A DNA stretch of 64,000 nt, taken from contig JAILDV010000050.1 in the NCBI GenBank assembly GCA_024688885.1, positions 1 to 64,000 of the forward strand. The letters run 5' to 3'. Shown here one piece after another: positions 1 through 64,000 of the stretch. The DNA is from Bacteroidaceae bacterium (GTDB lineage: Bacteria; Bacteroidota; Bacteroidia; Bacteroidales; Bacteroidaceae). Numbering within the stretch: position 1 is the stretch's first letter; every line of letters begins with the position of its first letter. The notes under the pieces were generated by a model. It was not told the DNA's origin. It saw only the letters and a program-made list of their open reading frames with translations, and made no database searches. The position numbers were made by a program, and so were the translations under genes.

Positions 1-1
1 C

Positions 2-514
2 ACCCCAGACTATACGCTGGGTGTGCTTACCGAGCAGACAACGGGCTTCAAGTGCAAGACACTCGAGAAGACGGTGTTCAAGGGAGAAGGGGCAATGAAC
101 CCCATGTTCTACGCAATCCCCAAGGGAGAGCATGAAATGAAGATTGTTGACTATGGCAGCCGCTTCACGTTTGGTTTCCGGTTGGGCGGCACCTACCGAA
201 ACGCAAGGCTGGAGGGCAAGCCCAAGCAGACAGACATCTTCCCTGGCTCTATCTGTGTAGGCAAGAAATTTGTGGAGAGGAAGGGTTTAGAAGGTGGGGA
301 AGAGGTGCTGAATGTACTCTCTCATCTGATAGATCACCTCATCTCGACAGGCGACATCAATCCCCGAAAGGTTGCCAATGACATCCGCATGACCATCGTG
401 GAGGATGACATGGTGACGGAGAAGGGAGAAGAACTTGAAGACCCGAACGCATGGAAGCCGAAGGATTGGAATCTGTTGGAAGAAGATTGGGAGGAGTCGG
501 GAAATGGCTACTAA
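2..514 (+). CDS. hypothetical protein, truncated at left edge
   Basis: Frame is open to the window start (TPDYTLG upstream of the listed GTG at 23); no family recognised. Confidence 0.6.
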   Translation, partial: TPDYTLGVLTEQTTGFKCKTLEKTVFKGEGAMNPMFYAIPKGEHEMKIVDYGSRFTFGFRLGGTYRNARLEGKPKQTDIFPGSICVGKKFVERKGLEGGEEVLNVLSHLIDHLISTGDINPRKVANDIRMTIVEDDMVTEKGEELEDPNAWKPKDWNLLEEDWEESGNGY

Positions 515-869
515 CTATCTGCATATCAAGCACCCTGACGTGGAGAAAGCGCAGAATGATGTGGATTATCTCTATCAGATTGTCAAACTCATTAATGGTA
601 TTTTCCCAGAGGGGTACATCGAACTACAAGACCTGTGCTTTCACCTGTATGGAACCCGAACAGCGTCGATACTGGAAAGACTAAAGGCAGCAAGGGTGGA
701 TGTCACCGCTTCCATTAAGATAAGTTGGGAGGCAGAAGGTGCACCAGAACTGCTCCACAGGGTGTTCTTCCCACTATCCTTCATCGCCAAGGCAAGCGAA
801 AATCTGTCCATCACCAAGTACGGCAAAGCATACACACGCTTTATTCAACATCAAGAGGAGGTCAGTTGA
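504..869 (+). CDS. hypothetical protein (~121 aa)
   Basis: ATG at 504 (MATNYLHIKHPD...) overlaps the end of the upstream ORF; the listed 435 start is an N-terminal extension. Confidence 0.55.
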   Translation: MATNYLHIKHPDVEKAQNDVDYLYQIVKLINGIFPEGYIELQDLCFHLYGTRTASILERLKAARVDVTASIKISWEAEGAPELLHRVFFPLSFIAKASENLSITKYGKAYTRFIQHQEEVS

Positions 870-898
870 CCCCCTCTTGGTGTATATAGGTAAAAAAA

Positions 899-930
899 GT
901 AATTTTAGTAAATGGTAATTTTAGTCATTT
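899..930. repeat. ~32-bp intergenic element copy 1 (GTAATTTTAGTAAATGGTAATTTTAGTCATTT)
   Basis: Near-identical copies at 4495 and 9821; each has an internal direct repeat GTAATTTTAGT. Confidence 0.85.
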
Positions 931-1061
931 TCACCCCTTTTCACCCCCTTTTTCCCCTTCTGACAGCCGCTTTTTGCATTTTCTGTGAATTTGAGAGACA
1001 TTATCTATGAATATTAGAATATTTTCTATGAATTTGAGAGAGATGTTTCCTTTTTCATGCT

Positions 1062-1069
1062 TATCTTTG
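1062..1069 (+). promoter_or_regulatory. Bacteroidetes-type -7 box TATCTTTG
   Basis: Matches TAnnTTTG, ~75 bp upstream of the CDS at 1143. Confidence 0.5.
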
Positions 1070-1142
1070 CCCCCGAAATACTTATACGAACACGACATCA
1101 CTTATTAATAACATATTTTATTAACTTAAATCAAAAACAAAT

Positions 1143-1622
1143 ATGAAGAAACTGTTACTAACTTTTGTGTTTATGCTCGTTACTGCTACTACAGTATGGG
1201 CACAGACAGACACGCAGCGATTAGTGGTGTGGCAAAAGTCTGGAGAAAAGGTGTATTTCGACCTTACCGAAGAACCCGAGACCACGTTTGAAGACGGTCA
1301 GTTAGTCATCAACACAAACAAAACCACTATTTATTATCAATTAGAGAATATTCTTCGCTACACTTATGAAGGAATGGTTACAGCCATTGATTCACCGAAA
1401 ACGCCCGCGAATGAAGTTGTTTTTCGACAAGGGAAAGACCAAATGTCATTTGATGGACTTGCTGAGGGTACGCTTCTTTGCGTATATGCTATTGATGGGA
1501 AATTGCTTTCCACACAAACCGCTCGCGGTGGTCAAACTGCCGTCATATCTCTTGCCAGCCAACCTGCTGGAACCTATATTCTAAAAGTTGGAGATGCAAC
1601 CTATAAATTTTTTAAGAAATGA
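1143..1622 (+). CDS. secreted protein with T9SS-type C-terminal sorting-like domain
   Basis: Signal peptide MKKLLLTFVFMLVTATTVWAQ; C-terminus VYAIDGKLL...LASQPAGTYILKVGDATYKFFKK. Confidence 0.75.
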   Translation: MKKLLLTFVFMLVTATTVWAQTDTQRLVVWQKSGEKVYFDLTEEPETTFEDGQLVINTNKTTIYYQLENILRYTYEGMVTAIDSPKTPANEVVFRQGKDQMSFDGLAEGTLLCVYAIDGKLLSTQTARGGQTAVISLASQPAGTYILKVGDATYKFFKK

Positions 1623-4396
1623 AAACACAATGCTATTACAAATACTTGCTGACCGCTGTTTTAATGCTGATGGCTGGTCAAGTTATGCATGCACAGGATG
1701 CATTTTATATTTACCGTAATGACGGTGAGTTCAATGGATTCTTCTATGATGATGTGAAACGTATCGGTTATTCCAAGTTTGACATTGACTCCATAGAACA
1801 TGATGTATATGTGGTACAGGATGTTGAACTGGCTGACACAATTTACCGTATTCCACTTGCGGCGATTGATTCTGTCGGTTTTGTACAACCAGAGATTATA
1901 TACAATCCTCGCTTGCGTCGTATGGACGACGAAGGAATGACGGCATTCTTGCAAAGCAATGAAGGCTTGACGCTTTTCTTCGATAAATCTTTGCCAATTG
2001 ACAAGCGTCCTAAGGCAAATGACGTGTTAGTTTGTTTTGATTGGGAACGTTTTGCTGGTGGCTTTGGTGGTAAAGTGCGTAATGTGAGTGAGAAGAGTGA
2101 CGGTATTGTGGTACAATGCGATTCTATTGATTCATTGGGCGATTTGTTCCAACAATTCATTACAGTGGAACAGATTGTGGCAGATGAAGGAGGCAATATG
2201 GCTCGTCGAATTGCTGGTGTGCCATCTTCTAACTTAAGAAAAGTTGCTGGCAACACAGACCTTACACTCTTTAATCTGAATACAACGTTACACAAATCAT
2301 TGAAAGAAAGCGACAGATATGAAGTGACGCTCGATCTGGGACTGAAATTGGTTGTTCGTGCCACTGCTGTCTATAATATTGGTATGAGCAGTTTTTATAC
2401 AAAGTTGATGCTCACAGAAGAATTAGGTGTCGATGCTGGCATAACCGCAGATTTCAAGATGGGCGAAAGCCTGACTTTCCCGTTTACAGGCAAAACAATT
2501 GGCGTAAAGTTCCCCGCCACTCTGCCCATTTTCGAGGTGCGTCCTATACCAGACGCGTTCGTGCGTTGTGAGGGGCATTTAAAAGGTAGTTTCAATTATC
2601 CTGTGTTCTCGGGTAGCATGACACAATCCATCACCATTGATAATGTCGATGTTTATGGATCATGGACAAACGATGACCATCCTGCCGACAATAACCCCAA
2701 TGCCACTTTCCAGTTAGAGATGAATGGCTTTTTCCAGACAGGTGTACATCAAGATTTCTCGTTGCACACAAACGAGTGGCTACATAAAGTGATTGATGCA
2801 CAAATCGGATTAGACGTCTATACCGGCCCTAAATTAAGCGGTAACATCACGCTTGATGCAGGAGCGGCGATGGAAGGGAATGTATACGGCGCTCTGTATA
2901 ACACATCTTTGGAGTTTACAAAGTGCGCCATCGACTATGAAGCCACGAGTAAGGTGTGGTTCTTATGGTACGACCCCAAGGGGATAAAGTTCATGGATGG
3001 AAGTATCGGATTATGGCAAAAGACATTGCATCTCTTCCCGGAATTTCGTAAAACTGAAGTTGATATAAATGACACCAACCTTCAAGCCACCATTCGTCCA
3101 CGAGGCGATATCTGTTGGTCTTGGCCTATTGGTGTGGGTATTGTCAAGGCATATACGAATTTATATGATCACACATATATAACGGGGGATAAGCCATTGA
3201 TGATTAAATATAATGAGAAGGAGAATTATAGTTTGTGGAATACGTGGGATAAATTCTCTGCATCGTTTGACATCAGTTCGTTGCCAATAGGTGATTATGT
3301 CGCAGCCCCTTACATTCGTTTCATAGGACGTGACATCTACGCTGAACCTTACACAGTCTTTCATGTGAAACCCTACATCAAGGTGGCGTGTGCCGACACC
3401 ATTTTCGTGGATGGTGAGCCTTCCGAGACACGTATATCTTTCATGACAAATTGCGATTCAGTGGCTATTGATCCAATTTTCTTCGAAGGCGATGATGACG
3501 CTTGGGCGGAATTTTCGGTTGAGAAGAACACTATCATTATAAAGACCACAAAACGCAATAATACAGTGTCTTTCCGTGATATACCATTAATCGTGCATTG
3601 TTTCTATTATAATGGCAATGGCGAAATGCTTTCGTTCAGTGACACACGTGACATTCGCATTCTGCAAACACCAAAGGGAAAATACACCAAAGTCTATGTT
3701 GACTTTATGACTGAATATAACACCCAAGAAAGTGAAAAGTACAGGACTGGAGAAAAACTTCCTTGGACGATTGAGTATGTACCTAACCCTAATGTATTCC
3801 CCAGTATTTCGGAATTAAGAGAACCTGTGGCATGTACAGTTACATATGTGAACGATAGTATCATGCAGGTTACCAGTGCTGACACTCAGAAGGAAAGTGA
3901 TGAGTATGTCCATCAAGAAGAGAACTATTACACTTCTAAAAGCACATGTGTTAAGGAAGCAAGTTGGGATATCAGCCTTCGAATCAATCTACTTAGAAAG
4001 TACATCATTAGTGGTCATGTCAAATGCAATAAGAGTTCGACGACTAGAGACGATACTGATGGTATAGATCACAGCGCAGACTATGATATACCATATCATA
4101 ATGAGGGGAATAGTGAAGACTCTGAACAATTTGCCATAACTTTCAAGAATCTCGAGTGGTCTTGGTCTAATGACCACGAAGATTATTATGGCGCAAGTTA
4201 TGATAACGCTGAAAAATTGTTCTCAGATTATATCACCTCCTTCACATGGAGAGAAGAGTCTAATTCTTACAGTAAAGGATGGGATTCATGGGAAGGCAAA
4301 TATAATGAATCACAACGCGACTATCATTCGAACTATGAACGTCGTTATAACAATTATGATTGGCATTTGTCCATACAACTCACACAAGAGGAATAA
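1619..4396 (+). CDS. large secreted hypothetical protein (925 aa)
   Basis: Signal peptide; ATGA overlap with the upstream stop codon. Confidence 0.75.
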   Translation: MKTQCYYKYLLTAVLMLMAGQVMHAQDAFYIYRNDGEFNGFFYDDVKRIGYSKFDIDSIEHDVYVVQDVELADTIYRIPLAAIDSVGFVQPEIIYNPRLRRMDDEGMTAFLQSNEGLTLFFDKSLPIDKRPKANDVLVCFDWERFAGGFGGKVRNVSEKSDGIVVQCDSIDSLGDLFQQFITVEQIVADEGGNMARRIAGVPSSNLRKVAGNTDLTLFNLNTTLHKSLKESDRYEVTLDLGLKLVVRATAVYNIGMSSFYTKLMLTEELGVDAGITADFKMGESLTFPFTGKTIGVKFPATLPIFEVRPIPDAFVRCEGHLKGSFNYPVFSGSMTQSITIDNVDVYGSWTNDDHPADNNPNATFQLEMNGFFQTGVHQDFSLHTNEWLHKVIDAQIGLDVYTGPKLSGNITLDAGAAMEGNVYGALYNTSLEFTKCAIDYEATSKVWFLWYDPKGIKFMDGSIGLWQKTLHLFPEFRKTEVDINDTNLQATIRPRGDICWSWPIGVGIVKAYTNLYDHTYITGDKPLMIKYNEKENYSLWNTWDKFSASFDISSLPIGDYVAAPYIRFIGRDIYAEPYTVFHVKPYIKVACADTIFVDGEPSETRISFMTNCDSVAIDPIFFEGDDDAWAEFSVEKNTIIIKTTKRNNTVSFRDIPLIVHCFYYNGNGEMLSFSDTRDIRILQTPKGKYTKVYVDFMTEYNTQESEKYRTGEKLPWTIEYVPNPNVFPSISELREPVACTVTYVNDSIMQVTSADTQKESDEYVHQEENYYTSKSTCVKEASWDISLRINLLRKYIISGHVKCNKSSTTRDDTDGIDHSADYDIPYHNEGNSEDSEQFAITFKNLEWSWSNDHEDYYGASYDNAEKLFSDYITSFTWREESNSYSKGWDSWEGKYNESQRDYHSNYERRYNNYDWHLSIQLTQEE

Positions 4397-4406
4397 GTAA
4401 TGGCAG

Positions 4407-4437
4407 ACACCCACAAGGCTCATGGCTTTGTGGGTGT
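4407..4437 (+). terminator. intrinsic terminator-like hairpin
   Basis: ACACCCACAAGGC TCAT GGCTTTGTGGGTGT followed by a T-rich stretch, just after the stop at 4396. Confidence 0.7.
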
Positions 4438-4494
4438 TTCTGTGTCTGTAACCTAAGAAGGAAAGATTGGAAACGCGAGGTAATAGTAAAAAAG

Positions 4495-4526
4495 GTAATT
4501 TTAGTAAATGGTAATTTTAGTGAATT
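4495..4526. repeat. ~32-bp intergenic element copy 2
   Basis: GTAATTTTAGTAAATGGTAATTTTAGTGAATT. Confidence 0.85.
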
Positions 4527-4644
4527 CGACTTTCGGTCTTACTCCTCCTTGTGAAAAAAGTTGGGGAAATGTTTGGAAGTTGACGTTTTATTTCTCATCT
4601 TTGCAACAATAATAAGATTCTAACCTAAATCAGAAGAAAAGACT

Positions 4645-5802
4645 ATGGTATATTGCGGAAATTGCGGACACCCGAATCCCGATAGCGGTTCTTTTTGCAC
4701 CGCTTGCGGCTCTCCCCTGGTAAAGCCAGAGGATGTGACTCCTGCCCCTGTGGAGGAAGAACCAGTTGTAGAGAGTGAACCAGTAGTAGAGAGTGAACCA
4801 GTTGATGTGGCTCCTGTGGAGAGCGAGCCAGTAGTGGAGAGCGAGCCAGTTGCCCCTGAGACTGACAGTCAGAGCATGGCGACCCCTGGACGTATAAGCA
4901 TACCGTTGCGCAGGAAAAGTACACCACCTCCCCCTGTGGGTTCTGCACCCGTGGAGAGTGAGCCAACGCCTGCACCAGTGGAGAGCGCACCTGCGCCACC
5001 ACCTCCTCCAGCACAACCGGTGGTGGAGAGTGCACCAACGCCTCCTCCTGCTGCTCCTGCCGCTGTGGAGAGTGCACCAACACCTCCTCCCCCTGCACAA
5101 CCTGCGGCACCTGCACCGAAGAAGGGTGGTGGTGGGAAGAAGTCGTGCCTGATTATCGCCATCATCCTCTTTGTGGTGATGTTGGTGGTGGGTGGCGCGA
5201 TCACCTACTTCGTGGTGAACTGGGCTAAGAAGGCTGGACTGATTGAGGCTGATGCACAGATGGAGAAAGTTGATGTGGATGATGAGGACGAGGAGGATGA
5301 GGATGACTACGGGACGTATGTGGCTGATAAGGAGTTTGAGGAGATGATTCCTGCGGCATCGGAAGAGGTGGATGATGAGGTGGAGCCTGAGCCAGTGGAG
5401 GATATGGTGAGAGAGGAGAAGCCGTCAGTGGTGAGAGAGGAGAAGCCTGTGACTGCCGCGAAGGAGTCCACACCGTCGAATGGTGGCAAGAAGGACGACG
5501 ACAAGATTTATGAGGTGGCAGATAAGCAGCCTGCCTTCCCGAGTGGTATCTCTGGCTTGTCCAAATTCCTTAACGAGAATGTTAGCCCATCTGCCAAGGA
5601 GAAGGGGGTGCATGGCAGGGTGATTGCCTCGTTTGTGGTGGAGAAGGACGGTTCGCTGAGTGACTTCAAAATCGTCAAATCTCTTGACCCCGACCTTGAC
5701 AAAGAGACGATGCGTCTTCTGAAGAGCATGCCCCGCTGGAGCCCTGGCACCATCAACGGGGAACCCGTCCGTGTGAGGTACACCGTGCCGGTGACATACT
5801 AA
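4645..5802 (+). CDS. zinc-ribbon / Pro-Glu-rich repeat / TM / TonB C-terminal domain protein
   Basis: N-terminus CGNCGHPNPDSGSFCTACG; PVVESEP and PVESAPTPPP repeats; one TM segment; C-terminus with TonB_C-like VHGRVIASFVVEKDGSLSDFKIVKS...RWSPGTINGEPVRVRYTVPV. Confidence 0.8.
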   Translation: MVYCGNCGHPNPDSGSFCTACGSPLVKPEDVTPAPVEEEPVVESEPVVESEPVDVAPVESEPVVESEPVAPETDSQSMATPGRISIPLRRKSTPPPPVGSAPVESEPTPAPVESAPAPPPPPAQPVVESAPTPPPAAPAAVESAPTPPPPAQPAAPAPKKGGGGKKSCLIIAIILFVVMLVVGGAITYFVVNWAKKAGLIEADAQMEKVDVDDEDEEDEDDYGTYVADKEFEEMIPAASEEVDDEVEPEPVEDMVREEKPSVVREEKPVTAAKESTPSNGGKKDDDKIYEVADKQPAFPSGISGLSKFLNENVSPSAKEKGVHGRVIASFVVEKDGSLSDFKIVKSLDPDLDKETMRLLKSMPRWSPGTINGEPVRVRYTVPVTY

Positions 5803-5829
5803 CTTTCATCACTAAAAACTTGATCAACT

Positions 5830-8800
5830 ATGAACACCAAACACAAATTGCTAACCTTCCTGACGGCATTGGCTATGCTGATGCCTCTAAGTGCTGTGGG
5901 ACAAGATAAGGATGTCTTGATAGATGCGGACTTTATTATCACGGATGGTCCCATAAGTTTATTCTTCCGTGCAAAGGGTCATTTAAAACTGACCAAAGAC
6001 TATTTTGTCATCACTATTCCTGCCCAAGATTTAAAAGCGGAATACGATGATGATGGTCTCACATATAATGAAAAGGGTAGTTGTACAGATATAACTATCC
6101 AAGGAAAGTGCAAGATGATAGAGAAGGAATGGGAAAATAGGGAAGGACGTATAGTGAGAGATACGTGGTTTGTTACTGATGGAGCATATACCGTTAGTCC
6201 CACACAATGGAACTTTAAAATGAATACGGAGATCATGAGAAAAGGCTTCAGGACTGGAAAAATATATAAAAATACTGAAAAATATGAGGAAAAAAAACTG
6301 GTCTATGCGGAGAAGGCATCAGCACAATCGGAATATGACAAGTTGATTTATTTTAGCGAGAATAGTTATATTTTCCAGAAGGAAGGTAGGATATTTTCAA
6401 TTAAAATAGACATACAGGGGTTAAAGTCTTCCACTAAATATCGAGATTATCATTATAACGAAGATGGCACGTTGGATGATGGTTATGATCTCTGGAATGG
6501 AGAATGGGATAATTATGAAGATGTATATGATGATCATCCGGTTTATTCAACGATAGAAGGTGAAGGTAGTTGTGCCGGCACGATGTTCGCTGAGGGTGAT
6601 AGCATTGACGCTCCTGCCATCCATGAAGAGGACAATGAGGCATCGGAGGAGAGTGGTACGATGAAGTTCTTGATTCCGATTGCTGTGGCAGTGGCGGTTG
6701 GCGGTGCTGTGGCAGGTGCAGCCGCAGGTGGTGTGGCAGCCTATCGCAAGAGGTTGAGGAAGAAGCAGGAGCGTGAGAGTCAAGGTCAGGAGGATGAGAA
6801 CAGCGAGGAAGAGCAGGAAGAGGAGAAGGAGCCGGACGACCTGCGCATGGACTTGTACAAGGACTTTGGCGACACGCTGGTGGTGGGTGACGCCGCCCAG
6901 CAGGTGTGTGCCTGCATTGTCAGGATGCCCAAGAATGGTGCTGAGTTCACAGACGAGGGGCTGACCCGACAAATACAAATCACCAGCGGGGACGACTATC
7001 TGGTGGTGGAGGATGGCGAGATTGTGAATGGCTGGAAGACGAGTTATGTCTATGCCCCCGAGATGGACTCCCCACCCGAGGAGGGCATCGTGAAATTCAC
7101 CATCGCCAGTGCCGAAGGCTCCTACACGAACAAGATACACTTCAAGATTCAGCCAGCAGGGATTATATTTGACCCCAGACATGATAACGTGACCATTCCT
7201 GCCCGATATGACAAGGTGGTGAAAGTGCCTTTCCTGGTGATGGGTATGGAAGTGGAGGAGATACAGGATCTGGATGTCCGCATCACAGACATGGATGGCA
7301 ACCCTGCCAAGGAGTATGACGTGCAGGTGGAGTATAGCCTGAAGAAGGAGGACAGGCCTTTCCATGCCCTCATCACAGACTTGTTGCGTGACGAGAAGAA
7401 GGACATCGGCATTGCGGGTAAGCACATGAACTTCCTGCTGAAGGTGGAAGCCCGCAACAAGGAAGGGTTCACCATCAGGGGAGAACTCCCGTTGTTCCGC
7501 TTCTACATGGGACTGGCGTTCGAGGTGTCGAGTGATGTGGGCTGCTACCTGGAGAAGTATGACCGCGTGAAGCACCAGAAAACAACCATTGTGACAGTGG
7601 ATGACAAGAAGTTTGTCCGTGCGCAGAACTGGTGCAAGGTGCGTTTCTATGACCATCATCTGGAGGAGGGCAACCACAAGATTGACATCACAGAGCCAGA
7701 CCCGAAGGAACTGTCGTTGACGTTGAAAGCCAGCACCGACCCCAGCGCACAGGGGATTATCGACAAGTTGAATCTGCAGGTGGAGGGCATGAAGCGTTAT
7801 GAAGGCGGTTACTACTATATGCTCCAATGCCAAAGTGCGGCACTGAGTGTGCCCAACCGCTTCGATGCGGATGCCACGCTGACGTGGACGCATGGTGGGA
7901 AGACCTACGCTGCTGCAGAACGCAGGCTTCACCTGCTGTCACAGCCCCGACGCTGTCTGGGCACTCCTGAGGAAGGTCAGCTTGCCAAGGAGCAGGATGA
8001 GAAGTTGGAGAGGGTGCTTAACCATCTGGATGGTCACCTCCGTGTGACAGATCCATCGGGAGAGATGTTCCCCATCGCTCTTGCCATTCAGACGATGAAG
8101 AGGGGGTATAAGGTGGAGTTTGGCTACGACGAGGATACCATCAGGAAGATTGTGCAGTCGCATCAGAAGGTGGCGACTTATCAAATGGAACTGGACAACT
8201 ATGAGGCGTCACTCCTTGACAAGGAGCCCACTTTCTTGGAGAACACTTACTATCTGAAGAAAGACTTGGATCAGTTGCCGTTCTATAAGCGCATCGGCGT
8301 GGGGCTCATCACCTTTGGAGCCATAGATTATTTTGCGGCAATGGGTGCCATGCAGGAGAAGGCAATGGAAGTGGGTGAACCGGGCAAGGACGTGTCGTGG
8401 TATGAAGTGTTCTATGTGGGAGCGGAGAGTGTGACGATTGACTATCTGTATGAGCAAGGCATGCGGCTTGGTTTTGGTACGTTGTCATATGTGGGAAAGG
8501 CTGGTCAGGCTGTATGGGACAAGGGACTGCTGAAAGCGATGAAGGAGGGCTGTTCGTGGGATAACTTTAAGAGCATTGGGAACGAATTGTGGGATGCTGT
8601 GAAGGGAGAACTGAACAGCGTGGTCAACTGGAAGAGTGCCTTCCGCTTGTGGAATGATAACCCATTCAAGGGTGCGAAAGCTGCTGAGGATGCCAAGGAA
8701 AGCTTGAAGGAGGCTGATGTCCTGCTGAAACAAGGTTTCAAGAGTTCTTCATTGGACAAGCCTCTGGCTCTGGCTCGTAAAGAGGCAAAGCAAAAGGTGA

Positions 8801-9810
8801 AAGACCTTCAGAAAGTCATAGAAGCGGTGAAGCGTTATAATGATAAGTCGCAGACGAGTGAGATGTACAGGCTGATTCTGGAGGTGCAGTCGGACAAGTT
8901 TGCGATGAGTTATCTGAACAGGCTGGGTGATGACTTCATCCCGACACGTGCCTACTTCAATGACGCATTGAACTCCATGTATAAGTCGGTGGACGGCAAT
9001 ATAAAGTCATACATTGCACGTAAGTATCACATATCGCCGGACAAGATTCAGATGCCTACTGCCACATCGAGCAACATGCTTGACTTGCTGATGGGCAAGA
9101 AAGTGACCTTTGACCGCGATGTCACCTACTTCTGGGTGAATTCGAAGGGCGAGTGTGTCTATATGGGTGAGGAAGCAGTGAATTTGATGTACAAGAGGCT
9201 GTTCTATGATGAATACCAGAAGAGGATTGGTGCAGTACTGCCAGATATCTCTAAGATGAGTCCTGAAGAACTGCTTAAATATGAGAGACTGCGCGACATT
9301 GAAGCCTTGAAGTTCGGTAAGGAGGCAGACCAGACGGTGATTCAGGACGTCTTGAAGAACAAAGAGAGTTATGGTGTCGATTTGAATAAGATGGTGTCGA
9401 AAGACTTGCACCATCTGCCCCTTGACAATCCAGCCAAGGTGGCTGATGCCATTGCCCACAAGGGTATTGAGCGATTCAAAGAATTCCGTAGCCTGATGGA
9501 TGCGGCAGGTAAGGCTGCTACAGAGCAGGAAGCAAGACAACTGAGCAGTAAGGCATTGGGTGAGCTGGTGGAAGGCTGCCGTCAGGAGGTGAAGACGTTT
9601 GGCATCATGCTGTCGAGAAACGCTGCCCGATTCCCCATCAACAAGAAGGACATGATACCTGCCAACCTGCATAAGGCGATTGAAGTGCTCAGGAAATTGA
9701 CGACAGGTGAAGCCACACTTGACCAGACAGAGATAGCGCTTGACCTGATTGGCTATACCTACGACAGTTTGGCTGCTTCGGTGGGTAAACTGGCTATTGA
9801 CATTGGATAA
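5830..9810 (+). CDS. very large membrane-anchored hypothetical protein (1326 aa)
   Basis: Signal peptide; internal TM (FLIPIAVAVAVGGAVAGAAAGGVAAY) followed by RKRLRKK; long C-terminal region of unknown family. Confidence 0.8.
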   Translation: MNTKHKLLTFLTALAMLMPLSAVGQDKDVLIDADFIITDGPISLFFRAKGHLKLTKDYFVITIPAQDLKAEYDDDGLTYNEKGSCTDITIQGKCKMIEKEWENREGRIVRDTWFVTDGAYTVSPTQWNFKMNTEIMRKGFRTGKIYKNTEKYEEKKLVYAEKASAQSEYDKLIYFSENSYIFQKEGRIFSIKIDIQGLKSSTKYRDYHYNEDGTLDDGYDLWNGEWDNYEDVYDDHPVYSTIEGEGSCAGTMFAEGDSIDAPAIHEEDNEASEESGTMKFLIPIAVAVAVGGAVAGAAAGGVAAYRKRLRKKQERESQGQEDENSEEEQEEEKEPDDLRMDLYKDFGDTLVVGDAAQQVCACIVRMPKNGAEFTDEGLTRQIQITSGDDYLVVEDGEIVNGWKTSYVYAPEMDSPPEEGIVKFTIASAEGSYTNKIHFKIQPAGIIFDPRHDNVTIPARYDKVVKVPFLVMGMEVEEIQDLDVRITDMDGNPAKEYDVQVEYSLKKEDRPFHALITDLLRDEKKDIGIAGKHMNFLLKVEARNKEGFTIRGELPLFRFYMGLAFEVSSDVGCYLEKYDRVKHQKTTIVTVDDKKFVRAQNWCKVRFYDHHLEEGNHKIDITEPDPKELSLTLKASTDPSAQGIIDKLNLQVEGMKRYEGGYYYMLQCQSAALSVPNRFDADATLTWTHGGKTYAAAERRLHLLSQPRRCLGTPEEGQLAKEQDEKLERVLNHLDGHLRVTDPSGEMFPIALAIQTMKRGYKVEFGYDEDTIRKIVQSHQKVATYQMELDNYEASLLDKEPTFLENTYYLKKDLDQLPFYKRIGVGLITFGAIDYFAAMGAMQEKAMEVGEPGKDVSWYEVFYVGAESVTIDYLYEQGMRLGFGTLSYVGKAGQAVWDKGLLKAMKEGCSWDNFKSIGNELWDAVKGELNSVVNWKSAFRLWNDNPFKGAKAAEDAKESLKEADVLLKQGFKSSSLDKPLALARKEAKQKVKDLQKVIEAVKRYNDKSQTSEMYRLILEVQSDKFAMSYLNRLGDDFIPTRAYFNDALNSMYKSVDGNIKSYIARKYHISPDKIQMPTATSSNMLDLLMGKKVTFDRDVTYFWVNSKGECVYMGEEAVNLMYKRLFYDEYQKRIGAVLPDISKMSPEELLKYERLRDIEALKFGKEADQTVIQDVLKNKESYGVDLNKMVSKDLHHLPLDNPAKVADAIAHKGIERFKEFRSLMDAAGKAATEQEARQLSSKALGELVEGCRQEVKTFGIMLSRNAARFPINKKDMIPANLHKAIEVLRKLTTGEATLDQTEIALDLIGYTYDSLAASVGKLAIDIG

Positions 9811-9820
9811 AGTCAAAAAG

Positions 9821-9852
9821 GTAATTTTAGTAAATGGTAATTTTCGTCATTT
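9821..9852. repeat. ~32-bp intergenic element copy 3
   Basis: GTAATTTTAGTAAATGGTAATTTTCGTCATTT. Confidence 0.85.
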
Positions 9853-9908
9853 TAACCCTAAAAATAAAAAAAGGTGTTCTTTTATTTTGTAGTGTCTAAA
9901 ATTTGCCG

Positions 9909-9916
9909 TACCTTTG
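9909..9916 (+). promoter_or_regulatory. -7 box TACCTTTG of the rimP-nusA-infB operon
   Basis: TAnnTTTG with an upstream TTTTG (TATTTTGTAGTG). Confidence 0.65.
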
Positions 9917-9930
9917 CACTCGAAATGAAT

Positions 9931-9959
9931 GAGGGGACTGAAAAGTTCCCTCTTTTCTT
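9931..9959 (+). promoter_or_regulatory. leader hairpin/attenuator-like element upstream of rimP
   Basis: GAGGGGACTGAAAAGTTCCCTC followed by TTTTCTTT, between the promoter and rimP. Confidence 0.6.
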
Positions 9960-10042
9960 TGTCAACTGCATGGCGGAGAAAGGGGGACCTTGTTCATTTT
10001 GCCACAATGGCTCGTGGCTGATTGTAAGTTTTAAATGATTGT

Positions 10043-10510
10043 ATGATTGACAAAAACAAAGTGAAGGATTTGGCTCTCGAATGGTTGGAGGGCAAGGAGT
10101 ATTTCTTGGTGGATGCTACGGTTGACGAGCAGAACAAAATCACGGTGGAGATTGACCACAAGGATGGCGTGTGGATTGAGGATTGCTGTGAACTGAGCCG
10201 TTTCATCGAGGAGCACTTCGACCGCGATGTGGAGGATTTTGAGTTGGAAGTGGGGTCAGCAGGCATCGGGCAGCCGTTCAAGGTACTACAGCAATACATC
10301 AACTCCATAGGCTATGACGTGGAGTTGCTGACAGCTGACGGAAAGAAGCTGGAGGGTGCCATGAAGAGTGCGGACGAACAGGGCTTTGTGGTGACGGTGA
10401 TGGAGAAACAACGAATTGAGGGTAAGAAACGTCCTCAAATGGTGGAGGTGGACAAGTCCTTTGGTTATGGTGACGTGAAGTGGGTGAAGAATATCATTGA
10501 TTTCAAATAG
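10043..10510 (+). CDS. rimP: ribosome maturation factor RimP
   Basis: Family-typical sequence (LELEVGSAGIGQPF...) and position upstream of nusA-infB. Confidence 0.9.
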   Translation: MIDKNKVKDLALEWLEGKEYFLVDATVDEQNKITVEIDHKDGVWIEDCCELSRFIEEHFDRDVEDFELEVGSAGIGQPFKVLQQYINSIGYDVELLTADGKKLEGAMKSADEQGFVVTVMEKQRIEGKKRPQMVEVDKSFGYGDVKWVKNIIDFK

Positions 10511-10543
10511 ACGGACATTGGAACAACTAAAAAAACTACTATA

Positions 10544-11809
10544 ATGGCTACAAAAAAATTAACAGAACGTGTCAACTTGATAGACACTTTCAAGGACTTC
10601 AAGGAGACCAAGAACATTGACAGAACCACTTTGGTAAGTGTGATTGAGGATAGTTTCCGCAGCGTATTGCAGAAAACTTATGGCTCGGACGAGAACTTTG
10701 ACGTGATCGTAAACCCAGATAAGGGTGACTTTGAGATTTACCGTAATCGTGTTGTGGTGGAAGATGGTGAGGTGCAGAACGAGAATGCGGAAATCAGCCT
10801 GTCAGAAGCTCAGCAGATTGACAAGGATTTCGAAGTGGGCGAAGAGGTGAGTGAGAAGGTGGAATTTGCCAAGTTTGGACGCCGCGCCATCCTAACTCTG
10901 CGCCAAACAATGGCAAGCAAGATTCTTGACCTCGAACATGATAACCTCTATAACAAATACGTGGACAAGGTGGGTCAGATTGTGAGCGGTGAAGTGTACC
11001 AAATTTGGAAGCGCGAGATGCTGTTGCTGGATGACGAGGGCAACGAGTTGCTTCTTCCAAAGAGTGAACAGATTCCAGGTGACTTCTTCCGCAAGGGTGA
11101 AACGGCTCGCGCCGTAGTGCTCCGTGTGGACAACCTGAACAACAATCCTAAGATTATCCTTTCACGTACTTCTCCTGAGTTCCTGCGTCGTCTGCTGGAG
11201 CAGGAGGTGCCTGAAATCAATGATGGTCTCATCACGGTGCAGCGCATTGCCCGCATCCCTGGTGAGAGGGCGAAGATTGCCGTGGAGAGTTACAACGAAC
11301 GCATTGACCCCGTAGGTGCCTGTGTGGGTGTGAAGGGTAGCCGCATTCATGGTATCGTACGTGAGTTGCACAACGAGAATATTGACGTCATTAACTATAC
11401 AAGCAACATCAAATTGTTCATCCAGCGTGCGCTCAGCCCAGCATCGGTGTCTTCCATCTCGCTTGACGAAGAGAAGAAGAAGGCTGAGGTGTATTTGCAG
11501 CCTGACCAAGTGAGTCTTGCCATCGGTAAGAACGGTGACAACATCAAACTGGCAAGTATGTTAACTGGTTATACGATTGACGTGTTCCGCGAACTGAACG
11601 GCGAAGAGCCTGACGAAGAAGATATTTATCTGGATGAGTTCAAGGATGAAATTGAGCCTTGGATCATTGATGCCATCAAGGGCATTGGTCTGGACACTGC
11701 GAAGGCTGTGTTGGGCGCCCCACGTGCCATGCTCGTTGAGAAAGCAGACCTTGAGGAAGACACCGTGGACGAGGTGATCCGCATCTTGAAGGCAGAATTT
11801 GAAGAATAA
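10544..11809 (+). CDS. nusA: transcription termination/antitermination factor NusA
   Basis: KH-type motifs (GACVGVKGSRIHGIVRELHNENIDVI; VSLAIGKNGDNIKLAS). Confidence 0.95.
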   Translation: MATKKLTERVNLIDTFKDFKETKNIDRTTLVSVIEDSFRSVLQKTYGSDENFDVIVNPDKGDFEIYRNRVVVEDGEVQNENAEISLSEAQQIDKDFEVGEEVSEKVEFAKFGRRAILTLRQTMASKILDLEHDNLYNKYVDKVGQIVSGEVYQIWKREMLLLDDEGNELLLPKSEQIPGDFFRKGETARAVVLRVDNLNNNPKIILSRTSPEFLRRLLEQEVPEINDGLITVQRIARIPGERAKIAVESYNERIDPVGACVGVKGSRIHGIVRELHNENIDVINYTSNIKLFIQRALSPASVSSISLDEEKKKAEVYLQPDQVSLAIGKNGDNIKLASMLTGYTIDVFRELNGEEPDEEDIYLDEFKDEIEPWIIDAIKGIGLDTAKAVLGAPRAMLVEKADLEEDTVDEVIRILKAEFEE

Positions 11810-11837
11810 TCGCACATAAAAATATCATTAAGTCTAT

Positions 11838-14714
11838 ATGGCAGTAAGACTGAACAAAGCATTAAAGGAACTGAATGTGGGAATCAACACCGTGGCTGAA
11901 TTCCTGCAGAAGAAGGGTTTGGCGCTACAAGACGCGACGCCAAACGCTAAAATCACGGACGAGCAGTACACCCTGCTCCAGAAGGAGTTTGGTGAAGACA
12001 TGAAGCAGAATGCTGAAACGAAGCAGAAGATTCAGAACCAGAAGGTAAAAGAACAGCAGGAGAAGAAGGAACGTCAGCAGGCTGCCCGTGTTGAAAAGGA
12101 ACGTCTGGAGAAGGAACGCCTTGAAAAGGAAAAGGCGGCAAAAAAGCCTCAACTGAAGATTGTCGGCAACATCAATGACCTGAAGAAGGAAGAGGCCAAG
12201 ATGGAAGTGAAGGCTGAGCCCCAACCCGCTGTTCCCACTTCAGAGGAAAAGGCGGCACCTAAGGTGGAAAAGGAGCAAGAGACCGAACAGGTTTCTGCTT
12301 CGCCTGCTGAACAGCCCGCTTCTCCCGTGGAGGAAGAGGCTGCAAAGAAAGAGCCTGCTGCAAAGAAAAAAGGCAAGCAGTCTCCAGCAGACCGCCTAGA
12401 ACAAGACGAGAACGGTGTGTACCATCTGGCTGCACCAGTTGAGTCTGGCGTGCAGTTCAAGCAGGTAGGTTTCATTGACCTGTCAAGTTTGAACAGCAAA
12501 ACACGTCCTGACCGAAAGAGCAAGGCAGAACGTCGCAAGGAGCGTCTGCAGGCTCAGGGTGGCGATGCTCAGGGTCAGAATGGGCAGGGTGCTGGTCAGA
12601 AAAAGAAGCGTAACCGCATCAACAGCAACAAGATTGACATAGACGCTGCTGCCAAACAGGCTAATGGACAGAACCAGCAAGGTCAAGGCAAGAAGCAAGG
12701 TGGAAAGCAGGGTCAGAACAATGCCCAGCAGAAGAAGAACCAACAGGTTCAGCAGCAAGGTCAGGGCAAGAAGAAGAATAAGAAGAAGCAGCCTCTGAAG
12801 CCAGTAGAACTGACTGAGGAAGAGGTGGCAAAGCAGGTAAAGGAGACGTTAGCACGTCTCACCGCCAAGCAGGAGAAAAAGGGCGTGAAATACCGTAAGG
12901 ACAAGCGTCAGGCTATCCATGAGCGTATGGCGGAAGAGGAAATGGCTGAAAATGCAGAAAGCAAGGTGCTGAAGATTACAGAGTTCGTAACTGCCAACGA
13001 ACTTGCCACGATGATGGACATTTCTGTGAATCAGGTCATTGCCACTTGTATGTCTATTGGTATGATGGTGAGCATCAACCAGCGTCTGGATGCAGAGACC
13101 ATCAACATCGTAGCGGAGGAGTTCGGTTTCACCACACAGTATGTGTCTGGTGAGGTGTCTAATGCCATCGAAGAGGAAGAAGACAAGGAGGAAGACCTCG
13201 AGAGACGCGCACCTATCATCGCGGTGATGTGTCACGGTGACCACGGTAAGACCGCGCTCCTCGACTATATCCGCAACACGATCGTGATTGCTGGTGAGGC
13301 TGGTGGTATCACCCAGCACATCGGTGCCTACAAGGTAAAGTTGAAGGATGGCCGAAAGATTACTTTCCTCGACACCCCTGGTCACGAGGCGTTTACAGCC
13401 ATGCGTGCCCGTGGTGCTCAGGTGACAGATATCGCCATCAGCATCATTGCTGCCGACGACGACGTGATGCCTCAGACAAAGGAGGCTATCGCCCATGCTC
13501 AGGCAGCAGGTGTGCCAATGGTGTTTGCCATCAACAAGATTGATAAGCCGGGTGCCAATCCTGACAAAATCAAGGAGCAGCTTTCTGCCATGAATCTCCT
13601 TGTGGAGGAATGGGGCGGCAAGTACCAGAGTCAGGACATCAGTGCCAAGAAGGGCATCGGTGTAGAGGAACTCATGGACAAGGTGCTGCTGGAGGCTGAG
13701 ATGCTTGACCTGAAGGCGAATCCTAACCGAAAAGCCACTGGTTCCATCATTGAGTCAACGCTGGACAAGGGACGTGGCTATGTGGCAACCGTGCTCGTGC
13801 AGAATGGTACGCTCCATCAGGGCGACATCGTACTGGCAGGTACGCACTATGGTCGAATCAAGGCTATGTTCAACGAGCGTGGTCAGCGCATAGAACAGGC
13901 ACTTCCTGCCGAGCCAGCCGTCATTCTTGGTCTGAACGGTGCACCGACTGCAGGTGACACTTTCCATGTGATGGACACCGAGCAGGAGGCTCGTGAAATC
14001 TGCAATAAGCGTGAACAGTTGAAACGTGAGCAAGGTCTTCGCACCCAGACACGTCTGACATTGGACGAGCTGGGACGCCGTATTGCCTTGGGCGACTTCA
14101 AGGAACTCAACTTGGTGGTGAAGGGCGATGTGGACGGTTCTATCGAAGCACTTTCCGACTCACTCATCAAACTCTCCACAGAGAAGATTCAGGTGAATGT
14201 CATCCACAAGGCTGTGGGTCAAATCAGCGAGAACGATGTGGAGTTGGCACATGCTTCCGAAAACGTCATCATCATTGGTTTCCAGGTACGTCCGTCAGCT
14301 GCTGCCCGTCGTTTGGCAGAGCAATATGGCGTGGACATCCGTCTCTACTCCATCATCTATGATGCCATCGAGGAGGTGAAGGATGCCATGGAAGGCATGC
14401 TGGCTCCGACTCTCAAGGAGGAGGTCACGGCTCAGGTGGATGTGCGTCAGGTATATCACATCACGAAGGTTGGCACTGTGGCAGGATGTTGGGTGACCGA
14501 AGGAAAGGTTCACCGCAACGACAAGGTGCGTGTGGTGCGCGACGGCATTGTGGTGCATACTGGCGAAATCCTTGCCCTCAAGCGTTTCAAGGACGATGTG
14601 AAGGAGGTGGGACGCGACTTCGAGTGCGGCATCTCCATCGTCAACTACAACGACATTCGTGAGGGTGATGTGCTTGAGACCTACACCGAGGTGGAGGTGA
14701 AGGCAAAACTTTGA
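11838..14714 (+). CDS. infB: translation initiation factor IF-2
   Basis: GTPase motifs GHGDHGKT-like ([15 protein letters not shown]), [28 protein letters not shown]. Confidence 0.97.
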
Positions 14715-14746
14715 ATAAATTGAGACTTGAAAGTTAAAATTCAGGT

Positions 14747-15319
14747 ATGGATATACTCATCTATATCGTACTGATTGTTGGTGCTGTCATAGGTTGGAAA
14801 CAAGGCGCCTTCAAGCAGGTGGCACACTTTCTGGGTGTGGCGGTCGGTTTGCTCATCGCCGCCACACTCTATCATCAGTTTGGCGATTTCTTGGCAGACA
14901 AGACAGGTGCCAGCATCGGGTTCGGACGCCTGATTGCCTTTGTGCTCATCGTCATCATCGTGCCGCTTGTCTTAGGTTGGCTTGCCGCCTTTCTCACAGA
15001 GTTCTTCAAGAAGCTGAAACTCAACTTCCTCAATCGCATACTGGGTGCCTTGGTGGGAGTGGTCTGCTATGCCTTGATGCTCAGTGTGGCGCTCAACCTC
15101 TTCGACTTCATAGCCAGCAATGCAGGGTTCAAAACGCAGAAGTTGGAGGCACGCTCCGACCTGTTCTATCAGGTGAAGCATGCCACACAGGTGGTCATCC
15201 CCGACATCCTTTTGGTGACCGACCAGACCGAGATTGCCAATGGCTGTGAACCCAAGTACGGTTTCAAACCAGTGGTGGACAAATTGAAGCCCACCAAGAA
15301 TGAGGGAACGAAAGAATGA
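14747..15319 (+). CDS. CvpA family membrane protein
   Basis: Multi-TM sequence typical of CvpA; 4-nt overlap with sufB. Confidence 0.75.
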
Positions 15320-16782
15320 GAGAGGAAGGCAAAGAGGTGAAGAATGAGTTTGTGCGCAGTGTGGCGGAGAAGAAATATGAATTTGGCTTCACCACCGAGG
15401 TACACACTGAAATCATAGAAAAAGGCTTGAACGAGGAGGTTGTTCGTCTCATTTCCGAGAAAAAAGGCGAACCCGACTGGTTGTTGCAGTTCCGCTTGGA
15501 AGCCTACCGTCATTGGCTCACACAGGCTCAGCCCACATGGGGGCACGTGCATCTTCCAGAGATTGACTACCAAGCCATCTCCTACTATGCCGACCCGACC
15601 GCCAAGAGCAAGAAAGGTGCTCAGTCGGCAGAGGAGATTGACCCCGAACTGATGAAGACCTTCGACAAGCTCGGCATCCCCCTCGAAGAGAGGTTGGCGC
15701 TGTCGGGCACAGCGGTGGACGCAGTGATGGACTCGGTGTCTGTGAAGACCACCTTCAAGGAGAAACTTTCGGAGAAGGGCATCATCTTCTGTTCCATCAG
15801 CGAAGCAGTGAAGAATCACCCCGATTTGGTCAGACAATATCTGGGCAGTGTGGTGCCATACCGCGACAACTACTTTGCCGCTCTCAATAGCGCCGTGTTC
15901 TCCGATGGCTCGTTCGTCTATATTCCCAAGAACACCCGTTGTCCCATGGAACTCTCCACCTATTTCCGCATCAATGCACGCAACACGGGGCAGTTTGAAC
16001 GCACCCTCATCGTATGCGACGAAGGCTCCTACGTGTCCTATCTGGAGGGATGCACCGCACCCATGCGCGACGAGAACCAGCTGCATGCCGCCATCGTCGA
16101 GATTGTGGTGATGGATAATGCGGAGGTGAAGTACTCGACCGTGCAGAACTGGTATCCCGGTGATGCTGAGGGCAAGGGCGGTGTGCTCAATCTCGTCACC
16201 AAGCGCGGCGACCTGCGGGGCGTGAACAGCAAACTCTCTTGGACACAAGTCGAGACAGGTTCTGCCATCACGTGGAAATACCCCTCCTGTGTGCTCCGTG
16301 GCGACAACAGCGTGGCAGAGTTCTATTCAGTGGCAGTCACCAACAACCATCAGGAGGCAGACACAGGCACAAAGATGATACATCTCGGCAAGAACACCCG
16401 CTCCACCATCATCTCCAAGGGCATCTCGGCAGGCAAGTCACAAAACTCCTACCGGGGACTCGTCAGAGTGGGCAAGCAAGCCGACAATGCCCGCAACTAC
16501 TCCTCGTGCGACTCCCTCCTGCTCGGCAGCCAGTGCGGAGCCCACACCTTCCCCTACATGGACATCCACAACAACACAGCCACCGTAGAGCACGAGGCCA
16601 CCACCTCCAAAATCAACGAAGACCAGCTCTTCTACTGCAACCAACGCGGCATCTCCACCGAAGAGGCGGTAGGCCTCATCGTCAACGGCTATGCCAAGGA
16701 TGTGCTCAACAAGCTCCCCATGGAGTTTGCTGTCGAAGCACAGAAACTATTATCAGTATCACTTGAAGGAACGGTGGGGTGA
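15316..16782 (+). CDS. sufB: Fe-S cluster assembly protein SufB
   Basis: SufB-typical sequence ([35 protein letters not shown]). Confidence 0.95.
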
Positions 16783-16792
16783 TTTAAGAATG

Positions 16793-16865
16793 AAAGATGC
16801 GATTGAGCGAGTGCAGAGTCAAACTTGTTTGAACTATGCCGAGCGTGAGCCTCTTCGGCGAAGCC
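16793..16865 (+). repeat. 74-bp hairpin element copy A
   Basis: AAAGATGCGATTGAGCGAGTGCAGAGTCAAACTTGTTTGAACTATGCCGAGCGTGAGCCTCTTCGGCGAAGCC. Confidence 0.95.
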
Positions 16866-16895
16866 AACAATAAAAAATGAGGAAATGAAAGAATG

Positions 16896-16968
16896 AAAGA
16901 TGCGATTGAGCGAGTGCAGAGTCAAACTTGTTTGAACTATGCCGAGCGTGAGCATCTTCGGCGAAGCC
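16896..16968 (+). repeat. 74-bp hairpin element copy B
   Basis: Second half of a 103-bp tandem duplication (16791-16893 / 16894-16996) with two mismatches. Confidence 0.95.
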
Positions 16969-16995
16969 AACAATAAAGAATGAGGAAATGAAAGA

Positions 16996-17030
16996 ATTAT
17001 GCATTATGAATTATGAATTATGAATTAAAG
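16996..17030 (+). repeat. heptamer array ATTATGA/ATTATGC
   Basis: ATTATGC-ATTATGA-ATTATGA-ATTATGA-ATTAAAG immediately upstream of sufC. Confidence 0.9.
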
Positions 17031-17035
17031 TAAAC

Positions 17036-17785
17036 ATGTTAGAAATCAAGAATCTCCACGCCAAGGTTGGCGACAAAGAAATACTCAAGGGGGTGAACCT
17101 CACCATCCGCGATGGCGAGACACATGCACTGATGGGCACCAACGGTGCAGGCAAATCCACGCTCAGCAACGTCATCGTGGGCAACCCCTCCTACGAGGTG
17201 ACAGAAGGCAGCATCACCTTCAACGGCAAAGACCTCCTTACCATGAACACCGAGGAACGTGCCCATGCAGGCATCTTCATGTCCTTTCAGGCACCCATCG
17301 AGATACCGGGTGTGAGCATGACCAACTTCATGCGCGCGGCAGTGAATGCACGTCGTGAAGCACAGGGCAAAGAACCGCTCAAATCCACCGACTTTCTCAA
17401 AATCATGCGTGAGAAGCGCAAGTTGGTGGAGATAGACCAGAAACTGATGAACCGCTCCGTCAACGAAGGCTTTTCGGGAGGAGAACGCAAGCGCAACGAA
17501 ATCTTCCAGATGGCGATGCTCGAACCCACCCTCTGCATCCTCGACGAGACTGACTCGGGGCTTGACGTCGATGCCCTCCGCATCGTGGCAGAAGGGTTCA
17601 ACAAGCTGCGCACGGCTCAGACCTCAGCCATCGTCATCACCCACTACCAACGTTTGCTCGACTACATCCGTCCCGACGTCGTGCACGTGCTCATCGACGG
17701 CAAAATCGTGAAGACAGGCACAGCCGCGCTGGCACAGCAGATAGAAGAACAAGGATTCGACTGGATAAAGGAAGAACTGGCATGA
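17036..17785 (+). CDS. sufC: Fe-S cluster assembly ATPase SufC
   Basis: ABC ATPase: GTNGAGKST Walker A, FSGGERKRNE signature. Confidence 0.97.
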   Translation: MLEIKNLHAKVGDKEILKGVNLTIRDGETHALMGTNGAGKSTLSNVIVGNPSYEVTEGSITFNGKDLLTMNTEERAHAGIFMSFQAPIEIPGVSMTNFMRAAVNARREAQGKEPLKSTDFLKIMREKRKLVEIDQKLMNRSVNEGFSGGERKRNEIFQMAMLEPTLCILDETDSGLDVDALRIVAEGFNKLRTAQTSAIVITHYQRLLDYIRPDVVHVLIDGKIVKTGTAALAQQIEEQGFDWIKEELA

Positions 17786-18999
17786 GGAGTGAACAGCAGT
17801 ACATAGAACTTTACCATGAGGTGTCCGACCTGATCAAGAGCAGGAGCTGTGAGGTGATGAACAGCGTGCGCGACGAAGCCTTTGAGACTTTCCGACGTAT
17901 GGGCTTCCCCACCCGAAAGGTGGAACGCTACAGGTACACCGACGTCGATGCCGCTTTCGCTCCCAACTATGGCATATCCCTCTCACCGCTCACGGTCAAG
18001 CCCTCCGCGTACATATATAATATAGAGAACGCCCCCATTGACGTCTCCCCCTACTATCATCAGATAGCAGACCCCCTCGATGCCATCACGGCACTCAACA
18101 CTGCGCTGGTGCACGATGCCCTCTTAGTCCATGTACCCAAGAATCAGCAGGTGGCAGACCCCATTGTGGTGGACAACTGGCTCCGTGGCACAGCCGCCAC
18201 CATGATGAACCGCCGCATACTCATTGTGATGGAACAAGGTGCAGAAGCCACCATCATCATGGGCGACCATGCAGCCGACAAGCAACAGTTCCTCACCACA
18301 CAGGTCATCGAAGTGTATTGCCACGATGGTGCCCGTCTCGACCTCTATGAGACCGAAGAGACCACTCCCCTGTGTTCACGTTTCAGCAATGTGTACATCC
18401 ATGCAGGGCGTGACTGCTCCGTCAAGCACAACAGCATCACCCTCTTCAATGGTCAGACACGCAACCTCTGCGACGTCTATCTGCGAGGCGAGCACAGCGA
18501 GGTGACGCTCAACGGATGTGTCATAGGCGGAGGGACACAACACATAGACAACAACACCCTGATACGTCACGAAGTGCCCAACTGCGCCTCCACCCAGCTC
18601 TACAAATACGTGGTGGACGACAAGGCTGTCGGGGCATTTGCAGGCAAGATTCTTGTGGAGAAAGATGCCCAGAAGACCACCTCGCAAGAGACCAACGCCA
18701 ACCTGTGCGCATCCACCGATGCCCGCATCTACACCCAACCCATGCTGGAGATATATGCCGACGACGTCAAGTGCGCCCATGGCTCGACAGTGGGTGTGAT
18801 GGACGAAGCCGCCCTCTTCTACATGCGGCAGCGGGGCATCCCCGAGACGGAAGCACGCACCCTGCTCAAGAATGCCTTCATGGGGCAGGTGATTGACCAA
18901 ATCAAGTTCGAGCCCCTGCGTCAGAAACTCTATGTGAAGGTGGAGAAACGGTTCCGTGGCGAATTGGACAAGTGCGAAGACTGCCGACTCTGCAAATGA
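17782..18999 (+). CDS. sufD: Fe-S cluster assembly protein SufD
   Basis: SufB/D core (CAHGSTVGVMDEAALFYMRQRGI) and operon context. Confidence 0.93.
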   Translation: MRSEQQYIELYHEVSDLIKSRSCEVMNSVRDEAFETFRRMGFPTRKVERYRYTDVDAAFAPNYGISLSPLTVKPSAYIYNIENAPIDVSPYYHQIADPLDAITALNTALVHDALLVHVPKNQQVADPIVVDNWLRGTAATMMNRRILIVMEQGAEATIIMGDHAADKQQFLTTQVIEVYCHDGARLDLYETEETTPLCSRFSNVYIHAGRDCSVKHNSITLFNGQTRNLCDVYLRGEHSEVTLNGCVIGGGTQHIDNNTLIRHEVPNCASTQLYKYVVDDKAVGAFAGKILVEKDAQKTTSQETNANLCASTDARIYTQPMLEIYADDVKCAHGSTVGVMDEAALFYMRQRGIPETEARTLLKNAFMGQVIDQIKFEPLRQKLYVKVEKRFRGELDKCEDCRLCK

Positions 19000-19011
19000 A
19001 CGGCATAAACA

Positions 19012-19053
19012 ATTATGCATTATGAATTGTGCATTATGCATTATGAATTAAAT
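19012..19053 (+). repeat. heptamer array ATTATGA/ATTATGC/ATTGTGC
   Basis: ATTATGC-ATTATGA-ATTGTGC-ATTATGC-ATTATGA-ATTAAAT at the sufD/ribF junction. Confidence 0.9.
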
Positions 19054-19059
19054 CCATCA

Positions 19060-19953
19060 ATGATGAAGCCATGTGTGGCAACGATTGGTACCTTCGATGG
19101 TGTACATCGGGGGCATCAGTATGTGCTGCAGCAGGTGGTGAGCCAAGCACGCCAACGGGGATTGGAGTCTGTTGTCCTGACCTTTCCCAACCACCCCATG
19201 CAGGTGTTGCAAGACGGATTTCAGCCACAGATGCTGACCTTGCCCCAAGAAAAAGAGAGGCATCTGCTCCTCACAGGCATCGACCGCGTGGAGATGATGC
19301 CGTTCACCCCGACACTGGCACAGATGAACGCCAATGACTTCATGCGCGACGTGCTGAAAGAGCAGCTGCATGTGCAAGTGCTGATGATGGGCTATGACAA
19401 CCACTTCGGTCACGGTAGCCAAGGATTTGCCGACTATCTGCGCCATGGGGAGAAATTGGGCATGGAAGTGGTGGGCTGTGAAGAACTCGTCTCCGAACAG
19501 CGCATATCCTCCACCGCCATCCGTCAGGCACTGCTGCGTGGAGCAGTGGAAGACGCCCATCACCTGCTGGGCTATCACTATGAACTGGAAGGCGAAGTGG
19601 TTCGAGGCTTTCAGAATGGTCGCAAATTCGGCTATCCCACCGCCAATCTGCACGTGGCACCCTGCAAACTCATCCCCGAGAACGGCGCCTATCTGGTGGC
19701 GACCGACCAAGGGTATGGCATGCTCAATGTGGGCACCCGTCCCACCCTCCACAACGGTCAGCAACGAAGCATCGAGGTACACATCTTCGACTATGAAGGC
19801 GACCTCTACGGTCAGACCCTGACCGTGAAACTCCTGCGCCACCTTCGTCCAGAACAGGAGTTCGACACCCTCGAAGCCCTGCATCGGCAACTCATGGCAG
19901 ACGAAGCCCAATGCCGCCAACTCATCAGCACCTCACCCTCCCCCCAATTATGA
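19060..19953 (+). CDS. ribF: bifunctional riboflavin kinase/FAD synthetase
   Basis: ATIGTFDGVHRGHQYVL motif; C-terminal NGRKFGYPTANL. The listed start at 19015 lies in the heptamer array. Confidence 0.93.
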   Translation: MMKPCVATIGTFDGVHRGHQYVLQQVVSQARQRGLESVVLTFPNHPMQVLQDGFQPQMLTLPQEKERHLLLTGIDRVEMMPFTPTLAQMNANDFMRDVLKEQLHVQVLMMGYDNHFGHGSQGFADYLRHGEKLGMEVVGCEELVSEQRISSTAIRQALLRGAVEDAHHLLGYHYELEGEVVRGFQNGRKFGYPTANLHVAPCKLIPENGAYLVATDQGYGMLNVGTRPTLHNGQQRSIEVHIFDYEGDLYGQTLTVKLLRHLRPEQEFDTLEALHRQLMADEAQCRQLISTSPSPQL

Positions 19954-19988
19954 ATTATGCATTATGAATTATGAATTGTGAATTATGC
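19947..19988 (+). repeat. heptamer array ATTATGA supplying ribF stop and next start codon
   Basis: ATTATGA-ATTATGC-ATTATGA-ATTATGA-ATTGTGA-ATTATGC; the ribF TGA is 19951-19953 and the next ATG is 19985. Confidence 0.9.
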
Positions 19989-20566
19989 TTGAGATACTCA
20001 ACACACTCGTTTCCCTCGACCTCTTCAGGGTGTTCTTCTGTTGCGACCTGCCGAAGTGTCATGGAGCCTGCTGCATAGAAGGCGACGCTGGCGCACCCGT
20101 CACGACCGACGAGGTGGCACTCCTTGAGCAAGCCTATGAGGCGCTGCACGACGACCTCCCTCCCGAAGCCCGACGCCAAATCGAAGCGAAGGGGGTTGTC
20201 TATCCTGACAGGGATGGCGAACTCGTCACACAGATTATTCGTGGAAAAGACTGCGTGTTCGTGAAAAATGAAAACGGCTGCGCCCTCTGTGCCATAGACT
20301 CAGCCTACCGCTGTGGGCGTTTCCGTTGGCAGAAGCCCATCTCATGCGCCCTCTACCCCGTTCGCCTCTCCCAAGTGGGCGGCATGACGGCTGTCAATGT
20401 ACACAAATGGGACATCTGTCAACCGGCACGCGACTTGGGCAGGCAACTGCAGTTGCCCGTCTATCAGTTCCTTAAAGAGCCGCTCATCCGTCAGTTCGGA
20501 CAGGCATGGTGGGACGAGTGCGACGTGGCAGCCAAAGAACTCAAGAAAGCAGGGTATTTAGACTAA
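19985..20566 (+). CDS. DUF3109 family protein
   Basis: Cys-rich VFFCCDLPKCHGACCIEGDAGAPV...GCALC...ISCALYPVRL. Confidence 0.8.
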   Translation: MLEILNTLVSLDLFRVFFCCDLPKCHGACCIEGDAGAPVTTDEVALLEQAYEALHDDLPPEARRQIEAKGVVYPDRDGELVTQIIRGKDCVFVKNENGCALCAIDSAYRCGRFRWQKPISCALYPVRLSQVGGMTAVNVHKWDICQPARDLGRQLQLPVYQFLKEPLIRQFGQAWWDECDVAAKELKKAGYLD

Positions 20567-20601
20567 ACATCCGTCATAATGCACCGAAAAAAGACAAAAA
20601 A

Positions 20602-20641
20602 CAACATTTTTTCAAAAAAAAAGTGTTGAAAATGTTTTTTT
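20602..20641 (+). terminator. probable intrinsic terminator
   Basis: AACATTTTTTC...GAAAATGTTTTTTT inverted repeat after the stop at 20566. Confidence 0.5.
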
Positions 20642-20655
20642 AGAAAAATTTATTA

Positions 20656-20663
20656 TAAATTTG
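20656..20663 (+). promoter_or_regulatory. -7 box TAAATTTG
   Basis: TAnnTTTG match upstream of 20753. Confidence 0.45.
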
Positions 20664-20752
20664 CAACTTAACTGATGCACCCCATGTAAAAACGGAGCAG
20701 GGGCAGAAGTGTGGAACAAAGACCATAATAACAATCAAGTCGTACAAAGCGT

Positions 20753-22237
20753 ATGATAACTATCCAAAATAACGACGGTGACAGACGGGTGCTCGTTCTC
20801 GACAACCCCTTTGCTCTTGACGAGAGCCCAGACTTCCCTGAATACCTCTTCGATGTTGTGTTCATCACCAACGATTCTGCCGAGGAGACAAAGACCATCC
20901 TCAACAGCATCAACCCTGTCACCTCCACCAAGTGCTGCTACAAGCCCCTGTTCGTGTCTGCCTCCCTCAAAGGGAAGATGGGCAGCTACGACGAAATCAT
21001 CGACGGCTACTCAGACAACTGGAACGACATGGAAGTGCTCACAGCCGTCGAGAACATCATCAACTACAACACCCTGATTGGACTTGCAGCCACCGAGGAC
21101 CCCATCATGTCCTCCAACCAGTTCTTCATTCGTCTGACACGCTACCTGATATCACGAAAGAAGACCATTCTCGAACCCAAACTTGACGTCACAGCCTCCA
21201 CAGGCTATGTCATCCCCGTCTTCGACCTCTTCTACAGGCTGGGGCAATACGAACTCTCCGACTACTTCGTGTTCCTTCAGTCCATGGCAGAAAAAGGGCT
21301 CTTCCGCTCCACCAAGTTCGTCAACAAGGTGTACCTCTGCCCCACCTGCCTCCACTCCCATCTGCTCTACATCAAGACCTGCCCCAAGTGCGGACAGTCC
21401 TCCGTGCAGACCGAGGAAGTCATCCACCACTTCCGTTGCGCCAACGTGTCACCCGAACACACCTACAACTTCGGAGGTCAGTTGCGCTGCCCCAAGTGCC
21501 ACAAGATACTTCGCCACATCGGCATGGACTACGACCGTCCAGCGGTCATCCACACATGCAGCACCTGCGGCAACACCTTCATCGAGCCTCGCACACAAAG
21601 TCTCTGCACCAGCTGTCACGAACTGCACGACGTCGAGGAACTCATCCCACAGGACGTCAACGTCTATGAAATCACCTCCGAGGGCAAGCAGAGCATCATC
21701 TCGCCCAACATCGGATTCACCATCTACACCGAATTCTACGACAACTACATCGAATACAACCGATTCGTCAGCCGCATCCGTCTCTTGGCAGAGCAGAAAT
21801 TCTCAGGCAACATCGAAGGCGACCTACTTGTCGGCAAGATATGGATACTGAACGAAGAAGGCGAAACCATGCCCATACGCCCCGAGGAAATCGAACTCGT
21901 CTGCCTCTACTTCCCCAACAACAAGGTGTCGGCAGCCAACAACATCACCTATGTGGGCTCCGTCATCCGCGAACATAAGGGCATTGACACGGAAGAGGAA
22001 ATCATTAACTTTCAAGTGATGATGTCAGAAACCCTCCGAGCCTCCGTGTCCATCCTCAAGCCGGGCGAGACCATCTGCTACAGCTACATGAAGCTGCAGG
22101 GCAACCAGTCCACCATCGACGACTTCATCAAGGAGATGGAATACATCTCCCCCACGCCCGACGACACAGCCACAGGCGAGGCAGGCACCACACAGGCAGC
22201 CCCCGTCCGCCCCACCGACGAAATAGAGGAAATGTAA
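20753..22237 (+). CDS. TackOD1-like Cys-rich (multi zinc-ribbon) signalling protein
   Basis: LCPTCLHSHLLYIKTCPKCGQSSVQTEEVIHHFRCANVSPEHTYNFGGQLRCPKCHKILRHIGMDYDR...CSTCGNTF...CTSCHEL; family recognised from memory. Confidence 0.65.
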   Translation: MITIQNNDGDRRVLVLDNPFALDESPDFPEYLFDVVFITNDSAEETKTILNSINPVTSTKCCYKPLFVSASLKGKMGSYDEIIDGYSDNWNDMEVLTAVENIINYNTLIGLAATEDPIMSSNQFFIRLTRYLISRKKTILEPKLDVTASTGYVIPVFDLFYRLGQYELSDYFVFLQSMAEKGLFRSTKFVNKVYLCPTCLHSHLLYIKTCPKCGQSSVQTEEVIHHFRCANVSPEHTYNFGGQLRCPKCHKILRHIGMDYDRPAVIHTCSTCGNTFIEPRTQSLCTSCHELHDVEELIPQDVNVYEITSEGKQSIISPNIGFTIYTEFYDNYIEYNRFVSRIRLLAEQKFSGNIEGDLLVGKIWILNEEGETMPIRPEEIELVCLYFPNNKVSAANNITYVGSVIREHKGIDTEEEIINFQVMMSETLRASVSILKPGETICYSYMKLQGNQSTIDDFIKEMEYISPTPDDTATGEAGTTQAAPVRPTDEIEEM

Positions 22238-22280
22238 GCAAACATCACACGAAACAATAAAACTTAAAACACATACCGAT

Positions 22281-22706
22281 ATGAACAACTACATCACACC
22301 AGGAATCGACGTCGAAAGCCTATCCGTCCTCGTAGTGGATGACGTTCCGTTGAACATCCTTCTTATCAAGAAGATGCTCTCTCAGTACACGTTTGAAATC
22401 CGTACAGCCAATGGTGGTCAGGCAGCCCTTGATGCCATTGCACAGAAAAAGCCAAACCTCGTGCTGCTAGACCTCATGATGCCAGGTATTGATGGTTTTG
22501 AAGTGATTCGCCGTCTCCGTGCAGACGATGCTACGAAAGACCTGCCCATCATCATTCTTTCGGCACTCAACTCCGAACAGGACATCTCCAAAGGCTTCCA
22601 GCTGGGAGCCAACGACTTCATCAACAAGCCCATCATCATGGAGAAGCTCCTCAGCAGCGTCACCACACAGATAAACCTTCAGGCTGCAAAGGCACAGAAT
22701 GGATGA
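22281..22706 (+). CDS. stand-alone response regulator receiver protein
   Basis: REC motifs VLVVDDVPLN, LVLLDLMMPGIDGFE, LPIIILSA, NDFINKPI; no output domain. Confidence 0.92.
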   Translation: MNNYITPGIDVESLSVLVVDDVPLNILLIKKMLSQYTFEIRTANGGQAALDAIAQKKPNLVLLDLMMPGIDGFEVIRRLRADDATKDLPIIILSALNSEQDISKGFQLGANDFINKPIIMEKLLSSVTTQINLQAAKAQNG

Positions 22707-22735
22707 TAGGAGCATGTGCGGGAAAAGCACGAAAA

Positions 22736-22773
22736 AAGACCACGGACGGGAAACATTTTCCTTCCGTGGTCTT
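22736..22773. terminator. bidirectional terminator between convergent genes
   Basis: AAGACCACGGA...TCCGTGGTCTT with A/T flanks. Confidence 0.8.
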
Positions 22774-22798
22774 CTTTATATGAACCATCCAATGCCTG

Positions 22799-24154
22799 CT
22801 ACTTCCTTAAAACCTCCACCAGTTCCTCCACCGTCACCAGTTTCTGCTCACCTGTCATCATGTTCTTCAAGTTAATCTTCCCCTCCTTCATCTCGCTCTC
22901 ACCAGCAAGCGCCACAAACGGAATCCCCTTGGCATTTGCATAGCTCATCTGCTTCTTCATCTTCGCTGCGTCAGGGAACTGCTCACCACTAATGCCAGCC
23001 TCGCGAACCCTTGACAAGATAGGCATACAATAGGTTGCCTCTGACTCGCCAAAATTGACGAACAGCACCTTCGTGGCACCTACAGCCTCCTTCGGATAAA
23101 GGTCTAACTGATTCAGCACATCAAAGATTCTGTCCGCACCAAACGAGATGCCCACGCCACTCAGTCCAGGCATGCCAAAAATGCCTGTCAGGTTATCATA
23201 GCGTCCACCACCAGTGATGGAGCCGATTTCCACATCCAGCGCCTTCACTTCAAAAATGGCACCCGTATAGTAATTCAAGCCTCGCGCCAGTGTCAAATCA
23301 AACTCCACCTCATTCTTCGTTCCCAGTTTGCTGAAGATGTACTCCATTTCTTCCACACCCTTCAATCCTGTCTCCGAATCTTTCAGCACATTCCTCATCG
23401 TCGCCAATTTTTCCGCATTTGAACCATTCAATTGAATGATGGGTTGCAACTGCTCTATCGCGTCTGCAGGGATACCTGCCTCAGCCAACTCAGCATTCAC
23501 TGCAGCCAAACCAATCTTATCCAGCTTGTCCATCGCCACCGTTATCTCCACAATCTTGTCTGCCTGACCGATCATCTCTGCTATACCCGTCAGAATCTTA
23601 CGGTTGTTCATCTTAATGCATACCCTCACACCAAAGCGGGTAAACACCGTATCAACAATCTGCATCAACTCCACCTCGTTCAACAATGAATCACTGCCCA
23701 CCACATCTGCATCACACTGATAAAACTCTCTGTATCTGCCCTTCTGCGGACGGTCTGCACGCCATACAGGCTGAATTTGGTATCGCTTGAATGGCAACGT
23801 CAGTTCCTCCCTGTGCTGCACCACATAGCGGGCAAATGGCACTGTCAAATCATATCGCAAACCCTTCTCGCAAAACCTTGCCGCCAACTTTCCCGTACTC
23901 GTCGTCGCAACCTCCTCCGCTGTCATCCCATGCAGAAAATCGCCTGAATTGAGAATCTTGAAGAGCAGTTTGTCACCCTCTTCACCATACTTACCCATCA
24001 ACGTTGAGAGATTCTCCATTGCCGGTGTTTCAATCTGCTGAAAACCATACAATGCATACACATCCTTGATGGTATTGAAAATATAATTACGCTTCGCCAT
24101 CTCCATTGGCGAAAAGTCACGTGTTCCCTTTGGAATGCTTGGTTTTTGTGCCAT
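22799..24154 (-). CDS. hisS: histidine--tRNA ligase
   Basis: Class II motifs ([41 protein letters not shown]). Confidence 0.96.
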
Positions 24155-24182
24155 AATCTTGTATCGAATTACAATTTGAATG

Positions 24183-24190
24183 CAAAGGTA
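24183..24190 (-). promoter_or_regulatory. -7 box TACCTTTG (minus strand) for hisS
   Basis: CAAAGGTA on the plus strand, ~29 bp upstream of the hisS start. Confidence 0.6.
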
Positions 24191-24279
24191 GGGAAAAAAA
24201 TGAGAAAATGAAAGAATGAGAAAATGAAAGAGGAATTATTTGCTATTCAGGGCGTTTTTTCGTTGAAAAAGTAACAATT

Positions 24280-24307
24280 CCTAATTCCTAATCCCTAATT
24301 CCTAATT
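24280..24307 (+). repeat. heptamer array CCTAATT x4
   Basis: CCTAATT-CCTAATC-CCTAATT-CCTAATT directly upstream of the sufS -7 box. Confidence 0.9.
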
Positions 24308-24315
24308 AAATTGAC

Positions 24316-24323
24316 TACCTTTG
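24316..24323 (+). promoter_or_regulatory. -7 box TACCTTTG for sufS
   Basis: TAnnTTTG ~30 bp upstream of ATG 24353. Confidence 0.65.
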
Positions 24324-24352
24324 CAAAAACTTTCAACAGTCAACCGTAAGCA

Positions 24353-25567
24353 ATGTATAACGTAAATAAAGTACGCGCGGACTTTCCCATTCTTTCCAGA
24401 GAAGTGTATGGAAAGCCCTTGGTGTATTTAGACAATGGTGCAACAACGCAAAAGCCCCGTCAGGTGGTGGAGGCGATGGTGGACGAATACTACAACGTAA
24501 ATGCGAACGTACATCGTGGGGTGCATTTCCTCTCCCAACAGGCAACCGACCTGCACGAAGCAAGCCGCGAGGTGGTGAGGGCATTCATCCATGCACGCAG
24601 CACCAACGAAATCATCTTTACACGCGGCACAACGGAGAGCATCAACCTGCTCGCCTTCTCATTGGGCGAAGCCATGGTGAAGGAAGGCGACGAGGTGGTG
24701 GTGAGCGCCATGGAGCACCACTCCAACATCGTGCCTTGGCAGATGATGTGCGAGAGGAAGGGCGCACTGTTGCGGGTGATTCCCATGACCGACGAAGGCG
24801 AGTTACAGCTGGATGCCCTCGAAGAGCTCCTCACAGAACGCACACGCATTGTGTGCTGCACCCAAGTGAGCAATGTGCTGGGCACGGTCAATCCCGTCAA
24901 GGAAATAGTGCGGATGGCACACGACAAGGGCATCCCCGTGCTTGTGGATGGCGCTCAGTCGGTGCCCCACATGCAGGTGGACATGCAGGACTTGGATTGC
25001 GACTTTTTCGCCTTCTCAGGTCACAAGGTCTATGGACCCACAGGCGTGGGGGTGCTCTATGGGAAAGAAGCCTGGCTGGAGAAACTCCCTCCCTATCAGG
25101 GAGGTGGAGAAATGATAAAGAACGTGACCTTTCAGAAAACCACCTACAACGCCCTTCCCTACAAGTTTGAGGCTGGCACCCCCGACTATGTGGCAACCCA
25201 TGCCTTGGCTAAGGCGCTCAACTACGTGAACGACTTGGGCATGGAGAACATTGAGGCGCACGAACGGGAACTGACTCTCTATGCCTTGGAACAGCTGCAG
25301 CGCATTGAGGGCATGCGGATCATCGGGCGCGCCCGACAACACGATGCCGTCATCAGTTTCTTGGTGGGCGACATCCATCATCTTGACATGGGCACCCTGC
25401 TCGACCGTCTGGGCATTGCCGTCCGCACTGGTCATCATTGCGCCGAACCTCTGATGAGAAGGTTGGGAATCGAAGGCACAGTGCGGGCATCATTTTCATT
25501 GTACAACACGAAAGAAGAGGTGGATGTTCTTGTGGATGGCATTGAACGTATCAGGAAAATGTTCTGA
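24353..25567 (+). CDS. sufS: cysteine desulfurase SufS
   Basis: YLDNGATTQKP; FSGHKVYGPTGVGVLYG; RTGHHCAEPLM. Confidence 0.95.
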   Translation: MYNVNKVRADFPILSREVYGKPLVYLDNGATTQKPRQVVEAMVDEYYNVNANVHRGVHFLSQQATDLHEASREVVRAFIHARSTNEIIFTRGTTESINLLAFSLGEAMVKEGDEVVVSAMEHHSNIVPWQMMCERKGALLRVIPMTDEGELQLDALEELLTERTRIVCCTQVSNVLGTVNPVKEIVRMAHDKGIPVLVDGAQSVPHMQVDMQDLDCDFFAFSGHKVYGPTGVGVLYGKEAWLEKLPPYQGGGEMIKNVTFQKTTYNALPYKFEAGTPDYVATHALAKALNYVNDLGMENIEAHERELTLYALEQLQRIEGMRIIGRARQHDAVISFLVGDIHHLDMGTLLDRLGIAVRTGHHCAEPLMRRLGIEGTVRASFSLYNTKEEVDVLVDGIERIRKMF

Positions 25568-27069
25568 TGAAGCTGGCAAAACTGACATTTTTAAGTGAAT
25601 ATAGCCGATACCTATGGGGCTTGCTGATAGTGGCTCTGTGTTGTTGGTGCGCAAGCCGATGGAACGTGTGGTTTGACAACCCCGAAGAGGATGCATACGA
25701 ACCATCGGACGTGCCGACAAGGATATTGCTGACTTTTGGCGATGAGGACGGAGTGCGCAACCGCAACATCAGCTGGACATGCGGCAAAGTGGTGAAGGAG
25801 TCGTTTGTGGAGCTGGTGGAGTTAAACGATAACGGTAACCTTAACGGTAACCTTAACGATAACCTTAACTGTCAGCCCTCAGCCCTCAGCCCTCAGCCCT
25901 CAGCCCTCAACTCTCAACTCTCAACTGCCACAGGCGAGGTGTTTGTGTCCCGCAGTGGCAAGGCTGCCTATTATGTGGCAAGACTGAGAGACCTGAAGGC
26001 GGGGCACACTTATCGGTATCGGGTGTGTACGGGGGGCAAGAAATCTGAATGGCACGAGTTTCATCTGCCTCCATCCCATGAGCCCGAGACATCGTTTCTA
26101 TATATGGGCGACATACAGGACTCCATCGGGGGCATTGCCAACCAGCTGCTACGCGAGGCGTTCGGGCGCAATCCCGACACGGAATTCCTCGTGTGTGGCG
26201 GCGACCTGACCGAACGCCCCACCGATGCCTATTGGGGTGAGACGTTCGAGAGCCTCGACAGCGTGGGGCTGTCGGTGCCCGTGCTGACCATCACAGGCAA
26301 CCACGACTATCTGAAGGGCGTGGTCTGTCAACTGGAACGTCGTTTCTCTCTCATCCACTCCTATTTCCTCGACTCGATGGTGGGAGAGAATCAGGTGTTC
26401 ACCGTGCGGTATAAGCATGTGCAGCTTTTCTGTCTGGACAGCAATCGGGAGTTCTTCTACCTGTGGACACAGCGTCGGTGGCTGGAGGAGCAACTGGAAG
26501 GGAGTCGGGCGAAATGGAAGATTGTGGTGCTGCACCATCCTCTCTACTCCATTCGCGGCAGCATGAACAACCTCATCCAACGGTGGATGTTCGACGACAT
26601 CATCCGTGAGCACGGGGTGGATGTGGTGCTGCAAGGACACGAACATGCCTATGCCCGCATGACCACCAGCTCTCAGCCCTCAACTCTAAACACTCAACTC
26701 TCAACTCTAAACTCTCAACCCTCAACTCTAAACTCTCAACTCTCACCCCCCATCTACACCGTCAGCCACTGCTCTCCCAAGAGTTACCGCATTGGATTTG
26801 ACGAGAGGGTGGACAAGTTCGGAACGGGGAGCAGATATTATCAGATGGTGCGCACAAGGGGTGACACGCTCTTTCTCACAGCATGGGATGCCAACGATGG
26901 GACACTCTACGACTCGCTCTACATCGTGAAACAGGGTGCCGACACACAGGTGGTAGATGCCGGCAGGGACATACCCGAGAGACTCACCTTCACCCCCGAC
27001 CCCCACAACAAAAAAGACGTTGCCTTTGCTGAGCGCATCAAAGCATACAAGCGAAGAAAACATCTTTGA
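25567..27069 (+). CDS. metallophosphatase family protein (FN3-like domain plus phosphoesterase)
   Basis: YMGDIQD, CGGDLTE, TGNHDYL, HHPLYS, LQGHEHAYARM; TGATG overlap with the sufS stop. Confidence 0.88.
   Translation: MKLAKLTFLSEYSRYLWGLLIVALCCWCASRWNVWFDNPEEDAYEPSDVPTRILLTFGDEDGVRNRNISWTCGKVVKESFVELVELNDNGNLNGNLNDNLNCQPSALSPQPSALNSQLSTATGEVFVSRSGKAAYYVARLRDLKAGHTYRYRVCTGGKKSEWHEFHLPPSHEPETSFLYMGDIQDSIGGIANQLLREAFGRNPDTEFLVCGGDLTERPTDAYWGETFESLDSVGLSVPVLTITGNHDYLKGVVCQLERRFSLIHSYFLDSMVGENQVFTVRYKHVQLFCLDSNREFFYLWTQRRWLEEQLEGSRAKWKIVVLHHPLYSIRGSMNNLIQRWMFDDIIREHGVDVVLQGHEHAYARMTTSSQPSTLNTQLSTLNSQPSTLNSQLSPPIYTVSHCSPKSYRIGFDERVDKFGTGSRYYQMVRTRGDTLFLTAWDANDGTLYDSLYIVKQGADTQVVDAGRDIPERLTFTPDPHNKKDVAFAERIKAYKRRKHL
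25823..25928 (+). repeat. in-frame hexamer (AACGGT/AACCTT) plus heptamer (CAGCCCT x5, CAACTCT) array inside ORF
   Basis: Encodes NDNGNLNGNLNDNLNCQPSALSPQPSALNSQLSTA. Confidence 0.95.
26674..26750 (+). repeat. in-frame heptamer array (11 units) inside ORF
   Basis: CAGCCCT-CAACTCT-AAACACT-CAACTCT-CAACTCT-AAACTCT-CAACCCT-CAACTCT-AAACTCT-CAACTCT-CACCCCC; encodes QPSTLNTQLSTLNSQPSTLNSQLSPP. Confidence 0.95.
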
Positions 27070-27186
27070 TATTTACAATTTGACCATTTACATTGTACAA
27101 TTTACGTCAGTTCAGTATAAGGAATCGCTTCGCGAAAACAAATTGGGTTATATCGAACTCACATTAAAACTGTCAACAGAACAACA

Positions 27187-29235
27187 ATGATACACATGGA
27201 ACTAAAGAAATCCTTCATTTCCAGCCCCATCGCCTTCGTCGTCAATCTGGTGCTGGTGTATTTCGCCTATGGTTTGTGCCGACTGACATACCTGTTCGAA
27301 AACTGGTCGGTGCTGTCGGAGGGCTTCGACACGCTCTCGTTTTGGGATGCACTGAGGGGATGTTGGATGTTTGACACTTCTGCCATACTCTACACCAATA
27401 TCCTTTATGCCATCATGATGCTGGTGCCGTTGCACTGGAAGGAGACTGACGGCTGGCAGACGGTGGCGAAATGGGGGTTTGTGCTGGTCAATTCGCTGTG
27501 CATCATCGCCAATCTGGCTGATGCTGTGTATTTCCAATATACGGGGCGACGCACCACTTCCTCGGTGTTTCAGGAGTTCAGCAACGAGGGGAATATTGGC
27601 GATGTGATTGGCATCGAGCTATGGCGGCACTGGTATCTGGTGCTGGTGGGCATGGTGCTGATGGCTGGACTGTGGATGCTGTATGTGAAGCCTCATGGCA
27701 AGCTGAACCTGCACCTGCCGAAGAGGAGACTCACTTATTATGTCATCCAAACATTATGTTTCGGACTCTACATCCCCATCACCATTGCGGGTATGCGTGG
27801 GGGAGCCACTACGGCTGTGCGCCCCATCACCATCAGCAATGCCAATCAGTATGTGAACCGACCTGCCGAGGCTGCACTGATTCTGAACACTCCTTTCTCG
27901 ATGATTCGCACCATCAATAAGAATGTGTTTGCCGACCCCAAGTTCTTTTCCCGAAACGAACTGGACATGATTTACAGCCCAGTCCATTTCCCTGCCGACA
28001 GTGGCACGATGAAGCGGAAGAACGTGGTGGTGTTCATCATGGAGAGTTATGGCAAGGAGTATATCGGGGCACTCAACGATAACCCTAACGATAACCTTAA
28101 CCCTAACTCTCAGCCCTCAGCCCTCAGCCCTCAGCCCTCAACTCTAAACTCTAAACCCTCAACTCTCACCCCCTTCACCGATTCGCTGATAGGGAAGTCG
28201 CTGACGTTCGACCTCACCATTGCCAATGGGCGAAAGAGCATTGACGGCATGCCTTCGATTCTTTCCAGCATTCCACGTTTCATCGAGCCCTTCTTCCTCA
28301 CTCCTGCATCGCTGAATGAGGTGAGCGGTCTGGCAGGGGAGTTGGGCAAGGTGGGGTATGAGTCTGCCTTCTTCCACGGTGCGGAAAACGGGTCGATGGG
28401 GTTTGAGGCTTTTGCCAAAGCCACAGGGTATCGGCACTATCTGGGCAGAACTGAATATAACCAAGACATGCGGTTCGGCGGCGACAAGGACTTCGACGGC
28501 ATGTGGGCTATCTGGGACGAGGAGTTCCTGCAGTTCTTTGCCCTGAAGATGACGGAGATGAAGGAACCGTTCATCACCTCTGTGTTCACTGCCAGTTCGC
28601 ACCACCCTTATGCCGTGCCGGAACGATACAGGGACATCTACAAGGACGAGCCAGGCGATGCCAACGTCATGCACAAGTGCATCCGCTATGTGGACCATGC
28701 ACTGCGTCTCTTTTTCCAGACGGCAGAGAAACAGCCGTGGTATAAGAACACCATCTTTGTGCTCACTGCCGACCACACCAACAAGAATTCGGATCCTCGG
28801 TATCAGACAGAACTGGGCGTGTGCAGCGTGCCCATCCTCATTTTCGACCCATCGGGCGACATCAAGCCCGAACGTCGCCACTGCATTGCCCAACAGATTG
28901 ACATCATGCCGACAGTGCTGAATTATCTGGGCTATGACAAGCCCTATGTGGCATTCGGACAAGACCTGCTGAACACTCCCGACCAAGACACGTGGGCGGT
29001 GACCAACAACAACGGGATGTACCACTATGTGAAGGGCGACTACGTGCTGCTTTTCACCGAAAGTGGGCAAGCCAAGGCGCTCTACAACTACAAGCAGGAC
29101 TGGTATATGAAGCAGAACCTGCTGGGCAGGACCGGGGAGACGGAACAGCAGATGGAACGTGAAGTGAAAGCACTCATCCAGTCCTACATGGAGCGGATGA
29201 CCGAAGACCGTCTGACATGGAAGGATGAACGATGA
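27187..29235 (+). CDS. LTA synthase family protein / sulfatase-like membrane transferase
   Basis: N-terminal TMs; NVVVFIMESYGKEYIGAL; ANGRKSIDGMPSILSS; FVLTADHTN. Confidence 0.88.
   Translation: MIHMELKKSFISSPIAFVVNLVLVYFAYGLCRLTYLFENWSVLSEGFDTLSFWDALRGCWMFDTSAILYTNILYAIMMLVPLHWKETDGWQTVAKWGFVLVNSLCIIANLADAVYFQYTGRRTTSSVFQEFSNEGNIGDVIGIELWRHWYLVLVGMVLMAGLWMLYVKPHGKLNLHLPKRRLTYYVIQTLCFGLYIPITIAGMRGGATTAVRPITISNANQYVNRPAEAALILNTPFSMIRTINKNVFADPKFFSRNELDMIYSPVHFPADSGTMKRKNVVVFIMESYGKEYIGALNDNPNDNLNPNSQPSALSPQPSTLNSKPSTLTPFTDSLIGKSLTFDLTIANGRKSIDGMPSILSSIPRFIEPFFLTPASLNEVSGLAGELGKVGYESAFFHGAENGSMGFEAFAKATGYRHYLGRTEYNQDMRFGGDKDFDGMWAIWDEEFLQFFALKMTEMKEPFITSVFTASSHHPYAVPERYRDIYKDEPGDANVMHKCIRYVDHALRLFFQTAEKQPWYKNTIFVLTADHTNKNSDPRYQTELGVCSVPILIFDPSGDIKPERRHCIAQQIDIMPTVLNYLGYDKPYVAFGQDLLNTPDQDTWAVTNNNGMYHYVKGDYVLLFTESGQAKALYNYKQDWYMKQNLLGRTGETEQQMEREVKALIQSYMERMTEDRLTWKDER
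28074..28170 (+). repeat. in-frame hexamer plus heptamer array inside ORF
   Basis: Encodes NDNPNDNLNPNSQPSALSPQPSTLNSKPSTLTP. Confidence 0.95.
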
Positions 29236-29272
29236 AAGATGGACGATGAATCTTTCAGAATTAGGAATTAGG

Positions 29273-29346
29273 AAAGATGCGGTTGAGCGAGTGCAGAGGT
29301 CAAACTTGTTTGAACTATGCCGAGCGTGAGCATCTTCGGCGAAGCC
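29273..29346 (+). repeat. 74-bp hairpin element copy C
   Basis: Near-identical to copies A/B; followed by a heptamer array. Confidence 0.95.
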
Positions 29347-29364
29347 AATGAGGAATGAGGAATT

Positions 29365-29419
29365 GAATCTCTCAACTCTCAACTCTAAACTCTAAACTCT
29401 CAACTGTCAATTGTCAACA
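29365..29419 (+). repeat. heptamer array CTCTCAA/CTCTAAA/CTGTCAA directly before ATG
   Basis: CTCTCAACTCTCAACTCTAAACTCTAAACTCTCAACTGTCAATTGTCAACA-ATG. Confidence 0.92.
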
Positions 29420-30433
29420 ATGGAACGCATGAAAACGCGCAACCACGCTTTCGACCTCCTGTGCGGACTCTGCATTCTGCGCATGATTCTGCTGCACGTC
29501 ATGGGCATGTGCGGCTATCGTGGTGAGTTCTGGTTCACGAAGGTGATGGCGTGGTCGTTCTTTTTCATGTCTTTCTTCTTTTTCAAGGCTGGCTATTTCA
29601 ACAAGGGAGTCTCTACCCCCACATGGACCTATCTGAAGGACCGTGTGAAGCGGCTGCTGGTGCCCTATGCCACATGGGGCATCATCGGCAGCATCGTGTT
29701 CTTTGGTTTCCTGCTGGTGTTCCCCGACAATTTCCAGAGATATTATAAGATTCTGCGCTGGTCACACCTGTGGGAAGACAGCCATGTGTGGGGCAACCCT
29801 CCGCTGTGGTTCCTGTTCTCTTTCTTCATGTCCTATGTACTGGTGCATTTCCTCAATAAGGTGAAGTACCTGCGCTGGGTGGCTGTCGCTTTCCCCTTTG
29901 TCAGTTACTACCTATGGACACAGCACAACCCTTTGTGGATGAGCCTTGACAACCTGTTTGCCGGTGTGTTCTTCTTCTATCTCGGTAGGGGATGGCGATG
30001 GCTGCAGAGCCGCGTGCCGAGGGGGTGGCTCATTATCCTGAGCCTTTTGCTCATAGCCGAGTTTGTGGTGGGCAACCGCATGTGGCACGGAGAATATGAC
30101 ATGAGTCTTAACAAGTTCGTGCAGAACCCATGGGGAGCAGGCATCAACACCCTCTGCGCCTTGGTGGGAATATCAGGACTACTCTTGGCACTGCCCCTGA
30201 AGCGCGTGCCGCTTGTGGGCTTCATCGGGGAGCATTCCATGGTGTTTTTCGTGGCACACTACCCCCTCCTCTTCCTTTATGCTTTCACCCACATCGCTTT
30301 CCATCATTCCGTAGCCAACCATTGGGAGGATGTCATCCTGATGATGCTGTTTGTGCTCGTCAGTTGTGCTTGGCTCACGCCCTATGTGGAGAAGGTTCCG
30401 TGGCTGAGTGGACGATGGAAGAAAAAGAATTAG
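29420..30433 (+). CDS. acyltransferase family membrane protein
   Basis: Multi-TM; NHAFDLLCGLCILRMILLH...FFFFKAGYF; C-terminus WLTPYVEKVPWLSGRWKKKN. Confidence 0.8.
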   Translation: MERMKTRNHAFDLLCGLCILRMILLHVMGMCGYRGEFWFTKVMAWSFFFMSFFFFKAGYFNKGVSTPTWTYLKDRVKRLLVPYATWGIIGSIVFFGFLLVFPDNFQRYYKILRWSHLWEDSHVWGNPPLWFLFSFFMSYVLVHFLNKVKYLRWVAVAFPFVSYYLWTQHNPLWMSLDNLFAGVFFFYLGRGWRWLQSRVPRGWLIILSLLLIAEFVVGNRMWHGEYDMSLNKFVQNPWGAGINTLCALVGISGLLLALPLKRVPLVGFIGEHSMVFFVAHYPLLFLYAFTHIAFHHSVANHWEDVILMMLFVLVSCAWLTPYVEKVPWLSGRWKKKN

Positions 30434-30456
30434 GTATACTTTTTCTTGCATCGGGG

Positions 30457-30522
30457 GATGGAAGTAGCATTCTGCGAGGCAAGGAAACGAAGCCGACGCA
30501 AAATGCGAACGGACATCGGGGG
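30457..30522 (+). repeat. ~64-bp repeat copy 1 downstream of acyltransferase
   Basis: GATGGAAGTAGCATTCTGC(GAGGC)AAGGAAACGAAGCCGACGCAAAATGCGAACGGACATCGGGGG. Confidence 0.9.
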
Positions 30523-30658
30523 AGGATGGAAGAAAAAGGATTAGATATACTTTGTCTTGTATCGGGGGAGGTTGGAAGAAAAAGCAAGTGAGGCTGCAAC
30601 AAAAGCGGTGGTAACTTAAATTTTTCACTTTTCAAGCACGCTTGAAAAACATTTTCCA

Positions 30659-30709
30659 CCTTTTTGTCATTTTGTCATTTTGTCATTTTGTCATTTTTCC
30701 CTACCTTTG
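30659..30709 (+). promoter_or_regulatory. promoter with TTTTGTCA octamer array (4 units) and -7 box TACCTTTG
   Basis: TTTG at 30679-30682 is 19 nt from TACCTTTG at 30702-30709; ATG follows at 30715. Confidence 0.65.
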
Positions 30710-30714
30710 CATCC

Positions 30715-31731
30715 ATGAAAGAACGCAACCATACATTTGACTTTCTGTGCGGCATCTGCATCATCCGCATGATACTGCTGCACATCATTACTTTCTGCGG
30801 TCACAAGGATGATGACTGGTGGACAGAGGTGATGGCGTGGTCGTTCTTCTTCATGTGCTTCTTCTTTTTCAAGGCAGGCTACTTCAACAAGACCGTTTCC
30901 GGCGACACTGGGGCATACATCAAGGACAAAGCCAAGCGGCTACTCATCCCCTATGTATCATGGGGCTTGATTGGGTGGGCAGTGTATGCCTTCTACCTCC
31001 CTTTCGAGATTAAACGCTATCATCACCCCATCGAGCCGATGGAATGGAGCCACCTATGGAAGACCAGTGCCGTATGGGGCAACGAACCCATGTGGTTCCT
31101 ATTCTCCTTCTTTGCCTCCTATGTATTAGTACACTTCATCAAGAAAATACACATCGTCAAGCCCATATCCGTGTTCCAGACGGTTGTTGTGCTCGCCTGC
31201 CCCCTGCTCAGCTACTGGATGTGGAAACTGGACAATCCGCTGCCGATGAGTCTCAGTAACGTATTCATGGGTGTATTCTTCTTCAACATGGGGCGCACAT
31301 GGCGGTGGCTGATAGAACGGATGGGACGGAACTTCACGCTTGTCGTGTCGTCTGTGCTGATTGCAGCATTTATCGTGCTGAACATCGTGTGGCACGGAGA
31401 ATACATCATGCACTCCAACCGTTTCAACGGCAACGAACTGGCAGCCTTTGTCAACACCATCATCATCCTGCTGGGGCTCTCTGGTTTCCTGCTGAAATGG
31501 CCATTGCCACGAGTGCCTGGCATCAACTACATCGGACAGCACTCCATGGTCTTTTTCGTGGCGCACTACCCCATTCTCCAGTTCTACCGATTCACCCACA
31601 TCGTCTTCGGACACAGCATTTACGGTCACTGGGACGACATCATCGTCCTCCTGTTCTTCGTCTTCGCCATCTGCACTTGGCTCGTCCCCTACGTCGAGAA
31701 AGTGCCATGGCTGTCAGGACGATGGAAGTAG
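30715..31731 (+). CDS. acyltransferase family membrane protein (paralog of 29420)
   Basis: NHTFDFLCGICIIRMILLH...FFFFKAGYF; WLVPYVEKVPWLSGRWK. Confidence 0.8.
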   Translation: MKERNHTFDFLCGICIIRMILLHIITFCGHKDDDWWTEVMAWSFFFMCFFFFKAGYFNKTVSGDTGAYIKDKAKRLLIPYVSWGLIGWAVYAFYLPFEIKRYHHPIEPMEWSHLWKTSAVWGNEPMWFLFSFFASYVLVHFIKKIHIVKPISVFQTVVVLACPLLSYWMWKLDNPLPMSLSNVFMGVFFFNMGRTWRWLIERMGRNFTLVVSSVLIAAFIVLNIVWHGEYIMHSNRFNGNELAAFVNTIIILLGLSGFLLKWPLPRVPGINYIGQHSMVFFVAHYPILQFYRFTHIVFGHSIYGHWDDIIVLLFFVFAICTWLVPYVEKVPWLSGRWK

Positions 31732-31784
31732 CATTCTGCAAAGAAACGAAGCCGACGTAAAATGCGAACGAACATCGGGGGGGG
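31721..31784 (+). repeat. ~64-bp repeat copy 2, overlapping the acyltransferase stop codon
   Basis: GATGGAAGTAGCATTCTGCAAAGAAACGAAGCCGACGTAAAATGCGAACGAACATCGGGGG. Confidence 0.9.
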
Positions 31785-31846
31785 AACAATAGGCGAAGCA
31801 AACAATGAAAAGAATGAGGAATTGAATCTGTCAACTGTCAACTATC

Positions 31847-32755
31847 ATGTCTATAGCCTACCTCATATCAGCCCACACTGATGCGCCTCAACTCAAGAGG
31901 CTCATCGATGCCCTGCATAGCGACGCGCAGTTCTTTGTGCATGTGGACAGGAAATCTGACATCAGAGCCTTCACCATTCTGTTGCAAGGGGAAAACATCC
32001 ACTTTGTGGACAACCGCATCGATGTCATTTGGGGCACCATCCGACAGGTGGAAGACCAGATGGCACTCATGCAGGCTGTGCTCAACTACCCAATGAAGTT
32101 CGACCGCATCTTCTTCCTCTCAGGGCTGGACTATCCCTTGTGGAGCAACGACCACATCACTGCATGGTTGGAAGCACATCCTGACCAAGAATTCATGGCT
32201 GGCTACTGCATGGACACCGATGTCCTCCCCAACGATCAACGGCAACTCTACCAAGTGGCACGTCCCTTCTGCCACATCCATTGGCTGAACCGTCGGTGGA
32301 ATGAGCGTCTACGTGTCTTGTGCCGCAAGATAAAGAAATGGACTGGAGTCCGAAAGCCCCTCTTCTTCACCGTGAATGGCGAGCGCTGGCATCTCTATAA
32401 AGGAGCCGACTGGTGGTGCGTGTCGCAAGGGCTGCTCAACCACATCTACGAAGTCTATACGCGCACCCCCGAAGTGCGCCGCTACTTTGCCGACTCCTTC
32501 GCCCCCTCCGAGACACTTCCCCAGACCATCGCCTTCAACAGTCCGCGATGGGCATCCAAGTGCATGCTCCATCAGGGCAGGTATCCTGGACTCACCGCCC
32601 TCACCCCTCTGCACTGCATCGTCTATGACCCCGTCATCAAGGTGATGGACGAAACCGACTACCCCATGCTGATGGCAAGCGGCAAGATGTTTGCACGCAA
32701 GTTTGTCAGCGGAAAAAGTGACCAACTCATTCAAATGCTCCATGGAAGAAACTAA
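31847..32755 (+). CDS. GT14-like beta-1,6-N-acetylglucosaminyltransferase (Branch family)
   Basis: AYLISAHTD...FFVHVDRKSD...RIFFLSGLDYPL; W-rich region before ETLPQTIAFNS. Confidence 0.85.
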   Translation: MSIAYLISAHTDAPQLKRLIDALHSDAQFFVHVDRKSDIRAFTILLQGENIHFVDNRIDVIWGTIRQVEDQMALMQAVLNYPMKFDRIFFLSGLDYPLWSNDHITAWLEAHPDQEFMAGYCMDTDVLPNDQRQLYQVARPFCHIHWLNRRWNERLRVLCRKIKKWTGVRKPLFFTVNGERWHLYKGADWWCVSQGLLNHIYEVYTRTPEVRRYFADSFAPSETLPQTIAFNSPRWASKCMLHQGRYPGLTALTPLHCIVYDPVIKVMDETDYPMLMASGKMFARKFVSGKSDQLIQMLHGRN

Positions 32756-33806
32756 AACTCCAAGACTACAATGGCTCGATGCCATGCGTGGCTTCACCAT
32801 GATACTCGTCGTCGCCTACCACGTGGCGCAGTCAGGATTTGTGGAGTCGGAAAAGCTCTCCGCCTCCCTCCCCTTCCTCGTGCTCTTCCGCATGCCCCTG
32901 TTCTTCTTCGTCAGCGGCTTTTTGGCATATAAGGCATCATGGCTCTGGACACCCCAGAGCTTCGCCACCCTCACATGGAAGAAAATCAAGGTGCAGGTGC
33001 TCCCCACCCTCGTGTTCCTCGGCATCTTCCTTGTGCTCCGCACCAACTATCCCTTCGATGAAGGCTTCATGCGCGCCATGCAGACACCCACCAAATTCGG
33101 CTATTGGTTCACATGGGTACTCCTCCAGATGTTCCTCATCTACTACCTTGTCGCAGCCATCTTCCAGCGATTCGGCAAACGCACCGAACACACCGCCATC
33201 GTCATCTTGTGGGTCATCAGCCTTGCCGCCAGCGTCTCGCTCTACATGCCACAGACCTTGGGCAAGTGGTACAAGACCGACTTCATGATGTACAGTTCCT
33301 TCTACGAGACACTCAAATTCATGCACTTCTTCCTGCTTGGCAACATCGCCCACCGCTATTGGCAGAGCGTCCAGCGCCTTTTCGACGCCAAAGGGTTCTT
33401 CCTCGTCACAGTCCTGCTCGCCTTCTTCTGCTGTGCCGACATCTTCAAGTGGCACTTCATCAAGCACGAATGGACCATCATGCCTAAGACACTCGCCATG
33501 TACACCCTCATGCTCATTGTCGTCATGTATTTCCGCAACCACCAAGACCGCTTCACCCAACAGACCAGAATCGGGCGCGGACTGCAATATGTCGGCACCC
33601 GCACCCTCGACGTCTATCTCCTCCATTTCATACTCCTTCCCCAACTCCCCGAAGTGGGCAAGTGGCTCGACGCCCACCATCCCAACTTCGTTCTCGACAT
33701 AGTCCTCGCCGTCGGCACCGCACTCATCATCATCGCCTTCTGCCTCCTCATCTCCGAAATCCTCCGCATGAGCCCCTTCCTCAAGAAATATTTGTTCGGG
33801 CGATAA
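32742..33806 (+). CDS. acyltransferase 3 family membrane protein
   Basis: RLQWLDAMRGFTMILVVAYHV...PLFFFVSGF; 14-nt overlap with the GT14 gene. Confidence 0.85.
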   Translation: MEETKTPRLQWLDAMRGFTMILVVAYHVAQSGFVESEKLSASLPFLVLFRMPLFFFVSGFLAYKASWLWTPQSFATLTWKKIKVQVLPTLVFLGIFLVLRTNYPFDEGFMRAMQTPTKFGYWFTWVLLQMFLIYYLVAAIFQRFGKRTEHTAIVILWVISLAASVSLYMPQTLGKWYKTDFMMYSSFYETLKFMHFFLLGNIAHRYWQSVQRLFDAKGFFLVTVLLAFFCCADIFKWHFIKHEWTIMPKTLAMYTLMLIVVMYFRNHQDRFTQQTRIGRGLQYVGTRTLDVYLLHFILLPQLPEVGKWLDAHHPNFVLDIVLAVGTALIIIAFCLLISEILRMSPFLKKYLFGR

Positions 33807-33850
33807 CTCTAAACCCTAAACTCTAAACCCTAAACTCTAAACTCTCAACT
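33805..33850 (+). repeat. heptamer array CTCTAAA/CCCTAAA before ATG
   Basis: AACTCTAAACCCTAAACTCTAAACCCTAAACTCTAAACTCTCAACT; the upstream stop TAA (33804-33806) overlaps it. Confidence 0.92.
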
Positions 33851-33854
33851 AAAA

Positions 33855-34871
33855 ATGCCCCCTTCCAACATCGACGTATCTGTCCTCATCCTATTCTTCA
33901 ACCGTCCCGACTTTCTCCAAAAAGTCTTCGACGAAGTTAAGAAAGCACGTCCAGCACGCCTGTTCCTCTATCAGGACGGGCCACGTGGACCGCACGACAT
34001 GGAGCGTATTCTCCAATGCCGTCAAGTTGTTGCCGACATTGACTGGGAATGTGAAGTGCACCAACTCTACCAAGAGAAGAACTATGGGTGCGACCCATCC
34101 GAATACCTCTCCCAGAAATGGGCATTCTCCATCACCGACCGTTGCATCGTGCTCGAAGACGATGACGTGCCTTCCCAGTCCTTCTTCCCCTTTTGCAAGG
34201 AACTGCTCGACCGCTATGCCGATGACGAGCGCATCGGCATGATAGCAGGCTTCAACAGCGACGAAGTTACTCCCGACGTGCCCGACGACTACTTCTTCAC
34301 CACCGTTTTCAGCATCTGGGGATGGGCAAGCTGGCGACGCGTCATCGACCAATGGGACAGCCACTACACCTTCCTCGACGACTCTTACGCCATGCGCCAA
34401 GTGAACGACCTGTGGAAACTGCGCCGCTATCGCCCCCATCTGCTCGACATGTGCCGCCACCACCGCGACTCTGGAAAAGAATACTATGAGACCATCTTCC
34501 TCATGAGCCTCGTGCTCAACCACCAGCTTGCCATCATGCCCACGCGCAACCTCGTCAACAACCTCGGCGCCACGCCCGACAGCACCCACTATGCCGCCAA
34601 CCTCAACACCATCCCAGCCCGTCTGCGCCGCATGTACACCATGCAGCGTCACGACCTCCAGTTTCCCTTACGCCATCCAACCCACGTGGTTGAAAACATC
34701 TCCTTCAAGGAGCACGTCTATCGCACCAACGCATGGGGACACCCTTGGCTGAAGGTGGGGCGCTCACTGGAAGAGCTTTTCAACAATCTCCGCTACGGAA
34801 ACTTCAAACAGATTGGACAAGCCATGCGCAACCGCTGGCACATCCTCTCAGGCACGAACAGGTACAAATAA
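33855..34871 (+). CDS. glycosyltransferase (GT2/GNT-I-like)
   Basis: VLILFFNRPDFLQKVFDEV...CIVLEDDDVPSQSFF...SIWGWASWRR. Confidence 0.8.
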   Translation: MPPSNIDVSVLILFFNRPDFLQKVFDEVKKARPARLFLYQDGPRGPHDMERILQCRQVVADIDWECEVHQLYQEKNYGCDPSEYLSQKWAFSITDRCIVLEDDDVPSQSFFPFCKELLDRYADDERIGMIAGFNSDEVTPDVPDDYFFTTVFSIWGWASWRRVIDQWDSHYTFLDDSYAMRQVNDLWKLRRYRPHLLDMCRHHRDSGKEYYETIFLMSLVLNHQLAIMPTRNLVNNLGATPDSTHYAANLNTIPARLRRMYTMQRHDLQFPLRHPTHVVENISFKEHVYRTNAWGHPWLKVGRSLEELFNNLRYGNFKQIGQAMRNRWHILSGTNRYK

Positions 34872-34992
34872 AAGCCAGCAGCACAACCGATTTTAAGGAA
34901 ACTGGCAGTGGAAAAACATGAAGTTGGTCTGCTTTTTTCCTAAAAAACGTGAATTTAGGGCATTTGTGTGACATGGATAGGATTTTTTGTGC

Positions 34993-35000
34993 TATCTTTG
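34993..35000 (+). promoter_or_regulatory. -7 box TATCTTTG upstream of the VTC cassette
   Basis: TAnnTTTG 60 bp before ATG 35061. Confidence 0.55.
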
Positions 35001-35060
35001 TCCCCGATTTTGACTATACCTAAACTTTACAAACCCCAAACCTACACCCAAACCTGAACA

Positions 35061-35852
35061 ATGAGCAAGGAGGATAGTGCCATCAAGGAACTACTTGACT
35101 CGATGACTCCCATCACACTGGAGGAAATGTCGGACATCCGTCTGATGAATCGCCTCGACACCAAATATGTGGCGTCGAAGGAGCAGTTGGTGCAGTTGCT
35201 CGGACTGGTGCAGGACAAGTATTTTGTGCAGGAGACGCTCGAAAGGCGCATCATCCCCTATCTGACCACTTACTATGACACTGACGATCACCTCATGTAC
35301 ATCATGCATCACAACAAACGGGCACGACGCATGAAGGTGAGGGTAAGGACGTATGTGGCAAGCCACCTGACGTTTTTGGAGGTTAAGAACAAGAACAACC
35401 ATGCCCGAACCAAGAAGAAGCGCATTGAGGTGCCAAGTCAGGATGATTTCAGAGGTGTGGAAGGGGCACATGAGCTGGTGCAACGAAAGACGGGGCTTGA
35501 CCTCGACAAGCTGAATGCGGTGGTGAGGAACCAGTTTGAGCGGGTGACGTTGGTGAACAAGGGGAAGACGGAGCGCCTGACGATTGACTTCAACATCGGG
35601 TTCCACAACTTCGAGACGGGACATGACCACGGGACTGACCAACTGGTCATCATCGAACTGAAACGTGACGGCAACGTGTTCTCACCCGTATGCAACCTAT
35701 TGAGGGACATCCACGTACATCCCACAGGTTTCTCGAAGTGCTGCATCGGCATGGCGCTGACTGACCCTGGATTGAAACAAAACAATTTCAAGCCCAAGCT
35801 ACGCAATCTTGAGAAAATTAACGGAAGGAAATTTATCGACCACGAACTCTAA
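35061..35852 (+). CDS. VTC domain polyphosphate polymerase-like protein
   Basis: RLDTKYV...YYDTDDHLMYIMHHNKRARRMKVRVRTYVASHLTFLEVKNKNNHARTKKKRIEVP. Confidence 0.85.
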   Translation: MSKEDSAIKELLDSMTPITLEEMSDIRLMNRLDTKYVASKEQLVQLLGLVQDKYFVQETLERRIIPYLTTYYDTDDHLMYIMHHNKRARRMKVRVRTYVASHLTFLEVKNKNNHARTKKKRIEVPSQDDFRGVEGAHELVQRKTGLDLDKLNAVVRNQFERVTLVNKGKTERLTIDFNIGFHNFETGHDHGTDQLVIIELKRDGNVFSPVCNLLRDIHVHPTGFSKCCIGMALTDPGLKQNNFKPKLRNLEKINGRKFIDHEL

Positions 35853-35912
35853 CCTGCCCATGAGAGTTGAGTGAAATTGTAAATAGTAAATAGTAAAATT
35901 GTAAATATATTT

Positions 35913-36611
35913 ATGGACGCATTAAACGACTTTTTTGCAGTGCTGTCAAGCGATACATGCAGAATCCTTGACTTGTTCCTGCGACTGATTATCAACACGG
36001 TTTTCACCATCATTATTGCCCGTGCCTTCTATTTTCCGAAGGCACGCCGTCGCGATTTCTTCTTCACCTACATTCTGGTGGGTTTCTGTATCTTCATGCT
36101 GATTCACTTGATGGGCGACGCGAAAATCAAGACGGGTATTGCAATGGGTCTGTTCGCCATCTTCTGCATCATGCGTTACCGCACAGAGTCAGTACCCATC
36201 CGTGAGATGACGTACCTCTTCCTCATCATCTCGCTGGCTGCAATCAATGGTTTAGCTTGGGCTGCAGACATTAGTCCGAAACACCCTGAGTTTGCAGGTC
36301 CTCTGATGACGAGCATGGGTGAACTGATTCTGACGGACGCTGTGTTTGTGCTGGGCGTATGGATTGCTGAAGCTAACAAGTTGGTGAAGAGTCTGTCGTC
36401 GAAATACATCAAGTATGACAAGATTGACCTCATCAAACCCTGCATGCGCAAGGAGCTTATCGAGGACTTGAAGAATCGCACAGGTCTGGACATTACAAAT
36501 GTATCCATCGGGTCCATCGACTTCCTGAAGGATATGGCACTCATCAAAATCTACTACAACACGGACGAGGAGGATGAGTCGGCTCAGAAAATGCCGAAAG
36601 AATATGCCTGA
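35913..36611 (+). CDS. DUF4956 family membrane protein
   Basis: N-terminal TMs, conserved position after the VTC gene. Confidence 0.75.
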   Translation: MDALNDFFAVLSSDTCRILDLFLRLIINTVFTIIIARAFYFPKARRRDFFFTYILVGFCIFMLIHLMGDAKIKTGIAMGLFAIFCIMRYRTESVPIREMTYLFLIISLAAINGLAWAADISPKHPEFAGPLMTSMGELILTDAVFVLGVWIAEANKLVKSLSSKYIKYDKIDLIKPCMRKELIEDLKNRTGLDITNVSIGSIDFLKDMALIKIYYNTDEEDESAQKMPKEYA

Positions 36612-36675
36612 GCATGTACCATTTACCATGTACAATGTACAATTGGGGCTAACGCAACGTAAACACAGAAGACTT

Positions 36676-37509
36676 ATGAAACTTAGACTTTTCACTTTTA
36701 TCTTTTCACTTTTCACTTTCCTGGTGACCTTTGCCCAAAGTGATGACTTCGGCATGGACTTCTCGCTTGATGTGGAGAAGAAGATACGTCCGGGGATGAG
36801 TTTCAGCGTGGAGGGTGAAGCACGTACACAGGACAACACGCGGAAGATTGAGCGTTGGACAGTGGGGGGCGTGTTTGACATGCGACTCTTCCAAAACCCT
36901 TCCAAGACCATCAATGTGAAGGCTTCGTTGGGATGGAAGTACATGTGGCGCTACTTCTTGCCCGAGGTGAACACGAAGTACAGTTATAGCCTGGACGGGG
37001 ATGGGAATGCCGTGCCTGTATATGATGGCTATAACGACAAGGAAGGTTATTGGCGTGGCAGCCACCGCCTCAGCGCAAGTTTGTCTGCATCCTACAAGCC
37101 CTCGAAGCGCTGGGAGTTCTCGCTGAAGGAGACGTTCCAATACACCTATTCACGCAAGGCAAACACGATGGTGGCGAAGTATCGCCTGATAGACGAGGAT
37201 GACCCTGACGGGGGCACATACCTCAAGGGCGTGGATGAGAAGCAGTATGAGTCGAAAGACCGCTCGGTGCTGCGCTCGAAGGCTACGGTGCAGTACAACA
37301 TACGTCATTGCCCTGTCAACCCCTACGCCTCTGTGGATTACGGTTGCGGACTGAACTACACCACGAACAAGTGGAAGTTCACGGCTGGTACGGACATCAA
37401 TCTGACCAAGCAGCATCAACTGGATGTGTTCTACCGCTATCAGACAGAGGATGACGATGATGACCCCAACGGGCATCTGATTGGCATCGGATACAAATTG
37501 AAATTCTAA
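36676..37509 (+). CDS. DUF2490-like outer-membrane beta-barrel protein
   Basis: Signal peptide MKLRLFTFIFSLFTFLVTFAQ; alternating beta pattern; C-terminal IGIGYKLKF. Confidence 0.7.
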   Translation: MKLRLFTFIFSLFTFLVTFAQSDDFGMDFSLDVEKKIRPGMSFSVEGEARTQDNTRKIERWTVGGVFDMRLFQNPSKTINVKASLGWKYMWRYFLPEVNTKYSYSLDGDGNAVPVYDGYNDKEGYWRGSHRLSASLSASYKPSKRWEFSLKETFQYTYSRKANTMVAKYRLIDEDDPDGGTYLKGVDEKQYESKDRSVLRSKATVQYNIRHCPVNPYASVDYGCGLNYTTNKWKFTAGTDINLTKQHQLDVFYRYQTEDDDDDPNGHLIGIGYKLKF

Positions 37510-37519
37510 TGATATAATT

Positions 37520-38725
37520 ATGAAGAAACTGATTTATCTCTGTTGCGCCCTCATGATGGGAAGTGTGCTCTTCTCGTCGTGCGGTGATGACGATGAACCC
37601 TCTGCCAACAATCAGGGGGAAAACACGGAACAGTCCGAAACTCCGGATGACAACCCTACACCCAGTGATCCGACTGATCCAAAAGAGGAAGTGAATGACT
37701 CGTTGGTGCTCATCACTTACAGCGGCTCTACTGCCACCGTGAACATTCCTGAAGAAATGGAGGGTGTGACCTGCACAAGTGGCACCAGTTCACACGTGGT
37801 GTTGGAGAGCACCACCACATCGAAGGAACTCTATTATGCTATCACGGGTAGCAGTACGGATGGTTCGCTCACCATCACAGGTGCCTACAAACTCTCTGTG
37901 CTGTTGAACGGTGTGGATCTCACCTCCAACAAGGGTGCAGCCATCAACATCCAGTGCGGAAAACGCATCAATCTTGTGATGGAAGACGGCACAACCAACT
38001 CATTGGCTGACTATGCCGACGGGTCGCAGAAGGCATGCCTCTACACGAAGGGACACTTCGAGATTGAAGGTAACGGAACGCTGAACGTGACGGGCAATGC
38101 CAACCATGCCATCGCATCGAAGGAATACCTCCAGATTAAGAAGTCGGTGAAGGCAATCAACATCAAAAAGGCTGCCAATGACGCCATCCATGTGGGACAG
38201 TTCTTCCAGATGAATGGTGGTGAAGTGACCATCGACGAGAACACCATGAACGACGGCATTCAAGTGGAATACGAGACTGACGACAATGACCAGATTGTGG
38301 CAGACGAGGAGAACACGGGCAGTGTCATCATCAAGGCTGGCACCATCAACATCACTGTGAACAGCGCTGAAGATGCAAAGGGCGTGAAGGCTGAAGGTGA
38401 CGTCACCATCAGTGGCGGCACCATCAACATCGAGGCAAAGAGCAATGGTTCACGTGGCATTCAGGCAGACGGCAATATGACCATCGGTGAGGAGAGTGGC
38501 ACCACCACTATCACCATCGCTGCAACGGGCAAGAAATGCACAGTGCCTGAAGATAGCGAAGACCCACACAAATGCTGGGGCATCAAAGTGGATGGTGAAC
38601 TGACCATCAATGCTGGTACCGTGACTGTGTCGAAGGATGAGCTCACCACGAAAAACGGCATCAAGTGCGGCTCTTACACGAAAAATGGCGGAACGGTGAA
38701 GGCTACCATCAAGGAAGACGAATAA
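37520..38725 (+). CDS. lipoprotein with carbohydrate-binding-domain-like beta-helical repeats
   Basis: Lipobox LFSSCGDDD; GGTINI/GGTVKA repeats. Confidence 0.7.
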   Translation: MKKLIYLCCALMMGSVLFSSCGDDDEPSANNQGENTEQSETPDDNPTPSDPTDPKEEVNDSLVLITYSGSTATVNIPEEMEGVTCTSGTSSHVVLESTTTSKELYYAITGSSTDGSLTITGAYKLSVLLNGVDLTSNKGAAINIQCGKRINLVMEDGTTNSLADYADGSQKACLYTKGHFEIEGNGTLNVTGNANHAIASKEYLQIKKSVKAINIKKAANDAIHVGQFFQMNGGEVTIDENTMNDGIQVEYETDDNDQIVADEENTGSVIIKAGTINITVNSAEDAKGVKAEGDVTISGGTINIEAKSNGSRGIQADGNMTIGEESGTTTITIAATGKKCTVPEDSEDPHKCWGIKVDGELTINAGTVTVSKDELTTKNGIKCGSYTKNGGTVKATIKEDE

Positions 38726-38746
38726 GTTTCTTTCAGATCATATGAC

Positions 38747-38778
38747 AAGAAGGGTACACCGTTCAGTGTACCCTTCTT
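38747..38778 (+). terminator. intrinsic terminator
   Basis: AAGAAGGGTACAC CGTTCA GTGTACCCTTCTTT. Confidence 0.8.
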
Positions 38779-38932
38779 TATTGGTTTCGTTGTGTCAAGC
38801 GTTATCGGTCGTCCCCTTCAATGCCATTAGGATCCCAAGTCATGTCTTCCCCTTGGGCAGAAGTGACAATCAATTGTGGCTGGTGGTGAAAATAGACCGC
38901 CTTCATCTCAGGCTTCATATAGATTTTGTTGT

Positions 38933-40501
38933 TCATCGCACCGCCTCCTTTCTTCCGTTATGGAGGTAGATTCCCCGCTCTGTAGGCTTGCCATCCAGTT
39001 TCACGCCTGTCAGCGTGTACCAACCATCATTATCATGTATCATTTCTCCATTGTCATTTAGCGCAGCGACTCCTGTGCTTTCTCCTCCATCGAAATCAAT
39101 GTCGAAGTCCATCATGGCACGAATGCTGGATGATGTCGGAATCATAAAATGAGCACGGCAGGAACGCAGGGTACGAGGATTCTTTGAATAGCCTAATGTG
39201 TTGTCACCTGACAGCAGCACAATCTTGTCAATGTTGCCAGCATCGATGCTGAAGGGCGAGTACGTACCTACGAACTGACCTGAGGCTCCAAAAGCATTGT
39301 CGAATGTCACAGGTGTCGGAGCAGTATTGTTTAAAGTAACATTACTAAACTGCACATTGGTCAGGTGAATACCCGTATTGTTCCACTTGATGATGAACGG
39401 AGTGCCAGCAAGAATCGTTAAAGGAGCATCTGTGAAACTGAGGGTCAGCAAACCTTTGCCGTCAAGCGATGTGCCACTGCTGTCAAGCACCTTTGCCACC
39501 ACACCTTCTTCATCAAGCACTGAACCGCTGAGGGCAAGGTCGAAAGGCAGACAAAGAGTGTTCCATGCCCCATCCTTATAAAGTGTACGACCACTAAGCT
39601 CAACTGTGCACGTCTGATTATGATAACTGGTAAGAATGGCGCTGTTGTCGTTTGTTTCACTCAGGCGAACAATCTTGTTTTTGAAGCATGTCAACTCTGG
39701 CAACTGTCCATCGGTAAATGTCCAGATATCATTGTCAAAAGACGCTTTGAGGGCATTACCTGTAAGCGTGATGCTGCCAGTCATCTTATCTGTAGAACCG
39801 TTCCATGTAACATCATAAAAACAGATTGACAATGGTACGCTCTGATTGTTTGACACAATACCACCAGGAGTACCCGCATTGTCCATTTTACCACAGGAGG
39901 CATATACATTTGAGATAGCTGTCCCATTAAAGGCTCCTGCAATACCTCCCAAGTAATATGTACCTTCACCATCACCTGTAGCAAGGATGTTCCCTCGGTT
40001 ATAGCAGTTGGTGATGGTTCCGTTATTCTCTCCCGCAATTCCACCAGCCGTCGTTCCAATAATCTTGGCAAGGTTGGCGCACTCGCTGATAGTTCCCTTG
40101 TTATATCCTGCTATACCTCCAACACAAGTAGTAAGAGATTTTTCAGTAATAATGAATTGCCCGTCCACCTTCAGATGCTGTACGATACCATGAAGATAGC
40201 CAAACAGACCAAGAGCTGGATACACACTTGTAGAGATAGTGATGGAAATCGTATAACCTTGTCCTTCGAACGTGCCCTTGAATGAACAAGCTACATTATC
40301 AGACACGCCAATAGGAACCCACCCATCATCAACGATGATGTCTGCCATCAGCTTCACGGTCTTTCCTTCGTAATTATTCCCGCCATTCACGGCATTCCTA
40401 AAGGCAATAAGGTCAGCCTTCGTCCAAATCTTAATGGGATCATCAGCATACGCTGAAACGATCATGCACAATAATATCAATACAGATACAATTCTTTTCA
40501 C
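38933..40501 (-). CDS. secreted GLUG-motif protein with T9SS-like C-terminus
   Basis: Signal peptide; GGIAGYNKGTISEC / GGIAGENNGTITNC repeats; WYTLTGVKLDGKPTERGIYLHNGRK. Confidence 0.75.
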   Translation of the reverse strand: MKRIVSVLILLCMIVSAYADDPIKIWTKADLIAFRNAVNGGNNYEGKTVKLMADIIVDDGWVPIGVSDNVACSFKGTFEGQGYTISITISTSVYPALGLFGYLHGIVQHLKVDGQFIITEKSLTTCVGGIAGYNKGTISECANLAKIIGTTAGGIAGENNGTITNCYNRGNILATGDGEGTYYLGGIAGAFNGTAISNVYASCGKMDNAGTPGGIVSNNQSVPLSICFYDVTWNGSTDKMTGSITLTGNALKASFDNDIWTFTDGQLPELTCFKNKIVRLSETNDNSAILTSYHNQTCTVELSGRTLYKDGAWNTLCLPFDLALSGSVLDEEGVVAKVLDSSGTSLDGKGLLTLSFTDAPLTILAGTPFIIKWNNTGIHLTNVQFSNVTLNNTAPTPVTFDNAFGASGQFVGTYSPFSIDAGNIDKIVLLSGDNTLGYSKNPRTLRSCRAHFMIPTSSSIRAMMDFDIDFDGGESTGVAALNDNGEMIHDNDGWYTLTGVKLDGKPTERGIYLHNGRKEAVR

Positions 40502-40527
40502 GATTCTATATGCATTTCAGTTCGTAC

Positions 40528-41016
40528 TTATTCCTCGCCTGTAAAGAAGGGCACTTCATAGGGCACTCCTTGGTCGGTGGGTTGAATGGTGGAGTCGAAC
40601 TCTTTCCAGTCGCTGACGGTAAAGATGCGGTGCAACTTGTCGCAATAGTATTTCAGCGTGACGGAACCTTCGCCACTGTTTCCCTGGATGGGAAGCATGA
40701 AATAATACTGTCCGCCTGTCTCTTTCAGAGCGCTTACAGCACGTACCTCACCATTCAGCAGGGCACACATCAGGTCTTCAGAAGACGCATAAGGCAACAG
40801 CACGGATTGCACACCAATCTGGACAGACATGGGCCAATCATCCAATGAATTAGGGTCATAGGAAACCACCCACGACGGACGTGCATCCGTACCTTCTTCG
40901 AGTGTCATGCTGGTACCATGAGTCTCCTTTGACTCATCGTCATCTGACGAGCTGCAAGCTCCCAGAAGCAGGGTGGCAACCAGTGCCACACCTGCTCTAT
41001 ACAATAGTTTCTTCAT
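40528..41016 (-). CDS. small lipoprotein
   Basis: MKKLLYRAGVALVATLLLGACSSSDDD lipobox; TAATG overlap with the upstream giant ORF. Confidence 0.75.
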   Translation of the reverse strand: MKKLLYRAGVALVATLLLGACSSSDDDESKETHGTSMTLEEGTDARPSWVVSYDPNSLDDWPMSVQIGVQSVLLPYASSEDLMCALLNGEVRAVSALKETGGQYYFMLPIQGNSGEGSVTLKYYCDKLHRIFTVSDWKEFDSTIQPTDQGVPYEVPFFTGEE

Positions 41017-44000
41017 TATTTAATCAGTATTTTTTTTCTGTTAAAGATATAGACACCTGGCATCTGTGGACGTCGGTCAAGCTTGCGACCTTGCAAGTCG
41101 TACCACGCTCCCGCCTCTTGATGGCTCACTTCTGCGAAGTGGATGACAGTCGGGTTGTCCACCGTACCCATCACTGCATCGGTCTTGTAGGTCATCAGGT
41201 CACCACTCAGAGCTATGAGCTCCTCGCCTCGTTGGACGGCAAAGTTCAGTGCGTTGTTACCATAGTCACCAATCGAGAGGTAGAACAGGTCGTCGTCTGA
41301 CTTTTCTGCCATTCCACATAGTTCCGCTCCATTGAATGCCACCAAGCAGTCACCTTCCTGCAAGTCAATGCCTGCCGTGCATGCCACGATGTTCATGGAA
41401 CTGCCTGTGCAGTTGTCGTACTTTGCGGCACAGTTCTTCTTCAGGTTGCCATAGCGTGAGGAACCCTCGTAGGAAGGATAGTAGAACGACAGGTTGTTGG
41501 TACCCACATGCTTGAGCATGTAACCCTGACCTGCTGTCAGATGCGTCAGGGTACCCTTCCACATGCGGTTGCCTTGCGTGTCTTCCACAAGCATGGAGAA
41601 TTCGTTTTGCGACTTGATAATGTCGCCTACGCTTGCATCTGCCGTATAGTCAGCCATAGCCGTGGCAATGGGCAGGTTCAGATGAGAGAGGTAGGCAATA
41701 CGGTTCCATCCAGGTTGCACCAATATGTAGTCTTGTTGACTTCTCCCTGAGAGATAGGCTGTCTTGTTACAACAAGAATAGAAGCGATACATCTTGGTGG
41801 CATCGATTTCGATGCTGTCGTTGCCATTGTCCCAAAAGTAATTGATTCGTGTGGGGTTGTCAGCGTCTGGTATGCCCTTGTAACTGATTTCATAGAAGCC
41901 AGTGGTGCCTAACACTTCCAAGGCGTCGCCCACATCCCACTTCGTGGAACGGTTGAGCAGATTGCTGATGGTGTTCTTCTCGGGTTTCATATAGAAGGAC
42001 ACCCAGTTCCAACCTTTCTTCAGATGCATCATCTGCACCTCCTCGCCGCTGTTCACCAGCATGATGGGGTCTTTGGTGGTGCCCAAGAGCGTATCAGCAA
42101 GGAACACAAGTGGTTCGCCATCCTCTCGTTTCAGCACGCTGATGTGTCCTGTGGAGCTGTCGAAGTATTCGAAGCGCAGGGGTTGCTGGGCGGTGGAGTT
42201 GTTGTAGATAGTGATGAATGCCAGTGGCTCGTTGGCATTGGCGGTGTTGTCAACGCTCAGACGTGCCACTCCCAACGGCTCGTGGCTGTTGCCAAACACT
42301 CCGATGATGTCGTCGGGGTCGTCTGCCACGATGCCGTCTATCTTCACGCGTGCCACCACATTCATGGCGATATTCTTCTTCTTCAGGGCTTCGCTGACTG
42401 CCCAGTCTGGCTTTTCTCCACGCACCTTGATGTGTACGGGTAATGCTTCGCTCATGCCATCCTCGCTGACCAGATTGATAACCTCGTCGAAGTCACCTAT
42501 GTTGGCAAAGGGCGAAACGCTCAACGAGATGGTTTCCTGATCGGTGGCGCCAATCGTTCCGCTGGTCTTCGAAGGCGTGATCCAGAGCGGCTGGTTCTCA
42601 ATGTAGTAGGAATGCGACTTCCCGCTCTGATTCTGGATGGTCACATCGACTGTGGCACCATAACCATAATAGGTTTCCACGTTCAGACGCTTTTCCGACC
42701 ACCGCAATGGATTGCGATAGACATAAAGATCCATCATGACAGGATTCTCCATCAGGTTGCCATTGAGGTCTGCCACATCGCGCACGGTGATATAGACATT
42801 GGTCTTCTCCATATTCACGGCTGGTTCGTCAATGTTGATGAGCATGTTCTGACCATCAACCACATAACTGTAGTTCAGGTTCTCACGTTGTCCTGTATTG
42901 TCGATAGGAGCATAGTTCTCACGGTCGCTCACCCGTTCCATCATATCATCGGGGATGATGACATCCATGCGTGTGGAATAGTTGCCTTGATTGTCACGGC
43001 TCTGCTTGATGCTTTGTCCCGATGCAACCATGCGCTGCTCATGGCTCTTTTGCATTTCTGAACGGCTGAAAGGCAGATAAACCAATGTGCCCATCTCACG
43101 TCCAGAAGGCGTGGTGGAAGCATAGTCCTTGATGACGCTGACAGGCAGAGTCATCTCGTAGAGTGCCACCTCGTCGATGTTGCCCTCAAGTGCTCCCGAA
43201 GTGGTGTAGGCATCTTCGTAGGTGATGCCCGCAGACAGCGTGCCACCCATGATGCCACCCAGTGTGTCAACAGGGAATGTCTGCAACAAATCATGGTCAA
43301 CGTACAGATTGCCGACATTACGCGAACGGTTGAACGTAACTGCCAGGTGGTGCCATGCTCCATCGTTGTACGTCTTATTGCTGGTCACCTCGAACTTGCC
43401 GTTGCGATAGTACAGTTTATCGTCCTTCATGCCGATATTGAAGTGATTCTTCCACTGTGGCTCATCCTGAGCAAGACCATTCGCCAGAAGCGTGCCATTC
43501 GGGCTGCTCGTGCGGAACCAGAACATCAATGTGTAGTCCTGCGTGTCAGTGCGGACGAAAGCACTGTCGTTGAGCACCACCCCTTTCTCTCCGTCAAGTT
43601 TCACGCTCAAGCCAGCAGGCACATTCCAGGTGGCAGAATAGAGAGTGAGGTCGGTGCCACCCACAGCCTTATTGTAGCAGATGGTTCCCTTACCTTCGTT
43701 GAGCGCGAAATTGTCGAGCAATCCTGACTCATAACCTGTCAGACGCTTCTTGCCATACTGTTTGATTTCGTTTTCAGAGAGCGCCTTGTTCCAGATGCGC
43801 ATTTCCAGCATGGTGCCGTGGTAATCTTCTGATTCGAAATCAGTGTCATTATCTAAAACGAGCCTATTGCCCAATGACAACGTACCCATTCCCTCATATA
43901 TACCTTCATAAACCGCCTCGCCAATCTTCGTGTTTCCGTCATAAAAGGCAATGTTGGTCTGCTGTTTCTCCATGTCGGCTGTAAACACATAACTTACCTG

Positions 44001-47000
44001 ATGCAATCCGGAGAACTCCACAGGCTTGTCGCTGTAGAACGGCTGATTGTTGATGATGACCATCAGATAGTTCTCGGCATTCAAACCTGCTTGCAAATGA
44101 TTTCTCACCGTGCCATGTCTGAAAATGCCCATCGGCTGGGTGTGTTCATCAGGATTAATCATCACATCCAATGTGAAACTCTTCGCCGAGAAATTGCGGC
44201 CGGAGTTGGTTTCCGCCCCGTAACCACCATTGAAGCGCAGACAAGTGCCTTGGGTGATGTTGGCGGAGTTGGTCATGCCCAGCACCTCGAAATTGTTCAC
44301 TTCAGAAAGATAATTGCCGGCTATCGGCTCTGAGAAGGCAATCGTAATATCGTCACCAATGCCCAGAACTCCGTTCACCGGTTTCGGTGTGCCGAAGAGT
44401 TGAGGACGACGGGTGTCCTTCACACCTGTGAGAATAGGCGATGCTGCCGTAAGGAAACCATTTCCGTTCCGGCAATATACCACGGCACGCAGGTCGTAGT
44501 TCTGCTCCACGGGGTCTTTCTCGCCAAAGAAACTTGCCATGATGTAACCGTCGTTCTCAATGAGTTTACATGCACCACTGGCGAGCGCCATCAGCGAGTC
44601 ACTCTTGTAGTAAGAGCAGATGTTCACCCAGTCCTTATCTCCCTGAGTGGAGAGTTTGTACTGCAACTCGATATGGTCGAAGTTGCGCTGGTTCACGTTG
44701 AAGCCGTCAATACGCACAGGCATGTAGAAACCCCGTTCCCGCTGGTTGTAAGGCGACTCGGTATTCATCACCCACTTGTCGCCGGGGGTCGAGATGGCGA
44801 TGCTGCCTGCCGAAGGCACAAAGTGAGCAGAGAGTTTCAATGTCTCGATGCGCTTGGGGTCATTGGGCTCCATGAGGTTAATGCCCAAATCTTCATAGTC
44901 GAAACTGCTTCCTGCATATACTTCTATTTCCTTCGTAATCACTTCGCCTGGCTTCATCAGCACGGTGTAACCTGTGCCATTGAGCGGATTGCCACCGAAC
45001 AGCACCTTTGCGCCATGCTGATTCATGTTGTCTGGAACAGAAAGATTGAAAATCTGCGTGGCTTCGTCTGGAAGCGGACTCTCGTTCATCATGTGAATGG
45101 TATAGCGGGCAGGCTCACCGTATGGCACGTTCGACACGATGCTTTGGTCAGCCCAGATGCGCAACTGGTCAATCTTGATGGTTTTCTGGTCATAGACAGT
45201 GCCGGGACTGTAGTACTTCGTCTTGCGCTCGTCTTCCCATGGCTGGCAGGTCGCGCCACCATTGGTCTTGAAGATGAAATTACCATAGATTTGTTCATCA
45301 CTGCCTGCATAGGTTGTCCAGTTCATGCCGGCTCCCAGCCCTGTGAATCCGCCACGCACGTGGTCAAGCGTGTTGTTGATGTACTGCAGGAACACATCGG
45401 CATCGCCCTTCTTCACGGCATCGTCAATTGCGTTCTTATCCACTTTGGTGCGATAGACGCTGATGTTGTAGTTCGAACGAGCCGCCGCACTCAGCGTGAA
45501 GCCTGTCTTCTTCGACCACGATTCCGACTTTCCGTTCTTGTCGTTGAAGTCAGCGTTAAACACAGGCTTGATCTTGAACTTCACCTTGGAACCAAATCCT
45601 GGATTGACATAGATTTCGCCAGAGGGATGCCCTTTGCTGTCTTCTCCACTGAAAGTATCGAAGGTGGTCTTCACCAAGTTGTTGACGCCATCCATCGCGC
45701 CGCCCTTGGCGAACGAGAGAGGCGAGATACGGAAGTAGCAGGTATAGTCATCGCTGGTGGTAAACGTCTCGCTATATTGTACATTGGCTGCACCGTCAAA
45801 GTCGATGTTCTTCACCAGGTCTGCCGTATAAGGAGCCAACACCTTCTCATACTCGTTTTGTGCCAGGAACGATGCCCAGGTCACTATCTGGTTATTATAA
45901 TCTGCCACATCATCTGTCAGATTCGGGTTCTTCGCAGGTCTGACAATCGTGTACCTGTCCTTATTGTCAAGTGTCAAGTCTGCATGATAGCCGAAGGTCG
46001 GGTCGTTGGCATCAACGGTACTGATATAGACGTTGCGCCCGTCACGGTCCGCCATCGCCTGTGCCTCGGCTGTAGAAGTGCCTTTCGGCAACAGTCGCTC
46101 GTTGCGGAGATTGATATAATAAGGTATCAGTTCCGTCTCGATGTAGTCAGCGGTGTGCATGAACTCAGAGTTGAACTTCGTGCTGTAGGTCATCACCTCA
46201 TCGCTGATCAGATAGACCTTCTTGCCGTCATTATCCACGCCTTCTGCCAGCACGGTCACCGTACCGTTCTTCACGTTGAAGGTGTTCTCCCCCACTGTCG
46301 TTGCACCCTTCGTGCGATTCACCAGTTTCTTATACTGGCTCTCTGGCACCATACGCACGGCGATACCGTCGCCAAAGATGAAGTTGTCGGTGAAGCCGAT
46401 GAAGATGTCAGCCTTGTCGCCAATCCACTTGCCGCTTGTCGAGGTCTGGATACGTTCGGTGGTGTTCATCTCATAACTGTACACCCATGTGCCGCCAGCC
46501 TGTATGTTGAAACTGAACGTCCAGTCGCTGGTGGTGCTGGTAGAGTTGATGGTTCCGTTGGCAGGACCGGAGCCTGCGCCAGCCCAGGTGCCGATGTAGT
46601 AGTCGCTGCCTGTGCCTGTGGTCTTCTCTATCGATATGCCCAACTTGCCGTCCAGCACTGCCGTGTAGGAATACTTCAGTTTCGAGCCTTTCTCTATGTA
46701 GGCAGAACTGCCGGCACCTGGCGGGTCGCGGAGGATGTCAATCAGGTGGGTGGCACCCTTGGCGATGGTTTGCTTTCCCTGATTCTCGATGGCACCCATC
46801 ACGTAGCATTGCAAGGTCTTTCCATCGAACGGCTTGATGTCGTAGTACACACCGTCGTAGAGCAGGTTGATGTCGAGGGTGCGCAGTGAATTCTTGTCGT
46901 TTCCGAGGAACGTGGTGTTCTTTGGTATGAACTGATACTTTCCTCGTCCGACAGAATCGAGTTTCACGCTGTCAGTCACATTGTTGCCCACCAGGTCGTT

Positions 47001-50000
47001 GTGGAAATAGACCGTACCTTCATGCAGCGGCACGATGTCAGCCACCGTGTCGAGACGGTTTTCAAACGGATACTCCTCTTGTGCCTGAAGGTTGAACAGA
47101 TAGGAGGCATTGCTCATGAAGACAGGATGTCCGAGCACGTAGCGTGCAGCAGTGTCTCCCGTCCCCGGTGTCCAGATCTTCACCGTGTCGGCGTGGTTGT
47201 CAATGTCCTGCGCCATATAGAATGACTCACCATAGAACGGCTCACCGCTGTAGTTGAACTGGTTCACCGCCAGTCGCACGGGTGAATGATAGACGCACTT
47301 GTACTCGACGATGCTGTCCATGCCCACATGGGTCAGGTCGAGCGTCTCGCCCACTTTGCCCTGCTGGAACAAAGTAGAATAGCCCGTGCATGACTGCTCC
47401 GTAATCTTATACTTCGCAGGGAAGAGTTTGATTTCAAACTCACCCGTCTGGTCATCGGGATGGACGGTGATGCTGTGGCGGGTCATCTCCCAACGGGTCA
47501 TCTCCTTTGGCTGCTTGGTCTTCTGGTCAATGGCACCATGCTGCAGCGAGTCCTTGCGCTCGGTGATGGAGAGGTTCTGCGGGTCGCGCACAATCCATGA
47601 GGTGTTGTCGCCTTCCAACTGCATCACCATCTTCAGGTTATGACCCAGGTTGTTGGTCGAGAGGGACTGTCCCAGAGGCTTCGAACCTTGAATCTCGCCG
47701 CCCACCATACGTCCGCGCACCGTCACACGGGTCTGGTCCCAGAGATACACATCGGCAATGTTGCGCTGCCAATTGTGCTCCGTGGAGTCATTCTTGTTGT
47801 CTTTATCGATGTAGTAGCCGTCATATTCAAAAACGTGTCCCTCCTTCTCCACCTGTATCTTGTGCGGTCCTGCCGGAACGTTGAGGGTGAATGCGCCTTG
47901 AGTGTCGGTCTCCACACGCTTCTGGAGGTGGTTGTAAAGAGGATTCCCATCTATTTTGAACTGTGCGCCAGGCACTGGAATGCTGGAGCCTTCGTAGAGC
48001 ACCTTGCCGGTGAATACGTAATACTCACGCAGCGCCAACACCATGTTGGTGAACTCGTTCTTGTCCTCCGTAAAGTTGATGACGGCATCCGTATAGTCTG
48101 GACCATCACCTGTCACTAACACCTGAACAGTGTATCCACCATGGTTAGGCACATAGTAGAGCGAATCAATGAGATAGTAGCCTGTCTCGTCGGTGGTCAC
48201 GGTGCGTTCCACTCCCACGCCGCTGAGTTCTGGCAAAGGAGTCGCCTTGACTTCCACGCCTCCGATGCCGATGCCGTTGGGCATGCGGACGAAACCGCTC
48301 ACACGACCGAAGTTGTCGCACTTACCCTTGCAAGTGATAGAGTCGAGATGCACGCCCTCGCACTGCACCACTGACCTTACCTTATATTCATACTCATGAT
48401 GCGCCTTGGCAGTCATGTCGGTGAAACTTCTCTCCTGCACCTCTCCATTCAGCAATACAAAGCCCTTCGTGTCAGACAGGTCGCGACGATACACCTCGTA
48501 GTAATCGGCAGCACCTCCGTTGGTGTACCACTTCAGCAGCACGGCGTCGTGTATCGTTATTGACTGGATTGAATCCAACTTCACGTTGTTGTCGAAGTAG
48601 AAGGGTGATGTGGAATACTCTTCGTGTGTCCAGGGAGAGAGTTTGTTTTTGTACACTGTCCATGGGTCGCCGAGATCCGCACATAACTGTGAGAGGGTGT
48701 ACGATGAAGCATCGGTGCCCTGCAACTTGCCTATTGGTTTGGTGTAGTAACTGTTCGTGATAGTCACAGCATCATATCCGAGGTAACTGAGAATCATCGT
48801 TGCACAATCGGTTTGGCGAGAAGGCAATGATGAGGGACTGAAAACGCTGTTTTCTATCAGAACATTAGTATTCCTGCTCAGAATTCCTGCCATTCCACCA
48901 ATATTAACGAGGCTGCCCGCAAAACTCATAGACCCGTCAAACACGCAGTTCCTGATCACAATATCACCTCTTTCAGCATTTTCTATGATACCGCCAATGT
49001 GGGGACTATTCGTGTTCAGACTGGTAACGGTGGTCATAAGATTTGCCGACACGCGGCAATTCTCTATCGTTGAGGATATCGCTCTCTCTGCAATACCACC
49101 CACATAGTAATTATCACTGATATTGCCTGCCACATGCAAATTCTTGATAGTTGCATTTTCCAGCCAGTGGAAAGGGGCTGAATGCCGCTTGTAATTGACG
49201 GTCAGCGTGTGTCCGCGACCATCGAACGACCCACGGAACTTGGTATAATTGACATCGGTAATGTCACCGATGACGGCCTGACTGTCACCCAAATCAATGT
49301 CGTCTGTCATGACCACATTGTAGGATTTCATGTCTTCATCCTCGTATTGAGCCACTGCAGCCACAAAATTCTCCCAGTCCTGCCGCGAAGCGAGAACAAT
49401 CGTGTCTCCTGATACCGATGGTACAGGTATCACCGGTATGCTATAGACGGACGACGCAACGTCCTCAGTCTTGTTGCCGATGCTGAGCAGCGAACTGCCT
49501 CGGTTCACTTCGATGCGGAAGCCATAATCCACACAGGGTGTCAGGAGTTCCATCTCCAGCCGACCAGCCTTCCGCTCATCTTCGGTGATTTCACGCTCAT
49601 CCGTGTAGCGAAGTTCTCCTTTCACATACTTGTCAGTGTACAACTTCATCTGGGCATTGTGATCCCACACGTAAGTTCTATAATAGTCTCCTTCAGAACT
49701 GGTGTCCATCACTGGCACGCACTGAGCGTCCTGTACCATCCAGCCAGTTCCCAACTTACCGGCCAGTTCTGCCGCTGAGAGGTCTTTGACATTGGCATAG
49801 CCGTTGCCCATCTCCCCCCAGTTCTGGAACGAATAGTTATTCTTGCTGCCGCTGTCACCACCGTTTCCGTAGGCAATCGCACTTGAAGAGTAACGGTAGG
49901 AGAAGCCAGCATGCGCTATGTTGTTATAGGTTCCACACTCCAGGTTGTTTTCCAGGTAACTTTTTGCCGTATGTTCCCAACCAACGAAAACGCCTCCATA

Positions 50001-52580
50001 AGAGTCCGTTCTGCTTGTGGCAGTAAGGGTGCCGTCGAAAAGGCAGTTTTGTATTCTGTAATATATGTCATAGCCATGACCGACGAAACCGCCACCGTGA
50101 GGTGCATTGACGGACGAACCGCTAAATGTGATGTTGGCTGACACTCGGCAATTCATGATGGTAGTGCTTCCGCTACCCACACCTTTACCAATGAGTCCAG
50201 AACTATGCATGCCGCCCTTTACGCTACCTGCCACATGCAGGTTCTTGAAGGTGGCAGCACCTACATAGGCGAACGGAGCCGTATATTGAATGCTGGTGCT
50301 ATACTTCACCGTCAACGTATGTCCACATCCATTGAACACACCCCTGTACGGATTAGCCTCAGTACCCACCATCATCTCGCTTTTGCTGATATCAATATCG
50401 GCTTCGAGTACGGCGTTCATTTCTGTATTCCCTTTCTTAACAAGTGTCGCAAAAGTCTCCCAATCCGAAGAATCCTTAATACGGAAAATCTCCACTACCA
50501 GCGGCACACACATGCCTTCAAGCACGGTCCAGTTGTCCCCCAACTTGGTCTGCTGGTCCTGAGCCGTTCGCGAAATCTGGGTGCCCTGTGCAGCACCGCA
50601 GGTCTGCGTGTAGTAACAGTCGCTAAGTTGGCAAAGAGCAGTATTGCTTGTATTACGGTAGAACGTGCTCGAACCACTTGCGCTGAAAGTTACACTTTGT
50701 GGATTGAAAAGTACACGCTTCATGGTGAGGCGGCTTCCACTGGGTCGCCATCCTATGATACCGCCACAACTGTTCGTCTGACTGCCCGTGAACTTGCCAG
50801 CAAACAGGCAGTCGGTGATGGATAGAACCGCGTCCTCGGCTATATGACCGACCAAACCGCCATGCGTACCGTCGCCATTGACCGTTGAAATGACCTCAAC
50901 CGATGAACGACACTTTTCAAAAGTAACAATGCCTGATAAACTTCCGGCAATGCCACCTGCATACTTCTTGGAGGTCTGGATGGTTCCTCTCGTATGCAGA
51001 TTCTTGATGACAGACCCGCTGCCTACATATCGGAACGGACCGGCATCATCTTCCTCCGTCTTGTAATTGACGGTCAGCGTATGACCACGTCCATCAAACA
51101 CACCACAATAAGGCATTTCTGCCTCACCCAACATAAACTCACTGGCACTAACGTCGATGTCGTTCAGCATCACGGCATTGACGGTGTTGAAGCCCTTGCT
51201 CACCAGGATGCACAACTCATTCCAGTCGTTGAGATTACGCAGACAGAAGGTGGGGCTATCTATGTCGGTGATATTCTGATTGGTCTCCCAACTCAGCACC
51301 ACCTTATGCTGGTCGTTCCTGCCCCAATCCTCAGTTTTGACGGCTGTAGCCGACAGCACATCGGGCAGTGCCAACTTCTGCAACAGCACACCTTTGCCTG
51401 CCCCACTCAACGTGCCATACCCCCAACTGTTCGCCACCGATGCACGCTGCACACGGTAATAGACCGTCTTGCTCTCATATACTCTCGTCAGCGTCTCATC
51501 AAGGAAACTGAAACACTGCTCACCCTGCGTGAAATTGACCTGCCCGATGGTGGTCCATCCCTCATCGTCATCCTTCATCGAGCCTGTCGTGTTGCGCTGA
51601 ATGAGCCAGTAGTCCGACTGCTGAATATCCGTCCGGGTGGGATTATCCACCTCCCAGGTCAGTTCCACGTTGCCGTTGGTAAGCAACTTGGTCTTCACGT
51701 TTTTGGCCTGATGGAAATAAGGCACATCGAAGGTTGTCGATTGCTGCCCCGTCACCTTATGATTCTCGCTGTCCATATAATCAACCTCCACTTTCAGGTC
51801 GTTGATCAACTTGTCCGACGGCACAAAGATGGTTCCGAAACTCTCATTCGGCAACGTCGTTCTCGTTTCCACACCATTTGCCTTGTAAGTGGCAACGGCT
51901 CTTGTCACCTGACTGGCAGCAATCTGCCATATCACACTGATCTCCTTCGTGTGACCCGATTCAATCGTGAGCATCGAATTGACGATGCTGGGTTCAATCT
52001 TTGCAGGAGGAGCCGTCAGAGCGGGAATCTTCTTCGTAAATGACTTGTTCCACTCCTTCCAGGCGTTCTGGTCACCATGCACCTGAACGGTAAATTCCAG
52101 ATCCATGCCGCGCCACTCGTAGGGAGCCTCCCATTCCAGCACAGCGGTGAAGTTGTCGCCACTGCTATAAATCTTGACCGTCTGCTGACTGCTGCCCAGT
52201 CGCACCCAACTGCCGCTGGTGTCCTTAATCTTCAGTACGCCACCAGCACTCGTATCAAACTTGGCATCGTTGTTCTTCGCACTGTTCGAGATGTCTCCCT
52301 CCGACTTGTAGTGCAGCAGCGTCTGCTCCGTCTTGCCGGCAGCCTTTACTTTCACATAGCCGTCGATGACCCACATGTCGCGCCCGTCCTTGTCGTAGAT
52401 AGGCAACTCAATGCTCACACTCGTCCCGATGTTACGGAACGCATACTTATCACTGTCCCACATGAAGTCGTAGGCACTGACACGCTCAGCCGAGAGCAAC
52501 ATCAACAGCAACAGCATAGCTGACAAGAGGAAAGAACTCGCCTTCCCGCTTCCTTTGACGATTGATAATAATTTATTCAT
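41016..52580 (-). CDS. giant (3854 aa) secreted multidomain protein with T9SS-type C-terminus
   Basis: Signal peptide; three GVFDGRGHTLTVNY blocks; carboxypeptidase-regulatory-like repeats; two LamG-like domains; BACON-like NQPLWITPSKTSGTI; C-terminus WYDLQGRKLDRRPQMPGVYIFNRKKILIK. Confidence 0.85.
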   Translation of the reverse strand: MNKLLSIVKGSGKASSFLLSAMLLLLMLLSAERVSAYDFMWDSDKYAFRNIGTSVSIELPIYDKDGRDMWVIDGYVKVKAAGKTEQTLLHYKSEGDISNSAKNNDAKFDTSAGGVLKIKDTSGSWVRLGSSQQTVKIYSSGDNFTAVLEWEAPYEWRGMDLEFTVQVHGDQNAWKEWNKSFTKKIPALTAPPAKIEPSIVNSMLTIESGHTKEISVIWQIAASQVTRAVATYKANGVETRTTLPNESFGTIFVPSDKLINDLKVEVDYMDSENHKVTGQQSTTFDVPYFHQAKNVKTKLLTNGNVELTWEVDNPTRTDIQQSDYWLIQRNTTGSMKDDDEGWTTIGQVNFTQGEQCFSFLDETLTRVYESKTVYYRVQRASVANSWGYGTLSGAGKGVLLQKLALPDVLSATAVKTEDWGRNDQHKVVLSWETNQNITDIDSPTFCLRNLNDWNELCILVSKGFNTVNAVMLNDIDVSASEFMLGEAEMPYCGVFDGRGHTLTVNYKTEEDDAGPFRYVGSGSVIKNLHTRGTIQTSKKYAGGIAGSLSGIVTFEKCRSSVEVISTVNGDGTHGGLVGHIAEDAVLSITDCLFAGKFTGSQTNSCGGIIGWRPSGSRLTMKRVLFNPQSVTFSASGSSTFYRNTSNTALCQLSDCYYTQTCGAAQGTQISRTAQDQQTKLGDNWTVLEGMCVPLVVEIFRIKDSSDWETFATLVKKGNTEMNAVLEADIDISKSEMMVGTEANPYRGVFNGCGHTLTVKYSTSIQYTAPFAYVGAATFKNLHVAGSVKGGMHSSGLIGKGVGSGSTTIMNCRVSANITFSGSSVNAPHGGGFVGHGYDIYYRIQNCLFDGTLTATSRTDSYGGVFVGWEHTAKSYLENNLECGTYNNIAHAGFSYRYSSSAIAYGNGGDSGSKNNYSFQNWGEMGNGYANVKDLSAAELAGKLGTGWMVQDAQCVPVMDTSSEGDYYRTYVWDHNAQMKLYTDKYVKGELRYTDEREITEDERKAGRLEMELLTPCVDYGFRIEVNRGSSLLSIGNKTEDVASSVYSIPVIPVPSVSGDTIVLASRQDWENFVAAVAQYEDEDMKSYNVVMTDDIDLGDSQAVIGDITDVNYTKFRGSFDGRGHTLTVNYKRHSAPFHWLENATIKNLHVAGNISDNYYVGGIAERAISSTIENCRVSANLMTTVTSLNTNSPHIGGIIENAERGDIVIRNCVFDGSMSFAGSLVNIGGMAGILSRNTNVLIENSVFSPSSLPSRQTDCATMILSYLGYDAVTITNSYYTKPIGKLQGTDASSYTLSQLCADLGDPWTVYKNKLSPWTHEEYSTSPFYFDNNVKLDSIQSITIHDAVLLKWYTNGGAADYYEVYRRDLSDTKGFVLLNGEVQERSFTDMTAKAHHEYEYKVRSVVQCEGVHLDSITCKGKCDNFGRVSGFVRMPNGIGIGGVEVKATPLPELSGVGVERTVTTDETGYYLIDSLYYVPNHGGYTVQVLVTGDGPDYTDAVINFTEDKNEFTNMVLALREYYVFTGKVLYEGSSIPVPGAQFKIDGNPLYNHLQKRVETDTQGAFTLNVPAGPHKIQVEKEGHVFEYDGYYIDKDNKNDSTEHNWQRNIADVYLWDQTRVTVRGRMVGGEIQGSKPLGQSLSTNNLGHNLKMVMQLEGDNTSWIVRDPQNLSITERKDSLQHGAIDQKTKQPKEMTRWEMTRHSITVHPDDQTGEFEIKLFPAKYKITEQSCTGYSTLFQQGKVGETLDLTHVGMDSIVEYKCVYHSPVRLAVNQFNYSGEPFYGESFYMAQDIDNHADTVKIWTPGTGDTAARYVLGHPVFMSNASYLFNLQAQEEYPFENRLDTVADIVPLHEGTVYFHNDLVGNNVTDSVKLDSVGRGKYQFIPKNTTFLGNDKNSLRTLDINLLYDGVYYDIKPFDGKTLQCYVMGAIENQGKQTIAKGATHLIDILRDPPGAGSSAYIEKGSKLKYSYTAVLDGKLGISIEKTTGTGSDYYIGTWAGAGSGPANGTINSTSTTSDWTFSFNIQAGGTWVYSYEMNTTERIQTSTSGKWIGDKADIFIGFTDNFIFGDGIAVRMVPESQYKKLVNRTKGATTVGENTFNVKNGTVTVLAEGVDNDGKKVYLISDEVMTYSTKFNSEFMHTADYIETELIPYYINLRNERLLPKGTSTAEAQAMADRDGRNVYISTVDANDPTFGYHADLTLDNKDRYTIVRPAKNPNLTDDVADYNNQIVTWASFLAQNEYEKVLAPYTADLVKNIDFDGAANVQYSETFTTSDDYTCYFRISPLSFAKGGAMDGVNNLVKTTFDTFSGEDSKGHPSGEIYVNPGFGSKVKFKIKPVFNADFNDKNGKSESWSKKTGFTLSAAARSNYNISVYRTKVDKNAIDDAVKKGDADVFLQYINNTLDHVRGGFTGLGAGMNWTTYAGSDEQIYGNFIFKTNGGATCQPWEDERKTKYYSPGTVYDQKTIKIDQLRIWADQSIVSNVPYGEPARYTIHMMNESPLPDEATQIFNLSVPDNMNQHGAKVLFGGNPLNGTGYTVLMKPGEVITKEIEVYAGSSFDYEDLGINLMEPNDPKRIETLKLSAHFVPSAGSIAISTPGDKWVMNTESPYNQRERGFYMPVRIDGFNVNQRNFDHIELQYKLSTQGDKDWVNICSYYKSDSLMALASGACKLIENDGYIMASFFGEKDPVEQNYDLRAVVYCRNGNGFLTAASPILTGVKDTRRPQLFGTPKPVNGVLGIGDDITIAFSEPIAGNYLSEVNNFEVLGMTNSANITQGTCLRFNGGYGAETNSGRNFSAKSFTLDVMINPDEHTQPMGIFRHGTVRNHLQAGLNAENYLMVIINNQPFYSDKPVEFSGLHQVSYVFTADMEKQQTNIAFYDGNTKIGEAVYEGIYEGMGTLSLGNRLVLDNDTDFESEDYHGTMLEMRIWNKALSENEIKQYGKKRLTGYESGLLDNFALNEGKGTICYNKAVGGTDLTLYSATWNVPAGLSVKLDGEKGVVLNDSAFVRTDTQDYTLMFWFRTSSPNGTLLANGLAQDEPQWKNHFNIGMKDDKLYYRNGKFEVTSNKTYNDGAWHHLAVTFNRSRNVGNLYVDHDLLQTFPVDTLGGIMGGTLSAGITYEDAYTTSGALEGNIDEVALYEMTLPVSVIKDYASTTPSGREMGTLVYLPFSRSEMQKSHEQRMVASGQSIKQSRDNQGNYSTRMDVIIPDDMMERVSDRENYAPIDNTGQRENLNYSYVVDGQNMLINIDEPAVNMEKTNVYITVRDVADLNGNLMENPVMMDLYVYRNPLRWSEKRLNVETYYGYGATVDVTIQNQSGKSHSYYIENQPLWITPSKTSGTIGATDQETISLSVSPFANIGDFDEVINLVSEDGMSEALPVHIKVRGEKPDWAVSEALKKKNIAMNVVARVKIDGIVADDPDDIIGVFGNSHEPLGVARLSVDNTANANEPLAFITIYNNSTAQQPLRFEYFDSSTGHISVLKREDGEPLVFLADTLLGTTKDPIMLVNSGEEVQMMHLKKGWNWVSFYMKPEKNTISNLLNRSTKWDVGDALEVLGTTGFYEISYKGIPDADNPTRINYFWDNGNDSIEIDATKMYRFYSCCNKTAYLSGRSQQDYILVQPGWNRIAYLSHLNLPIATAMADYTADASVGDIIKSQNEFSMLVEDTQGNRMWKGTLTHLTAGQGYMLKHVGTNNLSFYYPSYEGSSRYGNLKKNCAAKYDNCTGSSMNIVACTAGIDLQEGDCLVAFNGAELCGMAEKSDDDLFYLSIGDYGNNALNFAVQRGEELIALSGDLMTYKTDAVMGTVDNPTVIHFAEVSHQEAGAWYDLQGRKLDRRPQMPGVYIFNRKKILIK

Positions 52581-52612
52581 AATGATAAAGGTTTGTGTAT
52601 GTTATTCTGCGA

Positions 52613-52620
52613 CAAAGATA
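52613..52620 (-). promoter_or_regulatory. -7 box TATCTTTG for the giant operon
   Basis: CAAAGATA on the plus strand, 33 bp upstream of the start. Confidence 0.6.
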
Positions 52621-52761
52621 TAGGTTCTTTTTTTATATTCCTTACTTTTTTGCAAAAAAAATGGCTCAATTTGTAAAAAAACAATAAAATAGAGGCTCCG
52701 ATTGATACGAAGCCCCTACTTTTTTAATCTTTATTACTCAATTTCCGAAAGTTGAGTAATA

Positions 52762-53862
52762 TTATTCCCTTGCCTCCAACTCGTGCATCAGAGGGATGAT
52801 GTCCTTCACTTCACCAAAAGACTTCATGATGCGTTCACCCTCAGCTTCAGACACCTTCTGACCATCCTTGTAGTAGGTGCTGACCATTTCGTCTTTCTGG
52901 TAGTTATAGTCCTGCTGGTCGGCAAAGCGATACACGGGCTTGCTCTCGCCAAGTTTGGTGTAATCTGCACGGAAACACCCAGTTCCGCAACTGCCTGCTG
53001 AACCAATCACGCAATTCTCGTGGAAGATGAAGTGGGTTTTGTAATAAGTGGATGCCAGCATCTCAATTTTACCTTGCCGAATGGTGTAGATGGCCTGGTT
53101 GTCATTGTTGGCTGAAGAAACCCACAATTCCGGATTGTCATCCTCATCGAAGTCATAAAGGGCATACCTGTCAAACTTCACCTTCTCAGGCAACTGATAG
53201 GTAGTGTCGTACAGGCGGCACATCTGGTCATAGCTCTCAATGGTGGTGTTTGTCCACTCAGGTTGCATGCCGTTCCATTTGTACGTCTGTTTGATGGAGA
53301 TGCCCCAAGGCATGACGTACTCGTCCACCACCACATCCTTCCCCTTCTGTGGCAGATGGATGTGAACCATATCGACAGTGCGGTCTGCAAAAGAAGGAAG
53401 GAACTGCACCAAAGGCACATCAAACTCAGGTGTGAGAGTGCCCTTTGTGGCGTCATAGTCGTAGAAGAGAGCAATAGGATGAGGAGCCAATCCGTGATAA
53501 CGCGTATAGACCACAGCAAAGAGCTTGTGGCCATTTGAGCGTTTCCACACACAAGCCTCGATGTCCTCGCCATCATCACCCAACTCAGCGGCGCTCACAT
53601 AGCCATTAGGAGTGTCCACCACAATGGCATAAGAGTCTTCATGATTTTCGTTCGTGACGGGGCTTGCCAGCAATGCCGTGGCAGGAGCTGTTCGCCATGT
53701 TTTGTTGAAAGCGGTGAGCAATGGAAGGATGTTGCCACTCTTCACACCTGTGATGGTCTTCTTCGCCCATCCAGCACGAATCTCGTCAGTGGTGTAGTTC
53801 TTCTGTGCCAAAGCCATAGCAACCGAACCACAGAAAGCCAACAGTATCAATAACTTTTTCAT
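52762..53862 (-). CDS. secreted hypothetical protein
   Basis: Signal peptide MKKLLILLAFCGSVAMALAQ; DFDEDDNPELWV Asp-rich stretch. Confidence 0.7.
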   Translation of the reverse strand: MKKLLILLAFCGSVAMALAQKNYTTDEIRAGWAKKTITGVKSGNILPLLTAFNKTWRTAPATALLASPVTNENHEDSYAIVVDTPNGYVSAAELGDDGEDIEACVWKRSNGHKLFAVVYTRYHGLAPHPIALFYDYDATKGTLTPEFDVPLVQFLPSFADRTVDMVHIHLPQKGKDVVVDEYVMPWGISIKQTYKWNGMQPEWTNTTIESYDQMCRLYDTTYQLPEKVKFDRYALYDFDEDDNPELWVSSANNDNQAIYTIRQGKIEMLASTYYKTHFIFHENCVIGSAGSCGTGCFRADYTKLGESKPVYRFADQQDYNYQKDEMVSTYYKDGQKVSEAEGERIMKSFGEVKDIIPLMHELEARE

Positions 53863-53877
53863 ATCTATCTTCTGTTT

Positions 53878-54522
53878 TTATTTACTTGCTCTTTGTTGCC
53901 ATTCAGGTGTCACGGCATTGCCTTCACCCATGCGCTTGATTTCATCCTCGATTTTCTTTGCCTCAGCTTCTGTGATTTCCGTGTCACGCAAATAGTATTC
54001 GTGGTTCTCATACACTTGGAAATCCGTGAAGTCATACTCCACATGGCTGTCTTTCAGCACAACATAATGATTGATGTAGGAAGGACCACCAGCAGGGTAA
54101 CCATTACCTACCCATCCCTTGGCAACGGAAAGGCGTTTACCTTCAGTCTCCGTGATAATCAACTGAGGTTCCTCCTCATCGTCAAAAAAGAAGAGGGCGC
54201 CATCCTCGTCATTTTCAGTGCGCACCCACACCTCATCCTTGCCATCCCCATCAATGTCGATGAAGGCATACTTCGTCAAAGGATAGTGAATATCATCCAA
54301 ATCTCCCTCTTTATACAGCTCTTGGAACCTTTGCCAATACTTCTCCACATCAATGGTGGACACATTGTCTGACACCTCAGTTTCCTCTTCAGCGGCTTCA
54401 GCACGCTCGGTGGTTGAAAGCGAGTCAGCAACCACATCGGCAGCCTCCCCACCCTGCTTGCCATCCTTGCACGATGTCCATACCAACATCGAGCAAAGCA
54501 TCATGAACAAAGTCTTTTTCAT
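53878..54522 (-). CDS. lipoprotein with IDGDGKDEVWV motif
   Basis: Likely start at the internal Met (MKKTLFMMLCSMLVWTSCKDG); listed ORF begins at 54549. Confidence 0.7.
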   Translation of the reverse strand: MKKTLFMMLCSMLVWTSCKDGKQGGEAADVVADSLSTTERAEAAEEETEVSDNVSTIDVEKYWQRFQELYKEGDLDDIHYPLTKYAFIDIDGDGKDEVWVRTENDEDGALFFFDDEEEPQLIITETEGKRLSVAKGWVGNGYPAGGPSYINHYVVLKDSHVEYDFTDFQVYENHEYYLRDTEITEAEAKKIEDEIKRMGEGNAVTPEWQQRASK

Positions 54523-54575
54523 ATCAATAGAGTTACTTTTATTTTTCATTTCGGTTACTTAGATTTTTCACTTTT

Positions 54576-54648
54576 GGCTTCGCCGAAGATGCTCACGCTC
54601 GGCATAGTTCAAACAAGTTTGACTCTGCACTCGCTCAACCGCATCTTT
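54576..54648 (-). repeat. 74-bp hairpin element copy D (reverse orientation)
   Basis: Reverse complement matches copies A/B; flanked by CACTTTT heptamer-like sequence. Confidence 0.95.
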
Positions 54649-54674
54649 CACTCTTCACTTTTAACTTAACAGCA

Positions 54675-55226
54675 TCAATAATCTACATGTAAAATATGGT
54701 GAAAAGCCTCCAGAAAGTCGTGAACGAGACGTGTGGAGAACACAGCATCATGATAGTTCTCCCCCTTCACATCCTGATGAGCCACCTCTCCGTCTTTATA
54801 ATAATAGTAACGCGTCTCACTCTTCGAGCCATCATACTCTGGAGCATGGTAATAAGCAAAAATCAGTTTCTCTGTCTTTTCGTCAATCAGATACTCCTCA
54901 TAGAAATTGCGTGCAGCCACGTTATACGACACGGTGATGAAATAAGGGGTAAAACCAGTCGTTTCGCCCTCATCACTCTCCTCCTCACCAAAATAATAAT
55001 GGATGTGGTGTTTTGTAGGCCCAGCACCTGGCACCATGTAGTAGTACGTCGTCTCCATGCCGCTCCGTGCAGGATTTTCCTCGCGGTCATTCTGCGCCAT
55101 GCGTTCCTTTGCCGCAGCATAAAGTTTTCTCACCTCAGCCACACGCTCCTTCGCCTTGGCAGAAGTCTGGGCCTGCATGGTCAAGGCCATCAGCAGCAGG
55201 ATTCCGTAAATAGTAATTCTTCTCAT
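54675..55226 (-). CDS. secreted hypothetical protein
   Basis: Likely start MRRITIYGILLLMALTMQAQ; listed ORF begins at 55283. Confidence 0.65.
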   Translation of the reverse strand: MRRITIYGILLLMALTMQAQTSAKAKERVAEVRKLYAAAKERMAQNDREENPARSGMETTYYYMVPGAGPTKHHIHYYFGEEESDEGETTGFTPYFITVSYNVAARNFYEEYLIDEKTEKLIFAYYHAPEYDGSKSETRYYYYKDGEVAHQDVKGENYHDAVFSTRLVHDFLEAFHHILHVDY

Positions 55227-55260
55227 AAACATTAATTTAGGTTCGTTCATAAACTGGAGG

Positions 55261-55268
55261 CAAAGGTA
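55261..55268 (-). promoter_or_regulatory. -7 box TACCTTTG (minus strand)
   Basis: CAAAGGTA, ~35 bp upstream of the likely start at 55226. Confidence 0.5.
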
Positions 55269-55532
55269 AGAAAAAGTTATCAATAAAATGCAAGAAAAAA
55301 TGAAATCCTTGCAAAAGTGCGAACATTGTCGCCAAACCTTGCACTATTCCAAAGTTTGCAACTCGTTTGTGGGCAAGACTTACACTCGTTTGTGGAATAC
55401 ACTTGCATGCGCGAGTGGGGAACACATACCAACGCAAGTTCGGATAGCGGCACTTTGGCTTTGCTCAAGGTAGGATGCACCGCTGAATAACAAATATATT
55501 TCATTTTATTTTGTTCTTCGCTCGGTTTTCAC

Positions 55533-55540
55533 TACCTTTG
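55533..55540 (+). promoter_or_regulatory. -7 box TACCTTTG only 5 nt before ATG
   Basis: TTTG (55510-55513) - 19 nt - TACCTTTG - CCCCC - ATG. Confidence 0.6.
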
Positions 55541-55545
55541 CCCCC

Positions 55546-56604
55546 ATGTTCAGTTCTCCACACAACAAAGTCATTAAGCGGTTGCTCGTCATGCGTTTCA
55601 GTGCGATGGGCGATGCTGCCATGACGGTGCCTGTGCTCCATGCCCTTGCCACCCAGCATCCCGACTTGCGCATCACCATGCTGACGCGCACACGTTTTGT
55701 GCCGATGTTTGAGTGGCTGCCCGCCAATGTGCAGGTGAAAGGCATTGACTTTGAAAAGCAGGATGGCATCATCGGCTTGACAAAGATTTACAACAAGCTG
55801 AAGGAAGGAAACTTCGATGCCGTGGCAGACCTTCACGATGTGCTCCGTTCCAAGTATATCCGCACATGCTTTGCCATGGCAGGCACCAAAGTGGCGAAAG
55901 TGAACAAGGGGCGCTCTGAGAAGAAGGCGCTGATCGGCAACGGACAGACACACGCAGCCTTGACACCCATGACAGAACGCTATGCGGAGGTGTTCCGCTC
56001 ACTGGGATTCCCCATCGACTTGACTCAGCCCCTCAAGATTGACTTGAAAAAAGAGGACTTTGCACCCATCAGGAAATTGGTGGGCAAGAAGATGCCTGAG
56101 GAGAAATGGGTGGGTGTGGCACCTTTCGCTGCACACCAGCAGAAAATCTATCCATTGGACAAGATGCAGCAAGTGGTGAACACACTGGCAAAGGAGGGGT
56201 GCAAAGTGCTGCTTTTCGGAGCCGGCAAAAAAGAGGGCGACATACTCCAAACATGGGAGAACACCCAACCCTCAACCGTCCTAAACGTATGTGGAAAAAT
56301 GGGGGGACTGAAAAACGAGATGCTGCTCATGTCGCAGTTGGACCTGATGATTTCGATGGATTCTGCCAATATGCACATCGCCTCCATCTTCGGCATCACC
56401 ACCCTCTCCATCTGGGGAGCCACACACCCCAAAGCAGGCTTTTCAGGTTATGGACAAAAGGCAGACAACGAACTGCAAATCGACTTGCCTTGCCGACCTT
56501 GTTCCATCTACGGAAAGAAACCCTGCAAATTCGGTGATATGCGCTGCATGAACATCGCCCCTGACACGATTGTATCAAGGGCACTTAAATTGCTACACAA
56601 GTAA
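55546..56604 (+). CDS. glycosyltransferase family 9 (heptosyltransferase-like)
   Basis: RLLVMRFSAMGDAAMTVPVLHAL; SMDSANMHIASIFGITTLSIWGATHP. Confidence 0.88.
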   Translation: MFSSPHNKVIKRLLVMRFSAMGDAAMTVPVLHALATQHPDLRITMLTRTRFVPMFEWLPANVQVKGIDFEKQDGIIGLTKIYNKLKEGNFDAVADLHDVLRSKYIRTCFAMAGTKVAKVNKGRSEKKALIGNGQTHAALTPMTERYAEVFRSLGFPIDLTQPLKIDLKKEDFAPIRKLVGKKMPEEKWVGVAPFAAHQQKIYPLDKMQQVVNTLAKEGCKVLLFGAGKKEGDILQTWENTQPSTVLNVCGKMGGLKNEMLLMSQLDLMISMDSANMHIASIFGITTLSIWGATHPKAGFSGYGQKADNELQIDLPCRPCSIYGKKPCKFGDMRCMNIAPDTIVSRALKLLHK

Positions 56605-56606
56605 TC

Positions 56607-57518
56607 ATGTTTTTTTATAAGATTTTCAAAGGATGGCTATGGACCATCAGTATCTGGCCACTCCCCGTTCTTTACGTCTTCTCCGACTTCATCTGTTTCT
56701 TCGTGAGGAGGTGCTACCGCACGAAGGTGGTGCGCGAGAACTTACGTACCGCTTTCCCCGAAAAGAGTGAGGCAGAACGGAAAGACATCGAACGGAAATT
56801 CTACCACCAATTGTGCGACAACTTCTTCGAAGACATCAAGATGCTATCGATGTCGAAGGAGGAAATCATGCGCCGCATGACTTTTGGCGGATTGGATGAA
56901 ATCAAGAAACGCCACGATGCAGGGCAACAGCTCCATTTCTTATATCTGAGTCATTTTGGCAATTGGGAGTGGATTGCCTCCATCAACTACAAACTTGAGG
57001 CATGGGGACGCTCCGGGCAAATTTACCATCCCCTACGCAATGACCTGATGGATCAACTTTTCATCGAACTGCGCGGACAATATGGTGGTATCAACATCAA
57101 GATGAAGGAAACCTTCCGACGCATCCTCCAGCTGCGCAAGGAAGGTGTCAACTACACCATCGGATTCATCAGTGACCAACAGCCCAAATGGGCGAGCATC
57201 CACCATTTTGTGCCCTTCCTCAACCACGACACGGCAGTCTTCATCGGTGCCGAACACATTGCACGCAAAGTGGATGCCTTCATGACCTACGGACGCATGA
57301 GCCGCCCCAAACGAGGCTACTACCACTTGGACATCATTCCGATGGAAGACCATCCAGCCTCCGTGCCTGAAAACACCCTCACCGACCGCTACTTCGAACT
57401 GCTCGAAGCCGACATCAAGGAGCATCCAGAGATGTGGCTATGGACTCACAAGCGTTGGAGCCGCACAAAAGAAGAGTGGCTCAGAAGACAAAATGCGGGG
57501 ATAGAAGAGGAGGATTAA
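56607..57518 (+). CDS. lysophospholipid/lipid A acyltransferase family protein
   Basis: LHFLYLSHFGNWEW; ISDQQPKW; FLNHDTAVFIGAEHIARK. Confidence 0.85.
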   Translation: MFFYKIFKGWLWTISIWPLPVLYVFSDFICFFVRRCYRTKVVRENLRTAFPEKSEAERKDIERKFYHQLCDNFFEDIKMLSMSKEEIMRRMTFGGLDEIKKRHDAGQQLHFLYLSHFGNWEWIASINYKLEAWGRSGQIYHPLRNDLMDQLFIELRGQYGGINIKMKETFRRILQLRKEGVNYTIGFISDQQPKWASIHHFVPFLNHDTAVFIGAEHIARKVDAFMTYGRMSRPKRGYYHLDIIPMEDHPASVPENTLTDRYFELLEADIKEHPEMWLWTHKRWSRTKEEWLRRQNAGIEEED

Positions 57519-57650
57519 AGCATGTACAATTTGACCATTTACAATGTACAATTTATTTGGCAATTGGAAAAATAAAGAAAACATAAAACCACGGATTTAG
57601 CTCTAACTCAACTTTGACTTCGTCGAGCTAAAGGTTCGTAGTCCAAAAAA

Positions 57651-57774
57651 ATCCGTTAAATCAGCTTAATCCGTGGTTAAAAAAATATCTCCGTTCAATT
57701 CCGTTCAATCCGCTCAATCGTTCCGCAGGAACTTGTTTGTATAAAGACATACCGCTTCGCGATGATTCAGCAGA
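57651..57774 (+). repeat. ~110-bp dispersed repeat copy 1
   Basis: ATCCGTTAAATC...AATCCGTGGTTAAAAAAATATCTCCGTTCAATTCCG...CGATGATTCAGCAGA. Confidence 0.9.
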
Positions 57775-57881
57775 TTCGGATTTATGGGATTTTGCTGGTT
57801 TCCAACACCATTATTGTCTATTATTATTTGTTTTTTTATATTTTTTCATTGCTTCATTCTTTCATTCTTTCCATTTTTCCT

Positions 57882-57889
57882 TATCTTTG
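57882..57889 (+). promoter_or_regulatory. -7 box TATCTTTG only 5 nt before the Xer ATG
   Basis: TATCTTTGCAGCAATGG. Confidence 0.55.
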
Positions 57890-57894
57890 CAGCA

Positions 57895-58806
57895 ATGGAA
57901 GAAAAGGAGCAACAACGCCTGACACGACGTTATTACCAGTATCTGAAGTTGGAGAAGGGCAGTTCACCCAATACCATCGATGCCTATATGCGCGACCTTG
58001 ATAAGTTTCTCCGATTCATCAAGGACGAAGGGAAGGATTTCCTGTCTATCGAACTGCAGGACATCCACCATTTCTCGGCACTGATGGTGGATGTGGGCAT
58101 CCATGCCGTCTCGCTTTCCCGCATCCTCTCGGGGGTGAGGAGCTTCTATCATTTCCTGGTGTTGAGCGATGTGCTGGAGGTGAATCCTACTGAACTGCTG
58201 GAATTTCCCAAGAAACCTCAGCATCTGCCAGATGTGCTTTCAGTGGATGAAATTGATGCCATCGAGTCGGTCATCGACCTTAGCCAACCTGAGGGACAGC
58301 GCAATAAAGCCATCATCGAAACGCTCTTTTCTTGCGGTTTGCGTGTATCTGAACTTGTGAATCTGAAAATCAGCAACCTCTTTTTCGATGACCAGTTCAT
58401 CAAGGTGGAGGGAAAAGGTTCGAAACAACGTCTGGTGCCCATTTCGGAGAAGGCCATCCATGAGATTCAGCTCTATTTCATAGGTCGTAATCAGCTGCCC
58501 ATTCCGTTGGCATATCAAGACTTTGTGTTTGTCAGCCATCGTCGTAAGAAACCCCTTACACGTGTCATGGTGTTCCTGATGATTAAGGATCTTGTGGAGA
58601 AAGCGGGCATACAGAAAACGGTCTCACCTCATACGTTCCGTCATTCCTTTGCCACCTCTCTGCTTGAAGGAGGTGCCAATCTTCGTGCCATTCAAGCGAT
58701 GCTCGGTCACGAATCCATCGCCACCACCCAGATTTACACCCATATAGACACGTCACATCTGCGCGAGGAAATACTGGAACATCATCCTCGAAACAAAGGA
58801 AATTGA
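57895..58806 (+). CDS. xerD: XerD-like tyrosine recombinase
   Basis: Tyrosine recombinase motifs: LFSCGLRVSEL; HTFRHSFATSLLEGGANLRAIQAMLGHESIATTQIYTHID. Confidence 0.88.
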   Translation: MEEKEQQRLTRRYYQYLKLEKGSSPNTIDAYMRDLDKFLRFIKDEGKDFLSIELQDIHHFSALMVDVGIHAVSLSRILSGVRSFYHFLVLSDVLEVNPTELLEFPKKPQHLPDVLSVDEIDAIESVIDLSQPEGQRNKAIIETLFSCGLRVSELVNLKISNLFFDDQFIKVEGKGSKQRLVPISEKAIHEIQLYFIGRNQLPIPLAYQDFVFVSHRRKKPLTRVMVFLMIKDLVEKAGIQKTVSPHTFRHSFATSLLEGGANLRAIQAMLGHESIATTQIYTHIDTSHLREEILEHHPRNKGN

Positions 58807-58906
58807 GAGCTGCCATTCTTCATCATCCATTGTCAAATTGTAAATGCTTTCACTCCCTTTTTCTCTCCCCTTTTAACTTCAACTTCAACTTTAGATACTT
58901 TAACTG

Positions 58907-58936
58907 TTAGTTTTTAGTATTTAGTTTTTAGTTTTT
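58907..58936 (+). repeat. heptamer array TTAGTTT/TTAGTAT
   Basis: TTAGTTT-TTAGTAT-TTAGTTT-TTAGTTT just upstream of TACCTTTG. Confidence 0.85.
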
Positions 58937-58937
58937 G

Positions 58938-58945
58938 TACCTTTG
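58938..58945 (+). promoter_or_regulatory. -7 box TACCTTTG for S41 peptidase
   Basis: TAnnTTTG ~22 bp before ATG 58967. Confidence 0.6.
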
Positions 58946-58966
58946 CACACAAATCAACATTGCAAT

Positions 58967-60628
58967 ATGAAAAAGTTTCTATCACTTTTAGTTTTTTGCC
59001 TCTCGTTCCTGACCTCCTTCGCCCAGTTGGAGCACAATTTCTCCGTGGCGAAATATCTGGACATCTTCAACAGCATTTACCGTCAGCTGGACATCTTCTA
59101 TGTGGATTCATTGGAAGCTGACAAGGTCATCCGCGTCGGCATTGATGCCATGACCAACGAGCTGGACATCTACACCAAGTTCTATCCCGAGGAAGACATG
59201 GGTGAGTTGAAGATGATGACCACAGGCAAATATGGCGGCATTGGTTCCATCATCCGCATGAGGAAAGACTCCACTGTCATCATTCAGGAACCATACGCAG
59301 ACATGCCTGCTGCTGAAGTGGGTTTGCAGGTGGGCGATGTGCTGCTGAAGATTGACGACAACGACTTGAAAGGCATGAACACGACAGAAGTGAGTGAACT
59401 GCTGCGTGGCGAACCCGGCACAACCTTCATGCTCCGTGTTCAGCGTCCGGGAGAAAAGAAGACACGCGACTTCAAGATTACACGCCGAAGCATCAAAATC
59501 CCCTCCATTCCCTATCATGGCTTGGTGGGCGATGCCGGCTACATCTTTCTGAGAGAGTTCACCGAAGGTTGCTCCAAGGATATGCGCAAAGCCATCATCT
59601 CCCTGAAAGAAAAGGGAGCCAAGAAAATCATCCTCGACCTTCGCGGCAATGGCGGTGGTCTGCTCAATGAAGCCATCGACATCGTCAACCTCTTCACTCC
59701 CAAAAACCTGAAGATTGTGGAGACCAAAGGCAAGATGGTGGCAGCCAACTACTCCTACTCCACCCGCAACGACCCGCTCGACCTCGACATTCCGCTCGCT
59801 GTGCTCGTTGACGACGAAACAGCCAGTGCGGCAGAAATTGTGTCGGGTGCTCTGCAAGACCTCGACCGTGCTGTCGTTGTCGGTTGCGACACCTACGGCA
59901 AAGGTTTGGTGCAGAGTTCCCGCGAACTCCCCTACAATGGCAGCATCAAGCTCACCACAGCCAAGTATTACCTGCCATCCGGACGCTGCATCCAGAAGAT
60001 TGACTACAAGAAATTGCGTGAAGCAGCTGAAATCTACCGCACCACAGGCAAGAAAGTGGACACAAAGGCAGACAGCATCAAACGGATTTTCCACACAGCA
60101 GGAGGTCGTGAAGTGACCGAAGGCAACGGCATCAAACCCGACATCGAAGTGAAGCACGACACCCTCGCCAACATCGTCTATTACCTCTCCAACGATGATG
60201 TTCTGACCGACTGGGGCACCAAATACTGCCAGAACCACCCCACCATCCCTGCCGTGAAAGACTTCGCCATCACCGATGCCGACTATGCCGAGTTCAAGCA
60301 GATGGTCAAGGACAGCAACTTCCAGTATGACCGCCAAAGCGAAAAGCGGTTGGCAGACCTCAAGAAGATTGCCGAGTTTGAAGGCTACTACGAAGATGCC
60401 AAACCAGAATTTGAAGCCCTCGAAAAGAAGTTTGCCCACAACCTCGACCGTGAGATGGACCGCAAACAGGGCGACCTCCGCAAGGTGATGGCAAACGAGA
60501 TCGTACGCCGCTACTACTACCAGGCAGGCACCATAGAAGAAGCACTGAAAGACGACGACGACCTGAAACGAGCCATCGAACTGCTCAACGCCCCTGCCGA
60601 ATACAACAAAATACTGAAAGCCAATTAA
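58967..60628 (+). CDS. S41 family C-terminal processing peptidase with PDZ domain
   Basis: PDZ EVGLQVGDVLLKIDD; LDLRGNGGGLLNEAIDI; VLVDDETASAAEIVSGALQDLDRAVVVG. Confidence 0.92.
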   Translation: MKKFLSLLVFCLSFLTSFAQLEHNFSVAKYLDIFNSIYRQLDIFYVDSLEADKVIRVGIDAMTNELDIYTKFYPEEDMGELKMMTTGKYGGIGSIIRMRKDSTVIIQEPYADMPAAEVGLQVGDVLLKIDDNDLKGMNTTEVSELLRGEPGTTFMLRVQRPGEKKTRDFKITRRSIKIPSIPYHGLVGDAGYIFLREFTEGCSKDMRKAIISLKEKGAKKIILDLRGNGGGLLNEAIDIVNLFTPKNLKIVETKGKMVAANYSYSTRNDPLDLDIPLAVLVDDETASAAEIVSGALQDLDRAVVVGCDTYGKGLVQSSRELPYNGSIKLTTAKYYLPSGRCIQKIDYKKLREAAEIYRTTGKKVDTKADSIKRIFHTAGGREVTEGNGIKPDIEVKHDTLANIVYYLSNDDVLTDWGTKYCQNHPTIPAVKDFAITDADYAEFKQMVKDSNFQYDRQSEKRLADLKKIAEFEGYYEDAKPEFEALEKKFAHNLDREMDRKQGDLRKVMANEIVRRYYYQAGTIEEALKDDDDLKRAIELLNAPAEYNKILKAN

Positions 60629-60662
60629 ATGTACAATGTATCTTTCACAATTAGGAATTAGG

Positions 60663-60736
60663 AAAGATGCGGTTGAGCGAGTGCAGAGGTCAAGCTTGTT
60701 TGGACTATGCCGAGCGTGAGCATCTTCGGCGAAGCC
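60663..60736 (+). repeat. 74-bp hairpin element copy E
   Basis: As copy C, with two A-to-G changes in the TCAAACTTGTTTGA stem. Confidence 0.95.
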
Positions 60737-60778
60737 AATGAGGAATGAGGAACCTTTAGCTCGACGGAGTCAATTGAA

Positions 60779-60907
60779 TCTCTAAACCCTAAACCCTAAA
60801 CTCTAAACCCTAAACTCTAAACCCTAAACCCTAAACTCTCAACCCTAAACTCTAAACCCTAAACCCTAAACTCTAAACCCTAAACTCTCAACTCTCAACT
60901 GTCAACT
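60779..60907 (+). repeat. longest heptamer array (~17 units CCCTAAA/CTCTAAA/CTCTCAA)
   Basis: CTCTAAACCCTAAACCCTAAACTCTAAACCC...CTCTCAACTCTCAACTGTCAACT, 10 bp before ATG 60918. Confidence 0.97.
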
Positions 60908-60917
60908 AAAATAAATC

Positions 60918-61127
60918 ATGTCCCTTCGCAACAACAAAGCAGCACGGTTGAACCGCTACATGATGTTCGGCACCCTGTTCCTTGGCATTCTCGTCCTTGG
61001 ATGCGTCTTCGCATTCCTCTATCTGTCCTACAACAAGACCGACAATCCCTTTTTTGAGCAACCAAAAGAAGAAGGGGCAGCAGATAGCATCGTACTGATT
61101 GTCAACGACTCAACACTCTTGGAATAA
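60918..61127 (+). CDS. small single-TM protein
   Basis: 69 aa, one TM (YMMFGTLFLGILVLGCVFAFLYL). Confidence 0.55.
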   Translation: MSLRNNKAARLNRYMMFGTLFLGILVLGCVFAFLYLSYNKTDNPFFEQPKEEGAADSIVLIVNDSTLLE

Positions 61128-61129
61128 AC

Positions 61130-61963
61130 ATGAAAGTGAAAAGTGAAAAACGAAAAGTGAAGAATCTATTTTACCTGCCATTCGGATGGGGGTTACTTTT
61201 ATTTTTCACTTTTCACTTTTCACTTTACTCTTTACCCTCCCGCGCCCAATGCCCGACCGAAAACACAGCCTTCAAGGCAGGCGAACGGCTCACCTACGAC
61301 CTCTACTTCAACTGGAAATTCATCTGGGTAAAATGCGGTGCAGCCTACTACACCATCAAGGCAGCCCAATACAAAGGACAGGCAGCCCTGCGCAACGACC
61401 TGCTCTTCACCTCCAACAAGCGGTGTGACGCGGTCTTCACCATGCGCGACACCCTCATCTCCTACATCACCCCCCAACTCGTACCCCTCTACTTCCGCAA
61501 AGGCTCCCTCGAAGGGAAGCACTACACCGTCGATGAAGTGTGGTACACCTATCCAGGCGGCAAGAGCCATGTTCGGCAGAAATTCCTCAATCGTCACGGC
61601 GAACTCTCCGAACACCATCACGAAAGCAACGATTGCAACTACGACATGCTCTCCATCCTCTCCCTTGCCCGCTCGTTCAATCCCAAGAACTACAAGATAG
61701 GGCAGCGCATCCATTTCCCCATGGCAACAGGAAAAAAGGTGGAAGAACAGACACTCGTCTATCGGGGCAAGAAAGACTGGAAAGCCAATGACAAAAAGAC
61801 CTACCACTGTCTCATCTTCTCCCTGCTCGACTACGAAGAAAAAGACAAAGACAAGGAACTCCTCCGCTTCTACGTCACCGACGACTCCCGCCACATGCCT
61901 GTTCGCATTGACTTCTACCTCCGTTTCGGCACCGCCAAAGCCTATCTGGCAAAATCAAACTAA
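61130..61963 (+). CDS. DUF3108-like secreted protein
   Basis: FKAGERLTYDLYFNWKFIWVKCGAAYY pattern after the signal peptide. Confidence 0.7.
   Translation: MKVKSEKRKVKNLFYLPFGWGLLLFFTFHFSLYSLPSRAQCPTENTAFKAGERLTYDLYFNWKFIWVKCGAAYYTIKAAQYKGQAALRNDLLFTSNKRCDAVFTMRDTLISYITPQLVPLYFRKGSLEGKHYTVDEVWYTYPGGKSHVRQKFLNRHGELSEHHHESNDCNYDMLSILSLARSFNPKNYKIGQRIHFPMATGKKVEEQTLVYRGKKDWKANDKKTYHCLIFSLLDYEEKDKDKELLRFYVTDDSRHMPVRIDFYLRFGTAKAYLAKSN
61133..61227 (+). repeat. inverted pair of GTGAAAA and TTTTCAC heptamer arrays within signal-peptide codons
   Basis: AAAGTGAAAAGTGAAAAACGAAAAGTGAAG ... TTTTTCACTTTTCACTTTTCACTTTAC. Confidence 0.9.
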
Positions 61964-62117
61964 GAAGGGAATCTGAACAAACACGAACCAAACCCCTAAT
62001 TATCATTCATCGGACTTATTATTTTCGACCACGAATTAGACGAATTTTACGAATTGGAAGAGCCTTGGCGGCTCTTGGGAAACCATCCGGACGGGGCTTT
62101 CGCCAAGAAAGCAAATA

Positions 62118-62225
62118 ATCCGTTGAATCGGTTAAATCCGTGGTTAAAAAAATATCTCCGTTCAATCCGCTCAATCGTTCCGCAGGAACTTGTCTTAAAA
62201 AACATACCGCCGATGATTCAGCAGA
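62118..62225 (+). repeat. ~110-bp dispersed repeat copy 2
   Basis: ATCCGTTGAATCGGTTAAATCCGTGGTTAAAAAAATATCTCCGTTCAATCCGCTCAATCGTTCCGCAGGAACTTGT...CGATGATTCAGCAGA. Confidence 0.9.
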
Positions 62226-62667
62226 AAAAAATGATGAAAATTGACGTGTTAAAAACTGACCTTCAATGATTTTATTTGACGTGAATCCTCGTCAATATAC
62301 ACGTCAATCTAACATCAATAATTCAATTTAAGTTTGACTTCGTCGAGCTGAAGGTTCGCAAGTTTTATTTTTTTGAAGTTAATGAAGTTACCGAAGTGAG
62401 CGCTTCGCTGAGTTGACTATGCAAAAGTATAAAAAAAGGCTCAAATATCACGCACTCGCCATCAAGAGAACGTTTTTTTATGCTAAATTACCGGTTAACA
62501 TATATATTCCTGTGTTTGCTTTTGGAAAAAACAAAAATTTAACCATGTCAAGAGCATAACCCCCAACCACTTAATGCGGATTTAACCATTTAACACCGAA
62601 GCACATTCTGATGTACGATGAGCGATGTACGATGTACGATGGAGATGAATGATGGAGATGAATGATG

Positions 62668-64000
62668 TTAGTTTGATAATTCGCTGACAAAAGCAAACTG
62701 CGCATCATATCTTGTTGCTTTTGTCCATTCTTTCTTAGTTGAATTAAGAGCAGATGCATCTAATTCAGCAGATATGTCTATGTCGACTGACAGATACATC
62801 CCAGCCGTATTGACATTCTTATATCTATCTGGTTCTACATCATTAGACAAAGCCACCTTACAATCCCCCTTCACGGCATACAAATGTAGACCATTCGTGT
62901 TGCGATGATGGAACAGTACATATCCAATCGAAGATATATGATCAAGAATCTCCATTGAATCTCTTGTGTACTTGATGCCAATAGCAAGTTTTCCCGAAGG
63001 AAGGAACGTCTTGCTTTTCGTGTCGTAGTTCTCCATCATCACCATGAGGATCCCCTCTTTATCTGTTGCAGGGATAGAGGATCCTTCTGTCTTCCTTGCC
63101 GCTTCGATGATTGGTTCGGGCTTCTCGCCCAATCGGCAAGGCTTCACGATAAAGAACTTCCTCAAATCAGCCAACAACTGCTCATTATTCTCTTCTGGAT
63201 CATCTTTGTCAAGTGCCAATGAGAAAATGGTGTTGTCGGCAAAAGGCGTATAGGTCTTGCCTAACACTTCTTGGAAATGTGTCTTGAAATACTTTTTCGC
63301 ATCCACACCCGGCTTTGCTGCCATAGCATAGAAGTCGTAGTCATCTTGCAACCAATCCTGAATCTCCTCACGGAACTTGTTGCGAATTTTGAGTTTCCAA
63401 CCTTCTTTCTGTGAAGCGTTGTTTCTGGCATATAATGAAAGGACAAAAAGAAAGTTCACGTCATAGTGGAACAACAGCAGCGTGTCACGGTCAAAGAGGC
63501 GATTCTTGAATTGTTCCTTGCGATGGCGATTGTGCTGCCTATCCGTCTTCTCAATACCATCATTGGCATAATTGTAGGCTTCATCCATTTTTGCAGAAAC
63601 AAAGAAGTTCGGAATGATATTGTAGCCCTCTGTCACATCGTCACGAAGTTGTATGCCCGATTGTGGCTTCTCACCACGATTGAAGATGTCAAGATTCCAT
63701 TGGATGACATTCCGAGCGTAGGTGTACTGCTTATAGATAGATTCTGTGCCAAGCGGATGCCCCATCTTGTAATACTTCGAGTCGCCTATGTAGTATGTCT
63801 GGCTCGTTTCGCTCTCAATAAGGCTTTTGGCAGTAAAGAGGTGGTCAACGATTTTGCCATCCTCTTGCTTCTTGTCCATTCCGTCTGGCAAAGGATTGTC
63901 ACCAATCAGTTCATCAATGATGGCTTCAAAGACGATGTGGAAACTCTTCACCAGCAGATACTCCTTCTTCTCCGTATTGACAAATACCTGTCGGGCTTCG
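62668..64000 (-). CDS. LlaJI-like restriction endonuclease, N-terminal part outside window
   Basis: Frame stays open to the window end (EARQVFVNTEKKEYLLVKSFHIVFE); TYYIGDSKYYKMG nuclease-like stretch. Family assigned from memory. Confidence 0.55.
   Translation of the reverse strand, partial: EARQVFVNTEKKEYLLVKSFHIVFEAIIDELIGDNPLPDGMDKKQEDGKIVDHLFTAKSLIESETSQTYYIGDSKYYKMGHPLGTESIYKQYTYARNVIQWNLDIFNRGEKPQSGIQLRDDVTEGYNIIPNFFVSAKMDEAYNYANDGIEKTDRQHNRHRKEQFKNRLFDRDTLLLFHYDVNFLFVLSLYARNNASQKEGWKLKIRNKFREEIQDWLQDDYDFYAMAAKPGVDAKKYFKTHFQEVLGKTYTPFADNTIFSLALDKDDPEENNEQLLADLRKFFIVKPCRLGEKPEPIIEAARKTEGSSIPATDKEGILMVMMENYDTKSKTFLPSGKLAIGIKYTRDSMEILDHISSIGYVLFHHRNTNGLHLYAVKGDCKVALSNDVEPDRYKNVNTAGMYLSVDIDISAELDASALNSTKKEWTKATRYDAQFAFVSELSN

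Follow-up and report, generated by a model that had tools for sequence, protein, structure and literature searches.

We propose that the spacer at 60630–60917 of the window (the stretch of 64,000 nucleotides that we analyzed) is probably a stack of independent repeats, which accumulated in an operon by insertion of a cassette, slippage or recombination of heptamer arrays, and nested entry of a hairpin element. The DNA comes from a rumen Prevotellaceae genome of 3.03 Mb (98% complete), in which the window lies on contig C30; the assemblies we compared are metagenomic, and genome-wide counts come from pattern searches. The parts named by a preliminary description of this DNA are all where it placed them: a hairpin at 60663–60736, a heptamer array at 60780–60900, and an ATG at 60918, with the array, which runs on to 60907 as CTGTCAACT, stopping 10 nt short of the ATG. 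It called this array the longest, which is correct within the window, but the genome has a run of about 150 bp among those listed for contig C29. The features are collected in Table 1.

Table 1. The spacer and related features (window positions unless a contig is given)
Feature	Position	Strand	Basis or remark
S41 peptidase with PDZ domain, upstream gene	58943–60628	+	Pfam PF03572, 1.2e-47
Left end of cassette: remnant of ATGTACG-type heptamer array and CTTTCAC linker	60630–60648	+	
AATTAGG heptamer array, left part, split by the hairpin element	60649–60664	+	sequence
Hairpin element copy E, 74 nt	60663–60736	+	covariance model, 95 bits
AATGAGG heptamer array, right part	60737–60752	+	sequence
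21-nt module CCTTTAGCTCGACGGAGTCAA, second small nested repeat	60753–60773	+	its end is similar to the element's 3' mini-hairpin
Linker AATTGAATCT between the two array types	60772–60781	+	AATTGAATCTCTMAA at 16 exact places genome-wide
CTCTAAA/CCCTAAA/CTCTCAA heptamer array, closing with CTGTCAACT	60780–60907	+	TRF
Downstream gene, 69-aa small membrane-type protein	60918–61127	+	orthologous loci L094–L113
Second complete cassette, with hairpin (29273–29346)	29249–29419	+	alignment with close relative G029
Degenerate cassette without hairpin, GAATGAGGAATTGAATCTGTCAACTGTCAAC at 31812–31842 (L173)	31812–31846	+	
Two hairpin copies (16793–16865, 16896–16968) in AATGAAAG-like heptamers, no CTCTAAA array	16793–16968	+	
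Hairpin copy in GTGAAAA array, no CTCTAAA array	54576–54648	-	common to G029 and a third genome (L013, L079, L088)
RAYT-like ORF (L031)	C49:58189–59292		DHLH and YLRDNP motifs, C-terminal extension

The period of 7 is specific and not due to chance. When the window is compared with itself at lag 7, fifteen regions reach 22 or more matches out of 28, versus 0–2 regions at the other lags from 3 to 13 and at 15 (lag 14 is a harmonic). Genome-wide, a 21-mer pattern of three units had 302 + 217 matches on the two strands, as compared to 48 + 32 for the reversed control. Further heptamer families in the window are GAATTAT, AATTCCT, ACTTTTC, and GATGTAC. For the array at 60780–60900, TRF reports 17.3 copies of CTCTAAA with 86% matches and a score of 158. 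All three of its frames have stops, so it is not coding.

The spacer follows the plan of a modular cassette, with the order (ATGTACG or ATGRACG)n - CTTTCACA - (AATTAGG/AATGAGG)n - AATTGAATCT - (CYCTMAA)n - (CTGTCAA)n; some copies miss modules. Adding TATTGAATCTCTAAT variants to the 16 exact occurrences of the junction AATTGAATCTCTMAA gives about 18 cassettes in the genome. Cassettes L157, L158, L166, and L169 likewise have the CTTTCAC linker 3' of GATGTACGATG heptamers, and so does the G029 cassette at the site orthologous to window position 25571. The 21-nt module is nested at one common site in four cassettes (including L011, L019, and L162); it also lies at 57633 on the minus strand of the window, a variant (GACGAAGTC) is found elsewhere, and the loci that we read give 10 distinct contexts. 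The same order of parts is indeed present at 29249–29420, as had been described, and the degenerate version that was placed near 31790–31846 is visible as a remnant. These similarities had been taken to indicate a composite, reproducible unit rather than chance adjacency. The cassette does recur, about 18 times, but the hairpin is not an obligatory part of it: it is in 5 of the roughly 18 cassettes (one of these hairpins is truncated).

Comparison with relatives shows that the cassette is an insertion. The genes for the S41 peptidase and the 69-aa protein (which has no Pfam family over the cut-off) abut or overlap in about 20 congeners (e.g., ...AAGTAATGAGTC...), so the whole composite at 60640 was acquired. 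The presence of the cassette is swapped between the window and G029 at two other places, as expected if it recurs as a unit: 29225–29425 has 200 bp in the window and 15 bp in G029, where the cassette is absent, while the ortholog of 25571 has a hairpin-free cassette in G029 and the window has none. We also noticed that at the ortholog of 60640 in genomes G012 and G010 (L104 and L105), a different palindromic insert, CCCTCTCCCC..GGGGAGAT, lies in the same gene junction, which makes this junction a repeated target for inserts. On the other side of the 69-aa gene, before the gene for a DUF3108 protein, the stretch 61125–61234 has a 36-bp core between heptamer arrays in inverted orientation, (GTGAAAA)n and (TTTTCAC)n; comparable pairs whose inner ends are ATCTAAGTTACC are found at other loci and in relatives. 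At the ortholog of 25571 in G029 (C19:34154–34301, L154), the original start codon of a phosphoesterase gene was seemingly displaced by a cassette, and the start is now apparently an ATG just 3' of it.

The hairpin has a distribution of its own. The genome has about 34 near-full copies, most of them in other heptamer arrays without a CTCTAAA array. The preliminary description tied the hairpin to the array and named in advance the finding that would count against this, namely that most genomic copies lack the linked array; a genome search found just that, with about 5 of about 34 copies in a cassette. Because the hairpin is in a minority of cassettes and most hairpins are outside them, we reject a fixed unit of hairpin plus array: the hairpin is a separate, nested element. 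Among 30 copies with flanks, there are two main contexts, ...AATTAGG-AA[element]AA-TGAGG... and ...GTGAAAAGTG-AA[element]AA-CAGTGAAAA.... Copy E is 97% identical to the copy at 29273–29346. At the site of the two copies at 16793–16968, G029 has about 40 bp instead of 233. In other genera, the same core is found in arrays of CAATGGT (L062–L065), AACAGAG (L075), and AAAGTTT (L069) and in tandem with itself. Some copies in other genera lie outside of heptamers (L066, L069 at 1137, L070, and L071), so arrays are not required.

Where the hairpin does lie in an array, the register of the array is kept. In the spacer, the AATTAGG array resumes as AATGAGG at 60737, and the register returns once the element is removed. 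The junctions in this genome and in G029 are nearly always GAA^AGATGC on the left and GAAGCC^AA on the right (^ marks the boundary). With the element and AA removed, the flanks match across the junction at 5.31 of 7 positions in this genome, versus 4.07 when permuted (maximum of 1000 permutations, 4.83), and at 5.53 of 7 in other species and genera, versus 3.54 (maximum 4.71). The corresponding values for G029 are 5.87 and 4.99, with little power since its flanks are mostly alike. In this genome, 20 of 28 junctions match at 5 or more of 7 positions at lag 7, as compared to 14.6% of the window's intergenic AA positions and 4.0% of its AA positions overall.

Empty sites give the same picture. 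At one site (L012/L218), G029 has the orthologous array without the element, and the sole difference is 74 bp plus AA. At another (L016/L228), the array of G029 lacks the hairpin, and the comparison shows one extra heptamer. Other copies are shared: L013 and L079 are the same copy in the two genomes, and the arrays of L013 and L088 differ in length by exactly 7 bp, or one heptamer. Among the 14 orthologous probes found in G029, two have the full element (L013 and L026), one has a remnant (L014), and the rest have none in the fetched stretch. Some of the contrasts between empty and filled sites could stem from loss of the repeat and not from its gain. A 9-bp target-site duplication would also fit one register diagonal, but we disfavor it because L012/L218 has no extra heptamer, although L016/L228 has one more. 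And although the outer stem is an inverted repeat, as in a MITE, the clean empty site at L012/L218 shows only AA as extra and no longer duplication, which does not fit a MITE; the extra heptamer at L016/L228 would still allow one there.

The fold of the hairpin is conserved. From 26 divergent sequences (element length 73–75 nt), we derived an 18-pair structure with an outer 7-bp stem, two inner helices, and a 3' mini-hairpin (GRC-GAA-GYC); in copy E, the outer stem is AAAGATGC/GCATCTT, followed by an inner hairpin and the mini-hairpin GGC-GAA-GCC. Overall, 94.9% of cells are paired, versus 25–42% in slid structures, but this figure is favored because the structure was derived from the same 26 sequences. 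Changes on both sides of a pair are stronger evidence: 11 of the 18 pairs have compensatory changes, and the covariation score is 0.305, versus 0.114 when shuffled. The loops GRTTRAGCGAG and CCGAGCGTGAG are near-invariant. DNA folding of single sequences gave z scores of only -0.8 to -2.1, which is not exceptional, so the structure rests on covariation and not on folding energy. The fold could be of RNA or of single-stranded DNA.

Nearly all occurrences of the element fall within a single family of Bacteroidota. Across the family, blastn found at least a partial match in 61 of 151 genomes and in 16 of 30 genera. A covariance model search of a phylum-wide sample found it in 3 of 297 genomes, including this one, which is a lower bound given the stricter filters. 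Among named records, only uncultured Prevotellaceae or Bacteroidales metagenome assemblies (several of them RUG isolates) contain an exact match to a 40-mer of the hairpin. We also considered carriage by plasmids or phages, which we reject, as the plasmid and phage collections that we searched had no match in either.

We propose the following history for the spacer. A modular cassette of heptamer arrays and fixed linkers was inserted between genes that abut or overlap in relatives, as the comparison above shows. Its arrays would grow and shrink by 7 bp, by slippage or recombination, as suggested by the 7-bp difference at one other locus. A non-autonomous hairpin repeat of 74 nt, of the same kind as cyanobacterial small dispersed repeats (SDRs) and REPINs, would have inserted at a GAA^ site within the AATTAGG array and left the register intact; the continuity of the register and the empty sites point to this step. 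Mobility would probably need a trans-acting enzyme that recognizes the hairpin in single-stranded nucleic acid, and we speculate that the first candidate might be an HUH/Y1 (RAYT-like) protein. The arrays may mainly be a tolerated landing pad and neutral spacer, being G-poor and rich in stops between genes and open-framed within them.

Alternatively, the hairpin might not transpose at all and might spread solely through homologous recombination or gene conversion, with the arrays supplying homology on both sides. The intact register at the junctions would fit, as would the tendency of R-type copies to lie in R-type flanks and K-type copies in K-type flanks. At L014/L217, the element's interior has been exchanged for another heptamer array within one site, so recombination does shuffle parts too. 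However, the same core lies in arrays that share no sequence (AATTAGG, GTGAAAA, and CAATGGT) as well as in array-free copies (L069 at 1137 and L066), and homology between arrays cannot explain this spread. We consider recombination as the only route to be unlikely.

We hold a similarly doubtful view of the idea that we are dealing with a REPIN or REP doublet moved by the RAYT-like Y1 protein of the same genomes (the L031 family). The element is small, structured, and high-copy, and the genome does encode an ORF with DHLH and YLRDNP motifs. Distant relatives of L031 are widespread in the family, often with several matches per genome. RAYT-like genes are found in 43 of the 151 family genomes, and the element is in 31 of these 43, as compared to 30 of the 108 others (odds ratio 6.7, p = 9e-7, ignoring the kinship of the genomes). 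Also, the structured partners of TnpAREP genes in Bacteroidetes subclass 2.6 are atypical (PMC6006769). On the other hand, L031 scores 20.9–22.5 bits against Pfam Y1_Tnp, where the cut-off is 23, and 30 of the 61 genomes with the element have no RAYT-like gene that we detected. No GTAG, GTGG, or CGTC tag lies beside the hairpin at either end among the copies listed from this genome and G029. Nor does the element adjoin the RAYT-like genes: at 11 loci (L031 and L248–L257), there was no match to the model within 1.5 kb. We regard a RAYT-like enzyme as a lead for the element's mobilizer. L032 was considered as a transposase and rejected, as its 215-aa ORF looked kinase-like and unrelated on inspection by eye.

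It is less probable still that hairpin, arrays, and ATG are one functional regulatory unit, such as a 5' leader or a riboswitch-like element, whose parts travel and act together. The identical order at 60640 and 29249, the relatives in other species (L033, L037, L038, and L061), and the conserved fold are what a single unit would predict, and 12 of 15 hairpin copies between co-directional genes point the same way as those genes. But 13 of the roughly 18 cassettes have no hairpin, most hairpins have no such array, and hairpins occur in all gene configurations, including between convergent and between divergent genes. Nor does the ATG follow as a rule, as had been suggested: a start lies within 80 nt after 18 of 47 arrays, versus 10 of 47 in the reverse direction, which is a modest bias toward the start codon side. 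Rfam had no family at the gathering score in the window, and none around the locus even at E up to 1. Given the modest bias, the variety of gene configurations, and the stops in the 60780 array, we see the composite mostly as mobile filler that is tolerated, with its orientation weakly shaped by the operon, and not as a dedicated regulator.

CTCTCAA-type arrays also occur within coding sequence: at 25863–25932 and 26672–26752 in a metallophosphoesterase-like ORF (25567–27069), and at 28099–28172 in the ORF of a sulfatase-like protein (27187–29235). In contrast to the 60780 array, which is stopped in every frame, these are open-framed and encode STLNSQP-like heptapeptides. The array at 26672 is 21 nt shorter net in G029, with the frame still open.

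The resemblance to telomeres that had been pointed out is a coincidence of sequence, and we give virtually no weight to a telomere or linear-replicon end signal: CCCTAAA is the plant-type telomere repeat, but we reject this reading because the array lies between genes of an operon, in mid-contig (the contig exceeds 146 kb), has units mixed with CTCTAAA and CTCTCAA, and is of a type dispersed over many contigs and inside coding sequences.

Beyond the stack of independent repeats at this locus, we tentatively suggest, as a broader claim that may well fall short, that the hairpin represents an undescribed family of structured mobile elements, nearly limited to one family of Bacteroidota, for which heptamer arrays, whatever their sequence, are safe places to land, and that the arrays in turn are co-mobile cassettes of several heptamers which travel from one operon spacer to another. 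If so, very small mobile DNA would form a nested system of two layers outside of cyanobacteria. It would touch on how bacterial heptamer arrays originate and spread and on how elements of under 100 nt move. Because both layers have filled and empty sites in a pair of related genomes, and because the core is in different arrays across genera, the layers can be studied separately. The repeats also account for part of the spacing between genes and of the displacement of start codons in these genomes, and within genes the same repeats add heptapeptide loops to proteins.

Among known systems, REP/REPIN-RAYT systems are likewise short, structured, non-autonomous, high-copy repeats with relatives of Y1 transposases (here putative ones) in the genome (PMC3116915, PMC2817692, PMC3733652, PMC6006769). 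Ours differs in that we saw no GTAG/CGTC tag, in the lack of an adjoining element at RAYT-like genes, and in the heptamer-array context.

Heptamer arrays are known from cyanobacteria, Beggiatoaceae, some Bacteroidetes, and Xanthomonas (PMC4679880, PMC4692102). According to passages of these two papers that cite Mrazek et al. 2007, heptamers are the favored unit of long SSRs in many bacteria, and slippage was proposed. The TAACTGA direct repeats of Beggiatoaceae, cyanobacteria, and some Bacteroidetes (MacGregor 2015, PMC4679880) resemble our arrays: they are intergenic 7-nt tandem arrays, often just 5' of starts, with 7-nt steps between relatives and mixed heptamers, and Bacteroidetes are included. 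The arrays described here have other units (CYCTMAA, AATTAGG, and GTGAAAA), and each cassette combines several units with fixed linkers and a nested hairpin. They are not arrays of the TAACTGA type, which would be a forward TAACTGA unit just 5' of starts, since the units differ and starts follow the arrays at the frequencies given above. As compared to 7-nt SSRs and the GGGAATC arrays of Xanthomonas, ours are not of the G-quadruplex type, and they travel as cassettes. Our search on heptamers in Prevotella found no paper in the literature collection that it covered.

The SDRs of Nostoc, as described by Elhai et al. in 2008, are reportedly very small (21–27 nt), dispersed, and non-coding, often lie in tandem heptamer arrays, and have nested insertions; their structures are said to be backed by compensatory changes. 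Our hairpin is likewise dispersed, non-coding, and nested in other repeats, and it is also similar in lying in heptamer arrays (20 of 28 junctions, at the threshold above) and in having compensatory changes in 11 of 18 pairs. It differs in length (73–75 nt) and in host (Bacteroidota), and we liken the two by their features, not by sequence. The 21-nt module of the cassettes is closer to the size of an SDR than the 74-nt hairpin is. Passages of PMC3116915 cite the existence of SDRs in Nostoc and other cyanobacteria. The closest known parallel is the cyanobacterial SDR in its heptamer arrays, and by analogy the system described here would be a Bacteroidota counterpart with a larger element.
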